A DNA stretch of 64,000 nt from an uncultured Bacteroidota bacterium. GTDB taxonomy: Bacteria; Bacteroidota; Bacteroidia; Bacteroidales; P3. The notes under the pieces were generated by a model, which was not told the origin of the DNA, did no database searches, and worked only from the letters and a program-made list of their open reading frames with translations. The DNA is taken from positions 1-64,000 of the forward strand of contig CACYKY010000012.1 of assembly GCA_902775135.1 (NCBI GenBank), written 5' to 3'. A program made the position numbers and the translations under genes. Below, one piece after another: positions 1 through 64,000 of this stretch; the first letter of the stretch is position 1; every line of letters starts with the position of its first letter.

Positions 1-1
1 C

Positions 2-70
2 CTGCCGGAACTCTTCGGACGAGGAACTGATGATGGAACTGATGACGGTCAACTTGAAATTGAATTTTAA
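2..70 (+). CDS. C-terminal fragment of an unidentified protein (partial)
   Basis: An open frame runs from the window edge to a TAA at 68-70 and would encode a short acidic tail with a repeated GTDDG motif ending LEIEF. Frame 3 is also open to a stop at 75-77, so the coding frame cannot be decided from this fragment. No family is recognisable. The AT-rich stretch that follows, to 349, shows no further ORF and no clear TAnnTTTG promoter. Confidence 0.25.
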   Translation: MPELFGRGTDDGTDDGQLEIEF

Positions 71-349
71 TTGTTAAATTTTTTAAGAGACACTAGTGAA
101 AAAATATAACAGTCGTCTGATATTCCCAAATTTGTTTTTGTTGACCAATTTATTTGCACAAGTAATTATTCTGTTTTTAGAGCATTGAGAGTATGTAATC
201 AATTGATTTTCAACACTATTACACCCTCCCTACAAGTTATTACCCTCTCCATTTTGCTAAAAACAACCTCACTTGTGCTGAGAATGAAATAATTTCCCTG
301 CTCAAGGCAGTTTTATATATAATGAAATAGTAATATTAAATTCCAAGCC

Positions 350-3300
350 ATGAAAAGATTATTGTTGCCTTTGGTATTGATGATGATAGCGCAGGCGTCA
401 AAAGCGCAGTCGGGCTGCGAGGCCATCAGCAGCCTCCCCTATTATAATGATTTCGAGAACGCCCCCCACTACTCGATAGGTGGAACGTCCGCGTGGAATG
501 CTTTCCCCGAATGCTGGACACGCATCAACGATGGCACGACAAGCGCCTATTACCCCTATATTACCAACGAGAGAGAGCATGTTATCAATGGCAGCAAGAG
601 TATGTGTTTTCAGCATTACGGCTACGCAAACAATGAGTACGCCGTGCTGCCAGCTGTGGAAACGAACTTACTCGGCCCGATGGCTAACCTCCACATCTCA
701 TTTTACGCAAAGGGATCTGTCTTGTCGGCACCGTTTCCCATGTTTATCGTGGGGGTGATGGACACTCCTGACGACACCTCCACATTCGTGCCTGTAGATA
801 CGGTATATCTGACCCTAAACGCCACGTTGTATTCTGTCAGTTTCTCCACCTATACCGGCACGGGCAGATATGTCGCTTTCCGCTGTCCGCGCATCCCTTC
901 ACAATTCGGTGCGTTTCTCGACGATGTCTGTCTGACCAACCAATGGTGCCAACCTCCGGCCAACCTGACAGCCGTCGCCTCTCACAACGAGGTATCGTTG
1001 AGATGGGAAAGGAACGGCGGCAGCAGTTTCACCATCGTACTGAACAACAATACAGTCGCTGGGGTTACCGACACTTTCTATACCTTTGCGGGCCTTACGG
1101 AAAACACAGTGTACAATTTTACTGTCGCCTCCGAGTGTGGGGGAACAACCAGCCCCTGGCTGAGGGGCAGCATACGGACCGAATGCCACCCGCTCACTTA
1201 CGACAACCTGCCCTACACCGAGGATTTCGAGGCATACACTTACGGTTACCATGTTTATGACATCAGCCCCTGCTGGCACAAGGGCGACTCGCGGCCCACA
1301 TACAACAACTACCCCTACCCAGTAAATTGCGTGGTCGACTACGACACCGTGGGCCTCAGTATGGGTTCCTCGAGTACTGCCTACGAGTGGGCCACGCTGC
1401 CGAGGGTCGACGACGACGTGCAGGTAGAAAACCTGGAGCTCGATTTCCTCATCATACGTAGCACCCAGACGAACACCATAAGCCGTCTCATCGTCGGCGT
1501 CGCCTCCGACATCCTGGCCTTCGGACAATCCGGTTTACAGACATTCGTCCCCGTCGACACCATCGATGTCAGCAACGAGGTCATCAACTCCACACATCCT
1601 CAAGCCGTGAGGTTTGAAAACTATACCGGCAACGGCAAATTCATCACCTTCCTCGCCCCGCAGCTGCCCGACAGCCTCCCCACCTCGGTCAGCAACAGTT
1701 TCATCATCGACAATGTCGTCCTCAAGGTGGCGAACCCCTGCCCCACCCCGCAGCACGTCAGCATAACGCACACCACTCACAACAGCGTCTCGGCCACATG
1801 GGACGGCGTCGCCCAGGCCGACAGCTGTCTGGTGCTGATCGGCACCCGCGGAGCGGACATCGGCACCTTCACCCCGCATTACGCCTCTGGCAACAGCATC
1901 ACCGTCAACGGCCTCTCCCCCAACACCGAATACGAGCTGCTGGTGCAAGCCGACTGCAGAGAAGGATTGAGCGACCCCTCCTATCCTGTGCGGTTCCATA
2001 CGTTGTGCGCCCCTCTCACCACACTGCCTTTTATGGAGGACTTCGAAAGCGTCGACGGAATCGACGGCAACTACTCGAGGGTCAACAATCTGCCTCCCTG
2101 CTGGCTCTACTACAATACCGGCTACCCCTTAAACGTCAGCGGCGGTCCTATTGTGTACACCGATAATCCGTACACTGTGTACTCCGATCAGTCGTATGTA
2201 TACAGCGGCGCCAACTCCATGTTGTTCAACGGCAGGAACCAATACGCCATCATGCCGCTCACCGACGCATCCGCCCATCCGCTTTCTTCCTTGCAAGTGT
2301 CGTTTTGGACAAAAAGCCTCCGCGTCAACAACTCAGGACGCACAGCATATGTCACCGTGGGCGTGATGAGCGACCCCAGAGACACCTCCACCTTCGTGCC
2401 GATAAGGAACGTCACCGTCTCCGGATCTATGCTCTTTGAGCGTTTCACAATAGGATTCGCCAACTACGACGGTCCTCACGGCCACGTGGCGCTCAAGTCG
2501 GAGTCATCCAACATGTTCGTTGTCGACGACATCGTCCTCGAGGAGATTCCCAACCGATGCCCGCCCATCAGCGCCATACACACCATAGCCACCGCCTCCG
2601 CCGCTCGCCTGACGTGGGAGTTCAACACCGAGTTCGGCACCCCCACAAGCTTCGTGGTCAACTACCGCAATGTCGAAGACACCACACTCACCACCGTCGT
2701 CACCTACGAGCCGGAGCTGCTGATCACAGGCCTCGCCCCCGACAGCTCCTATTGGCTGTCGGTAACCGCCGAATGCGGAGGCTTGAATGGTGACGCCGAC
2801 ACCATTGTCTTCAGCACCCAGGAACTGCCCTGCTCCAGCTGGGATACCATCGCACGCTCGGCCGACACCCTCGTGCTGGGCATCCCCGGGACAGCCACCA
2901 ACACCCAGTATCCTGTCTTAGCAAATGCTCCGTTCTCCATAGTGCAGCATCTTTTCCTGGCGTCGGAGATACCCGCCACAGGCCCGACAACGCTGACCGG
3001 CATCGGCTTCGACTATGCCGACAGTCAGCCCTACCAAATCGGCAACTGCGAAATCTATCTGTCCCACAGCCCAAATGCCGATTTGTCGGGTGTCACCAAC
3101 CCTAACCTTATCGTCTCAGGACAGCCGGTATTTAGCGGCACTCTAAGTTTTACCACCGAAGGATGGAACTACATCCCATTCAACGAGGGATCCTTCGAAT
3201 ACGACGGTGTCAGCAACCTGAGTGTGGTAATTACCAAAAACAACGGAGTGGCTATCCCTACGCCCCGTTCATTCCGCCAGGAGAATACCCCGGATCGCAT

Positions 3301-5404
3301 CGTGACCCGATGGGCTGGACGGCCCAATCGCAATGTGCCATACTCGATGGGCACCACCAATCTCAATATGCGCAGCAACACACGCCTCATCACCGGTGGC
3401 CAGGATGTATATTGCACACGTAGGGCCACCTGCATCCCTCCCGTCACACTTGTCGACACAAGCACAACGGGCATCGTCAAGCTTCTGTGGATTCCCGGCT
3501 ATCACGAAGCGTCGTGGAATGTCGACTATCGCCTCGTCAACCCCGCCGACACCGGCGAGTGGGTCAATGTCGCCACCGAGACCACCGCCACCGAGCATCT
3601 CGTCTCCATTGCCGACCTGGATCCGGGTTCCATCTACGAGTTCCGCGTTACCGCCAACTGCACCGACACCCTCCTCTCCTCGTCGGTCACCGTCACCACA
3701 CCCTGCTTACCCCTCAGCATCCCCTTCCATTACGGGTTCGAAGGTCTGCCCGTCGGCGGCGGCTCAGTGCCTGCCAATATACATTGCTGGCACCATCTCA
3801 ACGATGTCTCCTTCCAACACGCCCACCCCGTCATCTCTTCCGGCGCCCACACGGGCAACAGGGGACTGGGCTTCGGTGTCTCTGCAAGCACCTATTTCTG
3901 CAACTACCAGGCCATTGTCCTTCCTCCGGTGGATGTCAGCATAGACGCCATCAACGCATTGTATCTCAACTTCTGGGCGAGGTCTTCTACCCGCAATGAC
4001 GACCCGGTGCTCATTGTGGGCGTGATGACCGACCCGAACGACATCAACACCTTCCAGGCGGTCGACTCCGTCTTCATCGACCCCGCCATTCGCGTATGGG
4101 ACAGGTATGAAGTCTCGTTCGAGAACTACAACGGCGACGGGCAGTATATCGCCATCCGTGCCAACCGTCCCTCGTTGGCCGATTGGACTGCCACCATCGA
4201 CGACATCACCGTCAGCTACGAGCCCATGTGCCGCCGTGTGGACAATATCCGCTTCCGCGACGTCACCCCCGACAGCGCCACCGTCTACTGGACAAGGGGC
4301 GGCAGCGAGTCGGCATGGGAGCTCACCATTGGCGACAGCATACACTATCTCACCGACACCTCCTTCAATATCCACGGACTTGAACCCGACTCGGTGTATA
4401 CCGTCAGCATCCGCGCCATCTGCGGCGCAGGCGACACCAGCAGCTATTGGTCCTCTTCGTTCCATACCCCCTGCTACCTTCTCAGCAATCTCCCACTTAT
4501 CAACGACTTCGAGAATACGCCTTACTACTCTCTACACAACACCTCCTATGTCGAGGCCTTCCCCAACTGCTGGCGGCGTCTCAACAACCTTCCCTCCAAC
4601 AATAGTTACAACGGTCGCCCTTACATCAAGAATAACGGCACCAGCGGCATCCACGGCGACAACAGTATGTATTGGGAACTGACCACCGAATACAAAAACT
4701 TGTACGTTGTGCTGCCTCCGGTCGACAAGAGTGCCTATAATACCCACGACCTCTACCTGATGTTCTACGCCCGGACATTGAGCAACAGCGACATAAGGGG
4801 TTCCTATATCATCGGTGTGATGGACCACGACGGCGACACCGCCAATTTCATACCCGTCGACACCGTCACTCCCACAATCGACGCCGCACTCTATACGGTC
4901 AGCTTCGCCTGCTATAACGGCACAGGCAACTATGTCGCGATTCGCGGTTCTATACCAAGCTACGGTCGCGAGCTCCTGCTCGACGATATTGTGCTCACCA
5001 ACCAGCTGTGCTACCCCGTAGCGCATCTCAGAGCCTCATCTACCGACACCTCGGTGACCCTTGTCTGGAGTCCCGAGGGCAACAGCAGTTTCACCGCCGT
5101 CCTCGGCAACGACACCATCCGGGGTATCACCGACACTTTCTACACCTTCCATTCCCTCTCCGGCAACACCCTCTACAACTATGCCGTCGCGGCCGAGTGC
5201 ATAGGGTTCACCGGCCTCTTCCAGACAGGGAGCATCCAGACAGAATGCCCGCCGCTGACCTACGACGACCTGCCCTTCAGAGAGGACTTCGAGAGCTACG
5301 AATATGGCTACGAGGAAGATATCAATCCCTGCTGGCGCAGGGGCTCGGTGCCATCCCGCATCTCGAGCAGGCCGCACATTCAATATGAGTTCCGGTTCGA
5401 ATAA
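350..5404 (+). CDS. Giant secreted FN3/choice-of-anchor-J adhesin-like T9SS protein, N-terminal part (frameshifted)
   Basis: Residues 1-20 form a signal peptide ending in KAQ. The rest alternates jelly-roll modules of the cleaved-adhesin/choice-of-anchor J (MAM-like) kind, each opening with a motif such as DFENAP, DFEAY or DFESVDG and containing a PECW/PCW motif, with fibronectin type III modules that begin with Cys near residues 200, 464, 737, 1028, 1294 and 1554. Families of this kind are cell-surface or released adhesins in Bacteroidales. The ORF has no C-terminal sorting domain because the frame is lost at about 5345-5384; homologous sequence continues one frame over to 8009, where the sorting domain lies. 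The natural product would be about 2,550 residues. Either a real frameshift or an assembly error explains this. The ligand is unknown. Confidence 0.85.
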   Translation: MKRLLLPLVLMMIAQASKAQSGCEAISSLPYYNDFENAPHYSIGGTSAWNAFPECWTRINDGTTSAYYPYITNEREHVINGSKSMCFQHYGYANNEYAVLPAVETNLLGPMANLHISFYAKGSVLSAPFPMFIVGVMDTPDDTSTFVPVDTVYLTLNATLYSVSFSTYTGTGRYVAFRCPRIPSQFGAFLDDVCLTNQWCQPPANLTAVASHNEVSLRWERNGGSSFTIVLNNNTVAGVTDTFYTFAGLTENTVYNFTVASECGGTTSPWLRGSIRTECHPLTYDNLPYTEDFEAYTYGYHVYDISPCWHKGDSRPTYNNYPYPVNCVVDYDTVGLSMGSSSTAYEWATLPRVDDDVQVENLELDFLIIRSTQTNTISRLIVGVASDILAFGQSGLQTFVPVDTIDVSNEVINSTHPQAVRFENYTGNGKFITFLAPQLPDSLPTSVSNSFIIDNVVLKVANPCPTPQHVSITHTTHNSVSATWDGVAQADSCLVLIGTRGADIGTFTPHYASGNSITVNGLSPNTEYELLVQADCREGLSDPSYPVRFHTLCAPLTTLPFMEDFESVDGIDGNYSRVNNLPPCWLYYNTGYPLNVSGGPIVYTDNPYTVYSDQSYVYSGANSMLFNGRNQYAIMPLTDASAHPLSSLQVSFWTKSLRVNNSGRTAYVTVGVMSDPRDTSTFVPIRNVTVSGSMLFERFTIGFANYDGPHGHVALKSESSNMFVVDDIVLEEIPNRCPPISAIHTIATASAARLTWEFNTEFGTPTSFVVNYRNVEDTTLTTVVTYEPELLITGLAPDSSYWLSVTAECGGLNGDADTIVFSTQELPCSSWDTIARSADTLVLGIPGTATNTQYPVLANAPFSIVQHLFLASEIPATGPTTLTGIGFDYADSQPYQIGNCEIYLSHSPNADLSGVTNPNLIVSGQPVFSGTLSFTTEGWNYIPFNEGSFEYDGVSNLSVVITKNNGVAIPTPRSFRQENTPDRIVTRWAGRPNRNVPYSMGTTNLNMRSNTRLITGGQDVYCTRRATCIPPVTLVDTSTTGIVKLLWIPGYHEASWNVDYRLVNPADTGEWVNVATETTATEHLVSIADLDPGSIYEFRVTANCTDTLLSSSVTVTTPCLPLSIPFHYGFEGLPVGGGSVPANIHCWHHLNDVSFQHAHPVISSGAHTGNRGLGFGVSASTYFCNYQAIVLPPVDVSIDAINALYLNFWARSSTRNDDPVLIVGVMTDPNDINTFQAVDSVFIDPAIRVWDRYEVSFENYNGDGQYIAIRANRPSLADWTATIDDITVSYEPMCRRVDNIRFRDVTPDSATVYWTRGGSESAWELTIGDSIHYLTDTSFNIHGLEPDSVYTVSIRAICGAGDTSSYWSSSFHTPCYLLSNLPLINDFENTPYYSLHNTSYVEAFPNCWRRLNNLPSNNSYNGRPYIKNNGTSGIHGDNSMYWELTTEYKNLYVVLPPVDKSAYNTHDLYLMFYARTLSNSDIRGSYIIGVMDHDGDTANFIPVDTVTPTIDAALYTVSFACYNGTGNYVAIRGSIPSYGRELLLDDIVLTNQLCYPVAHLRASSTDTSVTLVWSPEGNSSFTAVLGNDTIRGITDTFYTFHSLSGNTLYNYAVAAECIGFTGLFQTGSIQTECPPLTYDDLPFREDFESYEYGYEEDINPCWRRGSVPSRISSRPHIQYEFRFE

Positions 5405-8009
5405 CTACCGCTGGGCAGCCCTGCCACGCCTGGATACCTCGATAGACATCACCGGCCTGGAGGTAAACTTCCTTATCGAGCGTCCCGGCAGTGGCGTTAG
5501 TCCGATTCCATCCTCGCGCCTGATTGTAGGTGTTGCCGAGGATGTCACCTGGTTCTCGGGGTACTTGCCTGCAGCCAGCATGGAGCATTCCGTTCCCTCG
5601 CAAGCCTACACCTATTCCGGCTTTGTGCCTGTCGACACCGTCGACCTCAGCGACGAACCCGTCGCCTCGCTCCATTCTGTCACTGTACGGTTTGTGAACT
5701 ACACGGGCAGCGGCCGCTACATCGTTTTCTATACCCCATCACCAGGAAGCGATACTTTGCCCAGCAACGGTTTCGACCTCGACAATATCGAACTGAGGCT
5801 GTCGAGGCCCTGTCCCACACCCGAGCATGTCCGCGTAACGCGCACCACTGCCGACAGCGTCTACGCCACTTGGGATTGCGGTCTGCATCCTTGTGGAGCC
5901 GATGGCAACGCCAACCCCGACCGGTGGTTGGTGTATGTCGGCGCACCGGGATTCGACTTCGGCAGCGTTACTCCTCATTTCTTCACTGACAACAGCGCCG
6001 CCATTGGCGGCCTCGACCCCAACAGCGACTACGAGCTGGTGGTGGTCGCCAGCTGTGGCGGCAGCGAGGGCTATTCCTCTTACCCAGAACCGTTCCACAC
6101 CCTCTGCAGCCCTCTTGCCACGCTGCCCTTTGTCGAGGACTTTGAAAGCGTGGACGGTATACCCTCGTACAGCACCTATTCGAATGTGAACACGCTGCCC
6201 GACTGCTGGCTGCGACACAACACCGGCACGGCTGGCGAGTACAGCGGCGCCCCTCTTGTCCACAACGATTCCACCTACGCCCACAGCGGCACCAACGCCA
6301 TGCGATTTCACACCGGCAACATCTCACCAGAATGTTCCGACCAGTATGCCATCATGCCGCTCACCGATTCAACGCTATTCCCTGTGTCGAGCCTGCAGGT
6401 GTCGTTCTGGTTGCGCACGGCGCACTTCTATTACAACTCGTTCATCGTCGTGGGTGTGATGAGCGACCCCACCGACACCAGTACATTTATCGCCGTCGAC
6501 ACTGCCCGCATCGCATCATTGAGTGACTACTCCCACCACACCGTCCGGCTGAACCGCTACTTCGGTCCCCACGGCCATGTGGCTTTCAAAGCGCCTTTTC
6601 AATCGCCAGTAAACCGTCCCTATATCGACGACGTAGTCCTCGACGAGCTGCCCTGCGCCCCCGCCGACAATCTGCACGCCGTCTACGCCTCCCTCGACAG
6701 CCTCACCGTCGCCTGGAGCGATACCAGCCGCTCCAGCACCCTCTGGCATGTCGAATACGACACCGTCGACTTCATCCCCGGCACCTCCGGCCGCTCGGGG
6801 GCCGGCGGCCTGGTGACGGTGGCCTGCGGCGAAGGCCAGATCGACAGCTCCTCGCTCGTCAGGCACCATACGTCGCTCACCCTGACGGGACTCGCCTCCG
6901 GCACCGTCTACCACATCTACGTCTACCCCAGCTGTTTCGACTCCGTCGTCGCTCGCCATCTCGCCGCCTCCACACTCCACTCTTCTCCCCATGCGCTGCC
7001 TTTCTCGGGAGGGTTCGACAACGACGACGACTCCGACGGATGGACCCTCACGGGCGACAACCAGCACAACCGCTGGGTGATAGGCGAAGCAACGGGGCAT
7101 CCTGGACGTTCGCTCTACATTAGCGACAATGGTATCCACAACAACTATAGCGGTCAGGCCTCCACGGTCTTCGCCACCCATGCCCTCCGTTTCGACTCCG
7201 TAGGCGACTACCTCTACAGCTTCGATTGGAAATGCAATGGGGAGATGCACTACGACTACCTTCGTGCCGCCATTGTACCGGCCTACATGGTCCTTACTGC
7301 GGGCAACCTCTGCGGCTTCGACGACATCGAAGTGCCCGAAGGAGGCATCGCCCTCGACAGCCAAAGCTACCTGAACCAGAGTACCACCTGGCAGAACCTC
7401 GCGGGTTCCTTCCACATCGCCACACCCGGCAACTACCTCTTGGTCTTCCTGTGGCACAACAATTTGGGAGGCTACTATCAAAACCCTGCCGCCGTCGACA
7501 ATATCAACATCATGTTGGGCGGTGGAACCCTTCCGCCTCCAAGCCACATCGTCACCGTCAGCGTCAACAACGCCGAATACGGTACTGTGACGGGCGGCGG
7601 ACTCTACAATCACGGCGACACCGCCACCCTCACCGCCTTCCCCCGCACCGGACACCTCTTCTCCCAATGGGACGATGGCGACACCACCAATCCCAGAGCC
7701 CTCATCGTAACCAGCGACACCGCGCTGACGGCCATCTTCCTGCCTGTCGAGGGCATCGGTGTTGTGAGTGTGGACAACTGGAGGATATACCCCAATCCCA
7801 CCAGCGGTGAGCTCACCGTCGACGCCGGAACCCCGCTGGCAGCAGCCCACCTGACCGACATGCTGGGACGACGCATAGAATTGACGCTGACCGTCACACA
7901 CGATGGTGTCTATTCCCTCGACATCAGCACCTACCCTCCCGCAGCCTATCTCCTGACGCTCATTGCCTCCGACGGAAGCGAACACACCCTCCGCCTGCTG
8001 AAGAAATAA
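5385..8009 (+). CDS. C-terminal part of the giant T9SS adhesin-like protein, out of frame with the upstream part
   Basis: This is the continuation of the upstream gene in another frame; 5385 is the first in-frame ATG after the shift and probably not a natural start. It completes a jelly-roll module whose first half ends the upstream ORF, then carries two FN3 modules (starting CPTPEHV and CAPADNL), a choice-of-anchor J-like module (GGFDNDDDSDGW onward) and a bacterial repeat domain resembling InlB B-repeats (VSVNNAEYGTVTGGG). It ends in a type A T9SS sorting domain beginning IYPNPTSGEL and finishing LRLLKK. Without the upstream signal peptide the fragment would stay in the cytoplasm, so expression alone makes little sense. 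Confidence 0.75.
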   Translation: MSSGSNNYRWAALPRLDTSIDITGLEVNFLIERPGSGVSPIPSSRLIVGVAEDVTWFSGYLPAASMEHSVPSQAYTYSGFVPVDTVDLSDEPVASLHSVTVRFVNYTGSGRYIVFYTPSPGSDTLPSNGFDLDNIELRLSRPCPTPEHVRVTRTTADSVYATWDCGLHPCGADGNANPDRWLVYVGAPGFDFGSVTPHFFTDNSAAIGGLDPNSDYELVVVASCGGSEGYSSYPEPFHTLCSPLATLPFVEDFESVDGIPSYSTYSNVNTLPDCWLRHNTGTAGEYSGAPLVHNDSTYAHSGTNAMRFHTGNISPECSDQYAIMPLTDSTLFPVSSLQVSFWLRTAHFYYNSFIVVGVMSDPTDTSTFIAVDTARIASLSDYSHHTVRLNRYFGPHGHVAFKAPFQSPVNRPYIDDVVLDELPCAPADNLHAVYASLDSLTVAWSDTSRSSTLWHVEYDTVDFIPGTSGRSGAGGLVTVACGEGQIDSSSLVRHHTSLTLTGLASGTVYHIYVYPSCFDSVVARHLAASTLHSSPHALPFSGGFDNDDDSDGWTLTGDNQHNRWVIGEATGHPGRSLYISDNGIHNNYSGQASTVFATHALRFDSVGDYLYSFDWKCNGEMHYDYLRAAIVPAYMVLTAGNLCGFDDIEVPEGGIALDSQSYLNQSTTWQNLAGSFHIATPGNYLLVFLWHNNLGGYYQNPAAVDNINIMLGGGTLPPPSHIVTVSVNNAEYGTVTGGGLYNHGDTATLTAFPRTGHLFSQWDDGDTTNPRALIVTSDTALTAIFLPVEGIGVVSVDNWRIYPNPTSGELTVDAGTPLAAAHLTDMLGRRIELTLTVTHDGVYSLDISTYPPAAYLLTLIASDGSEHTLRLLKK

Positions 8010-8066
8010 CCACCCCCCAAAAACCGACTCATACCTGAAAGGAGAACTCTTCGTCCTCCCCAAAAG

Positions 8067-8386
8067 ATCTTCCAATTCCAGTTCTTCCAATTAAATAAAG
8101 GATGCCAATAACTCCTCTATATAATATATAACTAATTAATAATTAATAATATAAGTATAGAATAGGAAAATTGGTACCCCTCAAAAAACAACTGGAAGAA
8201 CTGGAATCTGGAAGATTCTGAGAGTAATTATTCACCTAAAAGGCAAATAATCAGCACAATACAAATATTCCCAACCACAATTGCCCCCATGAAAACCATC
8301 AAAATCCAGCCAATTACCCCTCTAAAAAGCCACTCCTCTCCCCCCAAATCGCTCCTCATACCCCTCTTTCAGCCACCAAACATCCC
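8067..8386 (+). repeat. Intergenic hairpin element, copy 1
   Basis: The left arm 8067-8092 pairs with the right arm 8190-8216 with one bulge and one mismatch. The loop is about 97 nt, very AT-rich, and ends in GGTACCCCTCAAAAAAC. After the right arm comes a conserved tail with blocks CCTAAAAGGCAAATAATCA, CCTCTAAAAAGCCA and CCAAATCGCTCCTCATACCC. Copy 2 at 8825 has the same order of parts, a closely similar tail and the same pre-arm motif, but its arm sequences are different. Function is unknown; a structured RNA or a mobile palindromic element are both possible. Confidence 0.7.
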
Positions 8387-8494
8387 TTTTCGCGCTCAAA
8401 CCCTCGTCGCAAAAAATCATCTCTCCGACCCCGTTTCATAGCCCTTACCCATCCAAACAACCACCCCAATGCCCAAATCCGACACCCTTTTCCT

Positions 8495-8833
8495 TCATTT
8501 TTGTCCTCTTCTTAAACCCCTTCGGCAGTCATCCCAAGTTAGCTTATAGATATCCTTCATCCGCATAACTCTTTGTGCCTCATAGGGAAAAGCAGCTCGG
8601 TAAAGCAAGCCTCCATAACCAAATCCGACAAGCCCAATCCAACCCCCGTTCGACTCGATCCCGTCGTCTGCTCCCCCATCTGCGATGCAGATTTTCCTAT
8701 ACCCGTATCTGCGTCCTTCTCCATTCTTTTCGTCCTGATAGAACCATATCCTTCCGCAAATCCCACTCCCAAAACTCCATAAGCACCATAGAATGAAAAA
8801 CTTGCCAAAGTCAACCATACAAAACCATGACAA
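8495..8833 (-). CDS. Doubtful ORF on the minus strand, possibly a decayed gene
   Basis: A 112-residue frame (ending DIYKLTWDDCRRGLRRGQK) overlaps another minus frame at 8557-8871 that starts with a hydrophobic stretch. Neither resembles a family I recognise, and codon choice lacks the strong third-position G/C bias of the surrounding genes. The start abuts the left arm of hairpin element copy 2. It could be a relic of a transferred gene, or chance. Confidence 0.15.
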   Translation of the reverse strand: MSWFCMVDFGKFFILWCLWSFGSGICGRIWFYQDEKNGEGRRYGYRKICIADGGADDGIESNGGWIGLVGFGYGGLLYRAAFPYEAQRVMRMKDIYKLTWDDCRRGLRRGQK

Positions 8834-9187
8834 TATGACAGTATGACAATTAAAAAAATGAATGGTATCACCCCTTTCCTTACTTTTTATATATAAATAA
8901 ATATATATAATATATATTTAGTACAATAAAAGGAGAGATGTAACCCCTCAAAAATCAACTGTCATATTGTCTATTGTCATGGATTCATCCATCAAACTCC
9001 CCTAAAAGGCAAATAATCAACAAAATACAAACCAACCAAACTCTCATCCTCCCCAAGAAAACCATAAAAATCCAACCAAAAACCAGCCATTTTTCCTCTA
9101 AAAAGCCATAAAACACCCTCCAAATCGCTCCTCATACCCCTCCAAATCGCTCCTCTCACCCCTCTTTCAGCCACCAAAACACCCCTC
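8825..9187 (+). repeat. Intergenic hairpin element, copy 2
   Basis: The left arm 8825-8851 pairs with 8957-8982 with one bulge and two mismatches of the G/A type that G-U pairing could absorb. The left arm is itself built of degenerate ATGACAAT units. The loop is AT-rich and ends GTAACCCCTCAAAAATC, matching copy 1. The tail repeats the blocks of copy 1 and contains an internal tandem of about 22 nt (TCCAAATCGCTCCTC twice). The arms share no clear sequence with copy 1, although the rest of the element does. Confidence 0.7.
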
Positions 9188-9189
9188 CC

Positions 9190-9261
9190 TTATTGGCCTT
9201 AATGCCCTTAGTGCCCTTATTGCCCTTATTGGCCCTATTGCCCTTATTGCCCCTATCAGCA
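9190..9261 (+). repeat. Tandem array, 9-nt unit, about 8 copies
   Basis: Degenerate units of TTATTGCCC follow one another with an exact 9-nt period. Confidence 0.85.
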
Positions 9262-9310
9262 CATAATTTGCAGCACCATATCCACCCAAAACCCTGCCCG
9301 ATGTGTCATA

Positions 9311-9360
9311 AATCGTCCATAATCCTCCACAATCCTCCGCAATCGTCCGCAATCGTCCAC
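9311..9360 (+). repeat. Tandem array, 10-nt unit, 5 copies
   Basis: Units of AATCGTCCAC or AATCCTCCGC type repeat five times with an exact 10-nt period. Confidence 0.85.
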
Positions 9361-9379
9361 CCCCCACCAAAAAACTTCG

Positions 9380-9387
9380 TATCTTTG
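9380..9387 (+). promoter_or_regulatory. Promoter-like TATCTTTG with no gene behind it
   Basis: TATCTTTGCA is a perfect match to the Bacteroidota -7 element TAnnTTTG and sits in the same context (CGTATCTTTGCA) as true promoters in this window. No TTTG -33 box is visible and no ORF follows before the peptidase promoter at 9769. It may drive a non-coding RNA running into the tandem arrays. Confidence 0.4.
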
Positions 9388-9452
9388 CATCAGTTTCAAA
9401 ACAACTAAGAGCCCTTTGACGCCCCTGAGCCCCCATTCAAATACTCCATATC

Positions 9453-9496
9453 AAGTCCGAGTCAACTCCGAGTCAACTCCGACTAAACTCCGACTC
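9453..9496 (+). repeat. Tandem array, 11-nt unit, 4 copies
   Basis: AACTCCGAGTC-like units repeat four times with an exact 11-nt period. Confidence 0.85.
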
Positions 9497-9520
9497 CTTG
9501 CCTGTCACCAAAAAAAAGCA

Positions 9521-9564
9521 AACGCCCACCTAAAGCCCACCTAACGCCCACCCAACACCCACCC
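9521..9564 (+). repeat. Tandem array, 11-nt unit, 4 copies
   Basis: AACGCCCACCT-like units repeat four times. The unit is unrelated to the preceding 11-nt array. An AACTATTA-rich low-complexity stretch follows at 9574-9616. Confidence 0.8.
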
Positions 9565-9630
9565 TCGAACAAAAACTATTAACTATTATCTATAAACTAT
9601 TAACTTTTAACTATTTTCCCCCATTTGTCC

Positions 9631-9660
9631 TCTCACTCCCTCTCACTCCCTTTCACTCCC
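9631..9660 (+). repeat. Tandem array, 10-nt unit, 3 copies
   Basis: TCTCACTCCC repeats three times, the last copy with one change. Confidence 0.8.
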
Positions 9661-9667
9661 ACCCAAG

Positions 9668-9723
9668 ATTCACCATTCACAATTCACCATTCACCATTCA
9701 CAATTCACCATTCACCATTCACT
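9668..9723 (+). repeat. Tandem array, 7-nt unit, 8 copies
   Basis: ATTCACC and ATTCACA heptamers alternate eight times with an exact 7-nt period. Confidence 0.9.
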
Positions 9724-9768
9724 AAAAAAACCATTATCCGATTGCCCGATGAACCCCTTGAAAAAAAA

Positions 9769-9800
9769 TTTGGCCACGTCACGTTTTTCTCGTATCTTTG
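9769..9800 (+). promoter_or_regulatory. Promoter of the S46 peptidase gene
   Basis: TTTG at 9769-9772 and TATCTTTG at 9793-9800 are separated by 20 nt, the layout of Bacteroidota housekeeping sigma promoters. The gene starts 47 nt downstream. Confidence 0.8.
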
Positions 9801-9847
9801 CAGCCTAAAGTAAATAGAAATAATAATTAATAAAAATCATTAAGACA

Positions 9848-12013
9848 ATGAAAATTCGTACCTTAGTTATCGCAATGGCGCTTTCCCTGCTGCTCCCCAA
9901 CGTAGCACGCGCCGACGAAGGCATGTGGCTCCTCTCGCTCATCGGCAAGAATTATTCCGATATGCAGAAGGCCGGCTTCAAGCTCACCCCCGAAGACATC
10001 TACTCCATCAACCAGTCCTGCCTCAAGGACGCCATCGTCGGCCTCGGCAATGCAGGCTCCCCCTTCTGGCACTTCTGCACCGGCGAGATCATCTCCTCCA
10101 AAGGTCTCATGTCCACCAACCACCACTGCGGCTACGGCAAACTGCAGGAACACTCCACCGTGGAGCACGACTACCTCCGCGACGGTTTCTGGGCCTACAC
10201 CCTCGACCAAGAGCTGCCCAACCCCGGCCTCACCGCCTCCATCCTCGTGCGCATGGAGGACGTCACCAGCCGCGTGAAGGAAGTGCTCACCGACGAGATG
10301 AGCGAGGGTGACCGCGAGGCCGCCATCGAGAAAATCTCCAAGCAGATCGCCGACGAGGCCGTGAAGGGTACCGTGTACGACGCACAGGTGAAGCCCATGT
10401 TCAACGGCAACCAGTTCTTCCTCTTCGTGCACATCATCTACAAGGATGTCCGCCTCGTGGGCGCTCCCCCCTCGTCGATGGGTAAGTTCGGCGGCGACAC
10501 CGACAACTGGTCGTGGCCCCGCCACACCTGCGACTTCTCCATGTTCCGCATCTACACCGCCCCCGACGGCACCCCCGCCGACTACAGCAAGGACAACATC
10601 CCCCTGCAGCCCAAGCACCACCTGCCCGTCAACGCAGGTGAGATCAACGACGGCGACTTCGCCATGGTGATGGGATTCCCCGGCACCACCGACCACTTCC
10701 TCACCTCCTACGGCCTCGAGGAGACCATGAACATCACCAACAAGCTGCGCTACGAGATCCGCACCGTGAAGATCAACATCCTCCGCGAGGAGATGGCCGC
10801 CAGCCAGGCCACCCGCATCAAATACGCCTCCAAGTACGCCTCCTGCTCCAACTACTGGAAATACAGCAACGAGCAGAACAAAGCCCTGAAAAACCTCAAC
10901 ACCATGGGCGTCAAGAAGGACGTCGAAAAGGAATACATGCAGTGGGCCAGCCGCCAAACCAACCCCAAATACTCCCGCGCCCTCGACCTCATCAAACGCG
11001 GCTACGCTGAACGTGCCACCATCGAAGAGGCCCAGCAATACCTCGTCGAAGGTCTCCTCTCCGGCCCCGAAGGTCCCCTCTTCGCCGCTCGTATCAAGAA
11101 CACCTTCGCCCACATGCTCGAAGCCGACCCCAAGGCCGACCTCTCCGCTTTCCAAAGCTATATCGACAATTTCTATAAGGACTACGACATGAATGTCGAC
11201 CGCCGCCTCGTGGCCAACCTCTTCAAGTATGTCGTCGACAACATGAACGCCGAATACTGCCCCGAGTTCCTGCTCAAGGCCAACAAGAAGTACAAGGGCG
11301 ACTTCGACAAATACGCCGAAGACCTCTTCAAGAAATCAATCTTCGCCGACCCCGAGAAACTGGCCAAGTTCATGCAGAAACCCAGCATGCGCACCCTTGA
11401 GGGCGACCCCCTCGCCAAGGTCGGCAATGAGGCCCTCGACGCCTACCGCGCCCTCGCCTCCAACCTTAACCTCGAGACCCAGGAAAACCTCGAACGCGGC
11501 ATCCGCGACTTCACCGACGGTATCCTCCAAATCAACGAGAAGAAAGGCAAACTGATGTCTCCCGACGCCAACAGCACCATCCGCCTCACCTACGGCAACG
11601 TGATGAGCTACGACCCCAAGGACGGCGTCTCCTACCACTACTACACCACCATGAAGGGCGTCATCGAGAAGGAAGACCCCGAGAACAGCGAGTTCAACGT
11701 CCCCGCACGTCTCAAAGAACTCTACGCCAAGAAGGAATTCGGCCGCTACACCAACAAGAACGGTGAGATGCCCACCTGCTTCATCACCAACAACGACATC
11801 ACCGGCGGCAACTCCGGCTCGCCCGTCATCAACGCCAAAGGCCAACTCATCGGCTTGGCATTTGACGGCAACAGCGAGGCCATGAGCGGCGACATCGACT
11901 TCGAAGAAAACCTCCAGCGCTGCATCTGCCTCGACAGCCGCTACATGCTCTGGGTCATCGACGTCTTCGCCGGCGCCAAGAACCTCATCGAGGAAATGGA
12001 TATCGTCAGATAA
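9848..12013 (+). CDS. S46 family dipeptidyl-peptidase, DPP7-like
   Basis: Periplasmic serine exopeptidase that removes dipeptides from oligopeptide N-termini, feeding amino-acid use in peptide-fermenting Bacteroidales. A signal peptide ends ARA and the mature protein begins DEGMWLL, as usual for S46. The catalytic His lies in NHHCGYG (residues 91-97) and the nucleophile Ser656 in TGGNSGSPV. Length, 721 residues, fits the family. DPP11, specific for Asp/Glu, carries Arg 18 residues after the catalytic Ser; here that position is Gly674 (in FDGN), as in DPP7, so preference for hydrophobic or uncharged P1 residues is inferred. It is followed after 17 nt by the RpoN fusion gene and may be co-transcribed with it. 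Confidence 0.93.
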   Translation: MKIRTLVIAMALSLLLPNVARADEGMWLLSLIGKNYSDMQKAGFKLTPEDIYSINQSCLKDAIVGLGNAGSPFWHFCTGEIISSKGLMSTNHHCGYGKLQEHSTVEHDYLRDGFWAYTLDQELPNPGLTASILVRMEDVTSRVKEVLTDEMSEGDREAAIEKISKQIADEAVKGTVYDAQVKPMFNGNQFFLFVHIIYKDVRLVGAPPSSMGKFGGDTDNWSWPRHTCDFSMFRIYTAPDGTPADYSKDNIPLQPKHHLPVNAGEINDGDFAMVMGFPGTTDHFLTSYGLEETMNITNKLRYEIRTVKINILREEMAASQATRIKYASKYASCSNYWKYSNEQNKALKNLNTMGVKKDVEKEYMQWASRQTNPKYSRALDLIKRGYAERATIEEAQQYLVEGLLSGPEGPLFAARIKNTFAHMLEADPKADLSAFQSYIDNFYKDYDMNVDRRLVANLFKYVVDNMNAEYCPEFLLKANKKYKGDFDKYAEDLFKKSIFADPEKLAKFMQKPSMRTLEGDPLAKVGNEALDAYRALASNLNLETQENLERGIRDFTDGILQINEKKGKLMSPDANSTIRLTYGNVMSYDPKDGVSYHYYTTMKGVIEKEDPENSEFNVPARLKELYAKKEFGRYTNKNGEMPTCFITNNDITGGNSGSPVINAKGQLIGLAFDGNSEAMSGDIDFEENLQRCICLDSRYMLWVIDVFAGAKNLIEEMDIVR

Positions 12014-12030
12014 CCCATAACCACCCACAA

Positions 12031-14388
12031 GTGAAACAAATTCAGCGACAGCAACTGCAGCAGAAGCTCTCTCCGCAACAGATACAACTCATGCGTCTGC
12101 TGCAGTTGCCTGTTACTGACCTCGAACAGGCCATCAAAGAGGAGATAGAGAAGAACCCCCTCCTCGAAGCCGACGTGCCCATGGGCAACGAGGACATCGA
12201 CTCCATCGCCGCTGCCGCCGACCACGACCGCTCCGACTGGGACACCGACGAGGACGACGACTACGGCGCCTACGACTACCGCGAACACCTGGAGAGCGAT
12301 CCCAACGCCTCCCGTCGCGAGTTCGTCCTGTCCGATTCCCTCTCCTTCGCCGACCGCCTCAATGCGCAACTCATCACCCGACGCCTCACCGAGCGCCAAC
12401 AACTGATCGCCAACGAACTCATCGGCACCCTCGACGACGCCGGATACCTCAGCCGCGACCTCGACCTTGTCACCAACGACATGGCCTTCCGCCAGGGCAT
12501 CGACGCCTCGCCCAACGAGGTGCTGGAGGTGCTGCGCATCATCCAAAGTCTCGATCCCCCAGGCATCGGCGCCCGCAACCTCCAGGAATGCCTCCTGCTG
12601 CAGCTGCACCGCATGCCCAAGGACCCCGACGTGCTGATGGCCACCACCCTCGTCGAACGCCACTTCGACGACTTCGCCAACCACCGCTACGAGCGCCTCT
12701 GCGAAGCCCTCGCCATCGACCAGGCCACCCTCGACCGCCTCTCCGCACTCATCCGCCACCTCAACCCCAAACCGGGCAGCTCCGACGCCGAGAGCGACTC
12801 CGCCGCCGCCACCTTCACCCCCGACATCATCCTCCAGCAGCACGACGGCGAACTCTCCTTCTACCTCAACGACGGCAACCTCCCTCGCCTCAGCCTCAAC
12901 ACCTACTACACCGACATGCTCGCCGAACTCGAGGCCCAGAAGGCCGAGCGCGAGCGTCACGGCTCCAAAAGCCCCGCCTCCGAACGCGAAACTCTCTCCT
13001 TCCTCCGCACCAAGCAGGCCGACGCCCAAGGTTTCATCGACCTCCTCCAGCAACGCCACGACACCATCGTGCGCGTCATGCGCTATATCATCAAGCACCA
13101 GCGCGGATTCCTCCTCACCGGCGACCCCGACGAGATGCAGCCCCTCCGCCAACGCGAAGTGGCCGAAGCCACAGGGCTGGACATCTCCACCATCTCACGC
13201 ATGGCCAACAGCAAATACCTCCAAACCGACTTCGGCACCATCCCCCTCAAGGATTGCTTCTCCAAAGGTATGGCCACCACCGAAGGCGAGGAGATCTCGG
13301 TAGAGACCGTCAAACAGCGCCTGGCCGACGCCATCCAGGGCGAGGACAAGCAGGCCCCCCTGTCAGACGAGGCCCTCGCTCAGCTGCTCAATTCCCAAGG
13401 CTACCCCCTCGCCCGACGCACCGTGGCCAAATACCGCGAACAGCTGGGCTTCCCCGTGGCTCGCCTGCGAAGGGTGCTCATGCTGCTGGTCCTACTCCTC
13501 TCCCCTCTCCTCACAACTCACCTCTCCGCACAGGTCTCCTTCTACGATTCCCTCATCAACGCACGCCTCGAGGCTTCGCGCCAAATGCAGGCCTCCGGAC
13601 GCAGCGCAGCAGCCAAACCCGCCCCCAAGGCCACAGCGCAAAGCAAGAACGAAAGCAAACAGGCAGTCAAAGCCATCCGCGACGCCGCCAAGGCCGCCGA
13701 CACCGAAATCGACGCGGCAGCCCTGGCGCTGGTACCCCTGTGGTACGATGCTTTCCCCCACCACCGCGTCAACCCCCTGGGACGCACCACCCTCGACCTC
13801 ATGCCCGACGAGATCAACCTACTCCTCGCACGCGACAGCGCCGACTTCTGCTTCCCCGTGTGCAATCCCAAGACATCCAACTACGGATGGCGCTGGCAAC
13901 GCGGCCACCACGGCGTAGACATAGGTCTCAACACCGGCGACCCCGTCCACAGCGCCTTCGCCGGCGTGGTGCGCGTGGCCTCACGCATGGGTGGCTACGG
14001 CAACTGCGTCGTCATTCGCCACCCCAACGGCCTCGAAACACTCTACGGCCACCTCTCCAAAATCAACGTCCAACCCAACCAATCCGTCGCCGCCGGCGAA
14101 GTCATTGGCCTCGGCGGCTCGACAGGCAACTCCACAGGCCCTCACCTCCACTTCGAGTGCCGCTTCCTCTACCAGACCTTCGACCCCGAATGGATTCTCG
14201 ACTTCTCCAACTACTCCCTCCGCACACGCCACCTCCACCTCGACAAGTCCTACTTCGGCATCCGCCAACCCCGCAAAGGCCAGAACCTCGACTACAAAGC
14301 CGACGAAAGCATCATCAAGGAACCCAAAAACGGCAAGAAACGTCCCGCCGTCCCAGCAACTAACACCTATAATATAAAGGATTTTTAG
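12031..14388 (+). CDS. rpoN: In-frame fusion: sigma-54 factor RpoN joined to secreted M23 peptidase
   Basis: Residues 1-481 form a full RpoN: region I (QQKLSPQQIQLMRLLQ), core-binding region with LDPPGIGARNLQECLLLQL, and the RpoN box ARRTVAKYRE at 461-470, ending VARLRR where RpoN proteins normally end. With no stop codon the frame continues at 482-500 into a typical signal sequence (VLMLLVLLLSPLL...HLSA) and then a LytM/M23 endopeptidase with HHGVD (626-630) and HLHFE (705-709) zinc motifs. The basic RLRR would serve as the n-region of the signal. The gene starts with GTG. Two genes may be fused genuinely, the peptidase may start internally at GTG 13474 or ATG 13480, or a stop or frame was lost in sequencing. 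Sigma-54 acts in the cytoplasm and M23 in the periplasm, so a single chain would need cleavage by signal peptidase. Confidence 0.85.
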   Translation: MKQIQRQQLQQKLSPQQIQLMRLLQLPVTDLEQAIKEEIEKNPLLEADVPMGNEDIDSIAAAADHDRSDWDTDEDDDYGAYDYREHLESDPNASRREFVLSDSLSFADRLNAQLITRRLTERQQLIANELIGTLDDAGYLSRDLDLVTNDMAFRQGIDASPNEVLEVLRIIQSLDPPGIGARNLQECLLLQLHRMPKDPDVLMATTLVERHFDDFANHRYERLCEALAIDQATLDRLSALIRHLNPKPGSSDAESDSAAATFTPDIILQQHDGELSFYLNDGNLPRLSLNTYYTDMLAELEAQKAERERHGSKSPASERETLSFLRTKQADAQGFIDLLQQRHDTIVRVMRYIIKHQRGFLLTGDPDEMQPLRQREVAEATGLDISTISRMANSKYLQTDFGTIPLKDCFSKGMATTEGEEISVETVKQRLADAIQGEDKQAPLSDEALAQLLNSQGYPLARRTVAKYREQLGFPVARLRRVLMLLVLLLSPLLTTHLSAQVSFYDSLINARLEASRQMQASGRSAAAKPAPKATAQSKNESKQAVKAIRDAAKAADTEIDAAALALVPLWYDAFPHHRVNPLGRTTLDLMPDEINLLLARDSADFCFPVCNPKTSNYGWRWQRGHHGVDIGLNTGDPVHSAFAGVVRVASRMGGYGNCVVIRHPNGLETLYGHLSKINVQPNQSVAAGEVIGLGGSTGNSTGPHLHFECRFLYQTFDPEWILDFSNYSLRTRHLHLDKSYFGIRQPRKGQNLDYKADESIIKEPKNGKKRPAVPATNTYNIKDF

Positions 14389-14448
14389 GCGGCACGTTCG
14401 TCAAGCCCCACATGTGATAATAAAGAAAACATTCATTCTATTATAATA

Positions 14449-14943
14449 ATGAAGAAAATCAATCTCTCCGACTACGACCCCACGGCGGTACCCGACGGCA
14501 GCCCGTGGACAGTGGCCGTTGTGGCCGCCGAATGGAACCCCCAAGTCACCGACGCCCTCCTGCAGGGCGCTGTCGACACCCTCCGCCAACACGGCGTGCA
14601 CGAGGAGAACATACGCGTCTTCCGCGTCCCCGGCACCTACGAACTCTCCTATGCCGCCGACACCCTCGCCGAACTCGACACTATCGACGCCGTCATCTGC
14701 ATCGGCTGCGTCATACAGGGCGAGACGCGCCATTTCGAGTTCATCTGCCAGGCCGTATCGCAAGGTCTCACCAACGTGGCCCTCGCCAACCACAAACCCA
14801 TCATCTTCAGCGTCCTCACCACCGACACCATGGAACAGGCCCTCGACCGCGCCGGAGGCCGCCACGGGAACAAGGGCGTCGAAGGCGCCATCACCGCCCT
14901 GAAGATGCTCCATTTTACCGACATAGCCGTTTCCCTGCCGTGA
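14449..14943 (+). CDS. ribH: 6,7-dimethyl-8-ribityllumazine synthase
   Basis: Condenses 5-amino-6-ribitylamino-uracil with 3,4-dihydroxy-2-butanone 4-phosphate in the penultimate step of riboflavin synthesis, in the cytoplasm, normally as a 60-mer or decamer. Family signatures are all present: VPGTYELSYA, GCVIQGETRHFEFICQ and VLTTDTMEQALDRAGG followed by GNKGVEGA. Length (164 residues) is standard. It overlaps the fmt start by 4 nt, which indicates translational coupling. RibD of the same pathway lies elsewhere, at 36432-37364 on the other strand. Confidence 0.95.
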   Translation: MKKINLSDYDPTAVPDGSPWTVAVVAAEWNPQVTDALLQGAVDTLRQHGVHEENIRVFRVPGTYELSYAADTLAELDTIDAVICIGCVIQGETRHFEFICQAVSQGLTNVALANHKPIIFSVLTTDTMEQALDRAGGRHGNKGVEGAITALKMLHFTDIAVSLP

Positions 14944-15875
14944 AGATAGTCTTTTTCGGAACCCCAGAGTTCGCCGTCGAGAGCCTCGACGCCATCATGC
15001 AGTCTTCCCACGAAGTCTGCGCCGTCGTCACCGTCCCCGACCGCCAGGCCGGCCGCGGACACAAGTTCATGCCTAGCGCCGTCAAGGAATACGCCCTCCA
15101 GCACCAACTGTCCCTCCTGCAGCCCGAACGGCTGCGCGACCCCGACTTCCTCGACCAACTGGAATCCTTCCACGCCGACATGTTCGTCGTCGTGGCCTTC
15201 CGCATGCTCCCCGAGGCCGTGTGGAATTTGCCGCCCCACGGCACCTTCAACCTCCACGCCTCGCTCCTCCCCCGCTACCGCGGCGCCGCTCCCATCAACC
15301 ACGCCATCATCAACGGCGACACCCGCACAGGCGTCACCACCTTCCTCCTCAACCACCAGATAGACGAAGGCCAAATACTCCTCCAGGCCGAGACCCCCAT
15401 CAGCCCCGACGACAACGCCGGCAGCCTCCACGACCGACTGGCCCTCATGGGTCGCGACCTCGTGGTGCGTACCCTCGACGGCATCCAAGCCGGCACCCTC
15501 ACCCCCCGTCCTCAGGAGGGAACGCCCACAGCGGCACCCAAAATCTTCAAGGATTTCTGCTTCCTCGACCTCCACCAGCCGGCACAGTACCTCGCCAACC
15601 TCGTCCGCGGCCTCGCTCCCTACCCCGCAGCACTCCTCACTCTCGTCAACCCCCAGGGCGAAGAGGTCCTCTTCAAAGTCTACGATGTAGCCCCAATTCT
15701 CGCCCCTAACAGCACTCCAGGAGCACTCATTTGCGACGAAAAAAAAGTCCTAAAAATCGGTGTAGCAAATGGTTTCATCCAAATTTTAAGCCTCCAAATG
15801 AGCGGAAAACGCAAAAATTCCATCGAAGATTTTCTTCGGGGAAATAAACTAACAGGCTGGAAAACAAAACTATAG
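14940..15875 (+). CDS. fmt: Methionyl-tRNA formyltransferase
   Basis: Transfers a formyl group from 10-formyl-tetrahydrofolate to initiator Met-tRNA. The start is the GTG at 14940, inside the ribH stop (GTGA overlap), because the conserved N-terminus KIVFFGTPEFAV follows at once; the longer upstream frame is not homologous. Catalytic and folate-binding motifs are visible: FNLHASLLPRYRGAAPI and later TGVTTF. Length is 311 residues, as expected. The last 50 codons become AT-rich compared with the rest of the gene, an oddity with no effect on recognisable motifs. Confidence 0.94.
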   Translation: MKIVFFGTPEFAVESLDAIMQSSHEVCAVVTVPDRQAGRGHKFMPSAVKEYALQHQLSLLQPERLRDPDFLDQLESFHADMFVVVAFRMLPEAVWNLPPHGTFNLHASLLPRYRGAAPINHAIINGDTRTGVTTFLLNHQIDEGQILLQAETPISPDDNAGSLHDRLALMGRDLVVRTLDGIQAGTLTPRPQEGTPTAAPKIFKDFCFLDLHQPAQYLANLVRGLAPYPAALLTLVNPQGEEVLFKVYDVAPILAPNSTPGALICDEKKVLKIGVANGFIQILSLQMSGKRKNSIEDFLRGNKLTGWKTKL

Positions 15876-15916
15876 AAAATCTGCTAGAAAAAAACGAAAA
15901 AAAATTTAAAAAAAAA

Positions 15917-15949
15917 TTTGTTTCGTATCAAAAAAAATTCTTACATTTG
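15917..15949 (+). promoter_or_regulatory. Promoter of the HU gene
   Basis: TTTG at 15917-15920 and TACATTTG at 15942-15949 are spaced 21 nt apart within a highly A-rich stretch; the leader to the ATG is about 40 nt. Confidence 0.8.
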
Positions 15950-15997
15950 CACCGAAAAGAAAAACAAATATTTACAAACCCTTAAACATTCATCATT

Positions 15998-16261
15998 ATG
16001 AACAAAACTGAACTTGTTAACGCCATGGCCGCCAAGACCGGCATGACCAAAGTCGCCGCCAAACAGGCAATGACCGCTTGTTTCGATGCCATCCAGGCCG
16101 AGCTGAAAAAAGGCGAGAAAGTGACCCTCATTGGCTTCGGTACCTTCAGCGTTGTGAAGCGCAAAGCCCGCACCGCCAAGAACCCCCGTACCGGCAAGGC
16201 CGTCAAAGTTCCCGCCAAGAAAGTGGCCAAGTTCAAAGCCGGCAGCAAGCTCCTCAAATAA
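15998..16261 (+). CDS. hup: HU family DNA-binding protein
   Basis: Small histone-like protein that bends and compacts DNA as a dimer. The 87-residue sequence begins MNKTELVNAMAAKTG and holds the HU/IHF signature GFGTFSVVKRKARTAKNPRTG with the DNA-intercalating arm region (RTGKAVKVPAKK). A strong A-rich promoter lies upstream and an intrinsic terminator downstream, so the gene is transcribed alone and probably at high level. Confidence 0.95.
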   Translation: MNKTELVNAMAAKTGMTKVAAKQAMTACFDAIQAELKKGEKVTLIGFGTFSVVKRKARTAKNPRTGKAVKVPAKKVAKFKAGSKLLK

Positions 16262-16295
16262 GAGAGCTTACCAACAGCCTTAGAACAACTACGAA

Positions 16296-16330
16296 CCGGG
16301 GCATCCTAACGGGTGCCTCGGCTCTTTTTT
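16296..16330 (+). terminator. Intrinsic terminator after the HU gene
   Basis: CCGGGGCATCC pairs with GGGTGCCTCGG across a TAAC loop and is followed by a run of six T. Nothing recognisable is seen between it and the gpsA promoter. Confidence 0.85.
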
Positions 16331-16537
16331 GCCCCACCCCTCAACACCAGCGGACCTGCCCCAGGATCCATTAATCCGGACGATTTGTCCGTGCTCCACA
16401 CCCCTCCCCCCATCGGGCGCCCCTACCACTCAACTACCGTTCTTCAACACCGATTTCTCGGAATGAATTGGGAAAGAGGAAACGGCAATTTAAGGGATTT
16501 TAACAAAGTTTTGTTATAAAGTGTGAAAAAGAATACG

Positions 16538-16545
16538 TATCTTTG
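16538..16545 (+). promoter_or_regulatory. Promoter -7 element of gpsA
   Basis: TATCTTTG followed by CAAAA, about 60 nt before the gpsA ATG, with a possible TTTTG -33 box at 16509-16513. Confidence 0.7.
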
Positions 16546-16604
16546 CAAAATTATTAAGGATAGTCGACAAAAGGTTATCTATTGTGGTACAATAATATAT
16601 AGAA

Positions 16605-17597
16605 ATGATAGGAGTGATTGGAAGTGGCTCATGGGCCACTGCAATTGTCAAAATACTGCTTGAACAGACAGACCGAAGAGTGAACTGGTGGGTGAGAAAC
16701 GAGAAAGTACGCACAGGTCTGCTGAGCGATGGACACAATCCGGTACACCTGCCGGACGTGGAGTTGGATACCAGCCGCCTGGATATCAGCGGCGACCTGG
16801 CCGAAGTGGTGGGGAAGAGCGAATACCTGTTCCTCGTAACACCGTCGGCTTTCATTGCCAATGTGCTGGAGCAGCTGCCGAAGTCGGTCTACAAGGGCAA
16901 GAAGTTCGTCTCGGCCATCAAGGGCATTATTCCGGAAAGGAGAATTTCGGTGTCGGTGTATCTGGAGAGCATCGTGAAGGTGAAACGCAACGATATCTGC
17001 GTCATCAGCGGCCCTACACACGCCGAAGAGGCAGGTCACGGGAAACCGACGTTCCTGACGATGGCATCGAACAGCCCTTCGCTGGCCATCGAGGTGGAGC
17101 AGATGATGCGTTGCCCATACCTGCACACCACCCACACGACGGACATCATGGCCGTGGAGCGCGTGGGATTGCTCAAAAATGTCTACGCCATAGGCGCCGG
17201 TATGTGCCAGGGACTGGGCTACGGCGACAACCTCAACGCCGTGATGGTGAGCGCCGCCATGCGCGAGCTGGCACACCTGATACAGGTGTTCCCCTCGGTG
17301 AACCGCAATATCGCCGACAACTGCTACCTGGGCGACCTGATGGTCACCTGCTGGTCGAAGCACAGCCGCAACCGCCGACTGGGCGAAGAGATAGCCAAAG
17401 GGGGCCGAATCGACGACATCTTCGAGAAGATGGGCACCGTGGCCGAAGGCTACTACTCCGCCAAGAATTTCCACGAGCTGGGCTTGCTGATAGGCCGCTG
17501 CGACGAGATGCCCATCGTGGAGGCCGTCTACCGCGTGCTCTACGAGGGTGCGGACCCCAAAGAAGAAATCGACAACCTGATAGAGAATGTCTTTTAA
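16605..17597 (+). CDS. gpsA: NAD(P)-dependent glycerol-3-phosphate dehydrogenase
   Basis: Reduces dihydroxyacetone phosphate to sn-glycerol 3-phosphate, the backbone for membrane phospholipids. The Rossmann motif GSGSWATA opens the protein; SAIKGI, ISGPTHAEEA and a conserved GLLKNVYAIGAGMCQGLGYG segment with catalytic Lys follow, then NCYLGDLMVTC near the C-terminus. Length is 330 residues. The next gene, 30 nt downstream, encodes a predicted acyltransferase, so the two may form a small phospholipid operon. Confidence 0.93.
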   Translation: MIGVIGSGSWATAIVKILLEQTDRRVNWWVRNEKVRTGLLSDGHNPVHLPDVELDTSRLDISGDLAEVVGKSEYLFLVTPSAFIANVLEQLPKSVYKGKKFVSAIKGIIPERRISVSVYLESIVKVKRNDICVISGPTHAEEAGHGKPTFLTMASNSPSLAIEVEQMMRCPYLHTTHTTDIMAVERVGLLKNVYAIGAGMCQGLGYGDNLNAVMVSAAMRELAHLIQVFPSVNRNIADNCYLGDLMVTCWSKHSRNRRLGEEIAKGGRIDDIFEKMGTVAEGYYSAKNFHELGLLIGRCDEMPIVEAVYRVLYEGADPKEEIDNLIENVF

Positions 17598-17627
17598 ACA
17601 CAAAACATTACAGATACTACCCAAGGT

Positions 17628-18725
17628 ATGGAAGCCAACACTTTCGACGATATACGACCCTATAACGACGCAGAGCTGCGCGAGGCGCTGAAGCGCATCG
17701 CCCAATGGGGGCTAATACCTCAGATATTGAAATTCATCTACCCACAGACGCCTGTGGAGGAATCCATGCAGCGCCTGCAGAACGTGCAAACCGTCAAGGA
17801 ACTGCAGACCTCCTTCATGTACGACGCCATCTGCCGCATCGTCAGCACCACCACGCAGGGATTCTCGCACTCGGGCTTCGACTACATCCGCAAGGGCAAA
17901 CCCTGCCTCTACATCTCGAACCACCGCGACATCACCCTCGACGCCTTCCTGCTGCAGATGCTGCTCATCAGCCGCCAACGCGAGACGTCGTACATCGTCT
18001 TCGGCAACAACCTGATGGAGACACCGCTACTGAGGGACCTCTTCCTGAGCAACAAACTGATACAGATGGAACGCGGCGGCGGCAACCCCAGGGCTTTCTA
18101 TCGCAGCCTCCAGCATCTCTCCCAGTACCTGCACAACCTCATCGTCGAGCAGCGCGAGTCGGTGTGGATTGCCCAGAAGAACGGCCGCAGCAAGGACGGC
18201 GTGGACTCCACGGCTCCTGCCATCGTGAAAATGCTCACATTGGGCAGCGACGGCCCGGCAGCCAAAACCATTGCAGAGCTGAACATCATCCCCGTGGCGA
18301 TTTCCTACGAATGGGACCCCTGCGACCTGATGAAGGCCAACGAGCTCTACCACCGCGCCCACGGCGGCTACCACAAGGTGGAAGGCGAAGACACCAACAG
18401 CGTCACCACAGGCATCATCGGACCCAAAGGTCATGTGCACTTGGCCATCGGCAAGCCTCTGAGCAGCGCCGAGATAGCCACCGAAGGCGACCTGGCGGAC
18501 CACATTGCCTCCGTGCTGGACAAGCGCATCCAGAAGCTGTACAAACTGATGCCCACCAACTACTTGGCCTACGACATGCTGACGGGCACCAACCAGCACC
18601 GGCAGCACTACTCCTCCGAGGTGAAAAACGAGTTCCTGCAACGTATGAACCAGCTGCCGGAGGGCGAATGCCAGCGGATATTCATGGAGATGTACGCCAA
18701 TCCCGTCATCTCAGCACGACAGTAA
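17628..18725 (+). CDS. Predicted glycerolphosphate/lysophosphatidate acyltransferase
   Basis: A PlsC-like acyltransferase domain is indicated by SNHRDITLDAFLLQ near residue 96 (the His-Asp acceptor motif), a following FGNNLMETP segment and RGGGNPRAF further on. The family acylates glycerol phosphate or related acceptors at the inner membrane. The motif has five residues between His and the second Asp, whereas classical PlsC has four; this spacing occurs in a Bacteroidales subfamily as far as I recall. No transmembrane helix is obvious. The position directly after gpsA supports a role in phospholipid synthesis; the exact acceptor is not determined. Confidence 0.75.
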   Translation: MEANTFDDIRPYNDAELREALKRIAQWGLIPQILKFIYPQTPVEESMQRLQNVQTVKELQTSFMYDAICRIVSTTTQGFSHSGFDYIRKGKPCLYISNHRDITLDAFLLQMLLISRQRETSYIVFGNNLMETPLLRDLFLSNKLIQMERGGGNPRAFYRSLQHLSQYLHNLIVEQRESVWIAQKNGRSKDGVDSTAPAIVKMLTLGSDGPAAKTIAELNIIPVAISYEWDPCDLMKANELYHRAHGGYHKVEGEDTNSVTTGIIGPKGHVHLAIGKPLSSAEIATEGDLADHIASVLDKRIQKLYKLMPTNYLAYDMLTGTNQHRQHYSSEVKNEFLQRMNQLPEGECQRIFMEMYANPVISARQ

Positions 18726-18937
18726 TCTTTACAGGTAGGTTCCATTGATTGCTCCGCAATCAGAGCCACCATCCATACAACATTCAAAATGTGGAGTTTA
18801 GCAACCCTACATTTTTTTCTATTTCTAGAGATGCTGTTGCGTTGATGTAAAAACTATTATCTATTCTGCCTGACCTTCGGTCACGGCCTGCGACCGAAGT
18901 GGAGCAAACTATAAACTATTAACTAATAATACTCGCC
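18726..18937. other. Intergenic region with small hairpins between convergent genes
   Basis: Contains TGATTGC/GCAATCA at 18745-18761, an imperfect stem followed by seven T near 18787-18818 that may terminate the acyltransferase transcript, CTTCGGTC/GACCGAAG near 18872-18899, and AACTATTA-like low-complexity sequence resembling that at 9574-9616. Confidence 0.4.
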
Positions 18938-20377
18938 CTATACTTCCTCGTAGAATCGGGGCTCGAAATTGAGCAGATAAACTCTGTCGGTGGCTCGCGT
19001 GAAAGCAGTATAGAGCCAGCGTAGGTATTCGCGGTCGAGGAGCATGTCGGGCGGAAGGAACCCCTGGTCGATGATGACGGTGCGCCACTGGCCACCCTGG
19101 GTCTTGTGGCAAGTGAGGGCATAGGCAAACTTGACCTGCAAGGCGTTGAAGTAGGGGTTGGCTCGGAGTTCGCGCAAACGGTCAGACTTGGAAGGGAGGT
19201 CGGCATAGTCCTCCATGACATTGTTGAAGAGGAGATTGGCCTCATCGGCCGTGAGCGATGGCGACTCGGAATAGAGCGTGGAGAGGAGCAGCTTGCAGTC
19301 ACGGGGCTCCTCGTCGGGATAGTCGACAAAGCGAACCGTAGCATCGGCAAAGCGGAAGCCATAGAGCTCCTGTACATTGCGCACGCTGAGCACCTCGACG
19401 ATGTCTCCATTGGCAATGAAGCCGATGGAACTTTCTTCATCAAGCCAGAAGTAATTGTTTTTCACCACCATCAAGTAATCGCCGGCATTGACCTCCTCCT
19501 CACGGAAAAGGACGGTATTGCGGACGCCCTGGTTGAAGAGGTTGGCTCGCTTGTTGGAACGGCAGATGACAACGACTTGGTCGAGAGCAAAGTCTCCATA
19601 CTCGCGGTAGAGGGTCTCCATAAGGTCCTCTCCGGCGAGGCGGATGACATCAACGCCATTGGGGCTGAAAAGGGGCATCTGCGCCTCGTCACCACCCGTG
19701 AGGGAGGTGATTTGCGACCGCAGGGCTGTGGCCCCAGCAAGGATTCCGGAGAGCTGCTTCTGGCGCACCACCTCGGTGAGCTCGGCGCTGATAACATGGA
19801 GCGAAAAGGCAGCAGAGAGATAGGCCTCATCAAGGGCAGGGCTTTCGCTCTGTCCTACAGGGGGCAGCTGCGCGCTGTCTCCGATAAGCATCAGGCGGCA
19901 ATGGTTGCCATCGTAGACATAATCTATCAAATCCTCCAAAAGGCTTTGGCGTGTGGAGGTGGGTTCGAGGCCTATCATGGAGGCTTCGTCGACAATGAAG
20001 AGGGTGTAGGAGTGCTTGTTGATACCACGGACGGTACGCACGGCGCCGGAGGCATCGGTGACAGTCATGTAGATTTTCTTGTGGATGGTGTAGGCCGGAC
20101 GCTCGGAGTAGGATGCGATAACCTTGGCGGCACGTCCCGTGGGGGCAAGCAGCAGAGAGCTGACTCGCAGGGCAGGAAGGGTCTGTATGAGAGCAGAGAT
20201 GAGCGAGGTCTTACCCGTACCGGCATAGCCCTTCAGGAGAAAAGCCGAACGGGGATCGGAATCATAGAGGAAACGTGCCATAGAGGCACAAGCATCCCAC
20301 TGTCCGCCCGTGGGTTGGTGCGGAAAGTGGGATAGTATGAGCTTTTGGACAACCGGCTCGAAGCCTGAGGCAGCCAC
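18938..20377 (-). CDS. ATP-dependent DNA helicase, RecD2/PIF1-like
   Basis: Superfamily 1 helicase probably used in DNA repair or recombination. Walker A is GYAGTGKTS (residues 50-58 from the chosen start), Walker B is VDEASMIG, and C-terminal helicase motifs include ALTCHKTQGGQW and YTAFTRATDRVYLL. The start is placed at a GTG 5 nt after the secG stop because an upstream ATG (20473) lies inside secG and would add a Pro-rich stretch unlike the family. In that case secG and the helicase form one transcript. About 479 residues, the usual size for the short Bacteroidales members. DNA substrate and polarity are not shown by sequence. Confidence 0.85.
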   Translation of the reverse strand: MAASGFEPVVQKLILSHFPHQPTGGQWDACASMARFLYDSDPRSAFLLKGYAGTGKTSLISALIQTLPALRVSSLLLAPTGRAAKVIASYSERPAYTIHKKIYMTVTDASGAVRTVRGINKHSYTLFIVDEASMIGLEPTSTRQSLLEDLIDYVYDGNHCRLMLIGDSAQLPPVGQSESPALDEAYLSAAFSLHVISAELTEVVRQKQLSGILAGATALRSQITSLTGGDEAQMPLFSPNGVDVIRLAGEDLMETLYREYGDFALDQVVVICRSNKRANLFNQGVRNTVLFREEEVNAGDYLMVVKNNYFWLDEESSIGFIANGDIVEVLSVRNVQELYGFRFADATVRFVDYPDEEPRDCKLLLSTLYSESPSLTADEANLLFNNVMEDYADLPSKSDRLRELRANPYFNALQVKFAYALTCHKTQGGQWRTVIIDQGFLPPDMLLDREYLRWLYTAFTRATDRVYLLNFEPRFYEEV

Positions 20378-20381
20378 GACC

Positions 20382-20735
20382 TTACTGCTGGTCGGCCTCG
20401 GGAGCGGGAGTGGCGGCAACGGGCATAGCGGCCGTTGCGGCGGGGGCCTGCTGGACGGGGCTATAGTCGGCAACCTTCACCTCGGACTGGAGGGGGTCGG
20501 TTTTCTGGCCGCGGTGGATGCTAATAGTGGCAACGAGGCTGAGCACCACAAGGATGCCGGCAAGCCACCAGGTGGCCTTCTCAAGGAAGTCTGCCGTCTG
20601 GCGCACACCCATCACCTGGGTGGGAGCGGAGAAGTTGGCAGCAAGTCCGCCACCTTTGGAGTTCTGCACGAGCACAACCAATGCAAGCAAGACGCAAACA
20701 ATGATAATCAGGATTACGATGATGTTATACAGCAT
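20382..20735 (-). CDS. secG: Preprotein translocase subunit SecG
   Basis: Small inner-membrane partner of SecYE that aids SecA-driven export. Two hydrophobic helices (MLYNIIVILIIIVCVLLALV and ATWWLAGILVVLSLVATISI) flank the conserved QNSKGGGLAANF loop. After them comes a 45-residue Pro/Ala-rich hydrophilic tail, common in Bacteroidales. It lies between a TPR-like gene and the helicase gene, all on the minus strand with short gaps, so co-transcription is likely. Confidence 0.93.
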   Translation of the reverse strand: MLYNIIVILIIIVCVLLALVVLVQNSKGGGLAANFSAPTQVMGVRQTADFLEKATWWLAGILVVLSLVATISIHRGQKTDPLQSEVKVADYSPVQQAPAATAAMPVAATPAPEADQQ

Positions 20736-20749
20736 AGTTTTTTAATAAT

Positions 20750-21442
20750 TTATTTACTACTTAATATTGTTGTCAGTCGTTGAATTCGGGGTGCAAAAAT
20801 ACTACTTTTTTCGGGATTATTGGCCAATAAATTCTTATAAATTGCCAAAGCCTTGTCGTAACGACCTTGCTGCTCGAGTATAACAGCAAGAGTTTCAGTA
20901 CCTAGCGAAACATCAGGCATCAAACTTTTTTTGTCATTGATATCACGACCGGAAGTGTCGCCAGAGGCCTCATTTTCCTCTTCGGAAGGGTCGACTTTTA
21001 GAAAATTGGACAGGATAACACTCTTGGGTGCGGTCTTGAAAGAGACCTCCTGGAAGGTATTGATTTCGTTGAGGACATCGAAGGAGGAATCGACGGGCGC
21101 TGGGGCAGCAGCACGGGTAGCAGTAGCAGTAGAGGCAGTTGTAGAGGCAGCAGTAGGGGCAACGGGGCGAGCTGGAGTGGAAGATGGAGCAGAATCTACA
21201 GCAGGGCCACTGGCAGCACGCGACAAAAGGCTGTCAAGGACATCGGGATCGCACACAGAAAGGGCTACGGCACGACGCTCCTCGGGGGTGTCAAACCCAT
21301 AGGCACGGTCGGCTAGCAGCGCCAAGGTGGCCACAACCGAGGAATAGGGATACTTGGCCAACTGCGCCTTGAGCCAGCCACGGTCCTGCGAGGTGAAACG
21401 GCCAGGGGCCGATGCCATGTCGATAAACTGCTTTTTGTCCAT
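20750..21442 (-). CDS. Uncharacterised protein with C-terminal TPR-like motif
   Basis: 230 residues. The N-terminal part is helical (MDKKQFIDMASAPGRF...LAKYPYSSVVATLALLADRAYG), the centre is an Ala/Thr/Pro-rich low-complexity linker (about residues 85-115), and the C-terminus holds one TPR-like unit (LAVILEQQGRYDKALAIYKNLLANNP). No signal peptide, so cytoplasmic. Families like this are often next to secG in Bacteroidales; no function is assigned. A TACATTTG promoter lies upstream on the same strand at 21525-21532. Confidence 0.75.
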   Translation of the reverse strand: MDKKQFIDMASAPGRFTSQDRGWLKAQLAKYPYSSVVATLALLADRAYGFDTPEERRAVALSVCDPDVLDSLLSRAASGPAVDSAPSSTPARPVAPTAASTTASTATATRAAAPAPVDSSFDVLNEINTFQEVSFKTAPKSVILSNFLKVDPSEEENEASGDTSGRDINDKKSLMPDVSLGTETLAVILEQQGRYDKALAIYKNLLANNPEKSSIFAPRIQRLTTILSSK

Positions 21443-21757
21443 ATCCGACAGTCGTATTTATTGTTACTTTTTTTGTTCAAAAAATGTTCCATTTAACAAC
21501 TTTTCACATTGAAAAATGGATTTGCAAATGTACAAATATTTTTTCAAACAGAAAAAAAAGAATTTATTTTCAGCACCCTCAACACTGAAAAACAGATTGT
21601 TACAGTTGAAAAAGATTTAGCGGGAAGAAATTTTTATCAACAATTCAAAAAAAATGTGTACTTTTGCAAACTCAATTTCAAAAAAACTCGACCGCATTCG
21701 AGTGGTTTTTGAGGTTGAAAATTTCGACGAAAAAAGAACAAAAAATATAGCAGAAAG
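21443..21757. promoter_or_regulatory. Divergent AT-rich promoter region
   Basis: Carries TACATTTG on the minus strand (21525-21532) for the TPR-like gene and secG, and TACTTTTG on the plus strand (21659-21666) for rpmH. A 67-codon frame at 21509-21712 overlaps both and is treated as chance. Confidence 0.6.
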
Positions 21758-21904
21758 ATGAAAAGAACATTCCAACCGTCCCTGAGAAAAAGAGCAAACA
21801 AGCACGGTTTCCGCAAGAGAATGTCTACCGCCAATGGTAGAAAAGTGCTGGCCGCACGTCGCAGAAAAGGCAGAAAGAGACTGACCGTTTCCGACGAACG
21901 ATAA
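21758..21904 (+). CDS. rpmH: 50S ribosomal protein L34
   Basis: A 48-residue, strongly basic protein starting [18 protein letters not shown] with the L34 signature ([20 protein letters not shown]). It is a small structural protein of the large ribosomal subunit. It stands alone between its own promoter and a terminator; the usual rnpA neighbour is absent here. Confidence 0.95.
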
Positions 21905-21950
21905 GCAAGACCTCCATTGCGCATGGAGACTTGTACGGCGTTGCAACGAG

Positions 21951-21980
21951 AAAAGAAGTATTGAGGATACTTCTTTTTTT
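21951..21980 (+). terminator. Intrinsic terminator after rpmH
   Basis: AAAAGAAGTAT pairs with ATACTTCTTTT across TGAGG, with the T-run forming part of the stem. Confidence 0.75.
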
Positions 21981-22013
21981 CATTTATAAACCATAAAGAA
22001 CCAATACAATTGT

Positions 22014-23450
22014 ATGGGAAGAAGAAACAGAGATTTGCCGCTGCTTGAACAGGTGACCATTGCCGACGCCGGTGCCGAAGGCATGGCTGTGGCTAAGGTC
22101 GACGGGCTGGTGGTTTTCGTACCCTTCGTGGTGCCGGGCGATGTGGTCGACATCCAACTCTATAAGAAGAAAAAGAACTATGCCGAAGGCCGCGCCGTGA
22201 AGTTCCATCGTCTCTCCGACCTCCGCGTCGATGCCCGATGCCCTCACTTCGGCATTTGCGGTGGATGCAAATGGCAGACCCTCCGCTACGAAGCCCAACT
22301 CGAAGCCAAGCAGCGTCAGGTGCGCGACAACCTGGAACGACTGGGCAATGTCGACTGCTCCGGCATGCGCCCCATCTGCGGTTCGGAAAACATCTACTAT
22401 TATCGCAACAAGCTGGAATTCACCTTCTCCACCAAAGCCTGGCGCACACAAGAAGAGCTTGCCGCCGCCGGCGACACTCCCCTCCCCTCGCATGGCGCCC
22501 TCGGCTTCCACATCCCCCAACTGTTTGACAAGGTACTCAGCATCGACCACTGTGCCCTGCAGCAGGACCCCAGCAACGACATTCGCCTCGCCGTACGGCA
22601 ATATGCCGAGGACAACAACCTCGAATACTACGACATACGCAACCATACAGGATTTCTGCGCAACCTCGTCATCCGCAACACTTCCACCGGCCAATGGATG
22701 GTCATCGTCATCGTTGCCGACGATGACCCGAAGCAACTCTTCCCCCTGCTCGACATGCTCGCCGACCGTTTCCCGCAGATCACCTCCCTGCAATACATTG
22801 TGAACACCAAGATGAACGACTCCTACAGCGACCAAACCGTCGTCACCTACCGCGGCAGCGACCACATCGAGGAATGCATGCAAGGCTACCGCGACAGCCA
22901 CCAACTGAAGTTCATCATCAATCCCAAATCTTTCTACCAAACCAACTCCGCCCAAGCCCAACGCCTCTATAGCTTCGTGGCCGAACTGGCTGAACTGCAG
23001 GCCGATGATATCCTCTACGACCTCTATACCGGTACCGGCACCATAGCCCTCTTCCTGGCCGACAAATGCCAACGCGTCATCGGCATCGAATATGTCGAGG
23101 AAGCCATTGCCGATGCCAAGAACAACGCCCGCCTCAACGGCTTCGACAACACTCGCTTCTACGCTGGCGATATGGCCCAGGTGCTCACCGAAGAGTTCAT
23201 CGCCGCCAACGGACGCCCCGATGTCGTCGTCACCGACCCCCCACGCGCCGGCATGCACGAGAAAGTGGTGGCCCAACTTCTGGCCACAGCACCCAGAAAG
23301 ATTGTCTACGTCAGCTGCAACCCCGCCACCCAAGCTCGCGACCTGCAACTCCTGTCAGCACGCTACGAGGTACGACGCATACAACCCGTCGACATGTTCC
23401 CCCACACACAGCACGTCGAAAACATCGCCGAACTGGTGTTAAAAACATAA
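22014..23450 (+). CDS. rlmD: 23S rRNA (uracil-5-)-methyltransferase, RlmD/RumA family
   Basis: Methylates U1939-type uridines of 23S rRNA using SAM. An N-terminal TRAM domain (about residues 10-65) is followed by an iron-sulfur cluster site with Cys76, Cys82, Cys85 (CPHFGICGGC) and Cys180. The C-terminal SAM domain has DLYTGTGTIALFLA, VIGIEYVEEAI and the nucleophile motif YVSCNPATQARD. Length of 478 residues fits. The substrate base could instead be U747 or a tRNA position; the family assignment is firm, the target is by similarity. Confidence 0.9.
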   Translation: MGRRNRDLPLLEQVTIADAGAEGMAVAKVDGLVVFVPFVVPGDVVDIQLYKKKKNYAEGRAVKFHRLSDLRVDARCPHFGICGGCKWQTLRYEAQLEAKQRQVRDNLERLGNVDCSGMRPICGSENIYYYRNKLEFTFSTKAWRTQEELAAAGDTPLPSHGALGFHIPQLFDKVLSIDHCALQQDPSNDIRLAVRQYAEDNNLEYYDIRNHTGFLRNLVIRNTSTGQWMVIVIVADDDPKQLFPLLDMLADRFPQITSLQYIVNTKMNDSYSDQTVVTYRGSDHIEECMQGYRDSHQLKFIINPKSFYQTNSAQAQRLYSFVAELAELQADDILYDLYTGTGTIALFLADKCQRVIGIEYVEEAIADAKNNARLNGFDNTRFYAGDMAQVLTEEFIAANGRPDVVVTDPPRAGMHEKVVAQLLATAPRKIVYVSCNPATQARDLQLLSARYEVRRIQPVDMFPHTQHVENIAELVLKT

Positions 23451-23509
23451 AAAAATACAGTTTTTTCAACTAAATTCTGTTCATATCGAAAAAAAGTGTT
23501 ATCTTTGCA

Positions 23510-23517
23510 TGTTGTTC
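23510..23517 (+). promoter_or_regulatory. Promoter -7 element of the repeat-rich T9SS protein gene
   Basis: TATCTTTG followed by CATG, giving a leader of about 100 nt before the ATG at 23622. Confidence 0.7.
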
Positions 23518-23621
23518 ATTTCGGCGAAGACAACGCTCCCGTCGGTGCAACAAGCTAAACAACAAACGATTGTATAAAAACAAAATAGAATAATAATAAA
23601 TAAAAAATACACACTAACAAG

Positions 23622-25511
23622 ATGAAAAAAGTATTATTGAGTCTGTTATTGGCTATTGCATGCATGCCTATGGCTATCGGCCAGAACAAAGCCGGCAATT
23701 TGGTAACTATCGACACCACCGTCTGTAGCAGTTTCACTTGGATGAACGGTGTAACCTACACCCACGACACTGTGGCTATCTACTCCCCGGCCAACGTCGA
23801 CACCGTCTATGTGCTCAACCTCACCCTGAGAGAGCCCGTCGCCGACACCAATGTGGCCATCCCGCTTGAGGGCATCTGCAACGTCAGCTGGAACGGTCGC
23901 GTATGGTCCACCCCTGGTTCCTTCTACGACACCCTCTCCACCGTCAATGGTTGCGACAGCATCGTCAAGATTCAAATCACCCTCGCCGGCGAGACCCACG
24001 ACACCGTCACCGCCTCCGCTTGTGACACGTACGCCTACGAGAACGTTGAGTACACCACCTCTGGCGAATACACCTTAACCGAGACCGTGGACGGATGCAA
24101 CCACTACACCCACCTCTTCCTCACCATCTCCCCGTCCTACACCGACACCACCGCCGTCGTTGTCCGCGACACCATCGGCGGCTGCCGTATCACCTGGCTC
24201 GGCAACACCTATTCCTTCGCCGACACCAACCGCGTCATCTACGGCAACATCCCGACCGCTGCCAACTGCGACAGCCTTGCAGCCATCCGCATCACTAGCT
24301 TCACCGGCACCCAGAACGACACCAACCACGTCGACAACTGCGGCAACTACACCTGGCCCGAGAACCACACCATGTACACCACCGACACGATCGTCATGGT
24401 GAGCACAACCACCGCCACCTGCGTTGAGAACAAATACCTCGACCTCCACATCGTCAGCAACACCGACCACCCCGTCGCCAATGCCTGCGACTACTTCATG
24501 TACACCTTCCCCTCGCGCAGCGGTGCTGTCGGAGCCTACGATACCGCCTACTTCTATGAGAGCGGTGTCTACACCGAAGACCAAAACGGAGTGCCCCTCT
24601 ACTCCAAGAGCTTCGTCACCAACTGCGTCACCTACCACGCCCTGACCGTCAACGTCTCCCCCATCCAGAATCTGGTCAACCCCAACCCCGTCTATGACAC
24701 CGTGTGCGACTCCTACACCCTCTCCTTCAACGGCCGCCGCTACACCTTCAACGAGTCTGTCGACTCCCTCATCGTCTATCAGATGCACTACGACAACGAA
24801 ATCTGCTACGACACCTCCATGTGGATCCACATCGTCGTCAACCACAAATCCTTCTCCGACACCACCGTCACCACTTGCGACAGCTACTTCTGGCCCTTCA
24901 CCGAGCAGACCTACACCACCTCCACCACCCAGACCTATGTCCTCCCCGACACCGTCAACAGCGTCAAGTGCGACTCCGTCGGCCGCCTGAACCTCACCAT
25001 CAACTACACTCCCGAGGTCACCATCGAGGGCAACTGGCACCTCCACCCCAACACCACCAACGTCGCCAACCTTAAGATTGTCGACAACCCCGCCGACCAC
25101 AACTCCTACAAGTGGTTCAAGAACAACGAAAGCACGCCCTTCAGCACCGCCGATTCCATCTCCCTGACCGTCGATGCCAACACCGACATCCACCTCGAGA
25201 CCACCAGCAACAAGGGCTGCACCGCCAACAACTGGATCACCATCACCTACACCGTGGGTATCGACGATGTCGATGGCCTCAACGTCAACCTCTACCCCAA
25301 CCCCACCAGCCGCTACCTCAATGTTGAGAGCGCCGAGGGCATCAGCGAGGTCGTCGTCTACAACGTCATCGGCCAGCAGGTCATCCGCCATGCCGTCAAC
25401 GGCAACGCCACCCAGCTCGACCTGGGCAGCCTCACCACCGGCAACTACACCCTCCAGATCCGCTCCCTCAACGGCGAGCAGACCACCCGCAAATTCATTG
25501 TCAACAAATAA
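23622..25511 (+). CDS. Secreted T9SS protein with about eight Cys-pair repeats
   Basis: A signal peptide (MKKVLLSLLLAIACMPMAIG) leads into about eight degenerate repeats of 40-60 residues, each opening with a Cys-containing turn such as TVCSSFTWMNG, SACDTYAYEN, TCDSYFWPF and closing with CDSI/CDSV followed by a hydrophobic strand, probably one disulfide per repeat. An Ig-like segment precedes a type A T9SS sorting domain (LYPNPTSRYLNV to TTRKFIVNK). The protein is expected to be exported and anchored at, or released from, the cell surface. Repeats of this kind occur in large Bacteroidota surface proteins; ligand unknown. The following apbE ATG overlaps the stop codon. Confidence 0.85.
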   Translation: MKKVLLSLLLAIACMPMAIGQNKAGNLVTIDTTVCSSFTWMNGVTYTHDTVAIYSPANVDTVYVLNLTLREPVADTNVAIPLEGICNVSWNGRVWSTPGSFYDTLSTVNGCDSIVKIQITLAGETHDTVTASACDTYAYENVEYTTSGEYTLTETVDGCNHYTHLFLTISPSYTDTTAVVVRDTIGGCRITWLGNTYSFADTNRVIYGNIPTAANCDSLAAIRITSFTGTQNDTNHVDNCGNYTWPENHTMYTTDTIVMVSTTTATCVENKYLDLHIVSNTDHPVANACDYFMYTFPSRSGAVGAYDTAYFYESGVYTEDQNGVPLYSKSFVTNCVTYHALTVNVSPIQNLVNPNPVYDTVCDSYTLSFNGRRYTFNESVDSLIVYQMHYDNEICYDTSMWIHIVVNHKSFSDTTVTTCDSYFWPFTEQTYTTSTTQTYVLPDTVNSVKCDSVGRLNLTINYTPEVTIEGNWHLHPNTTNVANLKIVDNPADHNSYKWFKNNESTPFSTADSISLTVDANTDIHLETTSNKGCTANNWITITYTVGIDDVDGLNVNLYPNPTSRYLNVESAEGISEVVVYNVIGQQVIRHAVNGNATQLDLGSLTTGNYTLQIRSLNGEQTTRKFIVNK

Positions 25512-26554
25512 TGAATACATATCTTAAAGACAAAAGCGTTCGGCACCTTCGTGCCGGACGCTTTTTGGTAACTCTGGCCTCCGCTGCTCTGCTGCTTGGC
25601 GCCTGCCAACGGCAGGAACCCATGCGACTCTACGGCGAAGCCCAAGGCACCTACTACAGCATCCAATACTACGACCCCGAGCAGCGCAACCTACAACCTC
25701 AAATCGACTCCCTCCTCCAAGCCTTCGACCACTCGGCATCCCTCTGGGTCGACTCCTCGCTGCTACGACGCATCAACGCCGGTCAGACCGACTCTCTCGA
25801 CGACATCCTCCAGTTCCTCCTGCAGAATTCCCTGCACATCATGGACTACACCAACGGAGCCTTCGACATCCGGGTGGGACGCCTCGTACAGACCTGGGGG
25901 TTCAGTTTCAAACAGCGTAGCGAACCCGATAGCACAACCCTCGCAGGCCTCCTCCATGCCGCCCACAGCACCATCAGCTACGACAATAGACGCCTCCTGC
26001 GAGAATCCCCCGACACCGAACTCGACTTTAACGCCATTGCCCAAGGCTATGCCTCCGATCTCGTGGCACAGCTCCTCGACAGACACGGCATCCACAGCTA
26101 CCTTGTCGACATCGGCGGCGAGGTCATCTCCCGCGGCCTCAAGCCCGACGGCAGCCCCTGGAAGGTGGGCATCGAACGTCCCGCCGAGGACCGCTATAGC
26201 GAGCCCGTGGTGCAGACCGCCATCACCCTCACCGACGCCTCCGTCGTTACCTCCGGCAGCTACCGCAAATACTATGAAAAGGACGGCGTGCGCTACTCCC
26301 ACACCATTGACCCCACCACCGGCCGCCCGGTACAGCACTCCCTCCTCAGCGTCTCCGTCGTCGAGAACCAATGCTGGCTGGCCGACGCCATGTGCACCGC
26401 CTACATGGTCATGGGCCTCGACAGCGCCCGCAGCTTCATCGCTGCACACCCCGACGGTCCCGGAACCAGCGCCGTATACTTCATCTACGACTCCTGCGGC
26501 ACCCTCAAAGAATATGGAACAAAAGATTTTATGAATTTAGTAGTAAAAAAATGA
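25511..26554 (+). CDS. apbE: FAD:protein FMN transferase (lipoprotein)
   Basis: Attaches FMN covalently to Thr of target flavoproteins such as Nqr/Rnf subunits outside the inner membrane. The lipobox LLLGAC predicts a lipoprotein with Cys32. ApbE motifs are GTYYSIQYY, GAFDIRVGRLVQTWGF, DFNAIAQGYASDLVA, YLVDIGGEV and HTIDPTTGRP with the metal-binding region DASVVTSGSY. The ATG overlaps the previous stop by one base. A 15-bp terminator hairpin lies within codons 8-19, which encode the basic n-region of the signal peptide, so expression may depend on translation from upstream. The end overlaps yicC by 4 nt. Confidence 0.92.
   Translation: MNTYLKDKSVRHLRAGRFLVTLASAALLLGACQRQEPMRLYGEAQGTYYSIQYYDPEQRNLQPQIDSLLQAFDHSASLWVDSSLLRRINAGQTDSLDDILQFLLQNSLHIMDYTNGAFDIRVGRLVQTWGFSFKQRSEPDSTTLAGLLHAAHSTISYDNRRLLRESPDTELDFNAIAQGYASDLVAQLLDRHGIHSYLVDIGGEVISRGLKPDGSPWKVGIERPAEDRYSEPVVQTAITLTDASVVTSGSYRKYYEKDGVRYSHTIDPTTGRPVQHSLLSVSVVENQCWLADAMCTAYMVMGLDSARSFIAAHPDGPGTSAVYFIYDSCGTLKEYGTKDFMNLVVKK
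25532..25565 (+). terminator. Intrinsic terminator embedded in the 5' end of apbE
   Basis: AAAAGCGTTCGGCAC pairs with GTGCCGGACGCTTTT across a CTTC tetraloop, with one G-U pair, and ends in a T-run. It sits 20 nt after the stop of the T9SS gene but inside the apbE reading frame. Confidence 0.8.
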
Positions 26555-27423
26555 AATCAATGACCGGCTATGCCAAGGTGCAATCCACCTTCGGCGACAA
26601 GAAAGTAAACATAGAAATCAAAACCCTCAACAGCAAACAGCTGGACCTCATCGTCAAGCTGCCTGCCGCCTACCGCTCCCACGAGCTGGACATCCGCGCC
26701 ATGCTCGGCAGCCTGGAGCGCGGCAAGGTGGAATGCATCCTCAGCGAGGAGAGCACCACCGCCAACGCCAGCGGATTCAACCGCGACCTCCTCATCAGCC
26801 GCTACAACGCGCTGGCCGATGTGGCCAACGACCTCCATGCCGTAGACCTCGTCCACCGCGCCTCGCTCTTCACCACCATAGCCTCCATGGGCGACATCTG
26901 GAACAGCACCACCAGCGACGAAGTGAGCGACGAGGAATGGCAGCATACCGCCGCCGACCTCCAGCATGCCATCGACCTCTGCGACCAGTTCCGCGCCCAC
27001 GAAGGCAGCGTGCTCGAGGTGGACTTCCACAAGCATGTCGACCTCATCGAAGAAAAGCTGCGCCAGATCCCCGCCCTCGAAGGCGAACGTATCGACACCG
27101 CCAAGGAACGCATCAAACGCTACCTGGCTGACGCCGCCGTAGAGGTGGACCAGAACCGCTTCGAGCAGGAACTCATCTACTACCTCGAAAAGCTCGACAT
27201 CACAGAAGAGAAGGTACGCCTGCAGAAACACATCGACTACTTCCGCCAAACCATGGCCACCGAGCCTTCCTGCGGCAAGAAACTCGGCTTCGTGGCCCAG
27301 GAAATGGGACGCGAAATCAACACCACAGGCTCCAAAGCCAACCATGTCGGCATCCAGAAACTCGTCGTCGAAATGAAGGACGAGCTAGAGAAAATCAAGG
27401 AGCAGCTGGGAAATGTGTTGTGA
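26551..27423 (+). CDS. yicC: YicC/YloC family endoribonuclease
   Basis: The start is the ATG at 26551 overlapping the apbE stop (ATGA), since the family N-terminus MKSMTGYAK follows; upstream in-frame sequence is part of apbE read in another frame. Also visible are IEIKTLNSKQLDL near residue 22 and the C-terminal QEMGREINTTGSKAN signature. The protein has 290 residues. YicC proteins act as RNA endonucleases in recent work and were long linked to stationary-phase survival. gmk, the usual neighbour, is not present; a terminator follows the gene. Confidence 0.92.
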   Translation: MKSMTGYAKVQSTFGDKKVNIEIKTLNSKQLDLIVKLPAAYRSHELDIRAMLGSLERGKVECILSEESTTANASGFNRDLLISRYNALADVANDLHAVDLVHRASLFTTIASMGDIWNSTTSDEVSDEEWQHTAADLQHAIDLCDQFRAHEGSVLEVDFHKHVDLIEEKLRQIPALEGERIDTAKERIKRYLADAAVEVDQNRFEQELIYYLEKLDITEEKVRLQKHIDYFRQTMATEPSCGKKLGFVAQEMGREINTTGSKANHVGIQKLVVEMKDELEKIKEQLGNVL

Positions 27424-27458
27424 ACCGTTGAGGAAGTAAGACGTAAAACAGTATAACC

Positions 27459-27495
27459 AAGCGTCTAGGAGAAACCGCTCCCAGACGCTTTTTTT
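27459..27495 (+). terminator. Intrinsic terminator after yicC
   Basis: AAGCGTCTAGGAG pairs with CTCCCAGACGCTT with one mismatch, followed by a T-run. Confidence 0.85.
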
Positions 27496-27532
27496 CATAC
27501 ATACAGGCCGTCTCTTTTATGCGCCTGTCGAC

Positions 27533-27561
27533 AAAAAAAGCCGCCCGTTTGGGCGGCTTTT
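27533..27561 (-). terminator. Bidirectional terminator, mainly for the minus-strand T9SS gene
   Basis: AAAAGCCGCCC pairs with GGGCGGCTTTT around GTTT; an A-run on the plus strand becomes a T-run for minus-strand transcripts ending 20 nt upstream. Confidence 0.85.
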
Positions 27562-27581
27562 CTTATATCCAACAGTCAACC

Positions 27582-30362
27582 TTACTTGATGATGAGTTTC
27601 TCGATCTTGCTGAAGGTGTTGTTGGTGACGCGGACGAAGTAAGCACCGGCGGGCATGTTGCTCACGTCGATGGTGTTCTCGGTCTCGGCGTTGACGCGGG
27701 CGTTGTAGACGACGCGGCCGCTCATGTCGATGATGCTGCAGTCAACCATGCCGCTGACACCGTTGATGTTCAGCTTGACGGTGGAGGTGGCAGGATTGGG
27801 ATAGAGCGACAGGACAGCTTCGGGGGCCACGGGGTCGATACCGACGTGAATCCACTCTTCGGTGTGGAAGGTAGCGGAGATGACATAAGGAGCAGCAACC
27901 TCAGCCAGGTCGTAGAAGTGGAGGACATAGTAGCCACGATAGAGGACAACCTCTTCAGTTCCCTGAGCATCAACAACCACGGTCACGTTGTCGTTGTTGT
28001 TCTCGGTGTTGTAGAAGGAGAGGTAGAAGGGATCCTCGGGAGGAGTGGCGTGGTCGGGATCGTTGGGATCGTAGATCTGGGCCTGAACACCGTTCACATA
28101 GATGTTGTCGAGGACGGTGTGGTCCTCAGCAGCGCTGATGGTGAAGTTGTAGTTACCACCCACGGCGAGATTGACACCCTCGGAACCGCACATTTCCTCG
28201 GAGTTGATGACCACGGAGAAGGCGGAATCCTCGGTGTTGGTGGAGCAGTCGGCGATGAAGAGGTCGGTGGCGACATCCTCACGAGGTCCGATGATGGGAC
28301 GAATCATGGGGAAGTAGTCGATATTCCAAGCGGTGACATAACCGTTGGTGCCTTCGGGAGCCAGAGGATCCTCGACATAGATCTGATAGGTGGGCAGCGG
28401 GGTGTTCTGGCGGCGATAGGGAGCAGTCTCCTCGGTGTAGCTGTAGCTGGCGGTGTGCTCAGCGTCGAGCTTGTAGCTGGTGGCCTGGGAGGCAACGTGG
28501 AAGTTGAAGTTACCATTCAGGATGTAACCGAAGCGGTAGCCGGTGTTGGGCTCGAGCTCAGGCTGGTTGGGGAAGAAGATGCTGACAGCGGAGTAGTTGG
28601 CCACGTTGGTGGTGGGAGGCAGAATGTAGCCGGTCATGGGCAGGTTCTCGATATCATCATCGGTGACGTCGAAGGCAAGACCATCGATACCGGTGGCGAT
28701 AGAGGTCCAGCTGACGGACTCACCATCCTCAGTGTAGGATTCCTTACGGATGTAGGGGTAGATGATGCCCTCACCAGTGGAGACGGTACCGTCGGTGGCG
28801 GGGACGTACTCAATACCTTTCAGCACCCAACCCTCGGGAATTTCGTTACCGGTGACGTAGTTCATGTGAACCATATAGCCTTCGGCACTGGTGTGGTCAT
28901 CTTCGTCGGTGTTGGTGACTAAGCCATCGTCGTTGAAGGCCACGCGGAAGGAGGAGTTGGAGGGAATCAGACCGTTATCACGGCCCCAGCGGTAACCGTT
29001 GACATCGCTGCCATCAGGGAAGATGAGGTTGTTGGAAACGGTGTAGAGGACGGAGTCCACGCGGGTGTGGAGCGAACCGGCATTGGCATAAATCTTGTAG
29101 ACATTGGCGCCGACGGTGCCGGTGGGCAGCGAACGACCCTGGTAGTTACCAATGAGGTTGCCAGTGGTGTTGCCATAGTTGGGGTGCATACCAAGCCAGG
29201 AAACGAAACCGGTGTTGAACATGGTGTCGCCGCCATAGGCGAAGCCGCGCTCGTCGATGAACATCTTATAGTCCTGCTCGACATCGCCAGCGGGAATCGA
29301 GAAGTTGTTGGAGGTGAGCACCAGAGGCTGTTCACCATTGAGGGGACCAGCGCTGAGGGTCAGGTTGGCATTGTTGAAGGGGGTGACGTTGGTGTTGCGC
29401 ACATGGGTACCGTAGGTCACGGGGAGGGTCATGTTGCGGGGGATCATGCCATAGAAACCTTCAACGGGAGCGGTGTAGGAGAAGTCCCAAGTCTCGGTGA
29501 GGTTGCTGGTAATGATGGCGACGTTGTCCAGAACCCAGCCGTAGCCGTAGTAACGAACGTTACGCGTGGGGGCGCTGACACGGACACGAATCTTGATGTT
29601 GGTAGCTTCGTGCAGCTGGAAGGGCATGACGTAGCGGGCCTTGGAGGCGGCGAGATAGTTGATATCGACATCGACACCGGTGACGTTGATCTCACGGGCG
29701 TGCCACATGCCGTTGTACCAATAGTCGATGAAGCACTGGTCGTAGTACTTGGCATAGTACTGGTTGACACCGACAAAGACCATCTTACCCACATACTGGG
29801 CATCGCGGACAACTTCGGGGAACTCCATGTAGGCGTTCACCATGCCAGAGTTCTGCTCCTCATAGTTGAAGACAACCAGACCATCGTCCTGATAGCCAGG
29901 GTCGTTCTCGTTGTTGGTGGCACCGAGGTAGCTAATCACACTGGAAGCATTGAAGCTGAAGTTGTTGTTGTAGATGGAGTCAACGGTGTTGAGGAAGGTG
30001 GTGGAGTCGGCAAAACGTCTCCACTGGCACCAAGCGTGGGCGGTCACGTTGACGGCGTTGGCGTTGGCAGTACCGAAGACACTGTCGTGGCCGTTGGCAT
30101 AGATGTGGTCGCTAGCCTGGATGTAGCCTTTGGTGATTTGGGGCCACTCAGTCGCGTTGAAGCGGAAGATGTAGTTGGTGTCGAATTCACCGGTCTTGGA
30201 GAAGATGGAAGCCTTGTAGTCGACAGGCTGCTGCTTCATCAGGTCCTTCACCCGATAAGTCTTTTCCTCGCCGCGAGGCATCTCGTGACGATTGTTCGCG
30301 GTTTGTGCAAAGGCCATGGTGGCGCACAATGCAAAACCTAAAACGAATAATACTTTTTTCAT
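27582..30362 (-). CDS. Secreted T9SS protein of unknown function
   Basis: The signal peptide MKKVLFVLGFALCATMAFAQ and a type A T9SS sorting domain (LYPNPATSTVKLNINGV to KLIIK) frame a 926-residue protein. The N-terminal third resembles a jelly-roll carbohydrate-binding or MAM-like fold (WPQITKGYIQASD ... YGYGWVLDNVAIITSN), the centre has Ig-like strand patterns rich in Asn and Tyr. No catalytic motif was found. Codon use is highly uniform, suggesting strong expression. A TATATTTG promoter lies on the minus strand at 30490-30497 and a terminator follows the gene. Probably a surface-exposed binding protein; substrate unknown. Confidence 0.8.
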   Translation of the reverse strand: MKKVLFVLGFALCATMAFAQTANNRHEMPRGEEKTYRVKDLMKQQPVDYKASIFSKTGEFDTNYIFRFNATEWPQITKGYIQASDHIYANGHDSVFGTANANAVNVTAHAWCQWRRFADSTTFLNTVDSIYNNNFSFNASSVISYLGATNNENDPGYQDDGLVVFNYEEQNSGMVNAYMEFPEVVRDAQYVGKMVFVGVNQYYAKYYDQCFIDYWYNGMWHAREINVTGVDVDINYLAASKARYVMPFQLHEATNIKIRVRVSAPTRNVRYYGYGWVLDNVAIITSNLTETWDFSYTAPVEGFYGMIPRNMTLPVTYGTHVRNTNVTPFNNANLTLSAGPLNGEQPLVLTSNNFSIPAGDVEQDYKMFIDERGFAYGGDTMFNTGFVSWLGMHPNYGNTTGNLIGNYQGRSLPTGTVGANVYKIYANAGSLHTRVDSVLYTVSNNLIFPDGSDVNGYRWGRDNGLIPSNSSFRVAFNDDGLVTNTDEDDHTSAEGYMVHMNYVTGNEIPEGWVLKGIEYVPATDGTVSTGEGIIYPYIRKESYTEDGESVSWTSIATGIDGLAFDVTDDDIENLPMTGYILPPTTNVANYSAVSIFFPNQPELEPNTGYRFGYILNGNFNFHVASQATSYKLDAEHTASYSYTEETAPYRRQNTPLPTYQIYVEDPLAPEGTNGYVTAWNIDYFPMIRPIIGPREDVATDLFIADCSTNTEDSAFSVVINSEEMCGSEGVNLAVGGNYNFTISAAEDHTVLDNIYVNGVQAQIYDPNDPDHATPPEDPFYLSFYNTENNNDNVTVVVDAQGTEEVVLYRGYYVLHFYDLAEVAAPYVISATFHTEEWIHVGIDPVAPEAVLSLYPNPATSTVKLNINGVSGMVDCSIIDMSGRVVYNARVNAETENTIDVSNMPAGAYFVRVTNNTFSKIEKLIIK

Positions 30363-30738
30363 TTTGTTTGAATTTTGATGATTAATAAATTACTTTCAAT
30401 TTCAATATTTGCGTTTTCGATATCTATTTTTTTGTTTTACAGGTTCTTCAACGTTTTTTTAACACTTCACTGCACTATATTTCACGATGCAAATATAGGC
30501 ATTTTTTTTCATACCGCAATATTTTTTTGTTTTTTTATGATTCTCGCACCCCCTTCCCCGCCCCACCAAAGAGGGTCCGGAGTCGTCCTCCCCCTTTTCC
30601 TACCCATTACCCATCCCCATGCAGGAGGGCGCACCCCGCCGCCCACAGGATGAGGAAAGCGCACTTTATTTTCCATCCCCCATACAATATTTTTCAATCG
30701 GTCACGTTTCTAGGGGTAAAATATATAAAAGGAAATAA
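30363..30738. promoter_or_regulatory. Divergent promoter region
   Basis: Holds TATATTTG (minus strand, 30490-30497) for the T9SS gene, leaving a leader of about 120 nt. For the rightward TPR gene no TAnnTTTG match is clear. A C-rich stretch near 30540-30620 shows no ORF or hairpin of note. Confidence 0.6.
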
Positions 30739-32385
30739 ATGTATAAAAAGACAATAATGGTGCTCATGGCGGCGTCGCTGGTGGTGGCGGCGGGCTGCGG
30801 GAGCGGCAAGAAGGCCGCGTCGACCAAGGCCAACCCCTACGAGCGGCCGCCCATCCGCGAGGTGACGGAGGAGCAGCTGGCCGAGGACGGCATGCTCATC
30901 GACGCCCTGTCGCTGCAGGAGACAGGGCGTGCCGACGAGGCCCTGGAGGCCTACGGCAGGACCGTGGAGAAGCACCCCAGCTGCGACGCCGCTTGGTACG
31001 GTATGAGCCAGCTGCTGGCACAACGCGGATGGACCGACAGCGCCGAAGCCTGCGCCCGCCGCGCTGTGGCCCTGAGGGGCGACAACGTGTGGTATCTCCT
31101 CTCGCTGGCCATGACACAGCAGATGAAAGGCGACAACAACGGCACCATCGAGACCTGGGAGACCATCGTACGCCAGAACCCCGAGGTGCTCGACTACTAC
31201 TACGAACTCTCCAACCAGTACATCGCCGCGGGCAACCTGCCCAAGGCCGTGGAGGTGCTGAACCGCGTGGAACGCCGCATAGGGGTCACCGAGCCCATCT
31301 CCATGCAGAAAGCCAAGCTGTGGAACGCCGCCGACAAGCCCGACAAAGCCATGGCCGAGGTGGAAGCCCTTGCCAAAGCCGTACCCGGCGACAAGCAGAG
31401 CAACGCCATCCTGGCCGAGATGAACATGCAGCAGAAGCGCTACGCCAAAGCCAAGACCTACTACGACCGCATCCTCGAGGCCGACCCCGAGGACCCCTAC
31501 ATACACATCCAGCTGGCCGAATACTACAAAGCCGTCGGCAGCCCCGCCGAGGCCGACAGCGAGATGGTGCGCGCCTTCGACAACCCCGCCCTCGACAGCA
31601 AGACGAAGCTGCAGCTCCTGGGCTCGTTCTACAGTACCGAGGAATTCTTCGGCTCGCGCAGCGCCACCACCTTCCGCCTGATGGACAAAGCCATGTCCGG
31701 CTGCACGGACAGCACGGAGTTCGCCGCCTTCTACGGCAACGTGCTCTTCAACCAACACCGCTACCCCGAAGCCTCGCACCAGATGGTGCTGGCGCTACAG
31801 AAGGACAGCAGCATGTACGAAGTGTGGGAGCTGCTGCTGGTGAGCCTCAGCGCCACCCCCGGCAACGAGGCGGACATGGAGCGCTATGCCCGCCGCGCCG
31901 CCGCCCTCTTCCCCGTACACACGCTGCCGCACTTCATCGTGGCGCAGCAGGCCATCATCGGCGAACGCTACAACGAGGCCCTGCGCGAACTGGAGACCGC
32001 CGTGCGCTGGGGCTTCAGCAAGGGCTACCTCGAGGCGGAGACCTATGGCCTCATGGGCGAAGCCTACTACCGCACCGGGCAGTACGACAAAGCCTGGCAG
32101 GCCTTCGACCGCTGCCTGGCCCTGCGGCCCGACGACATGGGCACGCTGAACAACTACGCCTACTACCTCTCCGAACAAAACACCCGGCTGGAGCAGGCCG
32201 AACGCATGAGCCGCCGCACCATCGAGGCAGAGCCTAACAACGCCAACAACCTTGACACCTACGCCTGGATACTCCACCTGATGGGACGCGACCGCGAGGC
32301 CCTGCCGCTGATGGAAAAGGCCGTGAGCCTCGACCCCAAGAGCGACACCCTGCGGCGCCACCTGGAAGCCATCCGGGGCAAATAA
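30739..32385 (+). CDS. TPR-repeat outer-membrane lipoprotein
   Basis: The lipobox VVAAGC gives a lipidated protein of 548 residues made of about ten tetratricopeptide units (for example ALSLQETGRADEALEAYGRT, LNNYAYYLSEQNTRLEQAER, LDTYAWILHLMGRDREALPL). TPR lipoproteins followed by a DUF4292 lipoprotein are a conserved pair in Bacteroidales and are presumed to act in envelope assembly or as scaffolds. Here the DUF4292 gene begins 13 nt after the stop, a LolA-like gene and tadA follow with similar short gaps, so one operon is likely. Confidence 0.85.
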   Translation: MYKKTIMVLMAASLVVAAGCGSGKKAASTKANPYERPPIREVTEEQLAEDGMLIDALSLQETGRADEALEAYGRTVEKHPSCDAAWYGMSQLLAQRGWTDSAEACARRAVALRGDNVWYLLSLAMTQQMKGDNNGTIETWETIVRQNPEVLDYYYELSNQYIAAGNLPKAVEVLNRVERRIGVTEPISMQKAKLWNAADKPDKAMAEVEALAKAVPGDKQSNAILAEMNMQQKRYAKAKTYYDRILEADPEDPYIHIQLAEYYKAVGSPAEADSEMVRAFDNPALDSKTKLQLLGSFYSTEEFFGSRSATTFRLMDKAMSGCTDSTEFAAFYGNVLFNQHRYPEASHQMVLALQKDSSMYEVWELLLVSLSATPGNEADMERYARRAAALFPVHTLPHFIVAQQAIIGERYNEALRELETAVRWGFSKGYLEAETYGLMGEAYYRTGQYDKAWQAFDRCLALRPDDMGTLNNYAYYLSEQNTRLEQAERMSRRTIEAEPNNANNLDTYAWILHLMGRDREALPLMEKAVSLDPKSDTLRRHLEAIRGK

Positions 32386-32398
32386 AAACCTCCCGAGC

Positions 32399-32893
32399 AT
32401 GAACCCAACGAGAAGACATACAGCAACCCTCCTGGCCATGGTCATGCTGGCCCTGGTGGCCACCTCCTGTCGCAGCACACGCCCCACCACAACACCCACA
32501 CCGGAGACCACACCCACGGAAAGTCTCTACACCGTCATCACCTTCACCGGCACGGTGGAAGGCATCAACGTCAGCGGGCAGGTACGCATGGAGCACGGCA
32601 AAGTCATCTGGTGCAGCGTGAACAAATTCATCGAACTGGGACGCGCTATGGCCACGCCCGACTCGGTGTGGGTGCGCGCCACCATGATGGACGTCAACCG
32701 CGAGGGCTCCTACCGCGACTTGGAACGCCTGACGGGACGCCGCATCTCCTTCGCCGACCTGGAGGCCATCCTGCTGAGCGACGACGCCGACCGGCGCATA
32801 ACCGCCCTGGGGCGACAGCTGGGCTACAACGTACAGGTGCACATCACCCGACGCGAAAAGGCCCAACGGCTGACCTTCCCCTTCAACAAATAA
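32399..32893 (+). CDS. Short DUF4292-like lipoprotein
   Basis: The lipobox VATSC at the end of the signal peptide marks a lipoprotein. The segment FTGTVEGINVSGQVRMEHGKVIW with later PDSVWVRA matches the start of DUF4292, a LolA/LppM-like fold. The protein has only 164 residues, against roughly 250 in usual members, and its last strand (RLTFPFNK) resembles the normal C-terminus, so the central part seems to be missing rather than the end. Role unknown; presumed to carry or bind lipids in the periplasm with its operon partners. Confidence 0.7.
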   Translation: MNPTRRHTATLLAMVMLALVATSCRSTRPTTTPTPETTPTESLYTVITFTGTVEGINVSGQVRMEHGKVIWCSVNKFIELGRAMATPDSVWVRATMMDVNREGSYRDLERLTGRRISFADLEAILLSDDADRRITALGRQLGYNVQVHITRREKAQRLTFPFNK

Positions 32894-32918
32894 GAGATCA
32901 CACTTGAAACAAAAGGAA

Positions 32919-33671
32919 ATGGAAAGGAAAAAACTGATTGTGGCGCTGATGGCGCTGATGCCTGTGGCCATGATGGCCCAGAACCACCGCGACCTGCTGA
33001 GCGACTCGGCCATGCATGTGGTGGACCGCTATGTGAAGATGCTCGACATCGACCACCTGCCTACCGACAGCATGCTGGTGATGGAGACCGCCGTCACCAC
33101 CAACCTCAACACGAAAGACACCATCTGGATGCGCCGCTGGTTTGCCGCCGGCGAGCGGCACCGCATCGAAGTGTGGAACGACCAGAAGATGGACTACGGC
33201 CTGTCAAGCAACGGCAAGGACCGCTTCCGCACCTACCGGACGGCCTACGAGTCGTGGGAGAGCATCAACAGCGAGGAATTCAACAAGAAGCTGCAAGGCT
33301 ACGACTTCCGCGGACCGCTCTACCGCTGGAACGAGAAAGGAGCCCAGCTGAGCTGGAACGGCACCACCGAACTCAAAGGACAGCCGCTGCAGGTGGTCAA
33401 GGTGGTATGCCCCAACATGTACACCCGCTACTATATGTTCGAGCCCGAGAGCGGACTGCTGACCCTCATCTTCGAGACCGACGAGTGGGAGGGCAGCAAA
33501 AAGGAGATCCGACGCGGACACATCGAGTGGAAGATTTTCCACGAGTTCCAACCCCTGACAACGGGCATGCTGCCCTCGCTAGAGAGCTTCATGCGCGACG
33601 GCGAACTGACCATCCTGCGCACCAGCTACCATTTCGAGGCCGTCGACCCCGACATCTTTGAACACGACTAG
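32919..33671 (+). CDS. Secreted LolA-like protein of unknown function
   Basis: ATG 32919 is preferred over an upstream TTG because MERKKLIVALMALMPVAMMAQ then forms a clean signal peptide. The 250-residue product has the beta-rich pattern of outer-membrane lipoprotein-sorting proteins (DTIWMRRWFAAGERHRIEVW, YYMFEPESGLLTLIFET, EWKIFHEFQPL). This makes a periplasmic lipid or lipoprotein carrier plausible, but the fold is inferred from pattern only. It lies between the DUF4292-like gene and tadA with gaps of 25 and 5 nt. Confidence 0.6.
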   Translation: MERKKLIVALMALMPVAMMAQNHRDLLSDSAMHVVDRYVKMLDIDHLPTDSMLVMETAVTTNLNTKDTIWMRRWFAAGERHRIEVWNDQKMDYGLSSNGKDRFRTYRTAYESWESINSEEFNKKLQGYDFRGPLYRWNEKGAQLSWNGTTELKGQPLQVVKVVCPNMYTRYYMFEPESGLLTLIFETDEWEGSKKEIRRGHIEWKIFHEFQPLTTGMLPSLESFMRDGELTILRTSYHFEAVDPDIFEHD

Positions 33672-33676
33672 TCACC

Positions 33677-34123
33677 ATGGGAATACTGCAACCTGACGAC
33701 GATTACTTCATGGGCGAAGCCCTGAAGGAGGCCCGGCGGGCAGAAGCCGACGGGGAGATCCCCGTGGGCGCCGTGGTGGTGACGGGCGACAGCATCATTG
33801 CCCGCGCTCACAACCAGACGGAACTGCTGCACGACGTAACGGCCCACGCCGAGATGCTGGCCATCACGGCAGCGGCGGATCACCTCGGGGCCAAATACCT
33901 CACGGGGTGCACGCTCTACGTCACCCTCGAGCCCTGCGTGATGTGCGCCGGCGCCCTAGGGTGGAGCCAGCTGGCAAGGATAGTCTACGGCGCCCCCGAC
34001 GAGAAACGCGGCTTCGAACGCCTCGGACGCTCCATGCTGCACCCCAAGACAGAAGTGACGTCAGGCGTGAGGGGCGAGGAATGCCTGAGGCTGGTGAAAG
34101 ACTTCTTCAAGGGGAAGCGATAG
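33677..34123 (+). CDS. tadA: tRNA-specific adenosine deaminase
   Basis: Deaminates A34 of tRNA-Arg(ACG) to inosine. The zinc/catalytic motifs are HAE (57-59) and PCVMC (Cys87, Cys90), with the expected 148-residue length and the tail SGVRGEECLRLVKDFF. It is the last gene of the TPR/DUF4292 cluster, 5 nt after the preceding stop, and a gap of 64 nt follows. Confidence 0.95.
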   Translation: MGILQPDDDYFMGEALKEARRAEADGEIPVGAVVVTGDSIIARAHNQTELLHDVTAHAEMLAITAAADHLGAKYLTGCTLYVTLEPCVMCAGALGWSQLARIVYGAPDEKRGFERLGRSMLHPKTEVTSGVRGEECLRLVKDFFKGKR

Positions 34124-34187
34124 CGGATTGGGTACGAAATAGATTCAACAAAAAATAATTATAGATAAAACAAAACAATTTTTGATT

Positions 34188-35078
34188 ATGAAACCTACAT
34201 TACTTGTTCTGGCCGCCGGTATGGGCAGCCGCTATGGTGGATTGAAACAGATGGACGGCGTGGGCCCTCACGGCGAAATCATCATGGACTACAGCATCGA
34301 GGACGCCATCCGCGCAGGCTTCGGCAAAGTGGTCTTCGTCATCCGCCACTCGTTCGAAGAAGAGTTCAAGCGCCACATCAATGCCGACCACTTCGGCAAC
34401 CGCATCCAGGTGGAGTATGTCTTCCAGGAGCTCGACAAGCTGCCGGCGGGCTTCAGCGTGCCCGAAGGCCGTGAGAAACCCTGGGGCACCAACCACGCCA
34501 TCCTCATGGCCAAGGATGTCATCCACGAGCCCTTCGCCATCATCAATGCCGACGACTTCTACGGCCGCGACGCCTTCCAGGTCATCGCCGACCACCTGCG
34601 CACCCTCGAGGGCACGAAAGGCCAGTACTGCATGGTGGGCTACCGCCTGGAGAACACCCTCTCCGAAAACGGTACCGTCAGCCGCGGTGTCTGCGAGACC
34701 GACGCCAAAGGCCTGCTCATCGGCATGACCGAACGCACCTCCATCGGCCGCACGGCCAACGGCATCGAATACAAGGACGCCGACGGCAGCATGCACCCCC
34801 TGGCAGCCGACGCCACCGTGAGCATGAACCTCTTCGGCTTCACGCCCGACTACTTCGCCAAGAGCGAGGAGCTGTTTGTGGACTTCCTCAAGGAGCACGG
34901 CACCGAGATGAAGAGCGAATACTACATCCCATTCGCCGTCAACACATTCATCCACAGCGGCTACGCCACCATGACCGTGCTGAAGACCACCGCCCAGTGG
35001 TTCGGTGTCACCTACAAGGAGGACCGCCCCATGGTCGTCGACCGCCTGAAGAAACTGCACGACCAGGGAGTATACTAA
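34188..35078 (+). CDS. Sugar nucleotidyltransferase (NDP-sugar pyrophosphorylase family)
   Basis: ATG 34188 gives MKPTLLVLAAGMGSRYGGLKQ, the nucleotide-binding signature of nucleotidyltransferases with a modified GxGxR loop; a TTG two codons earlier is less likely. Further motifs are GTNHAILMAKD and IINADDFYG (metal-binding DD). The family makes NDP-sugars for polysaccharides, though this GSRYGG branch is not biochemically settled. 296 residues. No glycan-synthesis genes adjoin, so the sugar is unknown. Confidence 0.8.
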   Translation: MKPTLLVLAAGMGSRYGGLKQMDGVGPHGEIIMDYSIEDAIRAGFGKVVFVIRHSFEEEFKRHINADHFGNRIQVEYVFQELDKLPAGFSVPEGREKPWGTNHAILMAKDVIHEPFAIINADDFYGRDAFQVIADHLRTLEGTKGQYCMVGYRLENTLSENGTVSRGVCETDAKGLLIGMTERTSIGRTANGIEYKDADGSMHPLAADATVSMNLFGFTPDYFAKSEELFVDFLKEHGTEMKSEYYIPFAVNTFIHSGYATMTVLKTTAQWFGVTYKEDRPMVVDRLKKLHDQGVY

Positions 35079-35136
35079 TCTCCCCCGCCTCCGGATTATA
35101 AATCTCCCCGCCTCCAAGATTTGCATAGCCCCAGCA

Positions 35137-36405
35137 ATGAAAGCAAATAATAATTTCCAGGATTTCCAGGATCTCGCGAAGCGGGAGATAACAACCTTTG
35201 CGAGGGAGCACGAAAACGACGATACCGCGCGGCTGCTGCTGAGTGCCGCGCGGTATCCTTCTGTCGATATGGCGGCGGTGGTGCAGCAGATCGAGGGGCG
35301 GCGCACGGCACGCGAGAAATGGCCGTCATTGCTGGAGTGCCCCGATTTCCTCTACCCTCCCCGGCTGAACCGCGAGCAGGCCTCGTCGGAGACCACAGCC
35401 CTGCACAAAGCCTCCATCTGCCATCTGCGGTTCAACAGTCTTCAACAGCACGGCGAAGTGGCGACCCGTCCGCTCCGTATCGCCGACCTCACGGGCGGCA
35501 TGGGCATCGACACCTTCGCCATGGCCGGATGGAAAGCGGCATCGTCCCTGGAAGCAGAAGTGGACTATGTGGAGCAGGACCCCGAGCTCTGCACCCTAGC
35601 CCAAAACAACGCAAAAGCCCTGGGACTCGACAATGTCCGCGTCCATTGTGGCGACAGCCTGGAATGGCTCCGGCGGCAGGACCATCGCTTCGACCTGATC
35701 TTCGTCGACCCCGCCCGGCGCGACAAGCAGGGGCGCAAGGTCGCAGCCTTCGAGGATTGCACGCCCGACATCGTGGCGCACCGCGATTTGCTGCTGTCCA
35801 AAGGAAAAGAACTCTTGGTGAAAGCCTCGCCGATGATCGACATCTCGCTGGCGGCTTCGCAACTGCGCGACATCAGCGACATCTATGTCATCGCCGTCCA
35901 GGGCGAGTGTAAGGAGGTGCTCTTCCGTTGCGGAAAGCACGACGCCAGCCCCCTCATCCATTGCCACCACCTGCATCATGGCGAGGTGGACGACTATGTC
36001 TTCACGCGCGACGACGAGGCACAAGCCCACGCCACCTATGCCAGCGAGATGGGGAAATACCTCTACGAGCCCCATGCCGCACTGATGAAAGCCGGCCCCT
36101 TCAAGATGCTAAGCCAAACGGAGGAGGTGGCCAAACTGTCACGCAACACCCATCTCTACACCAGCAACCACTTTATCCCGCGCTTCCCTGGCCGCATCTT
36201 CAGCCTCCTCGCGGAAATCAAGCCCACCCGCAGAGAGGTGCAGAAGTGGATTACCGACGGGAAGGCCCATGTGGTCGCGCGCAATTATCCCGTGACCGCT
36301 GCCGACCTGCAAAAACAGCTGGGACTGAAAGAGGGCGGCGACCTCTTCGTCATCGCCACTACCCTGGGCACACGCCCCTGTGCCTTCGTGGCAGAGAGAG
36401 TTTAG
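35137..36405 (+). CDS. Class I SAM methyltransferase with THUMP-like domain
   Basis: Residues about 110-220 form a SAM-binding domain (IADLTGGMGIDTFAMA, YVEQDPELCTLAQNNAKALG, FDLIFVDPARRD, the last a typical Asp-Pro-Pro-like catalytic region). The C-terminal domain (RFPGRIFSLLAEIKPTRREV, HVVARNYPVTAADLQKQLGL) is the THUMP-like RNA-binding module described for Bacteroidota proteins. An RNA methyltransferase role is expected but target is unknown. 422 residues. In the 58-nt gap upstream, a short repeat (AATCTCCCCGCCTCC) occurs twice. Confidence 0.85.
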   Translation: MKANNNFQDFQDLAKREITTFAREHENDDTARLLLSAARYPSVDMAAVVQQIEGRRTAREKWPSLLECPDFLYPPRLNREQASSETTALHKASICHLRFNSLQQHGEVATRPLRIADLTGGMGIDTFAMAGWKAASSLEAEVDYVEQDPELCTLAQNNAKALGLDNVRVHCGDSLEWLRRQDHRFDLIFVDPARRDKQGRKVAAFEDCTPDIVAHRDLLLSKGKELLVKASPMIDISLAASQLRDISDIYVIAVQGECKEVLFRCGKHDASPLIHCHHLHHGEVDDYVFTRDDEAQAHATYASEMGKYLYEPHAALMKAGPFKMLSQTEEVAKLSRNTHLYTSNHFIPRFPGRIFSLLAEIKPTRREVQKWITDGKAHVVARNYPVTAADLQKQLGLKEGGDLFVIATTLGTRPCAFVAERV

Positions 36406-36431
36406 GTAGGTTCTGCAAATACCACTTTTAG

Positions 36432-37364
36432 CTAATCGATGATTGACAGCCGTCCCGTCGGCGGAACGGCAGGAGCCTCGAGCCCGGCGCCCAGACGCTG
36501 CTGGCTGCGCAGGATGCGCACCTCGTCGAAGAGGCCGCTGGCAATGAAGGCGTCCAGTATCTTGCGCCCGCCTTCGACGATGACCGACTGTATCTTCTTT
36601 TCGTAGAGTGCCGCGAGAGTTTCCTCTACGCTCTGTGTGTGCAGGTGGAGCCAATGGCTGGGCACATCGTCGAGGCGCTCGCGACGGTCCACCACCACGG
36701 GTTGCGGCTGGGGGCCGAGAAAATGGCGCGCCGAGAGCGAGGGGCGGTCGCACCGATAGGTCTCGCTGCCTACCAGGATGGCGGCCTCCTCGGTACGCCA
36801 ACGGTGGTTGAGGCGGTTCTGCTCGGGAGTGCTGAGCCAGTAGGGCTGCGACGGGTCGGCAGGCGCCAGGAAACCGTCGGCACTCTGCGCCCACTTCAGC
36901 ACGACATAGGGCCTATGCTGCTCCATGAAGGTGAAGAAACGGCGGTTCAGCTCGCGCCCCTCGGCCTCGAGCACATGGCGTTCCACCTCGATGCCGGCCT
37001 CCTCGAGCATGCGGAAACCGTTGCCCGCCACCAGGGGGTTGGGGTCGTCGTTGCAGCACACCACACGACGGATGCCGCGTTCCACCACCAGGTCGGCACA
37101 GGGGGGCGTCTTGCCGTAGTGCGAGCAGGGTTCCAAGTTGACATAGAGCGTAGCCCCGCGGAACACCTCTTCCGACAACGGACGCAGCAGGGCGTTGCGC
37201 TCGGCGTGGTAGCCGCCGTAGTATTGGTGGTAGCCCTCACTGACGATGCTGCCCTCCTTCACCACCACGCAGCCCACCATGGGGTTGGGCCTCACGCGCC
37301 CCAACCCGTTGGCTGCCAGCTGCAGGCAGCGACGCATATATACTATGTCACGGTCGTTGTGCAT
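36432..37364 (-). CDS. ribD: Bifunctional riboflavin deaminase/reductase
   Basis: Performs the deaminase and reductase steps after GTP cyclohydrolase II in riboflavin synthesis. The start is ATG 37364 (MHNDRDIVYMRRCLQLA); the much longer open frame upstream overlaps the neighbouring gene on the other strand and is not homologous. Deaminase zinc motifs are HAERNALL and PCSHYGKTPPC; the reductase domain shows LKWAQSADGFLA, AILVGSETYRCDRPSL and VIVEGGRKILDAF. It is a little short at 310 residues. A TATTTTTG promoter on the minus strand lies at 37381-37388, directly upstream. Confidence 0.92.
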   Translation of the reverse strand: MHNDRDIVYMRRCLQLAANGLGRVRPNPMVGCVVVKEGSIVSEGYHQYYGGYHAERNALLRPLSEEVFRGATLYVNLEPCSHYGKTPPCADLVVERGIRRVVCCNDDPNPLVAGNGFRMLEEAGIEVERHVLEAEGRELNRRFFTFMEQHRPYVVLKWAQSADGFLAPADPSQPYWLSTPEQNRLNHRWRTEEAAILVGSETYRCDRPSLSARHFLGPQPQPVVVDRRERLDDVPSHWLHLHTQSVEETLAALYEKKIQSVIVEGGRKILDAFIASGLFDEVRILRSQQRLGAGLEAPAVPPTGRLSIID

Positions 37365-37380
37365 CTCTGTTTTCGGGATG

Positions 37381-37388
37381 CAAAAATA
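37381..37388 (-). promoter_or_regulatory. Promoter -7 element of ribD
   Basis: TATTTTTG on the minus strand followed by CATCC, 16 nt before the chosen ATG, which fixes the start of ribD and rules out the longer frame. Confidence 0.7.
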
Positions 37389-37490
37389 CAAAAACTTTCC
37401 CACATGGAAAGATTTTTCTTCTCCCACAGCCCCAGGTGGCAATAAACCAGCACAAAACGCGTTATTCCGACAACTATCCGACATTAACGC

Positions 37491-38399
37491 ATGAAGCACC
37501 TCTTCGTCATCAACCCCCATGCCGGCGGCAAAAACCATGCCGACCGCCTGGCACACGAGATACAGCATCTGTCCGTCGACAGCGCCATACACCTCACCAC
37601 CGGCCACCTGGAGGCCACACAATTTGTGGACCACTACTGCCGCCATCATCCGGGAGAGGCCGTGCGCTTCTATGCCTGTGGCGGCGACGGCACTCTCAAC
37701 GAGGTGGCCTCCGGCACCCTCCCCCACCCCCAGGCCGAGGTGGGCTGCTACCCCTGCGGCAGCGGCAACGACTACGTGAAATACTGGCCCATGGCCAACT
37801 TCCGCAACCTCCAGGCCCTCGTCGAGGCTCCAGCCCTGCCTGTCGACATGATGCGCGTGCGTTTCGACGGACAGGAGCGCCATTGCATCAACCTGATGAA
37901 CATGGGCTTCGAGGCCGCCGTGTGCCGCTCGATGGAGATTGTCCGAGGCAAACCCCTGGTGGGCGGCAGGATGGCCTACACCTCGGGCATCGTCCACAGC
38001 CTTTTCTATGGGCGCCATCATCCCTGCCGCATCACCGTCGACGGCCTTCCCTTCCACGAAGGCGACATGCTGCTGGCCTCGCTGGCCAACGGGCGCTATG
38101 CCGGCGGCGGCTATTGCTGCGCGCCCAGGTCGGCCAACGACGACGGCCTGCTCGAGGTGATGACCGTGCTCCCCATCTCGGTGGCACGCTTCGCCTCCGT
38201 CATCAGCCTCTACAAGAAGGGCCTTCATCTCGACAGCCCCAAGATGAAGGACGTGGTGCAATACCGCCGCGGACAACACGTCACCGTGGAAAGCACCCGT
38301 CCCATGTGGGTGGCCCTCGACGGCGAACTCGTCTGCTCCAAGCGCTTCGAAGTCGACAACCTGCCCCATTCCCTACGCTTCGCCGTGCCGCAGCAATAG
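37491..38399 (+). CDS. Diacylglycerol kinase-like lipid kinase
   Basis: Belongs to the DAGK/YegS family that phosphorylates lipid substrates with ATP. Visible are the N-terminal VINPHAGGKNHAD, the nucleotide motif ACGGDGTLNEVASG near residue 65, PCGSGNDYVKYW, and the C-terminal VALDGEL. 302 residues, cytoplasmic or membrane-peripheral. The lipid acceptor is not known; recycling diacylglycerol into phosphatidate is the common role. It is divergent from ribD with 126 nt between the starts. Confidence 0.88.
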   Translation: MKHLFVINPHAGGKNHADRLAHEIQHLSVDSAIHLTTGHLEATQFVDHYCRHHPGEAVRFYACGGDGTLNEVASGTLPHPQAEVGCYPCGSGNDYVKYWPMANFRNLQALVEAPALPVDMMRVRFDGQERHCINLMNMGFEAAVCRSMEIVRGKPLVGGRMAYTSGIVHSLFYGRHHPCRITVDGLPFHEGDMLLASLANGRYAGGGYCCAPRSANDDGLLEVMTVLPISVARFASVISLYKKGLHLDSPKMKDVVQYRRGQHVTVESTRPMWVALDGELVCSKRFEVDNLPHSLRFAVPQQ

Positions 38400-38404
38400 G
38401 GGAG

Positions 38405-38442
38405 AAAAAAGGAATCCCGCCAGACACACGTGTCGGGCGGGA
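38405..38442 (-). terminator. Intrinsic terminator of nrdJ
   Basis: TTCCCGCCCGACACGTGT pairs with the GTCTGGCGGGAT side on the minus strand and is followed there by TTTTTT (38405-38410). Confidence 0.8.
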
Positions 38443-38478
38443 ACCTGCTTGATATGCTTGCTTAACTAATTCCTTTTT

Positions 38479-41055
38479 TTAACTGCACTTGCTCCATCCG
38501 CAGTTGGGGCAGCTCTTGCAACCGCTGTTGTATACCAGCTTGCTGCCGCAGTCGGGGCACACTTCGTCGGTCTCGGTGCCGTCCTTGATGTAGCGTTTCA
38601 GGGCACGCGCCACACCGTTGCTCCAGGTGGTGATGCTGTCGGTGTCGAAGTTCAGCTTGCCGATGAGCTCCACCACGTTGGGAATGGGCATCCCGTGGCG
38701 CAGGATACCGGAGATGAGCTTGGCATAGTTCCAGTACTCCTTGCGGAACATGCGCGAGAGGCCCTCCATGGTGATGTGGTAGCCATCCTGGTCGGTGAAC
38801 TGGAAGTCATAGCGGGCATGTTCCTGTCCCTTCTCCTTCACGCGGATCACCCAGCCTTTCTCCACCCACTTGGGCAGGAGGAAGTTCTCGGCACGGCCGG
38901 TGAAGATCTCATAGGGGCGACCCTCGTACATGCCTACGACGGCAATCCAGTCCTCCTTCTCGTTCTTGAATCGCACCACCTCGGCCTCGAGTTTCTTGGG
39001 ACGCTTGGGGGCTTTGCTCTCGCCGAAGCAGGGGCTGTCGTTCTTCTTGCCTTCGTTGTTGGAGACGAGGACGCCGGTGCGCGAACCGTCGCGGTAGATG
39101 GTGCAACCCTTGCAGCCGCTCTCCCAGGCCGTCTCGTAGATCTTGCTCACCACCTCCTTGGTGGTCTCCTTGGGAATGTTCACCGTGACGGAGATGCTGT
39201 GGTCCACCCATTTCTGAATGGCACCCTGCATCTTCACCTTGGCCACCCAGTCAATGTCGGCACTCGTGGCGTGGAAGTAGGGGCTCTGCTCTATGAGCTG
39301 CTGCAGCGTGGCATCGTCCATGTGCTTCACCTCCTCCACATCGTGGCCGTTGATGCGGGCCCAGTCGAGGAATTTCGGATGGAACACGTTGTACTCCTCG
39401 AAGTAGTCGCCGTTCTCGTCCTTGATGATGGTCTGCTTGCTGTTGTCCTTGTCGTTGGGGTTGATTTTCTTGCGGCGCTTATAGCTCACCAGGAACACCG
39501 GCTCGATGCCCGAGGTGGTCTGCGTGCAGATGCTAACGGTGCCCGTGGGGGCGATGGTCAACAGGGCAATGTTGCGGCGGCCGTATTTGGTCATCTCGGC
39601 GTAGAGGGCGGGGTCGGCCTCGCGTATGCGCGAAATCAAAGGATTCTTCTCCTCGCGGCGGGCGTCGTAGATGGGGAAGCATCCGCGCTCCTTGGCCAGC
39701 TGGACACTCGAAGCGTAGGCTGCCAGGCAGAGGGTCTGTTGCACCTTGACGGCGAAGGCCGTAGCCTCGTCGCTGCCATACTGCAGCCCCATGGCGGCCA
39801 ACATGTCGCCCTCGGCGGTGATGCCGAAGCCGCTGCGACGGCCCTCGAGGCACTTCATCTTGATGTTGAGCCACAGGTTGTGCTCCACCATCTTGATCTC
39901 GTCGCTCTCTGGGTCGCTCTCAATCTTTTTCAGTATCTGCTCCACCTTCTCCAGCTCCAGGTCAATCAGGTCGTCCATCAGGCGCTGACCTTTCATCACA
40001 TGCTCGCGGAAGAGGTCGAAGTTGAACTTGGCCTCCTTGGTGAAGGGTTTGTCCACATAACTATAGAGGTTGATAGCCTGCAGGCGGCAGCTGTCGTAGG
40101 GGCAGAGAGGGATCTCGCCGCAGGGGTTGGTGCTGACGGTGCGGTAGCCGAAGTCGGCATAGCAGTCAGGCACGCTCTCGCGCAAGATGGTGTCCCAATA
40201 GAGCACACCGGGCTCCGCCGAGCTCCATGCGTTGGCGATAATCTTGTTCCACAGCGCGCGGGCGTCGATCTCCTTGGTGAAGGTGGGGTTGGGCGAGTCG
40301 ATGGGATACTGCTGCACGAAGGGCTTGCCCTCTATGGCGCAGCGCATGAACTCGTCGGTGATCTTCACGCTGACGTTGGCGCCCGTAATCTTGCCCTGCT
40401 CCAGCTTGGCGTCGATAAACTGCTCTGCATCGGGGTGCTTGATGCTGATGCTCAGCATCAGGGCACCGCGGCGGCCGCCCTGCGCCACCTCACGTGTGGT
40501 GTTGCTGTAGCGCTGCATGAAAGGCACTATGCCCGTCGAGGTAAGGGCGGAGTTCTTCACCGGGCTGCCGCCGGGACGTATGTGGCTCAGGTCGTGTCCC
40601 ACGCCTCCGCGACGCTTCATCAGCTGCACCTGCTCCTGGTCTATCTTCATGATGCCGCCGTAGGAGTCGCTGTTACCCTGGTTGCCAATGACGAAACAGT
40701 TGCTCAGACTCACCACCTGGAAGTTGTTGCCGATGCCGCTCATGGGGCTTCCCTGCGGGACGATATACTTGAAATCCTTCAGCAGCTGGTAGATCTCCTC
40801 CTCGCTCAGGGGATTCTGGTACTTCTCCTCGATGCGGGCATACTCGGACGCCAGGCGACGGTGCATCATGTCGGGGTTCAGCTCGAAGATGCGGTCGTCG
40901 TTGCGAAGGGCGTACTTATTCATCCATACGTTGGCTGCCAGCTCGTCGCCGTGGAAATACTCCACCGACGAGCGCATAATCTCTTCCGGAGTGTACTGAC
41001 GGTACTCTTTGGGTTCCTTCTGGGGTTCGGTTGATGAAAACAAGTCGCCTTGCAT
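38479..41055 (-). CDS. nrdJ: Adenosylcobalamin-dependent ribonucleoside reductase (class II)
   Basis: Makes deoxyribonucleotides using B12 as radical source, with or without oxygen. Motifs are SNCFVIGNQGNSDSYGGI, RRGGVGHDLSHIRPGGSPV, the active-site NPCGEIPL, and TIAPTGTVSICTQTTSGIEP. The C-terminus ends in a zinc-type CPDCG...CKSCPNCGWSKC cluster, which supplies redox Cys. 858 residues matches the large Bacteroidales form. No class I or III reductase is in the window. The upstream region shows no cobalamin riboswitch that I could recognise; a TAATTTAG variant promoter near 41130 is possible. Confidence 0.93.
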   Translation of the reverse strand: MQGDLFSSTEPQKEPKEYRQYTPEEIMRSSVEYFHGDELAANVWMNKYALRNDDRIFELNPDMMHRRLASEYARIEEKYQNPLSEEEIYQLLKDFKYIVPQGSPMSGIGNNFQVVSLSNCFVIGNQGNSDSYGGIMKIDQEQVQLMKRRGGVGHDLSHIRPGGSPVKNSALTSTGIVPFMQRYSNTTREVAQGGRRGALMLSISIKHPDAEQFIDAKLEQGKITGANVSVKITDEFMRCAIEGKPFVQQYPIDSPNPTFTKEIDARALWNKIIANAWSSAEPGVLYWDTILRESVPDCYADFGYRTVSTNPCGEIPLCPYDSCRLQAINLYSYVDKPFTKEAKFNFDLFREHVMKGQRLMDDLIDLELEKVEQILKKIESDPESDEIKMVEHNLWLNIKMKCLEGRRSGFGITAEGDMLAAMGLQYGSDEATAFAVKVQQTLCLAAYASSVQLAKERGCFPIYDARREEKNPLISRIREADPALYAEMTKYGRRNIALLTIAPTGTVSICTQTTSGIEPVFLVSYKRRKKINPNDKDNSKQTIIKDENGDYFEEYNVFHPKFLDWARINGHDVEEVKHMDDATLQQLIEQSPYFHATSADIDWVAKVKMQGAIQKWVDHSISVTVNIPKETTKEVVSKIYETAWESGCKGCTIYRDGSRTGVLVSNNEGKKNDSPCFGESKAPKRPKKLEAEVVRFKNEKEDWIAVVGMYEGRPYEIFTGRAENFLLPKWVEKGWVIRVKEKGQEHARYDFQFTDQDGYHITMEGLSRMFRKEYWNYAKLISGILRHGMPIPNVVELIGKLNFDTDSITTWSNGVARALKRYIKDGTETDEVCPDCGSKLVYNSGCKSCPNCGWSKCS

Positions 41056-41308
41056 GATTGCTCCTTTTACTTTATATTGTTATACTATAATTCTTTACGT
41101 AGGCCATAGGCCTTTTTTTCACGATGCTAAATTAGTTTAAAAAAACATAATTTCGCCAACAAGTTATCAACAAATTCGTCCCCAATCGGGGCACTCCTTT
41201 TGCATTCAATCGTTTAGTCGGTGGAAAACGAATCTCGGCACCGGGCAGCAGGGCAGGAGGGCTAGAGGGTACACCAAAAATTTTATCTCACATGTGAAAG
41301 ATTATTCG

Positions 41309-41316
41309 TATCTTTG
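41309..41316 (+). promoter_or_regulatory. Promoter -7 element of the alcohol dehydrogenase gene
   Basis: TATCTTTG followed by CAGCG lies 31 nt before ATG 41348. This makes the upstream in-frame ATG at 41294 impossible as a start. Confidence 0.75.
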
Positions 41317-41347
41317 CAGCGGGAAAAACAACAAAAACGACATCAAT

Positions 41348-42529
41348 ATGCAAGATTTCACTTTCCAGAACCCTGTGAGGGTTCATTTCGGACACGAGAA
41401 GCTGGGGCTCCTCGGCAAAGAGCTGAAACAATTCGGCCAGCGCGTGCTGCTGACCTACGGCGGCGGAAGCATCAAGAAGATAGGTCTCTACGACCGTGTG
41501 GTTGAGGCCGTGAAGGAAGCCGGCATGGAGCTCTTCGAGCTCGGCGGCATCGACCCCAACCCCCGCATCGCCTCGGTGCGCGAGGGGGCCCGCCTGTGCA
41601 AGGAGCACCACATCGACGTGCTGCTTGCTGTGGGCGGCGGCTCCACCATCGACTGCACCAAATGGATTGCCGCGGCAGCCTGCGTGGAGCACGACGCATG
41701 GGACTTCTTCGACTACGAGAAATGGGCGCCCGTAAAGGAGGCGCTGCCCATCGTCAGCGTGCTGACCCTCTCGGCCACGGGTTCGGAGATGGACAGCGGC
41801 GGCGTGATCTCGAACCCCGACACCGACGACAAGCGCGGGCGCCTCAGTCCGCTGCTCTTCCCCAAGGTCTCCTTCCTCGACCCCACGCTGACCTACACCG
41901 TGAGCCCCTACCAGACGGCCTGCGGCAGCGCCGACATCCTGTCGCACCTGATGGAGGTGTACTTCACCACCGACAGCACGATGTTCCTCATCGACACATT
42001 CATAGAGGGTATGATGCGCACGGTGGTGCGCTACGCGCCCATCGCCATGCGTGAGCCGAAGAACTACGAGGCGCGCGCCAACCTCATGTGGGCCTCAAGC
42101 TGGGCCATCAACGGATTGGTGGGCTGCGACAAGCCGCAGGCCTGGAGCTGCCACCCCATGGAGCACGAGCTATCGGCGGTATACGACATCACCCACGGCC
42201 ACGGCCTGGCCATCCTCTCGCCGCGCTGGCTGCAGTACTGCATGAGCGATGACACCCTGCCGCGCATCGCCCGCTTCGGCATCTCGGTCTTCGGCCTCGA
42301 CCCCACCCTGCCGCAGCAGGAGCTGGCCTTGCGCGCCATCGACGCCCTGAGCCACTTCCTCTTCGACACCCTGGGCCTGAAGCGCACCCTCACAGAGCTG
42401 GACATCGACGAGAGCCACTTCGACTCCATGGCCGCCAAGTCCGTACTGCCCTACGGCGGCAACCTCCCCGGCTTCCGCACGCTGACCAAGGAGGACGTAG
42501 TGAATATCTACCGCATGTGCCTGAAATAA
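41348..42529 (+). CDS. Iron-containing alcohol dehydrogenase, YqhD/BDH family
   Basis: NAD(P)H-dependent reductase of aldehydes to alcohols, often butanol or other fermentation or detoxification substrates. The product starts MQDFTFQNPVRVHFG; nucleotide-binding GGGS occurs twice (YGGGSIKK and AVGGGSTIDCTK), and metal-binding His lie in HLMEVYF, HPMEHELSAVYDITHGHG. 393 residues. Expression starts from the promoter at 41309 and stops at a strong terminator. Physiological aldehyde is unknown. Confidence 0.9.
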   Translation: MQDFTFQNPVRVHFGHEKLGLLGKELKQFGQRVLLTYGGGSIKKIGLYDRVVEAVKEAGMELFELGGIDPNPRIASVREGARLCKEHHIDVLLAVGGGSTIDCTKWIAAAACVEHDAWDFFDYEKWAPVKEALPIVSVLTLSATGSEMDSGGVISNPDTDDKRGRLSPLLFPKVSFLDPTLTYTVSPYQTACGSADILSHLMEVYFTTDSTMFLIDTFIEGMMRTVVRYAPIAMREPKNYEARANLMWASSWAINGLVGCDKPQAWSCHPMEHELSAVYDITHGHGLAILSPRWLQYCMSDDTLPRIARFGISVFGLDPTLPQQELALRAIDALSHFLFDTLGLKRTLTELDIDESHFDSMAAKSVLPYGGNLPGFRTLTKEDVVNIYRMCLK

Positions 42530-42543
42530 AAAAAGGAAAGCAT

Positions 42544-42589
42544 AAAAAAGGGGACGGCGGCCTCGTTTGAGGCCGCCGTCCTTTTTTTG
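42544..42589. terminator. Bidirectional intrinsic terminator
   Basis: GACGGCGGCCTC pairs perfectly with GAGGCCGCCGTC around GTTT, flanked by A-run and T-run, and serves both the dehydrogenase gene and the convergent transporter gene. Confidence 0.9.
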
Positions 42590-42593
42590 TTTT

Positions 42594-44330
42594 TTAATCT
42601 TCGGCGTGCTTGCGGCTGCTGTCGATGGCTTCGGAGACGTTGATGACGTAGTCGCCGAGTTTCTCGTAGAGGGCGTAGAGGCTGCTGTAGGCGTTGCCGA
42701 TGGCGTAGTCGTAGACACCGAGTTTCAGGGCATCGAGGTGCTGGTTGCGCAGGCGGTCGCGGAAGGTGTTGATCTCGTGTTCGACCCTATAGGCGTCGTC
42801 GAGGTCCACATGGTCGTAGTCGTGGAGGTTGCGGTCCATCACGTCGAGGGCCTGCTGCACGAGGTCAGTCATGTGGTCGAGGTTGGCGTTGAGGCCGGCG
42901 TCGAAGTGGACGGCGTCCTCACGCTTGCTCTGGCGGGTCATAGCGATCTGATAGATGGTATCTCCGATGCTCTCGAGGTTGTCGATGATGCGGAGCATGG
43001 CGCTGATACGCTCGGAGGCGTGCTGGCTGACGTCGCCGGAGCCCACCTTGGTGAGGAACTTGCTGATCTCCATCTCCATGCGGTCGGTGATGCCCTCGTA
43101 TTTGACGATGCGCCCCATGGTGGAGTCGAACTCCTCGTCGTTCTTGGCGGTGCGGAGGTTGGGGAGGAAGGTGTACATGCGGAGCACGCGCTTGGAGAAC
43201 TCCTCGATTTCGCTCTTGGCGCTCTGGAGGTTGAGCTCGGCGGTGGAGAGCCAGTTGCCGGAGATGTAGGTGAGGCGGAACTCGTCCTCGCTCTCCTCCT
43301 CCTTGGACTTCACCATCCAGTTGACGATCTTGAGAATCTGCGGAATGAAGAAGGCGAGGATGATGGTGTTGCCCACGTTGAAGATGGTGTGGAACAGGGA
43401 GATGGCCAGGGGAACGGACTCGCGGTCGTAGAGCGGGTCGTCGATAGAGGCGTAGGGGCTGCAGCCGGTCATGTTCTCGGTGAGGTAGGCGATGAACCGC
43501 ATGAGGGGGGAGAAGACGATGAGGGTGATGATGACGCCCACGACGTTGAAGACAAGGTGGGCTCGGGCGGCCTTCTTGCCGGCGGCGTTGGCCACGAGGG
43601 CTGCCAGGTTGGCGGTGATGGTGGTGCCGATGTTCTGACCCATGACCAGGGCCACAGCGACATCGAAACCTATCCAGCCGTTGTAGCACATGACGAGGGT
43701 GATGGCCATCATGGCCGCCGAGGCCTGCACCACGCAGGTGAGGATGGCGCCGATGGCCACGAAGATGAGGATGGACCAGAAGCCGAAGTCGCTGAGGGTG
43801 GAGAGGGCATGGAGGAACTCGGGGTACTGGTCGAGGTTGGCCAGGGGTTTCTGCAGCAGCTCCATACCCACGAGGAGGAGTGCCAGGCCGATGACCGTCT
43901 GACCGATAGACTTCATGCGGTCGCGTCCGGAGAAGATGAAAAAGAGGCTGACGGCGGCCAGGAGCATGGGGAGGCTGAAGCCACCCGCGCCCTCGCCGAG
44001 GCCGAAGAGGGTGATGATCCAGGCCGTCACGGTGGTGCCGATGTTGGCGCCCATGATGACGGCCACAGCGCCCGCCAGCGACAGGAGGCCGGCGTTGACG
44101 AAGCTGACCACCATGACCGTTGTGGCCGACGAGCTCTGGATGGCGGCGGTGACCGCCGTACCGGTGAGGATGCCGCTCACGGGGTTCCCGGTGATGTGCT
44201 TGAGCACGGAGCGCATCTTGCTGCCGGCAATCTTCTGCAAGCCCTCGCTCATCAGTTTCATAGCGAAGAGGAAGATGGCCAAAGCACCAGCCAAGTTCAA
44301 GATAACCAGTAAGATATTCTGTAATTCCAT
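42594..44330 (-). CDS. Na/Pi cotransporter family protein with PhoU-like domain
   Basis: Two inverted membrane repeats carry TAVTAAIQSSSATTVMVVSF with GANIGTTVTA, and CVVQASAAMMAITLV with GQNIGTTITA, the paired QSS-type motifs of NptA-like Na/phosphate symporters; the second copy is degenerate (QASAA). After about eight helices a cytoplasmic PhoU-like helical domain (residues about 340-560) follows. ATG 44330 (MELQNILLV) is chosen because the promoter TATTTTTG at 44358-44365 is too close to the ATG at 44360. 578 residues. It may import phosphate or regulate it. Confidence 0.87.
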   Translation of the reverse strand: MELQNILLVILNLAGALAIFLFAMKLMSEGLQKIAGSKMRSVLKHITGNPVSGILTGTAVTAAIQSSSATTVMVVSFVNAGLLSLAGAVAVIMGANIGTTVTAWIITLFGLGEGAGGFSLPMLLAAVSLFFIFSGRDRMKSIGQTVIGLALLLVGMELLQKPLANLDQYPEFLHALSTLSDFGFWSILIFVAIGAILTCVVQASAAMMAITLVMCYNGWIGFDVAVALVMGQNIGTTITANLAALVANAAGKKAARAHLVFNVVGVIITLIVFSPLMRFIAYLTENMTGCSPYASIDDPLYDRESVPLAISLFHTIFNVGNTIILAFFIPQILKIVNWMVKSKEEESEDEFRLTYISGNWLSTAELNLQSAKSEIEEFSKRVLRMYTFLPNLRTAKNDEEFDSTMGRIVKYEGITDRMEMEISKFLTKVGSGDVSQHASERISAMLRIIDNLESIGDTIYQIAMTRQSKREDAVHFDAGLNANLDHMTDLVQQALDVMDRNLHDYDHVDLDDAYRVEHEINTFRDRLRNQHLDALKLGVYDYAIGNAYSSLYALYEKLGDYVINVSEAIDSSRKHAED

Positions 44331-44357
44331 ATATTCCTTTCTTGTAGTTTGACGCTG

Positions 44358-44365
44358 CAAAAATA
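44358..44365 (-). promoter_or_regulatory. Promoter -7 element of the Na/Pi transporter gene
   Basis: TATTTTTG followed by CAGCG on the minus strand, 27 nt before ATG 44330. Confidence 0.7.
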
Positions 44366-44450
44366 CGAAGAAAGATTGGAAGAAATTGTTACGTTTTTGT
44401 TAAGTTTTTCTCCCCTCCGATAGGTACCAAAGAGGTGTTTTATTCGACTG

Positions 44451-44494
44451 TTCTTATATAGTATTCATATAGTTCTCATATAGTTCTTATATAC
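44451..44494 (+). repeat. Tandem array, 11-nt unit, 4 copies
   Basis: Units TTCTTATATAG, TATTCATATAG, TTCTCATATAG and TTCTTATATAC follow one another exactly. The period is close to one helical turn and each unit has a TATA step. No gene or promoter is linked to it. Confidence 0.8.
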
Positions 44495-44576
44495 GGTATG
44501 ACTTGCGCCGAAGCAAACCCCTGTCGGATGGAGGTTTGGCACAAATATATAAATACCGTTTGCCTCTTCGTTCCCG

Positions 44577-44712
44577 CCTGTAGAGACAGGGCATGTCCCG
44601 TCGCCCGGTAGGCGTTCCCCTCTGTAGAGACGCAGCACTCTGCGTCTCTACAGGTGAGGCGGACGACGGTTACTGCCTGCAGAGACGCAGGGTGCCGCGT
44701 CTTCCGGCAGGC
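44577..44712. repeat. Cluster of three related palindromes (GTAGAGACGCAG family)
   Basis: The central one is perfect: CTGTAGAGACGCAG at 44622-44635 pairs with CTGCGTCTCTACAG at 44640-44653 around CACT. Degenerate relatives lie at 44577-44614 and 44676-44711. Palindromes of this look are dispersed in many bacterial genomes as REP-like repeats. They sit just past the stop of the FN3-rich T9SS gene and may also act as its terminator or mRNA stabiliser. Confidence 0.75.
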
Positions 44713-44720
44713 TGGGGGGA

Positions 44721-47700
44721 TTATTTCACGATGAGCTTGCGGATGGCGACGGTGCGCTCGCCGGTGAGGCGGACGAAATAGGCGCCGGGGGCAAGGGCGG
44801 AGATGTCAAGGGTGAAGGTCTGCGTGCCCGAGGGGCTGAGGGCGTGGGAGCCGACGGTGCGGCCATTGACGTCGACGACGGTCAGGAGATCCATGCCGTC
44901 GAGTCCGGTGAGGGTGACGGAGGAGTGGGCGGGGTTGGGGAAGAGGACGAGGGGACCGTGCTGGGCGTCAGTTGGCGTAATCGACTGGTTGCCATTGTCA
45001 ATGCTTTCGAAATGGGCCACGAGGTCGACCGAGGAAGCGAGGCGGAAGGAGTAGGGGTTGTCGGTGGAGAGGATGATGTCGGAGGAGGACCAGTGGACGA
45101 AACGGTAGCCCTCGTTGGGGATGGCGGTGGCGACGATGCGGGTGCCTTCGGGGAGGGTGCCGCTGGGGAAGCATGAAGCGGAGCCCATGGCGGGGTTGTC
45201 CGAGGTGGCTGTGACCTTGTAGTAGGTTTCACCGCCATAGGTGATGTAGGTGGAAATGGTGGCGACGGTGCTGTTCTGGGTGGTGCCATCGGAGCAGAGC
45301 GCCTCGATGTAGACATGATAGACGGTGTCGGGCAGGATGCCGGTGAGGATGAGGCTGTGACGGTTGCCGGAGGCGGAGGCAACGGGGACAGTGCTGTAGG
45401 CCGAGGAGTCGGAGAAACGATAGTGGACGTTGAAGTTGGGGGCCGAGGAGAGCCACTCCAAGATGAGGCTGTCGCCACTGAACATGATGCCGCTAAGGGC
45501 GGGGACGGTGCAGGAGGTGAGGGTGTCGAGGGTGAGGTTGTCGATGAGGAGGCCACTGTTCCATTCGGAGAAGAAGAGATAGCTGCCCATGTAGGAGCGG
45601 TAGGTGTCGAGGGGAATCTCGCAGTACTGGTAGTTGCCGCCGAAAAGCATGATGGTGTTCAGCAGGTAGAAGGGGGAAAAGTGGGAGGTACCGTTCGTGG
45701 CGGCGACCGAGAAGTAGTTGTAGGTGGCGTTGTCGGGCTGGCGGAGATAGAAGGAGAGTTTCATCTGCGAGAGGTCGACGAGTGTGGTGTCGACCCAGGG
45801 CAGAAAGACACGGCCGGTACCGCCGTCAATGCGCAGGCAGCCGGAGCCGTCGTAGGCGTTGGGGCCGTTGTCGATGCTCGATCCGAAAGCGCTGGTGCGC
45901 GACCAGCAGGGAGGCAGCGGATAGCCGACGGGGCCGGCGGAGGTCTCGAAGTCGCAGAAATAGGGCATTTCGATGATGCCGCAGGGGGTGACCGGGGTGG
46001 TGACGGGGGTCGAGAGGCTGCCGCCGGGGCAGAGGGTTGCCGCCTCGACGGTGTAGTCGACGCCGGGAGTGAGTCCCGACAGGAGGCAGAGGGTGTCGGA
46101 AACGTCGAAGCTGTCGATGAGGGTGGTGCCGGAGGAGTAGCGGACACGGTAGCGGTGCACACTGTCGCTGTCGGAGAGGCGGAGGAGGACGGCGGTGGCG
46201 CCCAGAGAGTCGACGGAGACTTCGGGATGTGCGCAAGGGGACGCCTGGCGGACGCAGATGTCGTCGATGTAGAGTTCTCCATAGCGCCCGTAATAGCGCA
46301 GGGCGATGCGGCCAGTGGCGGCATCGGGGAAGGTGACTTCGTGAAACTCCCAGGGAGTGTTCCAGGTGCCCCCGGAGCAGTCGAGGCGCGCCACCTCGAC
46401 ATAGGAGGCTTCCATCAGGGGATCGACCAGGTAGCCGACGCCAAGGGAATTATAAATACCGGGACACTGGGTCCAGAAGGTGAGGGAAAGGGAGGGGAGG
46501 TAGAAATCGAACTGAGGGAGAACCAGGAATCCGGGATCGGCATCGGTGTTGCCGTAGCAGAGACTCCTGCCCGTGCCTGTGGGATGGGGATAGAGGTAGA
46601 AGCGGTCATCGGGGGCGTTGATCCGCCAGCAGGGGATGTCGCCCGTAGTGATGTAGGTGATGGTGCCGGTGGTGGGATAGGAATCGAAGTCCTCGATCCA
46701 AGGGAGGACATCGATCGGGTCGCACACGGTGTGGATGGAGAAGGAGGTGTAGAGTGTGTCGGAGCTGCAGAGGGCGCCGATGCGGAGGTCGTAGGGGGTG
46801 TCGGGGGTGAGACCGGTGAAGGTGAAGCCGGTGTCGGCGATTTCGAAGGCCGTCCACTCGGAGGTGTTGGCCTCGCGGTATTCCGCCGTCCAGCCCGACT
46901 GGAACACTCCGGGAGCCCAAGCCACGTGGGCCTGGGTTGAGCCGATGGAGGTCAGCATGGCGTTGGGCGGCAGGCAGGTGATGCCGCTACAATCGGAATG
47001 GAACTTCACGGCAGGCAGGAACCCTGTGGGGGTCATGAAGGTTATGTCGGCGAGGTCGGTAGTGTCGGTCATTCCCGCAAAGGTGTAGAGGGAGACGTTG
47101 TTCTGGGTGTTGCCGAGCCAGGTGCAGGTGTTGGAGCTGCCGGTGATGTTGTGGACGGCAATCAGCAGGTTGCGTCCGTCGCTGAGGAAGGGGTGGTCGA
47201 ACGGGATGCTCACCCACCCCGGGGCAAGGGGCACCAGCACACTGTCGGCCACAAGCTGCAGGCTGTCGGAGGGGACGAACACCGTCGGGTAGAGCGTGGT
47301 TCCGCTGATGTTGGCCATATAGATGCGGGCGCGCATGGTGCCGGAGCCGCTGCGGATCTTGAAGGAGAGGCCCTCGATGATGGTGTCGGGCACCTGCGAG
47401 GAGGGGTAGACCATCTGGTGGTAGCTGTAGGGCTGCGAGGCGTACATGGGAGTGTAGGTGAGGAGGGCGGTGCCGTCGATAACGGTTCCGCACACGGGAG
47501 TGTGAAAGGAGACGACGGCGGGCTGCGAGGTGTCGCCGTAGCAGACGGTCACCGCCGTAGCCGTATAGGCGCGTCCCGGAACGAGGTTGGTGAAGAAACA
47601 GTAGTCGCCCTCCACAAAGAGGGTCTGGTCGTTGCGCACAAGGGTGTCGTCGGTGACATCGTGCAGGGTGATGAACACGCCGTTGTGGTTGAAGCCGTTG

Positions 47701-47936
47701 GTCAGATTGTACGTCCACCGCAGCGCCACGGAGTAGAGGTCGACAGACACAACCTCGAATCCCAGCACGGTTTGACAGAAGGTGTCGGTGTCGGATGTTG
47801 GGTCGGCATCGGCGATCACGGGCCACACCTCGGCGGAGGAGGCCTCATCGTTGCCAGAGGACTGCTGTGCACTCGCTGCCAGGGGCACCATCAGCGCCAC
47901 CAGGAGCAGCATTCGGAACAAGGATTGTTTTTTCAT
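44721..47936 (-). CDS. Secreted FN3/choice-of-anchor-J T9SS protein
   Basis: 1,071 residues with signal peptide MKKQSLFRMLLLVALMVPLAASAQ, several FN3 modules (for example CLPPNAMLTSIGSTQAHVAW, CAHPEVSVDSLGATAVLLRL), jelly-roll modules that begin LPWIEDFDSYPTTG and MPYFCDFETSAGP with PCWRI and PCWSR motifs, an InlB-type repeat (YKVTATSDNPAMGSASC) and a type A T9SS sorting domain (VLFPNPAHSSVTLTGL to AIRKLIVK). The plan matches the giant gene at 350-8009, so both belong to one paralogous adhesin-like family. A segment near residues 150-320 resembles the region of that gene starting at about nucleotide 2830. Ligand unknown. Confidence 0.82.
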   Translation of the reverse strand: MKKQSLFRMLLLVALMVPLAASAQQSSGNDEASSAEVWPVIADADPTSDTDTFCQTVLGFEVVSVDLYSVALRWTYNLTNGFNHNGVFITLHDVTDDTLVRNDQTLFVEGDYCFFTNLVPGRAYTATAVTVCYGDTSQPAVVSFHTPVCGTVIDGTALLTYTPMYASQPYSYHQMVYPSSQVPDTIIEGLSFKIRSGSGTMRARIYMANISGTTLYPTVFVPSDSLQLVADSVLVPLAPGWVSIPFDHPFLSDGRNLLIAVHNITGSSNTCTWLGNTQNNVSLYTFAGMTDTTDLADITFMTPTGFLPAVKFHSDCSGITCLPPNAMLTSIGSTQAHVAWAPGVFQSGWTAEYREANTSEWTAFEIADTGFTFTGLTPDTPYDLRIGALCSSDTLYTSFSIHTVCDPIDVLPWIEDFDSYPTTGTITYITTGDIPCWRINAPDDRFYLYPHPTGTGRSLCYGNTDADPGFLVLPQFDFYLPSLSLTFWTQCPGIYNSLGVGYLVDPLMEASYVEVARLDCSGGTWNTPWEFHEVTFPDAATGRIALRYYGRYGELYIDDICVRQASPCAHPEVSVDSLGATAVLLRLSDSDSVHRYRVRYSSGTTLIDSFDVSDTLCLLSGLTPGVDYTVEAATLCPGGSLSTPVTTPVTPCGIIEMPYFCDFETSAGPVGYPLPPCWSRTSAFGSSIDNGPNAYDGSGCLRIDGGTGRVFLPWVDTTLVDLSQMKLSFYLRQPDNATYNYFSVAATNGTSHFSPFYLLNTIMLFGGNYQYCEIPLDTYRSYMGSYLFFSEWNSGLLIDNLTLDTLTSCTVPALSGIMFSGDSLILEWLSSAPNFNVHYRFSDSSAYSTVPVASASGNRHSLILTGILPDTVYHVYIEALCSDGTTQNSTVATISTYITYGGETYYKVTATSDNPAMGSASCFPSGTLPEGTRIVATAIPNEGYRFVHWSSSDIILSTDNPYSFRLASSVDLVAHFESIDNGNQSITPTDAQHGPLVLFPNPAHSSVTLTGLDGMDLLTVVDVNGRTVGSHALSPSGTQTFTLDISALAPGAYFVRLTGERTVAIRKLIVK

Positions 47937-48545
47937 AACTATATGTATCTGATGAGTGTTTCAATGTGGCGATTATCTTACTTTTGGGTTCAACAGTCGG
48001 CTTTTTTCGTCTGGGTATATTTTGGCTTCAAAAAAAATTCAACTATATAATACACCATTTTTTTCAAAAACGTAACAAACTTCAAAATAATTTTCTCTCT
48101 CTATATACTATAACCACCTCGTGGCCGAATTATGACATTTTGGTCGATTTTTTAACATTTCAAATTTCCTCATGGCCCATTACCCCTTAAAAAAATTTTC
48201 CCCTCTATATATATTATAGCCATTTTTTGACCCAAATCTTACGCGCCGATGTGAATTTAACATTATTTAACTATATTTTTATCGTTTCTCAATGAAAACA
48301 GAAACATCCGTTCCCGGCTACCTTCAATTTTCCCTTTCGATATATATTAAGAGGCGAAAGAGCCGAAAGTATATTTCAGGTATGCATTTTTAACAAAGTT
48401 TAACACCTCGGCAGCCGTCCACGCACCCCGAAAAAACGTTCTTCCGACAAGGCACAAAAGCACTTTATATCGAAAGGACAAATATATTTTTACGAGTCGT
48501 GCAACATTTTTCTTTTTTCGGCGTTAATGGAGGTGAATAATATAT
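47937..48545. other. AT-rich intergenic region with three degenerate direct repeats
   Basis: Between the divergent T9SS gene and thyA. Three copies of a 27-30 nt motif of the type AATTTTCCCCTCTATATATA start at 48089, 48194 and 48326. TATAGTTG on the minus strand near 48041 could serve the T9SS gene, and no TAnnTTTG match is obvious before thyA. No ORF is supported. Confidence 0.6.
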
Positions 48546-49340
48546 ATGAAACAATATTTAGACCTTTTGCAACATGTGCTGGATCACGGCACGGAGCGCC
48601 TGGACCGTACGGGGACGGGCACCGTGGGCGTGTTCGGCTACCAGATGCGCTTCGACCTGGGGCAGGGCTTTCCCGTGCTGACCACCAAGAAGCTGCACCT
48701 GCGCTCCATCATATATGAACTGCTGTGGTTTCTCCGCGGCGACACCAACATCAAGTACCTGAAAGATCACGGCGTCTCCATTTGGGACGAGTGGGCCGAC
48801 GAGGAGGGCAACCTGGGGCCGGTGTACGGGAGCCAGTGGCGCTCGTGGCCCGACGGACGCGGGGGCACCATTGACCAGATTGCCAACGTGGTGGAGCAGA
48901 TCAAGAGCAACCCCTACAGCCGCCGCCTGATGGTGACGGCATGGAACCCCGCCGAGATTGGGGAGATGGCCCTGCCGCCCTGCCACTGCCTGTTCCAGTT
49001 CTATGTGAGCAACGGCAAACTCAGCTGCCAGCTGTACCAACGGAGTGCCGACATCTTCCTCGGAGTGCCGTTCAACATTGCCAGCTATTCGCTGCTGACG
49101 ATGATGATGGCTCAGGTGTGCGGGTTGGAGCCGGGCGAGTTTGTCCACACCTTCGGCGACGCACACATCTACAAGAACCACCTCGACCAGGTGCGCCTGC
49201 AGCTCACGCGCGATCCGCGTCCCCTGCCGACGATGAAGATCAACCCGGCGAAGACGAGCATCTTCGACTTCGAATACGAGGACTTCGCGCTCGAGGGCTA
49301 CAATCCGCATCCACACATCAAAGGGGAGGTGAGCGTATGA
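48546..49340 (+). CDS. thyA: Thymidylate synthase
   Basis: Converts dUMP to dTMP with methylene-tetrahydrofolate. 264 residues, the same length as the E. coli enzyme, with the nucleophile Cys146 in [13 protein letters not shown], the phosphate-binding [12 protein letters not shown] and [17 protein letters not shown]. The C-terminus, IKGEVSV, is intact. The stop overlaps the manC start by 4 nt; folA, the common neighbour, is not there. Confidence 0.96.
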
Positions 49341-50413
49341 TCTGGTGCGTCATTATGGCCGGCGGCTTGGGAAGCCGTTTCTGGCCCATCAGCAATGCCG
49401 ACAGCCCGAAGCAGTTCATCGACGTCATGGGCACGGGGCGCACCATGCTGCAAAGCACCTACCGCCGCTATGCGCAACTCTGCAGCAAGGAGCGCGTGGT
49501 GGTGGTCACCGGCGAGCAGTATGCCGACCGCGTTCGTGAGCAGCTGCCCGACCTAGAGGAGTGGCAGGTGCTCAGCGAGCCGCTGCGACGCAACACCGCC
49601 CCCTGCGTGGCCTATGCCGCCGCCGTCATCGCCGAACGCGACCCCGAGGCGGTGGTCATCGTCACCCCCTCCGACCACGCCATCTTCCGCGAGGAGAAAT
49701 TCATGGCCGACATGAAGCAGGCCATTGCCACCGTTGCCAAGCACGACTGGATCATCACCCTCGGCGCGCAACCCGTGCGGCCGGTGACCAGCTACGGATA
49801 CATCCAGTTCCGCGAGGAGCCCGCCCTACCGAAGGCCCACAACCTGCACGAGGTGGTCACCTTCACCGAGAAGCCGCCCCTGGAGATGGCACGCCAGTTT
49901 ATCGCCAGCGGCGAATTCTTCTGGAACGCCGGTATCTTTGTGTGGACCCTCCCGGTGCTGCGCAAGGCCTACGAGGACTACCTCCCCGCCATTGCGGAAA
50001 GCTTCCTCCATACTCCCCTTCCCGCTCTCCGCTCCCAACTAGAAGAGGTATACTCCCAATGCGAGGCGATCAGCGTGGACCACGGCATCATGGAGAAAGC
50101 CGACAACGTGCACGTACTCGCCGCCAGCTTTGGATGGAGCGACGTGGAGACCTGGGATTCGCTCTACGACGTGTCGACCCACGACCATAACGGCAACGCC
50201 ATCCTCTGCGGCAACGTCTTCACCTACGACACCCGCAACTCCCTCGTCGTCATGCCCGACGACTGCACGAAGACCGTGGTGCTCGAGGGATTGGACGGAT
50301 ACATTGTGGCCGCCAACGAGAACACCCTCATGGTATGCCGCCGCAAGAGCGAGGAGCAGGTGTTCCGCTTTGCCAACGATGTGGAACTGAAAAAACTGAT
50401 AGACAAGAAATAA
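49337..50413 (+). CDS. manC: Mannose-1-phosphate guanylyltransferase
   Basis: Forms GDP-mannose from mannose 1-phosphate and GTP for surface polysaccharides, fucose and glycolipids. The signature [20 protein letters not shown] with KQF, then [25 protein letters not shown] and NAGIFVWT are all present, with a C-terminal [10 protein letters not shown] segment. 358 residues: a stand-alone pyrophosphorylase lacking the isomerase domain. Start overlaps thyA by 4 nt; asnS begins 18 nt after the stop, giving an unusual thyA-manC-asnS operon. Confidence 0.93.
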
Positions 50414-50431
50414 AAAAAAACAACAACAAAT

Positions 50432-51868
50432 ATGAAACGTTACGAGATTAAATATCTTCTGAAAGAAGACGTCAGCGCCCTGATTGGCACAGAGATATGT
50501 GTCAAAGGATGGGTGCGCACCAAACGCGGCAACAAGAACGTGGCCTTCCTGGCCTTGAACGACGGAAGCATCATCCACAACATGCAGGTCGTTGCCGACC
50601 CCGCGAAATTTGAGGACGAGCTGAAGCGTATCACCACCGGAGCCTGCATCGGCGTGGAGGGCAAGCTGGTGGAGAGCCAGGGAAGCGGTCAGGCCGTCGA
50701 GGTGCAAGCCGACAACATCGTCGTCTACGGCGAAGCCGACCCCGAGACCTACCCCCTGCAGAAGAAAGGCCACTCGATGGAGTTCCTGCGCGAAATCGGG
50801 CACCTGCGCCTACGTACCAACACCTTCGGCGCCGTGATGCGTCTGCGCCACAACATGGCTATGGCCATCCACACCTTCTTCCACGAGCGCGGATTCTTCT
50901 ACTTCCACACACCGCTCATCACCGCCAGCGACTGCGAGGGTGCCGGCGAGATGTTCCATGTGAGCACCCTCGACCCCGAGAACCCGCCCCGCAAGGAGGA
51001 CGGCACCATCGACTGGGAACAGGACTTCTTCGGCAAGTTCACCGCCCTCACCGTCAGCGGACAGCTGGAAGGCGAGCTCGGCGCCACCTCGCTGGGCAAG
51101 ATCTACACCTTCGGTCCCACCTTCCGCGCCGAGAACAGCAACACCCCGCGCCACCTGGCCGAGTTCTGGATGATCGAACCCGAGATGGCCTTCTACCAGC
51201 TCGATGAGCTGACGGCCCTCGAGGAGGAGTTCATCAAATACTGCGTCAAGTGGGCCCTCGACCATTGCATGGACGACCTGGAGTTCCTCAACAAGATGAT
51301 CGACCCGGGCCTCATCGAGCGCCTGAAGAGCGTCATCGACACCGACTTCGTGCGCCTGCCCTACACCGAGGGTATCAAGATTCTGGAAGAGGCCGTCAAG
51401 AACGGCGTGAAATTCGAGTTCCCCGTGAGCTGGGGCGTGGACCTGGCCTCCGAGCACGAGCGCTACCTGGTGGAGAAGCACTTCAAGAAGCCCGTCATCA
51501 TGATCGACTACCCGAAGGAGATCAAGGCCTTCTACATGAAACTCAACGACGAGCCGGTAGAGGCCGGCAAGAAGCAGGGCTTCTCGGGCCTCACGGTGCA
51601 GGGCACCGACGTGCTCTTCCCGCAGATTGGCGAGATCATCGGTGGCTCGGTACGCGAAGAGAACTACGACAAGCTGATGGGCCGCATCACGGAGTTGAAC
51701 ATCCCGATGAAGGACATGTGGTGGTACCTCGACACACGCCGCTACGGCAGCTGCCCGCATGCCGGCTTCGGCTTGGGCTTCGAGCGCCTGATGCTCTTCG
51801 TCACCGGCATGGCCAACATCCGCGACGTCATCCCCTTCCCGAGAACGCCGAAGACCGCCGAGTTCTAA
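50432..51868 (+). CDS. asnS: Asparaginyl-tRNA synthetase
   Basis: Class IIb aminoacyl-tRNA synthetase. The N-terminal OB domain ([20 protein letters not shown]) binds the anticodon; class II motif 2 is [19 protein letters not shown], with WMIEPEMAF typical for Asn enzymes, and motif 3 is [12 protein letters not shown]. 478 residues as in other Bacteroidales. Presence of this gene suggests direct charging of tRNA-Asn rather than only the amidotransferase route. It is the last gene of the thyA-manC-asnS operon and ends before a strong hairpin. Confidence 0.95.
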
Positions 51869-51882
51869 AGCGGCGGCCGTCC

Positions 51883-51946
51883 CGCGTCTCGGAGACGCGA
51901 TATACCCACTACCCCACGCTACTCCTAACGGTGTAGCGTGGGGTAG
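51883..51946. repeat. Two hairpins after asnS
   Basis: CGCGTCTC/GAGACGCG (51883-51899) and CTACCCCACGCTAC (51909-51922) pairing perfectly with GTAGCGTGGGGTAG (51933-51946). No T-run follows, so these look like REP-type repeats more than classical terminators. The GTCTC core recalls the palindromes at 44577-44712. Confidence 0.7.
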
Positions 51947-52011
51947 CCATATACGGAGACAGGTGACAGTAGTAGTAGCATGCTTCTTTTTTGCGTCATG
52001 ACAAAATATAT

Positions 52012-52042
52012 TTTGCCACCTTGCTGAAAAGTCGTATCTTTG
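52012..52042 (+). promoter_or_regulatory. Promoter of rnhA
   Basis: TTTG at 52012-52015 and TATCTTTG at 52035-52042, 19 nt apart, with ATG 14 nt after the -7 element. Confidence 0.8.
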
Positions 52043-52055
52043 CACGCTGAAAACT

Positions 52056-52739
52056 ATGGCGAAGAAACAGAAATACTATGTGGTGTGGCAGGGCAAGGCA
52101 CCCGGCATCTACACGGATTGGGACAGCTGCAAGGAGCAGGTGGCGGGCGTACAGGGAGCACAGTACAAGAGCTTCGACACCCTGGCGGAGGCCGAGGCGG
52201 CGATAAAGTTGCCGTACCATAGTGTAGTGGCCAGCACCCCCAGAGAATCCGGTGAGCCGAGGAGTCCGAAAAGTTCGGGCGTTCTCTTCATCGACGAGAA
52301 CGGCATGACGGCCGTGAAAGAAGGCACGTTGAATCCGCCCGTGCTTGACGCGCTGGCCGTTGACGCCGCCTGCAGCGGCAACCCCGGTGTGATGGAGTAT
52401 CAGGGCATCTACATCCCCACGCGCACCCAGGTATTCCACTACAAGTCCCCCAAGGGAACCAACAACATCGGCGAGTTCCTGGCCATCGTCCACGGCCTGA
52501 GCTACATGAAGAAGCACCGCCTCAACCAGATCATCTACTCCGACTCGGTGAACGCCATGAGCTGGGTGCGGCAGAAGGTGTGCAAGAGCAAGCTGTCCGA
52601 GGACGAAAGCACCGCCGAGCTGTGGGACTATGTGCACCGTGCCGAAAACTGGCTCCGCAGCAACACCTACACCACCGAAATACGCAAATGGGACACCGAC
52701 CACTGGGGCGAGATCCCCGCCGACTTCGGGAGGAAATAG
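52056..52739 (+). CDS. rnhA: Ribonuclease H1 with N-terminal viroplasmin-like domain
   Basis: Cuts RNA in RNA-DNA hybrids. Residues 1-50 (KYYVVWQGKAPGIYTDW) are the hybrid-binding/caulimovirus viroplasmin domain; the RNase H fold follows after a linker, with catalytic residues visible in VDAACSGNPG, NNIGEFLAI, IYSDSVNAMSW and the terminal WDTDHWGEIPADFGRK. 227 residues. The catalytic domain is of the short Bacteroidetes type. Its own promoter lies close upstream; prmC follows after 40 nt. Confidence 0.92.
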   Translation: MAKKQKYYVVWQGKAPGIYTDWDSCKEQVAGVQGAQYKSFDTLAEAEAAIKLPYHSVVASTPRESGEPRSPKSSGVLFIDENGMTAVKEGTLNPPVLDALAVDAACSGNPGVMEYQGIYIPTRTQVFHYKSPKGTNNIGEFLAIVHGLSYMKKHRLNQIIYSDSVNAMSWVRQKVCKSKLSEDESTAELWDYVHRAENWLRSNTYTTEIRKWDTDHWGEIPADFGRK

Positions 52740-52779
52740 CGCTCCGCCTGCGACAGACCCACCTAAAGAACCATTCATC

Positions 52780-53679
52780 ATGAACACCCGCAACCTACGC
52801 TTCCGCAGCAACCATGTGCGCGACATCCTGGCACTCTTCCACGAGGAGCTGGACCCCCTGTACGGGTCCGGCGAGGTGGCTGTCTTCGGCGAGATGCTCT
52901 TCGAGGCCTTCCTCGGCTGGGACCGCGTGCGCCTGCTGACCTCGAAGGACCAAACCGTCAACCAGAGCGACCTGCTGCGCCTCCACTGGGCCCTCGAGGA
53001 CCTGAAGCGGCAGCGCCCCATCCAGCACATCATCGGCCATGTGGACTTCTGCGGCTGTCGCATCGCCGTAGGCCCCGAGGTGCTTATCCCGCGGCCGGAG
53101 ACCGAGGAGATTGTGAACTGGATAGTCAACAGTCTCAACCCTCAGCCCTCAGCCCTCAACATTCTCGACCTCTGCACCGGCAGCGGCTGCATCGCCATAG
53201 CGCTGAAGAAAGCCTTCCCCGAGGCCGATGTCACCGCCGTGGACATCTCGCCCGCCGCCCTCGCCCTTGCACGCCGCAACGCCGAAGAAAACGGAACCAA
53301 AATAAACTTCCTCCAGGCCGACATACTGAGTGACGACCGATTCCATTCGCGATTCCCGACCTTCAACCTGATCGTCTCCAACCCGCCTTATGTCCGCGAG
53401 AACGAGCGCGCCGCCATGCAGCGCAACGTCCTCGACCACGAGCCGGGCCTAGCCCTCTTCGTCCCCGACGACGACGCGCTGCGCTTCTACCGCGCCATTG
53501 CGCGGCTGGCAGACCTGCACCTTGCCCACGACGGCCTCCTTGCCCTGGAAATCAACGAAGCCCTTGGCGCCGACACCTGCGCCCTCTTCAGCCAGCATGG
53601 ATTCATCCCCCAGATTCACAAAGACTTCCGCAACCGCGACCGGCTGATAGCAGCCCGCCCCTCCCCCACTCGCCCCTAG
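52780..53679 (+). CDS. prmC: Peptide chain release factor N5-glutamine methyltransferase
   Basis: Methylates the Gln of the GGQ motif in release factors. Start at ATG 52780, since MNTRNLRFRSNHVRDIL resembles the family N-terminus and the upstream frame overlaps rnhA. Signatures: HIIGHVDFCG, VLIPRPETEE, LDLCTGSGCIAIAL and the catalytic SNPPYV. 299 residues. Between the PETEE helix and the SAM motif, the linker SLNPQPSALN is encoded by four tandem heptamers of CCTCAGC type (53133-53160), a repeat type normally seen between genes. Confidence 0.92.
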   Translation: MNTRNLRFRSNHVRDILALFHEELDPLYGSGEVAVFGEMLFEAFLGWDRVRLLTSKDQTVNQSDLLRLHWALEDLKRQRPIQHIIGHVDFCGCRIAVGPEVLIPRPETEEIVNWIVNSLNPQPSALNILDLCTGSGCIAIALKKAFPEADVTAVDISPAALALARRNAEENGTKINFLQADILSDDRFHSRFPTFNLIVSNPPYVRENERAAMQRNVLDHEPGLALFVPDDDALRFYRAIARLADLHLAHDGLLALEINEALGADTCALFSQHGFIPQIHKDFRNRDRLIAARPSPTRP

Positions 53680-53789
53680 AGACAGGAACGACGATCACAC
53701 CACGGGAACCCAACCTATCGTAGAGGGACAAGGAATGTGGTTTTTAGGAAATTTTTGCAAAATATTCTTAAACAATCAAAAAATGTTTG

Positions 53790-53797
53790 TATATTTG
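53790..53797 (+). promoter_or_regulatory. Promoter -7 element of the small membrane protein gene
   Basis: TATATTTG followed by CACTC, about 130 nt before the ATG, which leaves a long 5' leader. Confidence 0.7.
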
Positions 53798-53928
53798 CAC
53801 TCATAGAAGGTGCGACTGATAGACACTAAACACATGCAAATCAAACTATTACAAAACAGCGCTGCCAATAAAGCAATTTATTCATCCATTAAAAACCGAC
53901 GGCCCGATGCGACAACCGGGGAAATATT

Positions 53929-54507
53929 ATGAACGCAAACAACTACAAAGCAGCAACCACCAAGATTTATTATGGTGTTCTTTGCATTGCCATCATGAGC
54001 ATCCTTGGCGGATTCATTTCTGCCATTGCCATCCTCTCAGCCTTGTCGGGAGGTTCGAGCTGGTATGTTTATGTGGTGCCCATCCTGACGATACTGGGAT
54101 ACGTGTACTATTTCCTCGGTCTGGGCGACCTCTACAAAGAGTTTGACGGCGACACCAGCAACAACATCAAGAAGATTCGCACCGCCGCCATCCTCAACAT
54201 CGTGGCTGCCCTGTGCTCGATGATTCCCGTTGCCGGTGGCATCATTGCCGGCATCATCAACCTCATTGCCTTCATCATGTGCCTGATGGCCTACGGCAGC
54301 CTGCGCAACGACGCCAACTTCCCTGGCCGCGACGGTATGAAGACCCTCTACACCACCGCCATCCTGCAGCTCATCGCTGCCATCCTGAGCATCATCCCCC
54401 TCATCAACATCATCGGCGCCATCCTCGCCATCATTGCCTTCATCATGTTCATCGTGGGTTGGGGCAAGGTGAAGAACGCCAACGTCGACGTTGCTCCCAT
54501 GGCCTAA
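53929..54507 (+). CDS. Small polytopic membrane protein of unknown function
   Basis: 192 residues with about five hydrophobic segments: 13-40, 48-65, 85-105, 105-120 and 140-175. Gly/Ile-rich helices (IPVAGGIIAGIINLIAFIM) and a repeated half (NIVAALCSMIPVAGGIIAG versus LIAAILSIIPLINIIGAILA) suggest an internal duplication. No catalytic motif is visible. A strong promoter and its own terminator indicate a single-gene unit. No family recognised. Confidence 0.75.
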   Translation: MNANNYKAATTKIYYGVLCIAIMSILGGFISAIAILSALSGGSSWYVYVVPILTILGYVYYFLGLGDLYKEFDGDTSNNIKKIRTAAILNIVAALCSMIPVAGGIIAGIINLIAFIMCLMAYGSLRNDANFPGRDGMKTLYTTAILQLIAAILSIIPLINIIGAILAIIAFIMFIVGWGKVKNANVDVAPMA

Positions 54508-54528
54508 GCGGACACACTCCTGATACAG

Positions 54529-54563
54529 GAAGGCACCCATAGTGGTGCCTTCTTCTTTTTTTT
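54529..54563 (+). terminator. Intrinsic terminator after the membrane protein gene
   Basis: GAAGGCACC pairs with GGTGCCTTC around CATAGT and a long T-run follows; it overlaps the end of the convergent dtd transcript. Confidence 0.85.
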
Positions 54564-54565
54564 CG

Positions 54566-55027
54566 CTAGAACTGCTCGCTCAGGTGGGAATCCATGATGA
54601 TGGTGACGGGACCGTCGTTGACGAGGGCCACCTGCATGTCTGCGCCGAAGGTGCCCGTCTGCACCTCGCGGCCGAAGAGTTCCTGGAGACGGGCGACGAA
54701 ACGCTCGTAGAGCGGCACGGCGATGTCGGATTTCGAGGCGTGGATGTAGCTGGGGCGGTTGCCCTTGCGGGTGGAGGCCATGAGGGTGAACTGGCTGACC
54801 ACCAGCAGGCCGCTGCCGTCGACCTCGGTGACGGGCAGGTTCATCACCCCTTGGGCATCGTCGAAGATGCGCATCTTGACCACCTTCTGGCAGAGGTATT
54901 CGATGTCGTCGTCGGAGTCCTCGTCGCAGATGCCGACGAGAATCATGAGGCCGGGCCCGATGGCGGCCTTCAGGGTGCCGGCAATGGACACCGAGGCCTG
55001 GGATACACGTTGGATGACTATTCTCAT
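54566..55027 (-). CDS. dtd: D-aminoacyl-tRNA deacylase
   Basis: Hydrolyses D-aminoacyl-tRNAs and mischarged Gly-tRNA. Begins MRIVIQRVSQASVSI; the two active-site motifs are VSQFTLMAST and NDGPVTIIMDS (the usual NxGPVT has Asn-Asp-Gly here). 153 residues, as expected. It lies alone on the minus strand and converges with the membrane protein gene. The CotH-like gene ends 43 nt upstream of its start. Confidence 0.94.
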   Translation of the reverse strand: MRIVIQRVSQASVSIAGTLKAAIGPGLMILVGICDEDSDDDIEYLCQKVVKMRIFDDAQGVMNLPVTEVDGSGLLVVSQFTLMASTRKGNRPSYIHASKSDIAVPLYERFVARLQELFGREVQTGTFGADMQVALVNDGPVTIIMDSHLSEQF

Positions 55028-55069
55028 ATAGGAGGTTGAATGTTTTTTTGAGGTTGTACGATTAGGGAA

Positions 55070-56806
55070 TTAGTTTACAATCCATTTTTGAGGTTCGTCG
55101 CCGATGCGACGGACATAATAGACGCCCCTAGGCAAGTGGGGGCGGAGGTCCTGGAGATGGCCTGTGGCGACCAGTTTCCCGTAGCGGTCGAGCACGGTGC
55201 AGAGGTCGCTCTTGGGCACGTCGAGGCCGAAATACTGGGCGTATTCGTTCACCATGGCCAAGGGCTCGGTGCGGAGGAAATCGTCTATCACCTCCACAGC
55301 CATGCGCCAGCGCACCATGGACGAGGGCTTGTCGAAACGGCGAATCTGGTAGGGCACCTCGGCCTCCACCTCGTTCACCACCTGCTGAAGCAGGGCACCG
55401 GAGCGGCGATAGCTGAAGCGGGTGTCTACAATCTCGCGCAGACGCTTCATGGAGGCCTCGAGGAAAGAGCGGTTGGCAAACAGGCGTCGGAAGAGCAGGG
55501 TGGACTGCAGGGAGGTGTGGGACGAAGCGCCGGAGGCGCGGAAGGTCATGTAGTCGAGGATGGCGGCATTGTCGGGGAAAGAGGAGAGGGCGCCGTCGGC
55601 ATCGAAGAATATCCATCGCCAGGGACTCGGGCCGGAAGCCCATTGGCGCACGTTGCTCACGGGCCAGTCGTCGTTGAGGATGAGTATCTGCATCAGCATA
55701 TAGTCCATCACGGCGCCTGTGTCCACTTGTGCGGCGAGGCGGTCGAAGTCGGTGCCGTCGGCCTGCAGCCATTGGTAAAACTCGTTCCAGAGGGCGGAGG
55801 AGCCGTTTTCCACCTCGTCGCCCCAGTAGGCCAGCAGGTCCACCTCGCGGCTGTCCACGCCGTGGTGTTCCTCGATGAAGTGCTCGTCGGCCTTTTCCTC
55901 GAGGAAATAAATGCCCCAGTACTCGCCGTTGATGAAAAGCACCACAGGGCGTGTGGCCAGGTGGTCGAAACGGAGCGAATCGGCCAGGTGCTGGCAAAGC
56001 CAGTCCTCGATGCCGGCGCCACTCCACGAGGTGGCCCAAGGGCGGAGCACCAGGCGGCGGAAGCTCTCGCGGCCGCCGTTGCCGAAGAAGGGGTAGTCGA
56101 AGCTGTTGTCGCCGTATTCTCGGCGAGCGTAGAGCGAGAGACCTTTCTGTACCAGCACGCGCTGGCTGTTGCCGTGCACACGCAGGCCACAGTCCTGCTC
56201 GGTGGCGCTGCCGTCGGGGGCATAGTAGGCGAACGCCGCACGACGCTCCCATTGGCGTCCACGCTGGAAATAGTTGCCCGTGCCATAGGGGTAACGGTGG
56301 TCGAAGTTCCAACCCGGCACGAAGAGACCGGTGTCGGGGTCGAAAAGGCTGAGGGAGTCGACGCAGAGCGACACCACGGGCAGCGCCGTGCGACGGCCGG
56401 CAAGGCTGTCGATGAGGTAGGAATGCGTGGTGACGGGCGTGCGGCGGTAACCCTCGGCATCGAAAGCTGCCGCCCGCACCACGATGATTTTCTCCACACT
56501 ATCGGGCTGGAACCAACGGTCATCCGGCACCGTGGGCACACGATAGATATTGGCTTGAGGGAGGCAGTCGGCAGACAAGGGAAGCGGGCGGGTGTATGGT
56601 GCATCGCACTCGGTGGGGGTGTTGCCGTCGAGGGTGTAGTGGATGGTGAGGGGGAGCGTGTCGGGGGCATACATGAGCTGCATGGAGAGGCTGAAGGTGT
56701 CGGCATAGAAACCGCCGTTGTGCGAGAACTGCACAGCCTGTCCGTCTGCCACCATCGGGGATGCCAACAGCAGCAGCGCCAGCAAAGTATGGGCTATACG
56801 ACTCAT
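55070..56806 (-). CDS. Secreted CotH-kinase family protein
   Basis: Signal peptide MSRIAHTLLALLLLASPMVADG, a chitobiase/hexosaminidase C-terminal-like beta domain (LTIHYTLDGNTPTE) and a CotH kinase-like domain (GLRVHGNSQR, KGLSLYARREYG, DDWPVSNVRQW, WRWIFFDADGALS). CotH of Bacillus phosphorylates a spore coat protein; the family in Bacteroidota is secreted and its substrate unknown. The C-terminus (LDRYGKLVATGHL to LPRGVYYVRR and KWIVN) looks like the last half of a type A T9SS sorting domain, so surface export by T9SS is likely. The ATG overlaps the uvrD stop by 4 nt. Confidence 0.83.
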   Translation of the reverse strand: MSRIAHTLLALLLLASPMVADGQAVQFSHNGGFYADTFSLSMQLMYAPDTLPLTIHYTLDGNTPTECDAPYTRPLPLSADCLPQANIYRVPTVPDDRWFQPDSVEKIIVVRAAAFDAEGYRRTPVTTHSYLIDSLAGRRTALPVVSLCVDSLSLFDPDTGLFVPGWNFDHRYPYGTGNYFQRGRQWERRAAFAYYAPDGSATEQDCGLRVHGNSQRVLVQKGLSLYARREYGDNSFDYPFFGNGGRESFRRLVLRPWATSWSGAGIEDWLCQHLADSLRFDHLATRPVVLFINGEYWGIYFLEEKADEHFIEEHHGVDSREVDLLAYWGDEVENGSSALWNEFYQWLQADGTDFDRLAAQVDTGAVMDYMLMQILILNDDWPVSNVRQWASGPSPWRWIFFDADGALSSFPDNAAILDYMTFRASGASSHTSLQSTLLFRRLFANRSFLEASMKRLREIVDTRFSYRRSGALLQQVVNEVEAEVPYQIRRFDKPSSMVRWRMAVEVIDDFLRTEPLAMVNEYAQYFGLDVPKSDLCTVLDRYGKLVATGHLQDLRPHLPRGVYYVRRIGDEPQKWIVN

Positions 56807-59118
56807 TCCACGATGGTCAGCTTGGCGAACTTGAGCATCAACTGCTTCTGCCCAACGCCCTCAAAGAAGACCGTAGCCTTGCGGGAGTCGCCGCTGCCTT
56901 CGACACCCAGCACCTTGCCCATGCCGAATTTCTCGTGGCTCACCTTCATGCCGGGCATGATGCTGCCAATCTGGGCGGGGGTGTTGGGGATGGTGGCGGT
57001 GCGAGGCTTCTGGACAGGCTGGGCCTTCTGCTGACTCTGGGTTTTCGGAGCGGGCTTGCCGGCGTTGAAGAAGGCATGCGGCAGGGTGCCCGGTTCGGGC
57101 ATGGAACGGCGCTGGGAGGGGATCTCGATGTATTGCGGATCGATCTCCTCGACGAAGCGGCTCACCTCGCCACCCATGCGCTGGCCATTATTGAAGCGGG
57201 TCTGGGCATAGCTGAGGGTCACCTGCTTCTCGGCGCGCGTCACGGCGACGTAGAACAGTCGCCGCTCCTCCTCCAGCTCGGCCCTACTGCTGGCGAGGAA
57301 CGAGGGGAAAACCTGCTCCTCCATACCCACAACATAGACGTAGGGGAATTCCAGGCCCTTGGCGGCGTGGATGGTCATCAGGGAGACCTTGTTGGCGTCC
57401 TTGTCCTTGTCCTTATCTTCGGAGGTGTAGAGCAGCACCTGCTGCAGGAACTCGTCGAGGGTGCGGAAAGGTTTGGCGGGGGTTGCCGGAGATTCCGTCG
57501 CCGGATCATCCGGATTATCCGGAATATCCACTTCGTCTTCGACGAATTCCTGCACGCCGTTCAGCAGTTCCTCGATGTTTTCGATGCGTTCGGCACTTTC
57601 GGGGTCGTCCTCCTCGCGCAAAGCTTTGACGATGCCGCTGGCATAGACAATCTGCTTGGCCAGCGTGAAAGCGTCCACCGAGGGCACCTGACTCTCGAAA
57701 CGCTTGATCATGTATACGAACTCGGTGATCTTTTGCACAGAGCCGCTTTGTATGGGAAGGCCAAAGGTTTGTATGTTCTCCAGCACCGTCCAGATGCTGA
57801 TGTCGTTGTCGGCTGCCGCCACGCGGATCTTGTCCATGGTGGTTTGGCCGATACCGCGGGCAGGAAAGTTGATGATGCGCACCAGACTCTCGTCGTCGTG
57901 GGGATTGATGGCCAGGCGCAGGTAGGCCAGCACGTCCTTCACCTCACGACGGCCGTAGAACGACAGACCCTGGTAAATCTTGTACGGTATGTTCATCTTC
58001 CTCAGCGCATCCTCGACGGAGCGGGAGAGGGAGTTCTGCCGATAGAGCACGGCGAAGTCGCGGTATTCGGCGTCCTCGCCGAGGCGGAAGTTCTGTATGG
58101 AGTCGGCCACACGCGTCCCCTCGTCCTTCTCGTCGACGGCACGGATGAGGCGTATGCGGCTGCCCACGCCGTTGTCGCTCCACAGCTCCTTCTGTATCTG
58201 GTCGCGGTTGCGGGCGATGATGCTGTTGGCGGCATTGACGATATTCTGCGTCGACCGGTAGTTTTGCTCCAACTTGTAGAGCTTCATCTCCGGATAGTCG
58301 CGCTTGAAGTTGAAGATATTCTGTATGTTGGCCCCGCGGAAGGCATAGATGCTCTGGGCGTCGTCGCCCACCACACAGATGTTCTGGTTGCGGGCGGCAA
58401 GCTTCTTCACGATGAGGTACTGCGCATAGTTGGTGTCCTGATACTCGTCCACCATGATGTAGTGGAAGCGCTGCTGGTATTTCAGCAGCACGTCGGGGAA
58501 GTCGCGCAGGAGGATATTCATATTGAACAGCAGGTCGTCGAAGTCCATGGCGTTGCTGTTGTGCAGGCGCTGGTCGTACATCTGATAGATGGTGCCGATG
58601 GCAGGACGCTTGGAGTCGATATCGGTCTGGTATATCTCGGGGTTTTCCTGGTAGTCCTTGGGACCCAACAGGTTGCTCTTGGCCATGGAGATGCGGTTCA
58701 GCACAAAGGAGGGCTTGTAGGTCTTGGGGTCGAGATTGAGCTGCTTGACAATTTGCTTGATGGCGGACTTGGAATCGTCGGTGTCATAGATGGTGAAGCT
58801 GGAGGTGTAGCCCAGCTTGGTCGCCTCGGCGCGCAGCACACGGGCGAAGATGCTGTGGAAGGTACCCATCCAAAGGTTTCTTCCCTCGCCACCCACGAGC
58901 TTGATGATACGTTCTTTCATCTCGTTGGCGGCCTTGTTGGTGAAGGTCAACGCCAGGATATGGAAGGGATCCACGCCCAGCTCCATCAGGTGGGCTATGC
59001 GATAGGTCAGCGTACGCGTCTTGCCGCTACCGGCTCCGGCGATAATCATCACGGGGCCGTCGGTACACGCCGCCGCCTCGCGCTGAGGTTCATTCAGTTG
59101 GTCAAGCAGTTCACTCAT
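56803..59118 (-). CDS. pcrA: ATP-dependent DNA helicase UvrD/PcrA
   Basis: SF1A 3'-5' helicase for nucleotide excision and mismatch repair. Walker A is AGAGSGKT (27-34), with ALTFTNKAANEMKERI, VDEYQDTNYAQY, GDDAQSIYAFRGA, QNYRST and the C-terminal VSLMTIHAAKGLEFPYVYV and YVAVTRAEKQVTLSYA. 771 residues, ending in a Tudor-like tail (MKVSHEKFGMGKVLGVEGSG) that contacts RNA polymerase in PcrA. The promoter TAACTTTG lies at 59142-59149. The next gene encodes the CotH-like protein, overlapping by 4 nt. Confidence 0.95.
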   Translation of the reverse strand: MSELLDQLNEPQREAAACTDGPVMIIAGAGSGKTRTLTYRIAHLMELGVDPFHILALTFTNKAANEMKERIIKLVGGEGRNLWMGTFHSIFARVLRAEATKLGYTSSFTIYDTDDSKSAIKQIVKQLNLDPKTYKPSFVLNRISMAKSNLLGPKDYQENPEIYQTDIDSKRPAIGTIYQMYDQRLHNSNAMDFDDLLFNMNILLRDFPDVLLKYQQRFHYIMVDEYQDTNYAQYLIVKKLAARNQNICVVGDDAQSIYAFRGANIQNIFNFKRDYPEMKLYKLEQNYRSTQNIVNAANSIIARNRDQIQKELWSDNGVGSRIRLIRAVDEKDEGTRVADSIQNFRLGEDAEYRDFAVLYRQNSLSRSVEDALRKMNIPYKIYQGLSFYGRREVKDVLAYLRLAINPHDDESLVRIINFPARGIGQTTMDKIRVAAADNDISIWTVLENIQTFGLPIQSGSVQKITEFVYMIKRFESQVPSVDAFTLAKQIVYASGIVKALREEDDPESAERIENIEELLNGVQEFVEDEVDIPDNPDDPATESPATPAKPFRTLDEFLQQVLLYTSEDKDKDKDANKVSLMTIHAAKGLEFPYVYVVGMEEQVFPSFLASSRAELEEERRLFYVAVTRAEKQVTLSYAQTRFNNGQRMGGEVSRFVEEIDPQYIEIPSQRRSMPEPGTLPHAFFNAGKPAPKTQSQQKAQPVQKPRTATIPNTPAQIGSIMPGMKVSHEKFGMGKVLGVEGSGDSRKATVFFEGVGQKQLMLKFAKLTIVE

Positions 59119-59141
59119 TTCCTATATCGAATTTGAAACTG

Positions 59142-59149
59142 CAAAGTTA
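59142..59149 (-). promoter_or_regulatory. Promoter -7 element of the uvrD/pcrA gene
   Basis: TAACTTTG followed by CAG on the minus strand, 23 nt before the ATG. Confidence 0.7.
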
Positions 59150-59255
59150 CGAAAGTTGAGCGATATGACCAAATTTATTTGGGCATATTCTAAACGAAGT
59201 AACGCCGGCGAAGCCAAAGTTACAATTTTTTCCCCTAATAATAAAAATAAGAATA

Positions 59256-59858
59256 CTATATAATGTCGATTTTCACCGTTCTCAGGTTCGCCACAGCATC
59301 GTAGAAGCGTACGGAGAGCGACTGGCGGATGCTCACTTCCAGCGAACAATCCATGTCGTACTGCTGGTTCTCAGGCTTCAGGTCATACTCCTTCAGTATG
59401 CGCATCACGTCATTCATGGTTTCGTATTTGAAACCCAGGCGGTAGCGGTAGTCAATGGTCTTCTCCACGATGACGGCATGGTCGATGGCGTCGCGCGCAG
59501 CAGTCTTGTAGGCATTGGCCAATCCGCTGGCGCCCAGCAGTATGCCACCAAAGTAGCGCACCACCACCACCAGCGTGTCCGTCAGGTCGGCACTCAGCAG
59601 CTGCCCATGGATGGGGCGTCCGCCGGTGCCGCTGGGTTCGCCGTCGTCGTTGGCGCGGAAGGCATCCTTGCGAGGACCGAGGATGTAGGCATAGCAATGG
59701 TGGCGCGCATCGAAATAGTCCTTGCGCAACTGCTCCAGGTGTTCTTTCACCTCCTCCTGGCTGTGCACAGGATAGGCAAAGGCCAAGAACTTGCTCCCCT
59801 TCTCCTTGTAAAGGCCCTCGGCGGGACCGCTGATGGTTCTGTAGGTATCGTCAAACAT
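59256..59858 (-). CDS. yigZ: YigZ/IMPACT family protein
   Basis: Start at ATG 59858 (MFDDTYRTISGPAEGLYKEKGSKF), which aligns with the family; a longer frame from 59954 would include the promoter. Other motifs are HHCYAYILG, NDDGEPSGTGGRPI and VVVVRYFGGILLGASGL. 200 residues. The first domain resembles the IMPACT/EF-G fold, the second the EF-G IV-like fold; in eukaryotes the homologue modulates Gcn2, in bacteria function is unknown. The -7 promoter element lies only 5 nt before the ATG, so the mRNA is predicted to be leaderless. Confidence 0.9.
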   Translation of the reverse strand: MFDDTYRTISGPAEGLYKEKGSKFLAFAYPVHSQEEVKEHLEQLRKDYFDARHHCYAYILGPRKDAFRANDDGEPSGTGGRPIHGQLLSADLTDTLVVVVRYFGGILLGASGLANAYKTAARDAIDHAVIVEKTIDYRYRLGFKYETMNDVMRILKEYDLKPENQQYDMDCSLEVSIRQSLSVRFYDAVANLRTVKIDII

Positions 59859-59863
59859 GGCTG

Positions 59864-59871
59864 CAAAGATA
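59864..59871 (-). promoter_or_regulatory. Promoter -7 element of yigZ, adjacent to the start codon
   Basis: TATCTTTG followed by CAGCC on the minus strand and then directly ATG. Transcription is expected to begin at or next to the A of the start codon. Confidence 0.7.
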
Positions 59872-60011
59872 CGACTTTTTTCCCTTCTGCAGCTCAAATC
59901 CCTGTTAAAATATGTTAACACAGAACATCCCGGTAGACTTTTGCCCTTTTCCATGTTATAATAGTTACAGGAGCGCTTTTTGCCAAACCTCTCAAAACAA
60001 AACTTAAAAAA

Positions 60012-60203
60012 ATGAAAAGAAACATCCTATTGATTGTGGTCCTGGCCACCATGACCACAGCCTGCCAAAAGCAAGAACCTGCCTATCGCGGCGCCATTCC
60101 TGTAAACGAAGACACCGTATGGCTCTTCGGTGGCACACTCTACAAAAAACAATTTTTTGGTCAACTGACAGAATTGTCGTATCTTTGCAAAAACATTTTT
60201 TGA
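60012..60203 (+). CDS. Small predicted lipoprotein whose 3' end holds the next promoter
   Basis: 63 codons. MKRNILLIVVLATMTTACQKQEP is a good lipoprotein signal with lipobox MTTAC. The following AYRGAIPVNEDTVWLFGG has no known family, and the last 15 codons coincide with the promoter of the fucosidase gene (TTTG at 60156, TATCTTTG at 60180). This suggests a truncated gene remnant or a genuine microprotein. Product function unknown. Confidence 0.4.
   Translation: MKRNILLIVVLATMTTACQKQEPAYRGAIPVNEDTVWLFGGTLYKKQFFGQLTELSYLCKNIF
60156..60187 (+). promoter_or_regulatory. Promoter of the fucosidase gene
   Basis: TTTG at 60156-60159 and TATCTTTG at 60180-60187 with 20 nt between; ATG follows 17 nt later. 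Confidence 0.8.
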
Positions 60204-60204
60204 C

Positions 60205-61965
60205 ATGAAACGCATCCTGATCGTCGCCCTCCTCCTCTGCCCTCTCGCCTTGCGGGCGCAGACGGTGGAGCCCACCTGGCAGAGCCTCAACCAGCGTCCC
60301 TATCCACAATGGTTCTCCGATGCCAAACTGGGCATCTTCATCCACTGGGGACTCTATTCCGTGCCTGCCTATGCCGGCAAGGAAGGCTACGGCGAGTGGT
60401 TCTACAGGGGATTGATGACCGGCGACGCCGACCGCCGCCGTATCATGAGCCTCTATGCCGACACTTCGCTTCCTGTCTTCGAACAATACAAAACCCTCAC
60501 CCGCCTCTGGCACGCCGAACTGTGGAACCCCCAGGAGTGGGCGCAGATGTTCCGCAACGCGGGGGCACAATACGTCCTCCTCGTCACCAAGCACCACGAC
60601 GGCTACTCCCTGTGGGACGACCCCTACCAGCCCCAATGGAACAGCACCATGAGCGGTCCGCACCGCAACATCGTCGAGGAACTCACCGCCGCCGTCCGCC
60701 ACGAAGGCCTCCGCATGGGATTCTACTATTCGCTGCCCGAATGGACCCACCCGCGCCACATCTGGATGGAGGATCCCGACAGCGCCATCGCCGACTATGT
60801 GGACAACTACATGGTGCCGCAATTCAAGACACTCGTCGCCCGCTACAAGCCCGACGCCATCTTCGCCGACGGCGACTGGCAGAACACCCCGGAGCAGTTC
60901 CACTCGCAAGAACTCATCAGCTGGTACTACAACCTCGTGGGCCCCGACGCCATTGTCAACGACCGCTGGGGCCGAGGCACTCAGCACGGATTCAAGACCC
61001 CCGAATACAGCGACGGCATCAGCATCGCCGACCGTCCCTGGGCCGAATGCAGGGGCATCGGACGCAGCTTCGGCCTCAACCGCAACGAAGACCTCGACAA
61101 CTACCTCACCGACCGCCAACTCATCCAGCACTTCTGCGAACTCGTGGCCAGCGGCGGCGGCCTCACCCTCAACGTGGGCCCTGCTGCCGACGGCACCATC
61201 CCCCTCATCCAGCAGGAGCGCCTCCGCGCCCTCGGCCGCTGGCTGCAGGTCAACGGCGAAGCCATCTACGGAAGTCATCCCTATAAAACCCCAGGAGGGA
61301 TTACGTCGACCTGCCAGCGCACACGCACCATAGCCTCTCTCCCCCATAGCACCACCATCGACTTCGACTGGGTGCGCAACGCTCCCCTGAAGGGCATGCC
61401 TGTGGACAACTTTGAAATCCATTGGCATGGCATCTTCGACGCCCCAGAAAAAGGCTGGTACCAGTTCAAAGCCGAAGCCGACGATGAGATGACGGTCGTC
61501 TACTATGGAGACACCATCTTATACTACAACCATGCATGGGCAGAAAACAAACCCGGCACCAAGGTGCTGCTGAAACAGAACCAGGCGATAGAGCTGGATG
61601 TACGGTACAAAGAGAAAGACCTTGAGGCCAAAGCCGCATTGTATGTCAGCGCCGACGGAGAACACTTTGTCCCTGCCGATGGAGAATGGCACGGAACAGC
61701 CTGCTGGCACCGCACCCTCCGCTGCTTCACACAAAAGGGTGACAACCTATACATCATCGAGTTCGAACGACCCGGAAAAAACCTGACGCTCAATATGCCA
61801 CGCCTCGAGAAGAACACCCGCATCACCCTCCTCGGTACCTCCGGCACCATCCAATGGAAGCAGAAAAAGGATGGCACCCTCACCCTCGACCTCAGCGCCC
61901 TCTCGCAAAAAGAGCTCAACGCCCTCGACCACGCATGGGTATTCAAAGTAAACGGAAAAAAATAA
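60205..61965 (+). CDS. GH29 alpha-L-fucosidase with inserted PA14-like domain
   Basis: Removes alpha-linked L-fucose from glycans such as mucin in the periplasm. Signal peptide ends LRAQ. The GH29 barrel spans about residues 24-355 with GIFIHWGLYSVPAYAG, VTKHHDGYSLWD and IFADGDW, where Asp222 is the probable nucleophile. Residues 402-490 (FEIHWHGIFDAPEKGWYQFK onward) look like a PA14 domain, placed between the barrel and the C-terminal beta-sandwich that resumes at RCFTQKGDNLYIIEF. PA14 domains often extend glycan binding. 586 residues; usual GH29 enzymes of this type have about 450-500. ybaK follows after 3 nt. Confidence 0.92.
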   Translation: MKRILIVALLLCPLALRAQTVEPTWQSLNQRPYPQWFSDAKLGIFIHWGLYSVPAYAGKEGYGEWFYRGLMTGDADRRRIMSLYADTSLPVFEQYKTLTRLWHAELWNPQEWAQMFRNAGAQYVLLVTKHHDGYSLWDDPYQPQWNSTMSGPHRNIVEELTAAVRHEGLRMGFYYSLPEWTHPRHIWMEDPDSAIADYVDNYMVPQFKTLVARYKPDAIFADGDWQNTPEQFHSQELISWYYNLVGPDAIVNDRWGRGTQHGFKTPEYSDGISIADRPWAECRGIGRSFGLNRNEDLDNYLTDRQLIQHFCELVASGGGLTLNVGPAADGTIPLIQQERLRALGRWLQVNGEAIYGSHPYKTPGGITSTCQRTRTIASLPHSTTIDFDWVRNAPLKGMPVDNFEIHWHGIFDAPEKGWYQFKAEADDEMTVVYYGDTILYYNHAWAENKPGTKVLLKQNQAIELDVRYKEKDLEAKAALYVSADGEHFVPADGEWHGTACWHRTLRCFTQKGDNLYIIEFERPGKNLTLNMPRLEKNTRITLLGTSGTIQWKQKKDGTLTLDLSALSQKELNALDHAWVFKVNGKK

Positions 61966-61968
61966 TCG

Positions 61969-62445
61969 ATGAAAACAACTAAAACCAACGCAGCACGCCT
62001 GCTGGATCAGCAAAAGATTGCCTACGACCTCATCCCCTATGAAGTCGACGAGGAGCACCTCGGCGCCGAACACACCGCCGAAGTCCTGGGCGAACCCATC
62101 GAACGCATCTTCAAGACCCTCGTCCTCCGGGGCGACAAACTCGGCTTCTTCGTCTGCGTCATCCCCGGCGCCGAGGAGGTGGACCTCAAGAAGGCGGCCA
62201 AGGTAACGGGCAACAAGAAGGTGGAGATGATACACGTCAAAGAGCTCCTCCCCCTCACCGGATACATCCGCGGAGGCTGCTCACCCATCGGCATGAAGAA
62301 GGCGCTGCCCACTTGGTTCCACGAGAGCATCATGCTCTACGACACCGTCTACTGCAGCGCCGGCCAGCGCGGCCTCCAGTTCCGCCTGGCTCCGCAGGAC
62401 CTCGTCCGCGCCGCCCACGGCCAGCTGGCCGACCTCATCGCCTAG
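61969..62445 (+). CDS. ybaK: Cys-tRNA(Pro) deacylase, YbaK/EbsC family
   Basis: Removes Cys mischarged onto tRNA-Pro. Family motifs: KTLVLRGDKLGFFVCVIPG, KAAKVTGNKKVEM, and GYIRGGCSPIGMKK with the conserved Gly-rich turn. 158 residues, starting 3 nt after the fucosidase stop, so translational coupling is likely although the two functions are unrelated. Confidence 0.93.
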   Translation: MKTTKTNAARLLDQQKIAYDLIPYEVDEEHLGAEHTAEVLGEPIERIFKTLVLRGDKLGFFVCVIPGAEEVDLKKAAKVTGNKKVEMIHVKELLPLTGYIRGGCSPIGMKKALPTWFHESIMLYDTVYCSAGQRGLQFRLAPQDLVRAAHGQLADLIA

Positions 62446-62572
62446 CGCCCTTCCCCCACCCCTGCCCCGCAGCAGAAAAAAAACACACAGCATATCTCCT
62501 CCTGCCCACCCCTGAAAAAGGCGGCGGAAAAAGAATTATTTCACCATTCCAGATAATCTTCGTACCTTTGCA

Positions 62573-62580
62573 AACTCAAA
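62573..62580 (+). promoter_or_regulatory. Promoter -7 element of the TSCPD gene
   Basis: TACCTTTG followed by CAAAC, 14 nt before the ATG. Confidence 0.7.
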
Positions 62581-62594
62581 AAAAGAAGACAACG

Positions 62595-62846
62595 ATGAAA
62601 CAATATACCTATCAGACCCATGGTACCTGCTCAGTACAGATAGATTTCCAGATCGACGATGAGGGACGGCTGCACAACGTGCAGTATCTCGGCGGATGCG
62701 ACGGCAACCTGCAAGGCATCGGACGCCTCGTGGAAGGCCTGCCCGCCACCGAGGTGCGCGACCGCCTGGCCGGCATACGCTGCGGCTTCAAGGACACCAG
62801 CTGTCCCGACCAACTGGCTCGGGCCTTGGCGGAAGTGACCGCATAA
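62595..62846 (+). CDS. TSCPD domain protein (TIGR03905-like)
   Basis: 83 residues starting MKQYTYQTHGTCSVQIDF, with GGCDGNLQGIGRLVEG and the hallmark DTSCPDQLARAL. The TSCPD domain is also found at the C-terminus of some class II ribonucleotide reductases and probably binds metal through its Cys residues. Stand-alone members are of unknown function. The start is fixed by the promoter 14 nt upstream; the longer open frame overlaps ybaK. Confidence 0.88.
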   Translation: MKQYTYQTHGTCSVQIDFQIDDEGRLHNVQYLGGCDGNLQGIGRLVEGLPATEVRDRLAGIRCGFKDTSCPDQLARALAEVTA

Positions 62847-62898
62847 GACGCACCTTGCGATAAAAAACTACTGATTCAAATAACTAATTCCACTTTCC

Positions 62899-63798
62899 AT
62901 GAAAAAAACAACACTTCTAATGACAGCGGCGCTGTTGTGTCTGGCCTTTGCCGCATGCGAGCGCGAAGAGGTCAAACACGAAGAGACGGCTCAACCCCTG
63001 TTCAGCGTGGCCGAAGGGCATCAGGTGCTCTTCTCGCCGGGCAACCTGCAGTTCTGCACCCTCGGCAGCCACTCCTCCGCCGAGGGAACGGCCAGCGGCA
63101 CCTTCCGCTTCGCCGAGCACCAGTACGACTACCTCGGGCAGGACAACGCCCTCGTGTCCGACACCAACACCGGCTGGATCGACCTCCTCACCTGGGGCAG
63201 CAGCGGCTGGCATGTGTCGCCCTGCTCCGATAAGGACGGCGACTACGACATCGAGAGCCTCTGCGGCAGCGAGGCCTATGCCGACTGGGGCGTGTACAAC
63301 GCCATCGGCGACGACGCCCCCGGCACGTGGCGCACGCTGACGCGCGACGAATGGGATTACCTCGTCAACCGCCGTGCGGCCTCCTCCGTCGACGGCACCG
63401 ACAGCGCCCGCTATGCCGAAGCCACCGTGTGCGGCGTCAAAGGCCTCATCCTCTTCCCCGACCGCTTCGAGCGTCCCGAAGGCATCGATTCGATAGTGGG
63501 CATCAACCGCAACAGTTTCGCCATCCACTTCGCCGACAACACCTACAACGCCGAGCAATGGGCGATGATGGAGAAGGCCGGCGCCATCTTCCTGCCCGCC
63601 GCCGGATTCCGGGGTAGCACATGGCTCTCCACCATCGGCGAGGGCGGTAGCTACTGGGCCGCCACCTGCAACGCCAAACGCCAGGCCTATGCCCTGCTCT
63701 TCATCGACGGCGTGGTCAACGCCAGCGCCGAATGCACCTACGAAAAGGATCGCGGCTACGGCCGCTCCGTCCGCCTGGTGAAAGATGTCCACCAATAA
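62899..63798 (+). CDS. Bacteroidales surface lipoprotein of the FSPGNLQ type
   Basis: Lipobox LAFAAC gives a lipoprotein of 299 residues. The sequence VLFSPGNLQF, FRFAEHQYDYLG, NTGWIDLLTWGSSGWH, WRTLTRDEWDYLVNRR, LPAAGFRGSTW and YWAATCNAKRQAYAL is the pattern of a large paralogous family in Bacteroidales, related to FISUMP/formylglycine-like sulfatase-modifying folds. Function is unknown; it is probably surface exposed. The next gene begins 28 nt later. Confidence 0.75.
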   Translation: MKKTTLLMTAALLCLAFAACEREEVKHEETAQPLFSVAEGHQVLFSPGNLQFCTLGSHSSAEGTASGTFRFAEHQYDYLGQDNALVSDTNTGWIDLLTWGSSGWHVSPCSDKDGDYDIESLCGSEAYADWGVYNAIGDDAPGTWRTLTRDEWDYLVNRRAASSVDGTDSARYAEATVCGVKGLILFPDRFERPEGIDSIVGINRNSFAIHFADNTYNAEQWAMMEKAGAIFLPAAGFRGSTWLSTIGEGGSYWAATCNAKRQAYALLFIDGVVNASAECTYEKDRGYGRSVRLVKDVHQ

Positions 63799-63826
63799 AT
63801 CGGAGACACAAATCCACCTTTGCATT

Positions 63827-64000
63827 ATGAACAATCATACGTTTTCACATTTGCGCGTCGCCATCTTATGCTGCCTGATAGTCGTTGGCAGCCAGGCTTT
63901 GCATTCGTGCAACAAGAACAATTCCCAAGAGCCCGTCGCCACCATGCCGGCCATCATCTACGACACCGACCTCGGGTCGTCGACCGACGACCTCTTCGGC
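63827..64000 (+). CDS. Nucleoside hydrolase-like lipoprotein, N-terminal part (runs off the window)
   Basis: 58 codons are visible. The hydrophobic start with LHSC lipobox (Cys28) predicts a lipoprotein, and PAIIYDTDLGSSTDDLFG resembles the Ca-binding aspartate motif (DTDxGxDDA) that opens inosine-uridine nucleoside hydrolases. Function as a periplasmic nucleosidase is inferred; most of the gene lies beyond 64000. Confidence 0.7.
   Translation, partial: MNNHTFSHLRVAILCCLIVVGSQALHSCNKNNSQEPVATMPAIIYDTDLGSSTDDLFG

Follow-up and report, generated by a model that had tools for sequence, protein, structure and literature searches.

Inverted arrays of a variable six-base word track recognition-helix residues of an adjacent MCM-like protein in Bacteroidales: candidate replication origins of a mobile element

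The window, the whole 64,000-nucleotide stretch of Bacteroidales DNA analysed here, holds two hairpins whose arms differ from one copy to the other, yet stay complementary within each copy. This raises the question of what allows both arms of a palindrome to change together. The initial annotation had described two such elements with a common loop, a TACCCCTCAAAAA motif and a shared tail, a description that both sequence and folding bear out (Table 1), and had offered a structured RNA, a recognition palindrome of variable sequence, and retron-like or mobile DNA as explanations. Of these, a variable recognition palindrome belonging to mobile DNA is the option that fits; the variable letters track the DNA-recognition residues of a protein that we call X. 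Most likely, the structures are inverted iteron arrays recognised by X, forming an origin that follows the logic of the SaPI elements. We give a probability of about 75% to the reading that X, a predicted initiator-helicase, reads these arrays at the replication origin of a mobile element.

Table 1. Parts of the two hairpin structures in the window
Feature	Position	Strand	Content
Copy 1 left arm	8067..8092	+	Reverse-complement words CTTCCA 8069-8074, ATTCCA 8075-8080, CTTCCA 8084-8089
Copy 1 AT-rich core	8093..8189	+	TACCCCTCAAAAA motif on 3' side
Copy 1 right arm	8190..8216	+	TGGAAG 8193-8198, TGGAAT 8202-8207, TGGAAG 8209-8214
Copy 1 tail	8217..8386	+	Leader (CCTAAAAGGCA) and decayed X 5' end, by comparison with intact X loci
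Copy 2 left arm	8825..8851	+	Reverse-complement words ATGACA 8827-8832, 8835-8840, 8843-8848
Copy 2 AT-rich core	8852..8956	+	Carries ACCCCTCAAAAA motif
Copy 2 right arm	8957..8985	+	TGTCAT 8960-8965, TGTCTA 8968-8973, TGTCAT 8975-8980
Copy 2 tail	8986..9187	+	Leader and decayed X 5' end

In both structures (8067-8216 and 8825-8985), a left and a right arm enclose a core of about 100 bp whose end is (T)ACCCCTCAAAAA. Each arm comprises about three near-tandem copies of a six-base word of the form TG-N3-N4-A-N6, mirrored across the conserved core, whose AT content is 74-80% among the hairpin copies of this genome. In copy 1 the word reads TGGAAG, in copy 2 TGTCAT. DNA folding gives z-scores of -8.0 for the first and -3.9 for the second, and in both cases none of 200 shuffles was equally stable. 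The flanking genes of the window encode a T9SS-sorted Fn3 protein and an S46 peptidase. As the initial annotation had observed, no reverse transcriptase or transposase lies beside the window copies, and with such neighbours its suggestion of a retron-like element was abandoned, together with that of transposon ends. A phase-variable invertible promoter was also rejected, the core having a single orientation relative to the tail and the Bacteroides promoter motif showing no enrichment. In readable relatives, no hairpin occurs upstream of the same peptidase gene; the entire upstream region differs there and, therefore, offers no clean empty site for the window insertion.

Further copies were found, about ten within this genome and many others among relatives of the genus, and their arms proved to be paired with covariation above background. 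Among 25 aligned hairpins, pairing at the nine innermost pairs reached 93% against 64.6% in shuffles, and the covariation score was 0.634 against 0.171, a score that none of 500 shuffles attained. Two-sided changes were seen at each of these nine pairs in the form of Watson-Crick swaps, and no one-sided (G-U) intermediates were detected among them. Arm complementarity was 14.3 within the same locus, 12.75 between loci sharing a word and 5.9 between loci with different words. Most of the arm pairing is due to the shared word. The excess of same-locus arms, reached in 22 of 5000 permutations, suggests that palindromes are corrected to some extent, in addition to being selected for the word. Renewal by template switching, as the initial annotation had proposed, thereby retains a minor role, and gives way to the shared word as the main cause of pairing.

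Comparison with other copies showed that the hairpin tail is a decayed gene start, the 5' end of X, which is open elsewhere. Intact X encodes 433 amino acids; of the intact genes, two lie on contigs C7 and C22 of this genome and others in several relatives, the remainder being truncated or decayed. In intact loci the hairpin ends about 65 bp upstream of the X start. Some 130 distinct, non-redundant Bacteroidales loci possess an intact X behind such a structure, with 24 words between them, and X lay downstream of the hairpin in nearly all of the first 75 or so loci. A scan of one genome per species across 84,980 species yielded 98 stretches encoding X relatives, assigned to Bacteroidales by their record titles; the genomes are mostly assemblies from metagenomes, with isolates including Segatella copri iA622 and Parabacteroides distasonis An863. 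X is usually followed by a gene for a DnaG-like primase with a CHC2 zinc finger and preceded by a small gene, Y. The CHC2 zinc-finger protein cluster is present in 68 of the clustered loci, 80 of which hold X. Other neighbours comprise an HU-like gene (PF18291) and, in some loci, peptidase-like or restriction-modification genes. Phage, plasmid and PDB sequence searches with X returned no match, and one viral contig was found. In two loci with intact X (L071:1036-6228; L067:6048-8000), nearby genes encode type I restriction-modification proteins and an N6/N4 methylase, which suggests that they are defence cargo of the element. In a further locus (L182:7305-9980), X and the primase are followed by a peptidase-like gene, another gene and two small membrane-protein genes; by eye, the latter two resemble a lysis module, and two genes tested had no Pfam hit.

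X belongs to no Pfam or NCBIfam family and has no PDB relative by sequence. It presumably resembles DUF3987 (Pfam); membership was rejected, since neither X at the gathering score nor its longer homologue L080 gave a Pfam hit. The AlphaFold model (pLDDT 85.8) places an AAA+ core before a C-terminal winged helix formed by helices 385-394 and 399-412 and a wing at 415-426. The predicted core is nearest to MCM helicases (Z 17 over 262 residues, 3.6 A), and in Foldseek a stretch of some 60 residues matched IclR and MarR winged helices. Lysine K80 of the Walker motif is invariant; ATPase activity is nevertheless not certain, because Walker A (SGxNKGQ) and Walker B (NMPEVE) are both atypical.

If X reads the word, its residues should vary with the letters. 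Across about 430 columns of X in the first 65 intact loci, mutual information with the word letters peaked at residue 408 for letter 3, residue 404 for letter 4 and residue 407 for letter 6, and the same peaks recurred on 95 loci. All three residues sit in the second helix of the modelled winged helix (399-412). At residue 407, Arg or Lys goes with C at letter 6, Tyr with G and Ser with T, while Asn accompanies T or C about equally. At residue 408, Lys goes with G at letter 3, Gln with T and Val with A. The last of these depends on residue 405, which has a second-shell effect on letter 3: Val408 with Gln405 is accompanied by A in 43 of 47 loci, and Val408 with Leu405 by T in all seven (numbering of reference L046). 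At residue 404, His goes with G at letter 4 and Asp mostly with C. The constancy of letters 1 and 2 is partly imposed, because the word caller required a TG or CG start. The only intact locus with the word CGGAAC, L091, also has the only X with Leu in place of Arg at 412, a single case. Gene Y and the primase were considered as readers of the word and rejected: the words recur across differing Y types, primase columns gave no comparable peak in the same loci, and even the best Y columns scored lower than X residues 408 and 407. On the smaller subset of loci with Y, X itself was not sharp for letter 4.

Shared ancestry could generate such a correspondence by itself, and was controlled for in three ways. 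In phylogenetically independent pairs, drawn from a tree built without the C-terminal domain of X, Arg or Lys407 went with C by about 9.5:0 (p 0.002), Val, Asn or Met408 with A by 7.2:0 (p 0.016) and Tyr407 with G by 6:0 (p 0.03); independent pairs essentially never opposed the code. Where two X proteins were at least 80% identical, residue 408 differed in 88% of the pairs that differed at letter 3 compared with 19% of those that agreed, and residue 407 in 84% compared with 19% for letter 6. Finally, prediction was assessed on two held-out sets of 33 loci each (66 in all), the code being frozen before the second, and both limited to loci whose two arms each showed a word two or more times. In the first set, the residue compared with the nearest X predicted letter 3 in 86% against 52%, letter 6 in 67% against 58% and letter 4 in 85% against 94%; in the second, the corresponding values were 88% against 72%, 79% against 30% and 87% against 90%. 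When residue and nearest relative disagreed on letter 6 in the second set, the residue was right 16:0. Pooled over both sets, it was right 17:2 for letter 3 and 22:3 for letter 6 (p = 0.0007 and 0.00016 by sign test). For letter 4 there is an association with X that ancestry may account for, residue 404 predicting no better than the nearest relative. Some loci break the code (L252, L254 and L259). The word can often be predicted from the X protein.

Both window copies are best regarded as solo segments of the proposed origin with a decayed X. Each shares its word with one of the two intact X genes found in this genome, the C7 protein (N404, Y407, K408) standing behind TGGAAG and the C22 protein (D404, R407, H408) behind TGTCAT, and X might therefore still bind the window copies in trans. 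The words TGGAAC, CGGAAC, TGTAAT, TGTCGT and TGAGAC occur on further solo copies of this genome, in which no intact X was found for any of them. Solo units of a relative, G003, form small head-to-tail arrays spaced 600-800 bp apart; their loops are up to 98% alike and their arms carry a different word at all six places, nearly every unit of an array having a word of its own. By default we take solo copies to be relics. It is tempting to speculate that they instead serve as a memory or decoy, each unit titrating or blocking the initiator of incoming elements with the same word, thus conferring word-specific immunity or incompatibility, while the words are renewed as perfect palindromes; we regard this as distinctly unlikely. 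Among X proteins resident in one genome, we saw no evidence that equal words are avoided (2 of 21 pairs equal, against 7.8% expected).

The arrays are recognised by X in our reading because the word tracks X residues and because the intact X genes of this very genome carry the window words. Given this tracking, X would bind the words as double-stranded DNA; its MCM-like AAA+ fold, the adjacent gene for a CHC2 zinc-finger primase and the AT-rich core are consistent with X loading at the AT-rich site and opening it. With a change in the recognition helix, all six words would then change in concert, and the arms would come to differ between copies while staying self-complementary. Short tandem repeats lie beside an AT-rich region with about three mirrored words on each side, as in an origin, and intact loci add an adjacent candidate gene for the cognate protein, its predicted helicase-type fold and a primase gene nearby.

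The arrays could instead be operators, X reading the words to regulate its own operon and not to start replication. Their position between Y and X, so close before the X start, would suit an operator, and winged helices are common among repressors, as the IclR and MarR matches illustrate. However, a Bacteroides-type promoter (TTTG / TAnnTTTG) is not enriched at the arrays (0 of 109 in the forward orientation), and an origin better accounts for the MCM-like fold, the primase gene next to X and the two triple arrays that flank an AT-rich core at a spacing of about 100 bp; we consider regulation alone fairly unlikely. Iteron arrays also serve partition and recombination, and the solo-copy arrays of G003 could be accommodated by a centromere-like or recombination site bound by X. 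Against this, neither a ParA nor a recombinase is conspicuous among the recurrent neighbour clusters of X, and the fold of X looks helicase-like, making such a site very unlikely.

Neutral template switching and slippage might renew the palindromes, the link to X then reflecting shared ancestry; the own-arm excess over same-word arms accords with this, as do the G003 solo copies with their near-identical loops and different palindromes. We nonetheless hold it to be highly improbable, as the peaks fall on recognition-helix residues that neighbour each other, the code holds in independent pairs and, for letters 3 and 6, it outperforms the nearest relative on held-out loci. Strong pairing and covariation are likewise what an RNA or single-strand hairpin under selection for its stem would display. 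This explanation is scarcely credible given the lack of one-sided intermediates, the near-equal pairing of same-word arms from other loci and the letters that follow protein residues; an Rfam scan of the hairpins gave no match, and the structured RNA of the initial annotation was discarded on this and on the DNA-type covariation.

An origin of the kind that we propose for X has several parallels. In phage P4, the alpha protein is a primase-helicase initiator, and ori and crr carry iterons around an AT-rich region; alpha is a single fused protein, whereas X and the primase are separate genes. According to the passages of PMC7581432 concerned with SaPI (citing Ubeda et al. 2007), an integrated element encodes the initiator helicase Rep, which recognises short iterons beside rep through its C-terminal domain; the element also has a primase of the AEP family, and the origin lies downstream of rep. 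X would share with Rep, as portrayed there, the C-terminal reading of iterons beside its own gene and a primase within the element; in contrast to that portrayal, its arrays lie upstream, with three words mirrored on either side of an AT-rich core, and the zinc finger of the primase is of the CHC2 (DnaG) type. In SCCmec, the MCM-like Cch and the D5-type helicase Cch2 are thought to be self-loading, and Cch2 uses its C-terminal domain to bind direct repeats that form a putative origin and have a highly conserved word, AAGTG (PMC7581432). Those proteins belong to other families and hosts, and the word of X varies from copy to copy where AAGTG does not. In PLE of Vibrio cholerae, the DNA-binding domain of the initiator RepA co-varies with the origin, which has semi-palindromic iterons, between satellite variants (PMC8263062). 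RepA comes in few allelic modules and uses an N-terminal RepA_N domain; X presents 24 words over 130 loci, a residue-by-letter match and a C-terminal winged helix. We liken X to SaPI Rep, Cch/Cch2 and PLE RepA by logic, not by descent.

Our literature search found no paper describing the X cassette or its word code. Should the binding be confirmed, the loci would constitute a natural residue-to-base code by which a replication initiator of winged-helix type reads DNA, represented by about 130 protein-site pairs with 24 words, and knowing the protein would allow much of its site to be predicted. A widespread, unnamed Bacteroidales cassette, sometimes beside restriction-modification genes, would then be explained as a mobile element's replication module. 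Two questions would become testable: how six sites keep pace with their initiator as it changes, and why the origins of such elements diversify.

Other repeats occur in the vicinity of the hairpins. A MITE-like element of about 180-300 bp with terminal inverted repeats GGTGACCTCTAATAATTAGATTGAGATGG is present in several copies, often beside hairpin arrays, as at L182:7871-8046 and from 8390 in the relative G003, and also in L169 and L174. In the window, the intergenic region downstream of copy 2 contains tandem repeats of the 9-base CCCTTATTG (9187-9260), the 11-base AACGCCCACCT (9520-9563) and the 7-base ATTCACC (9580-9722).
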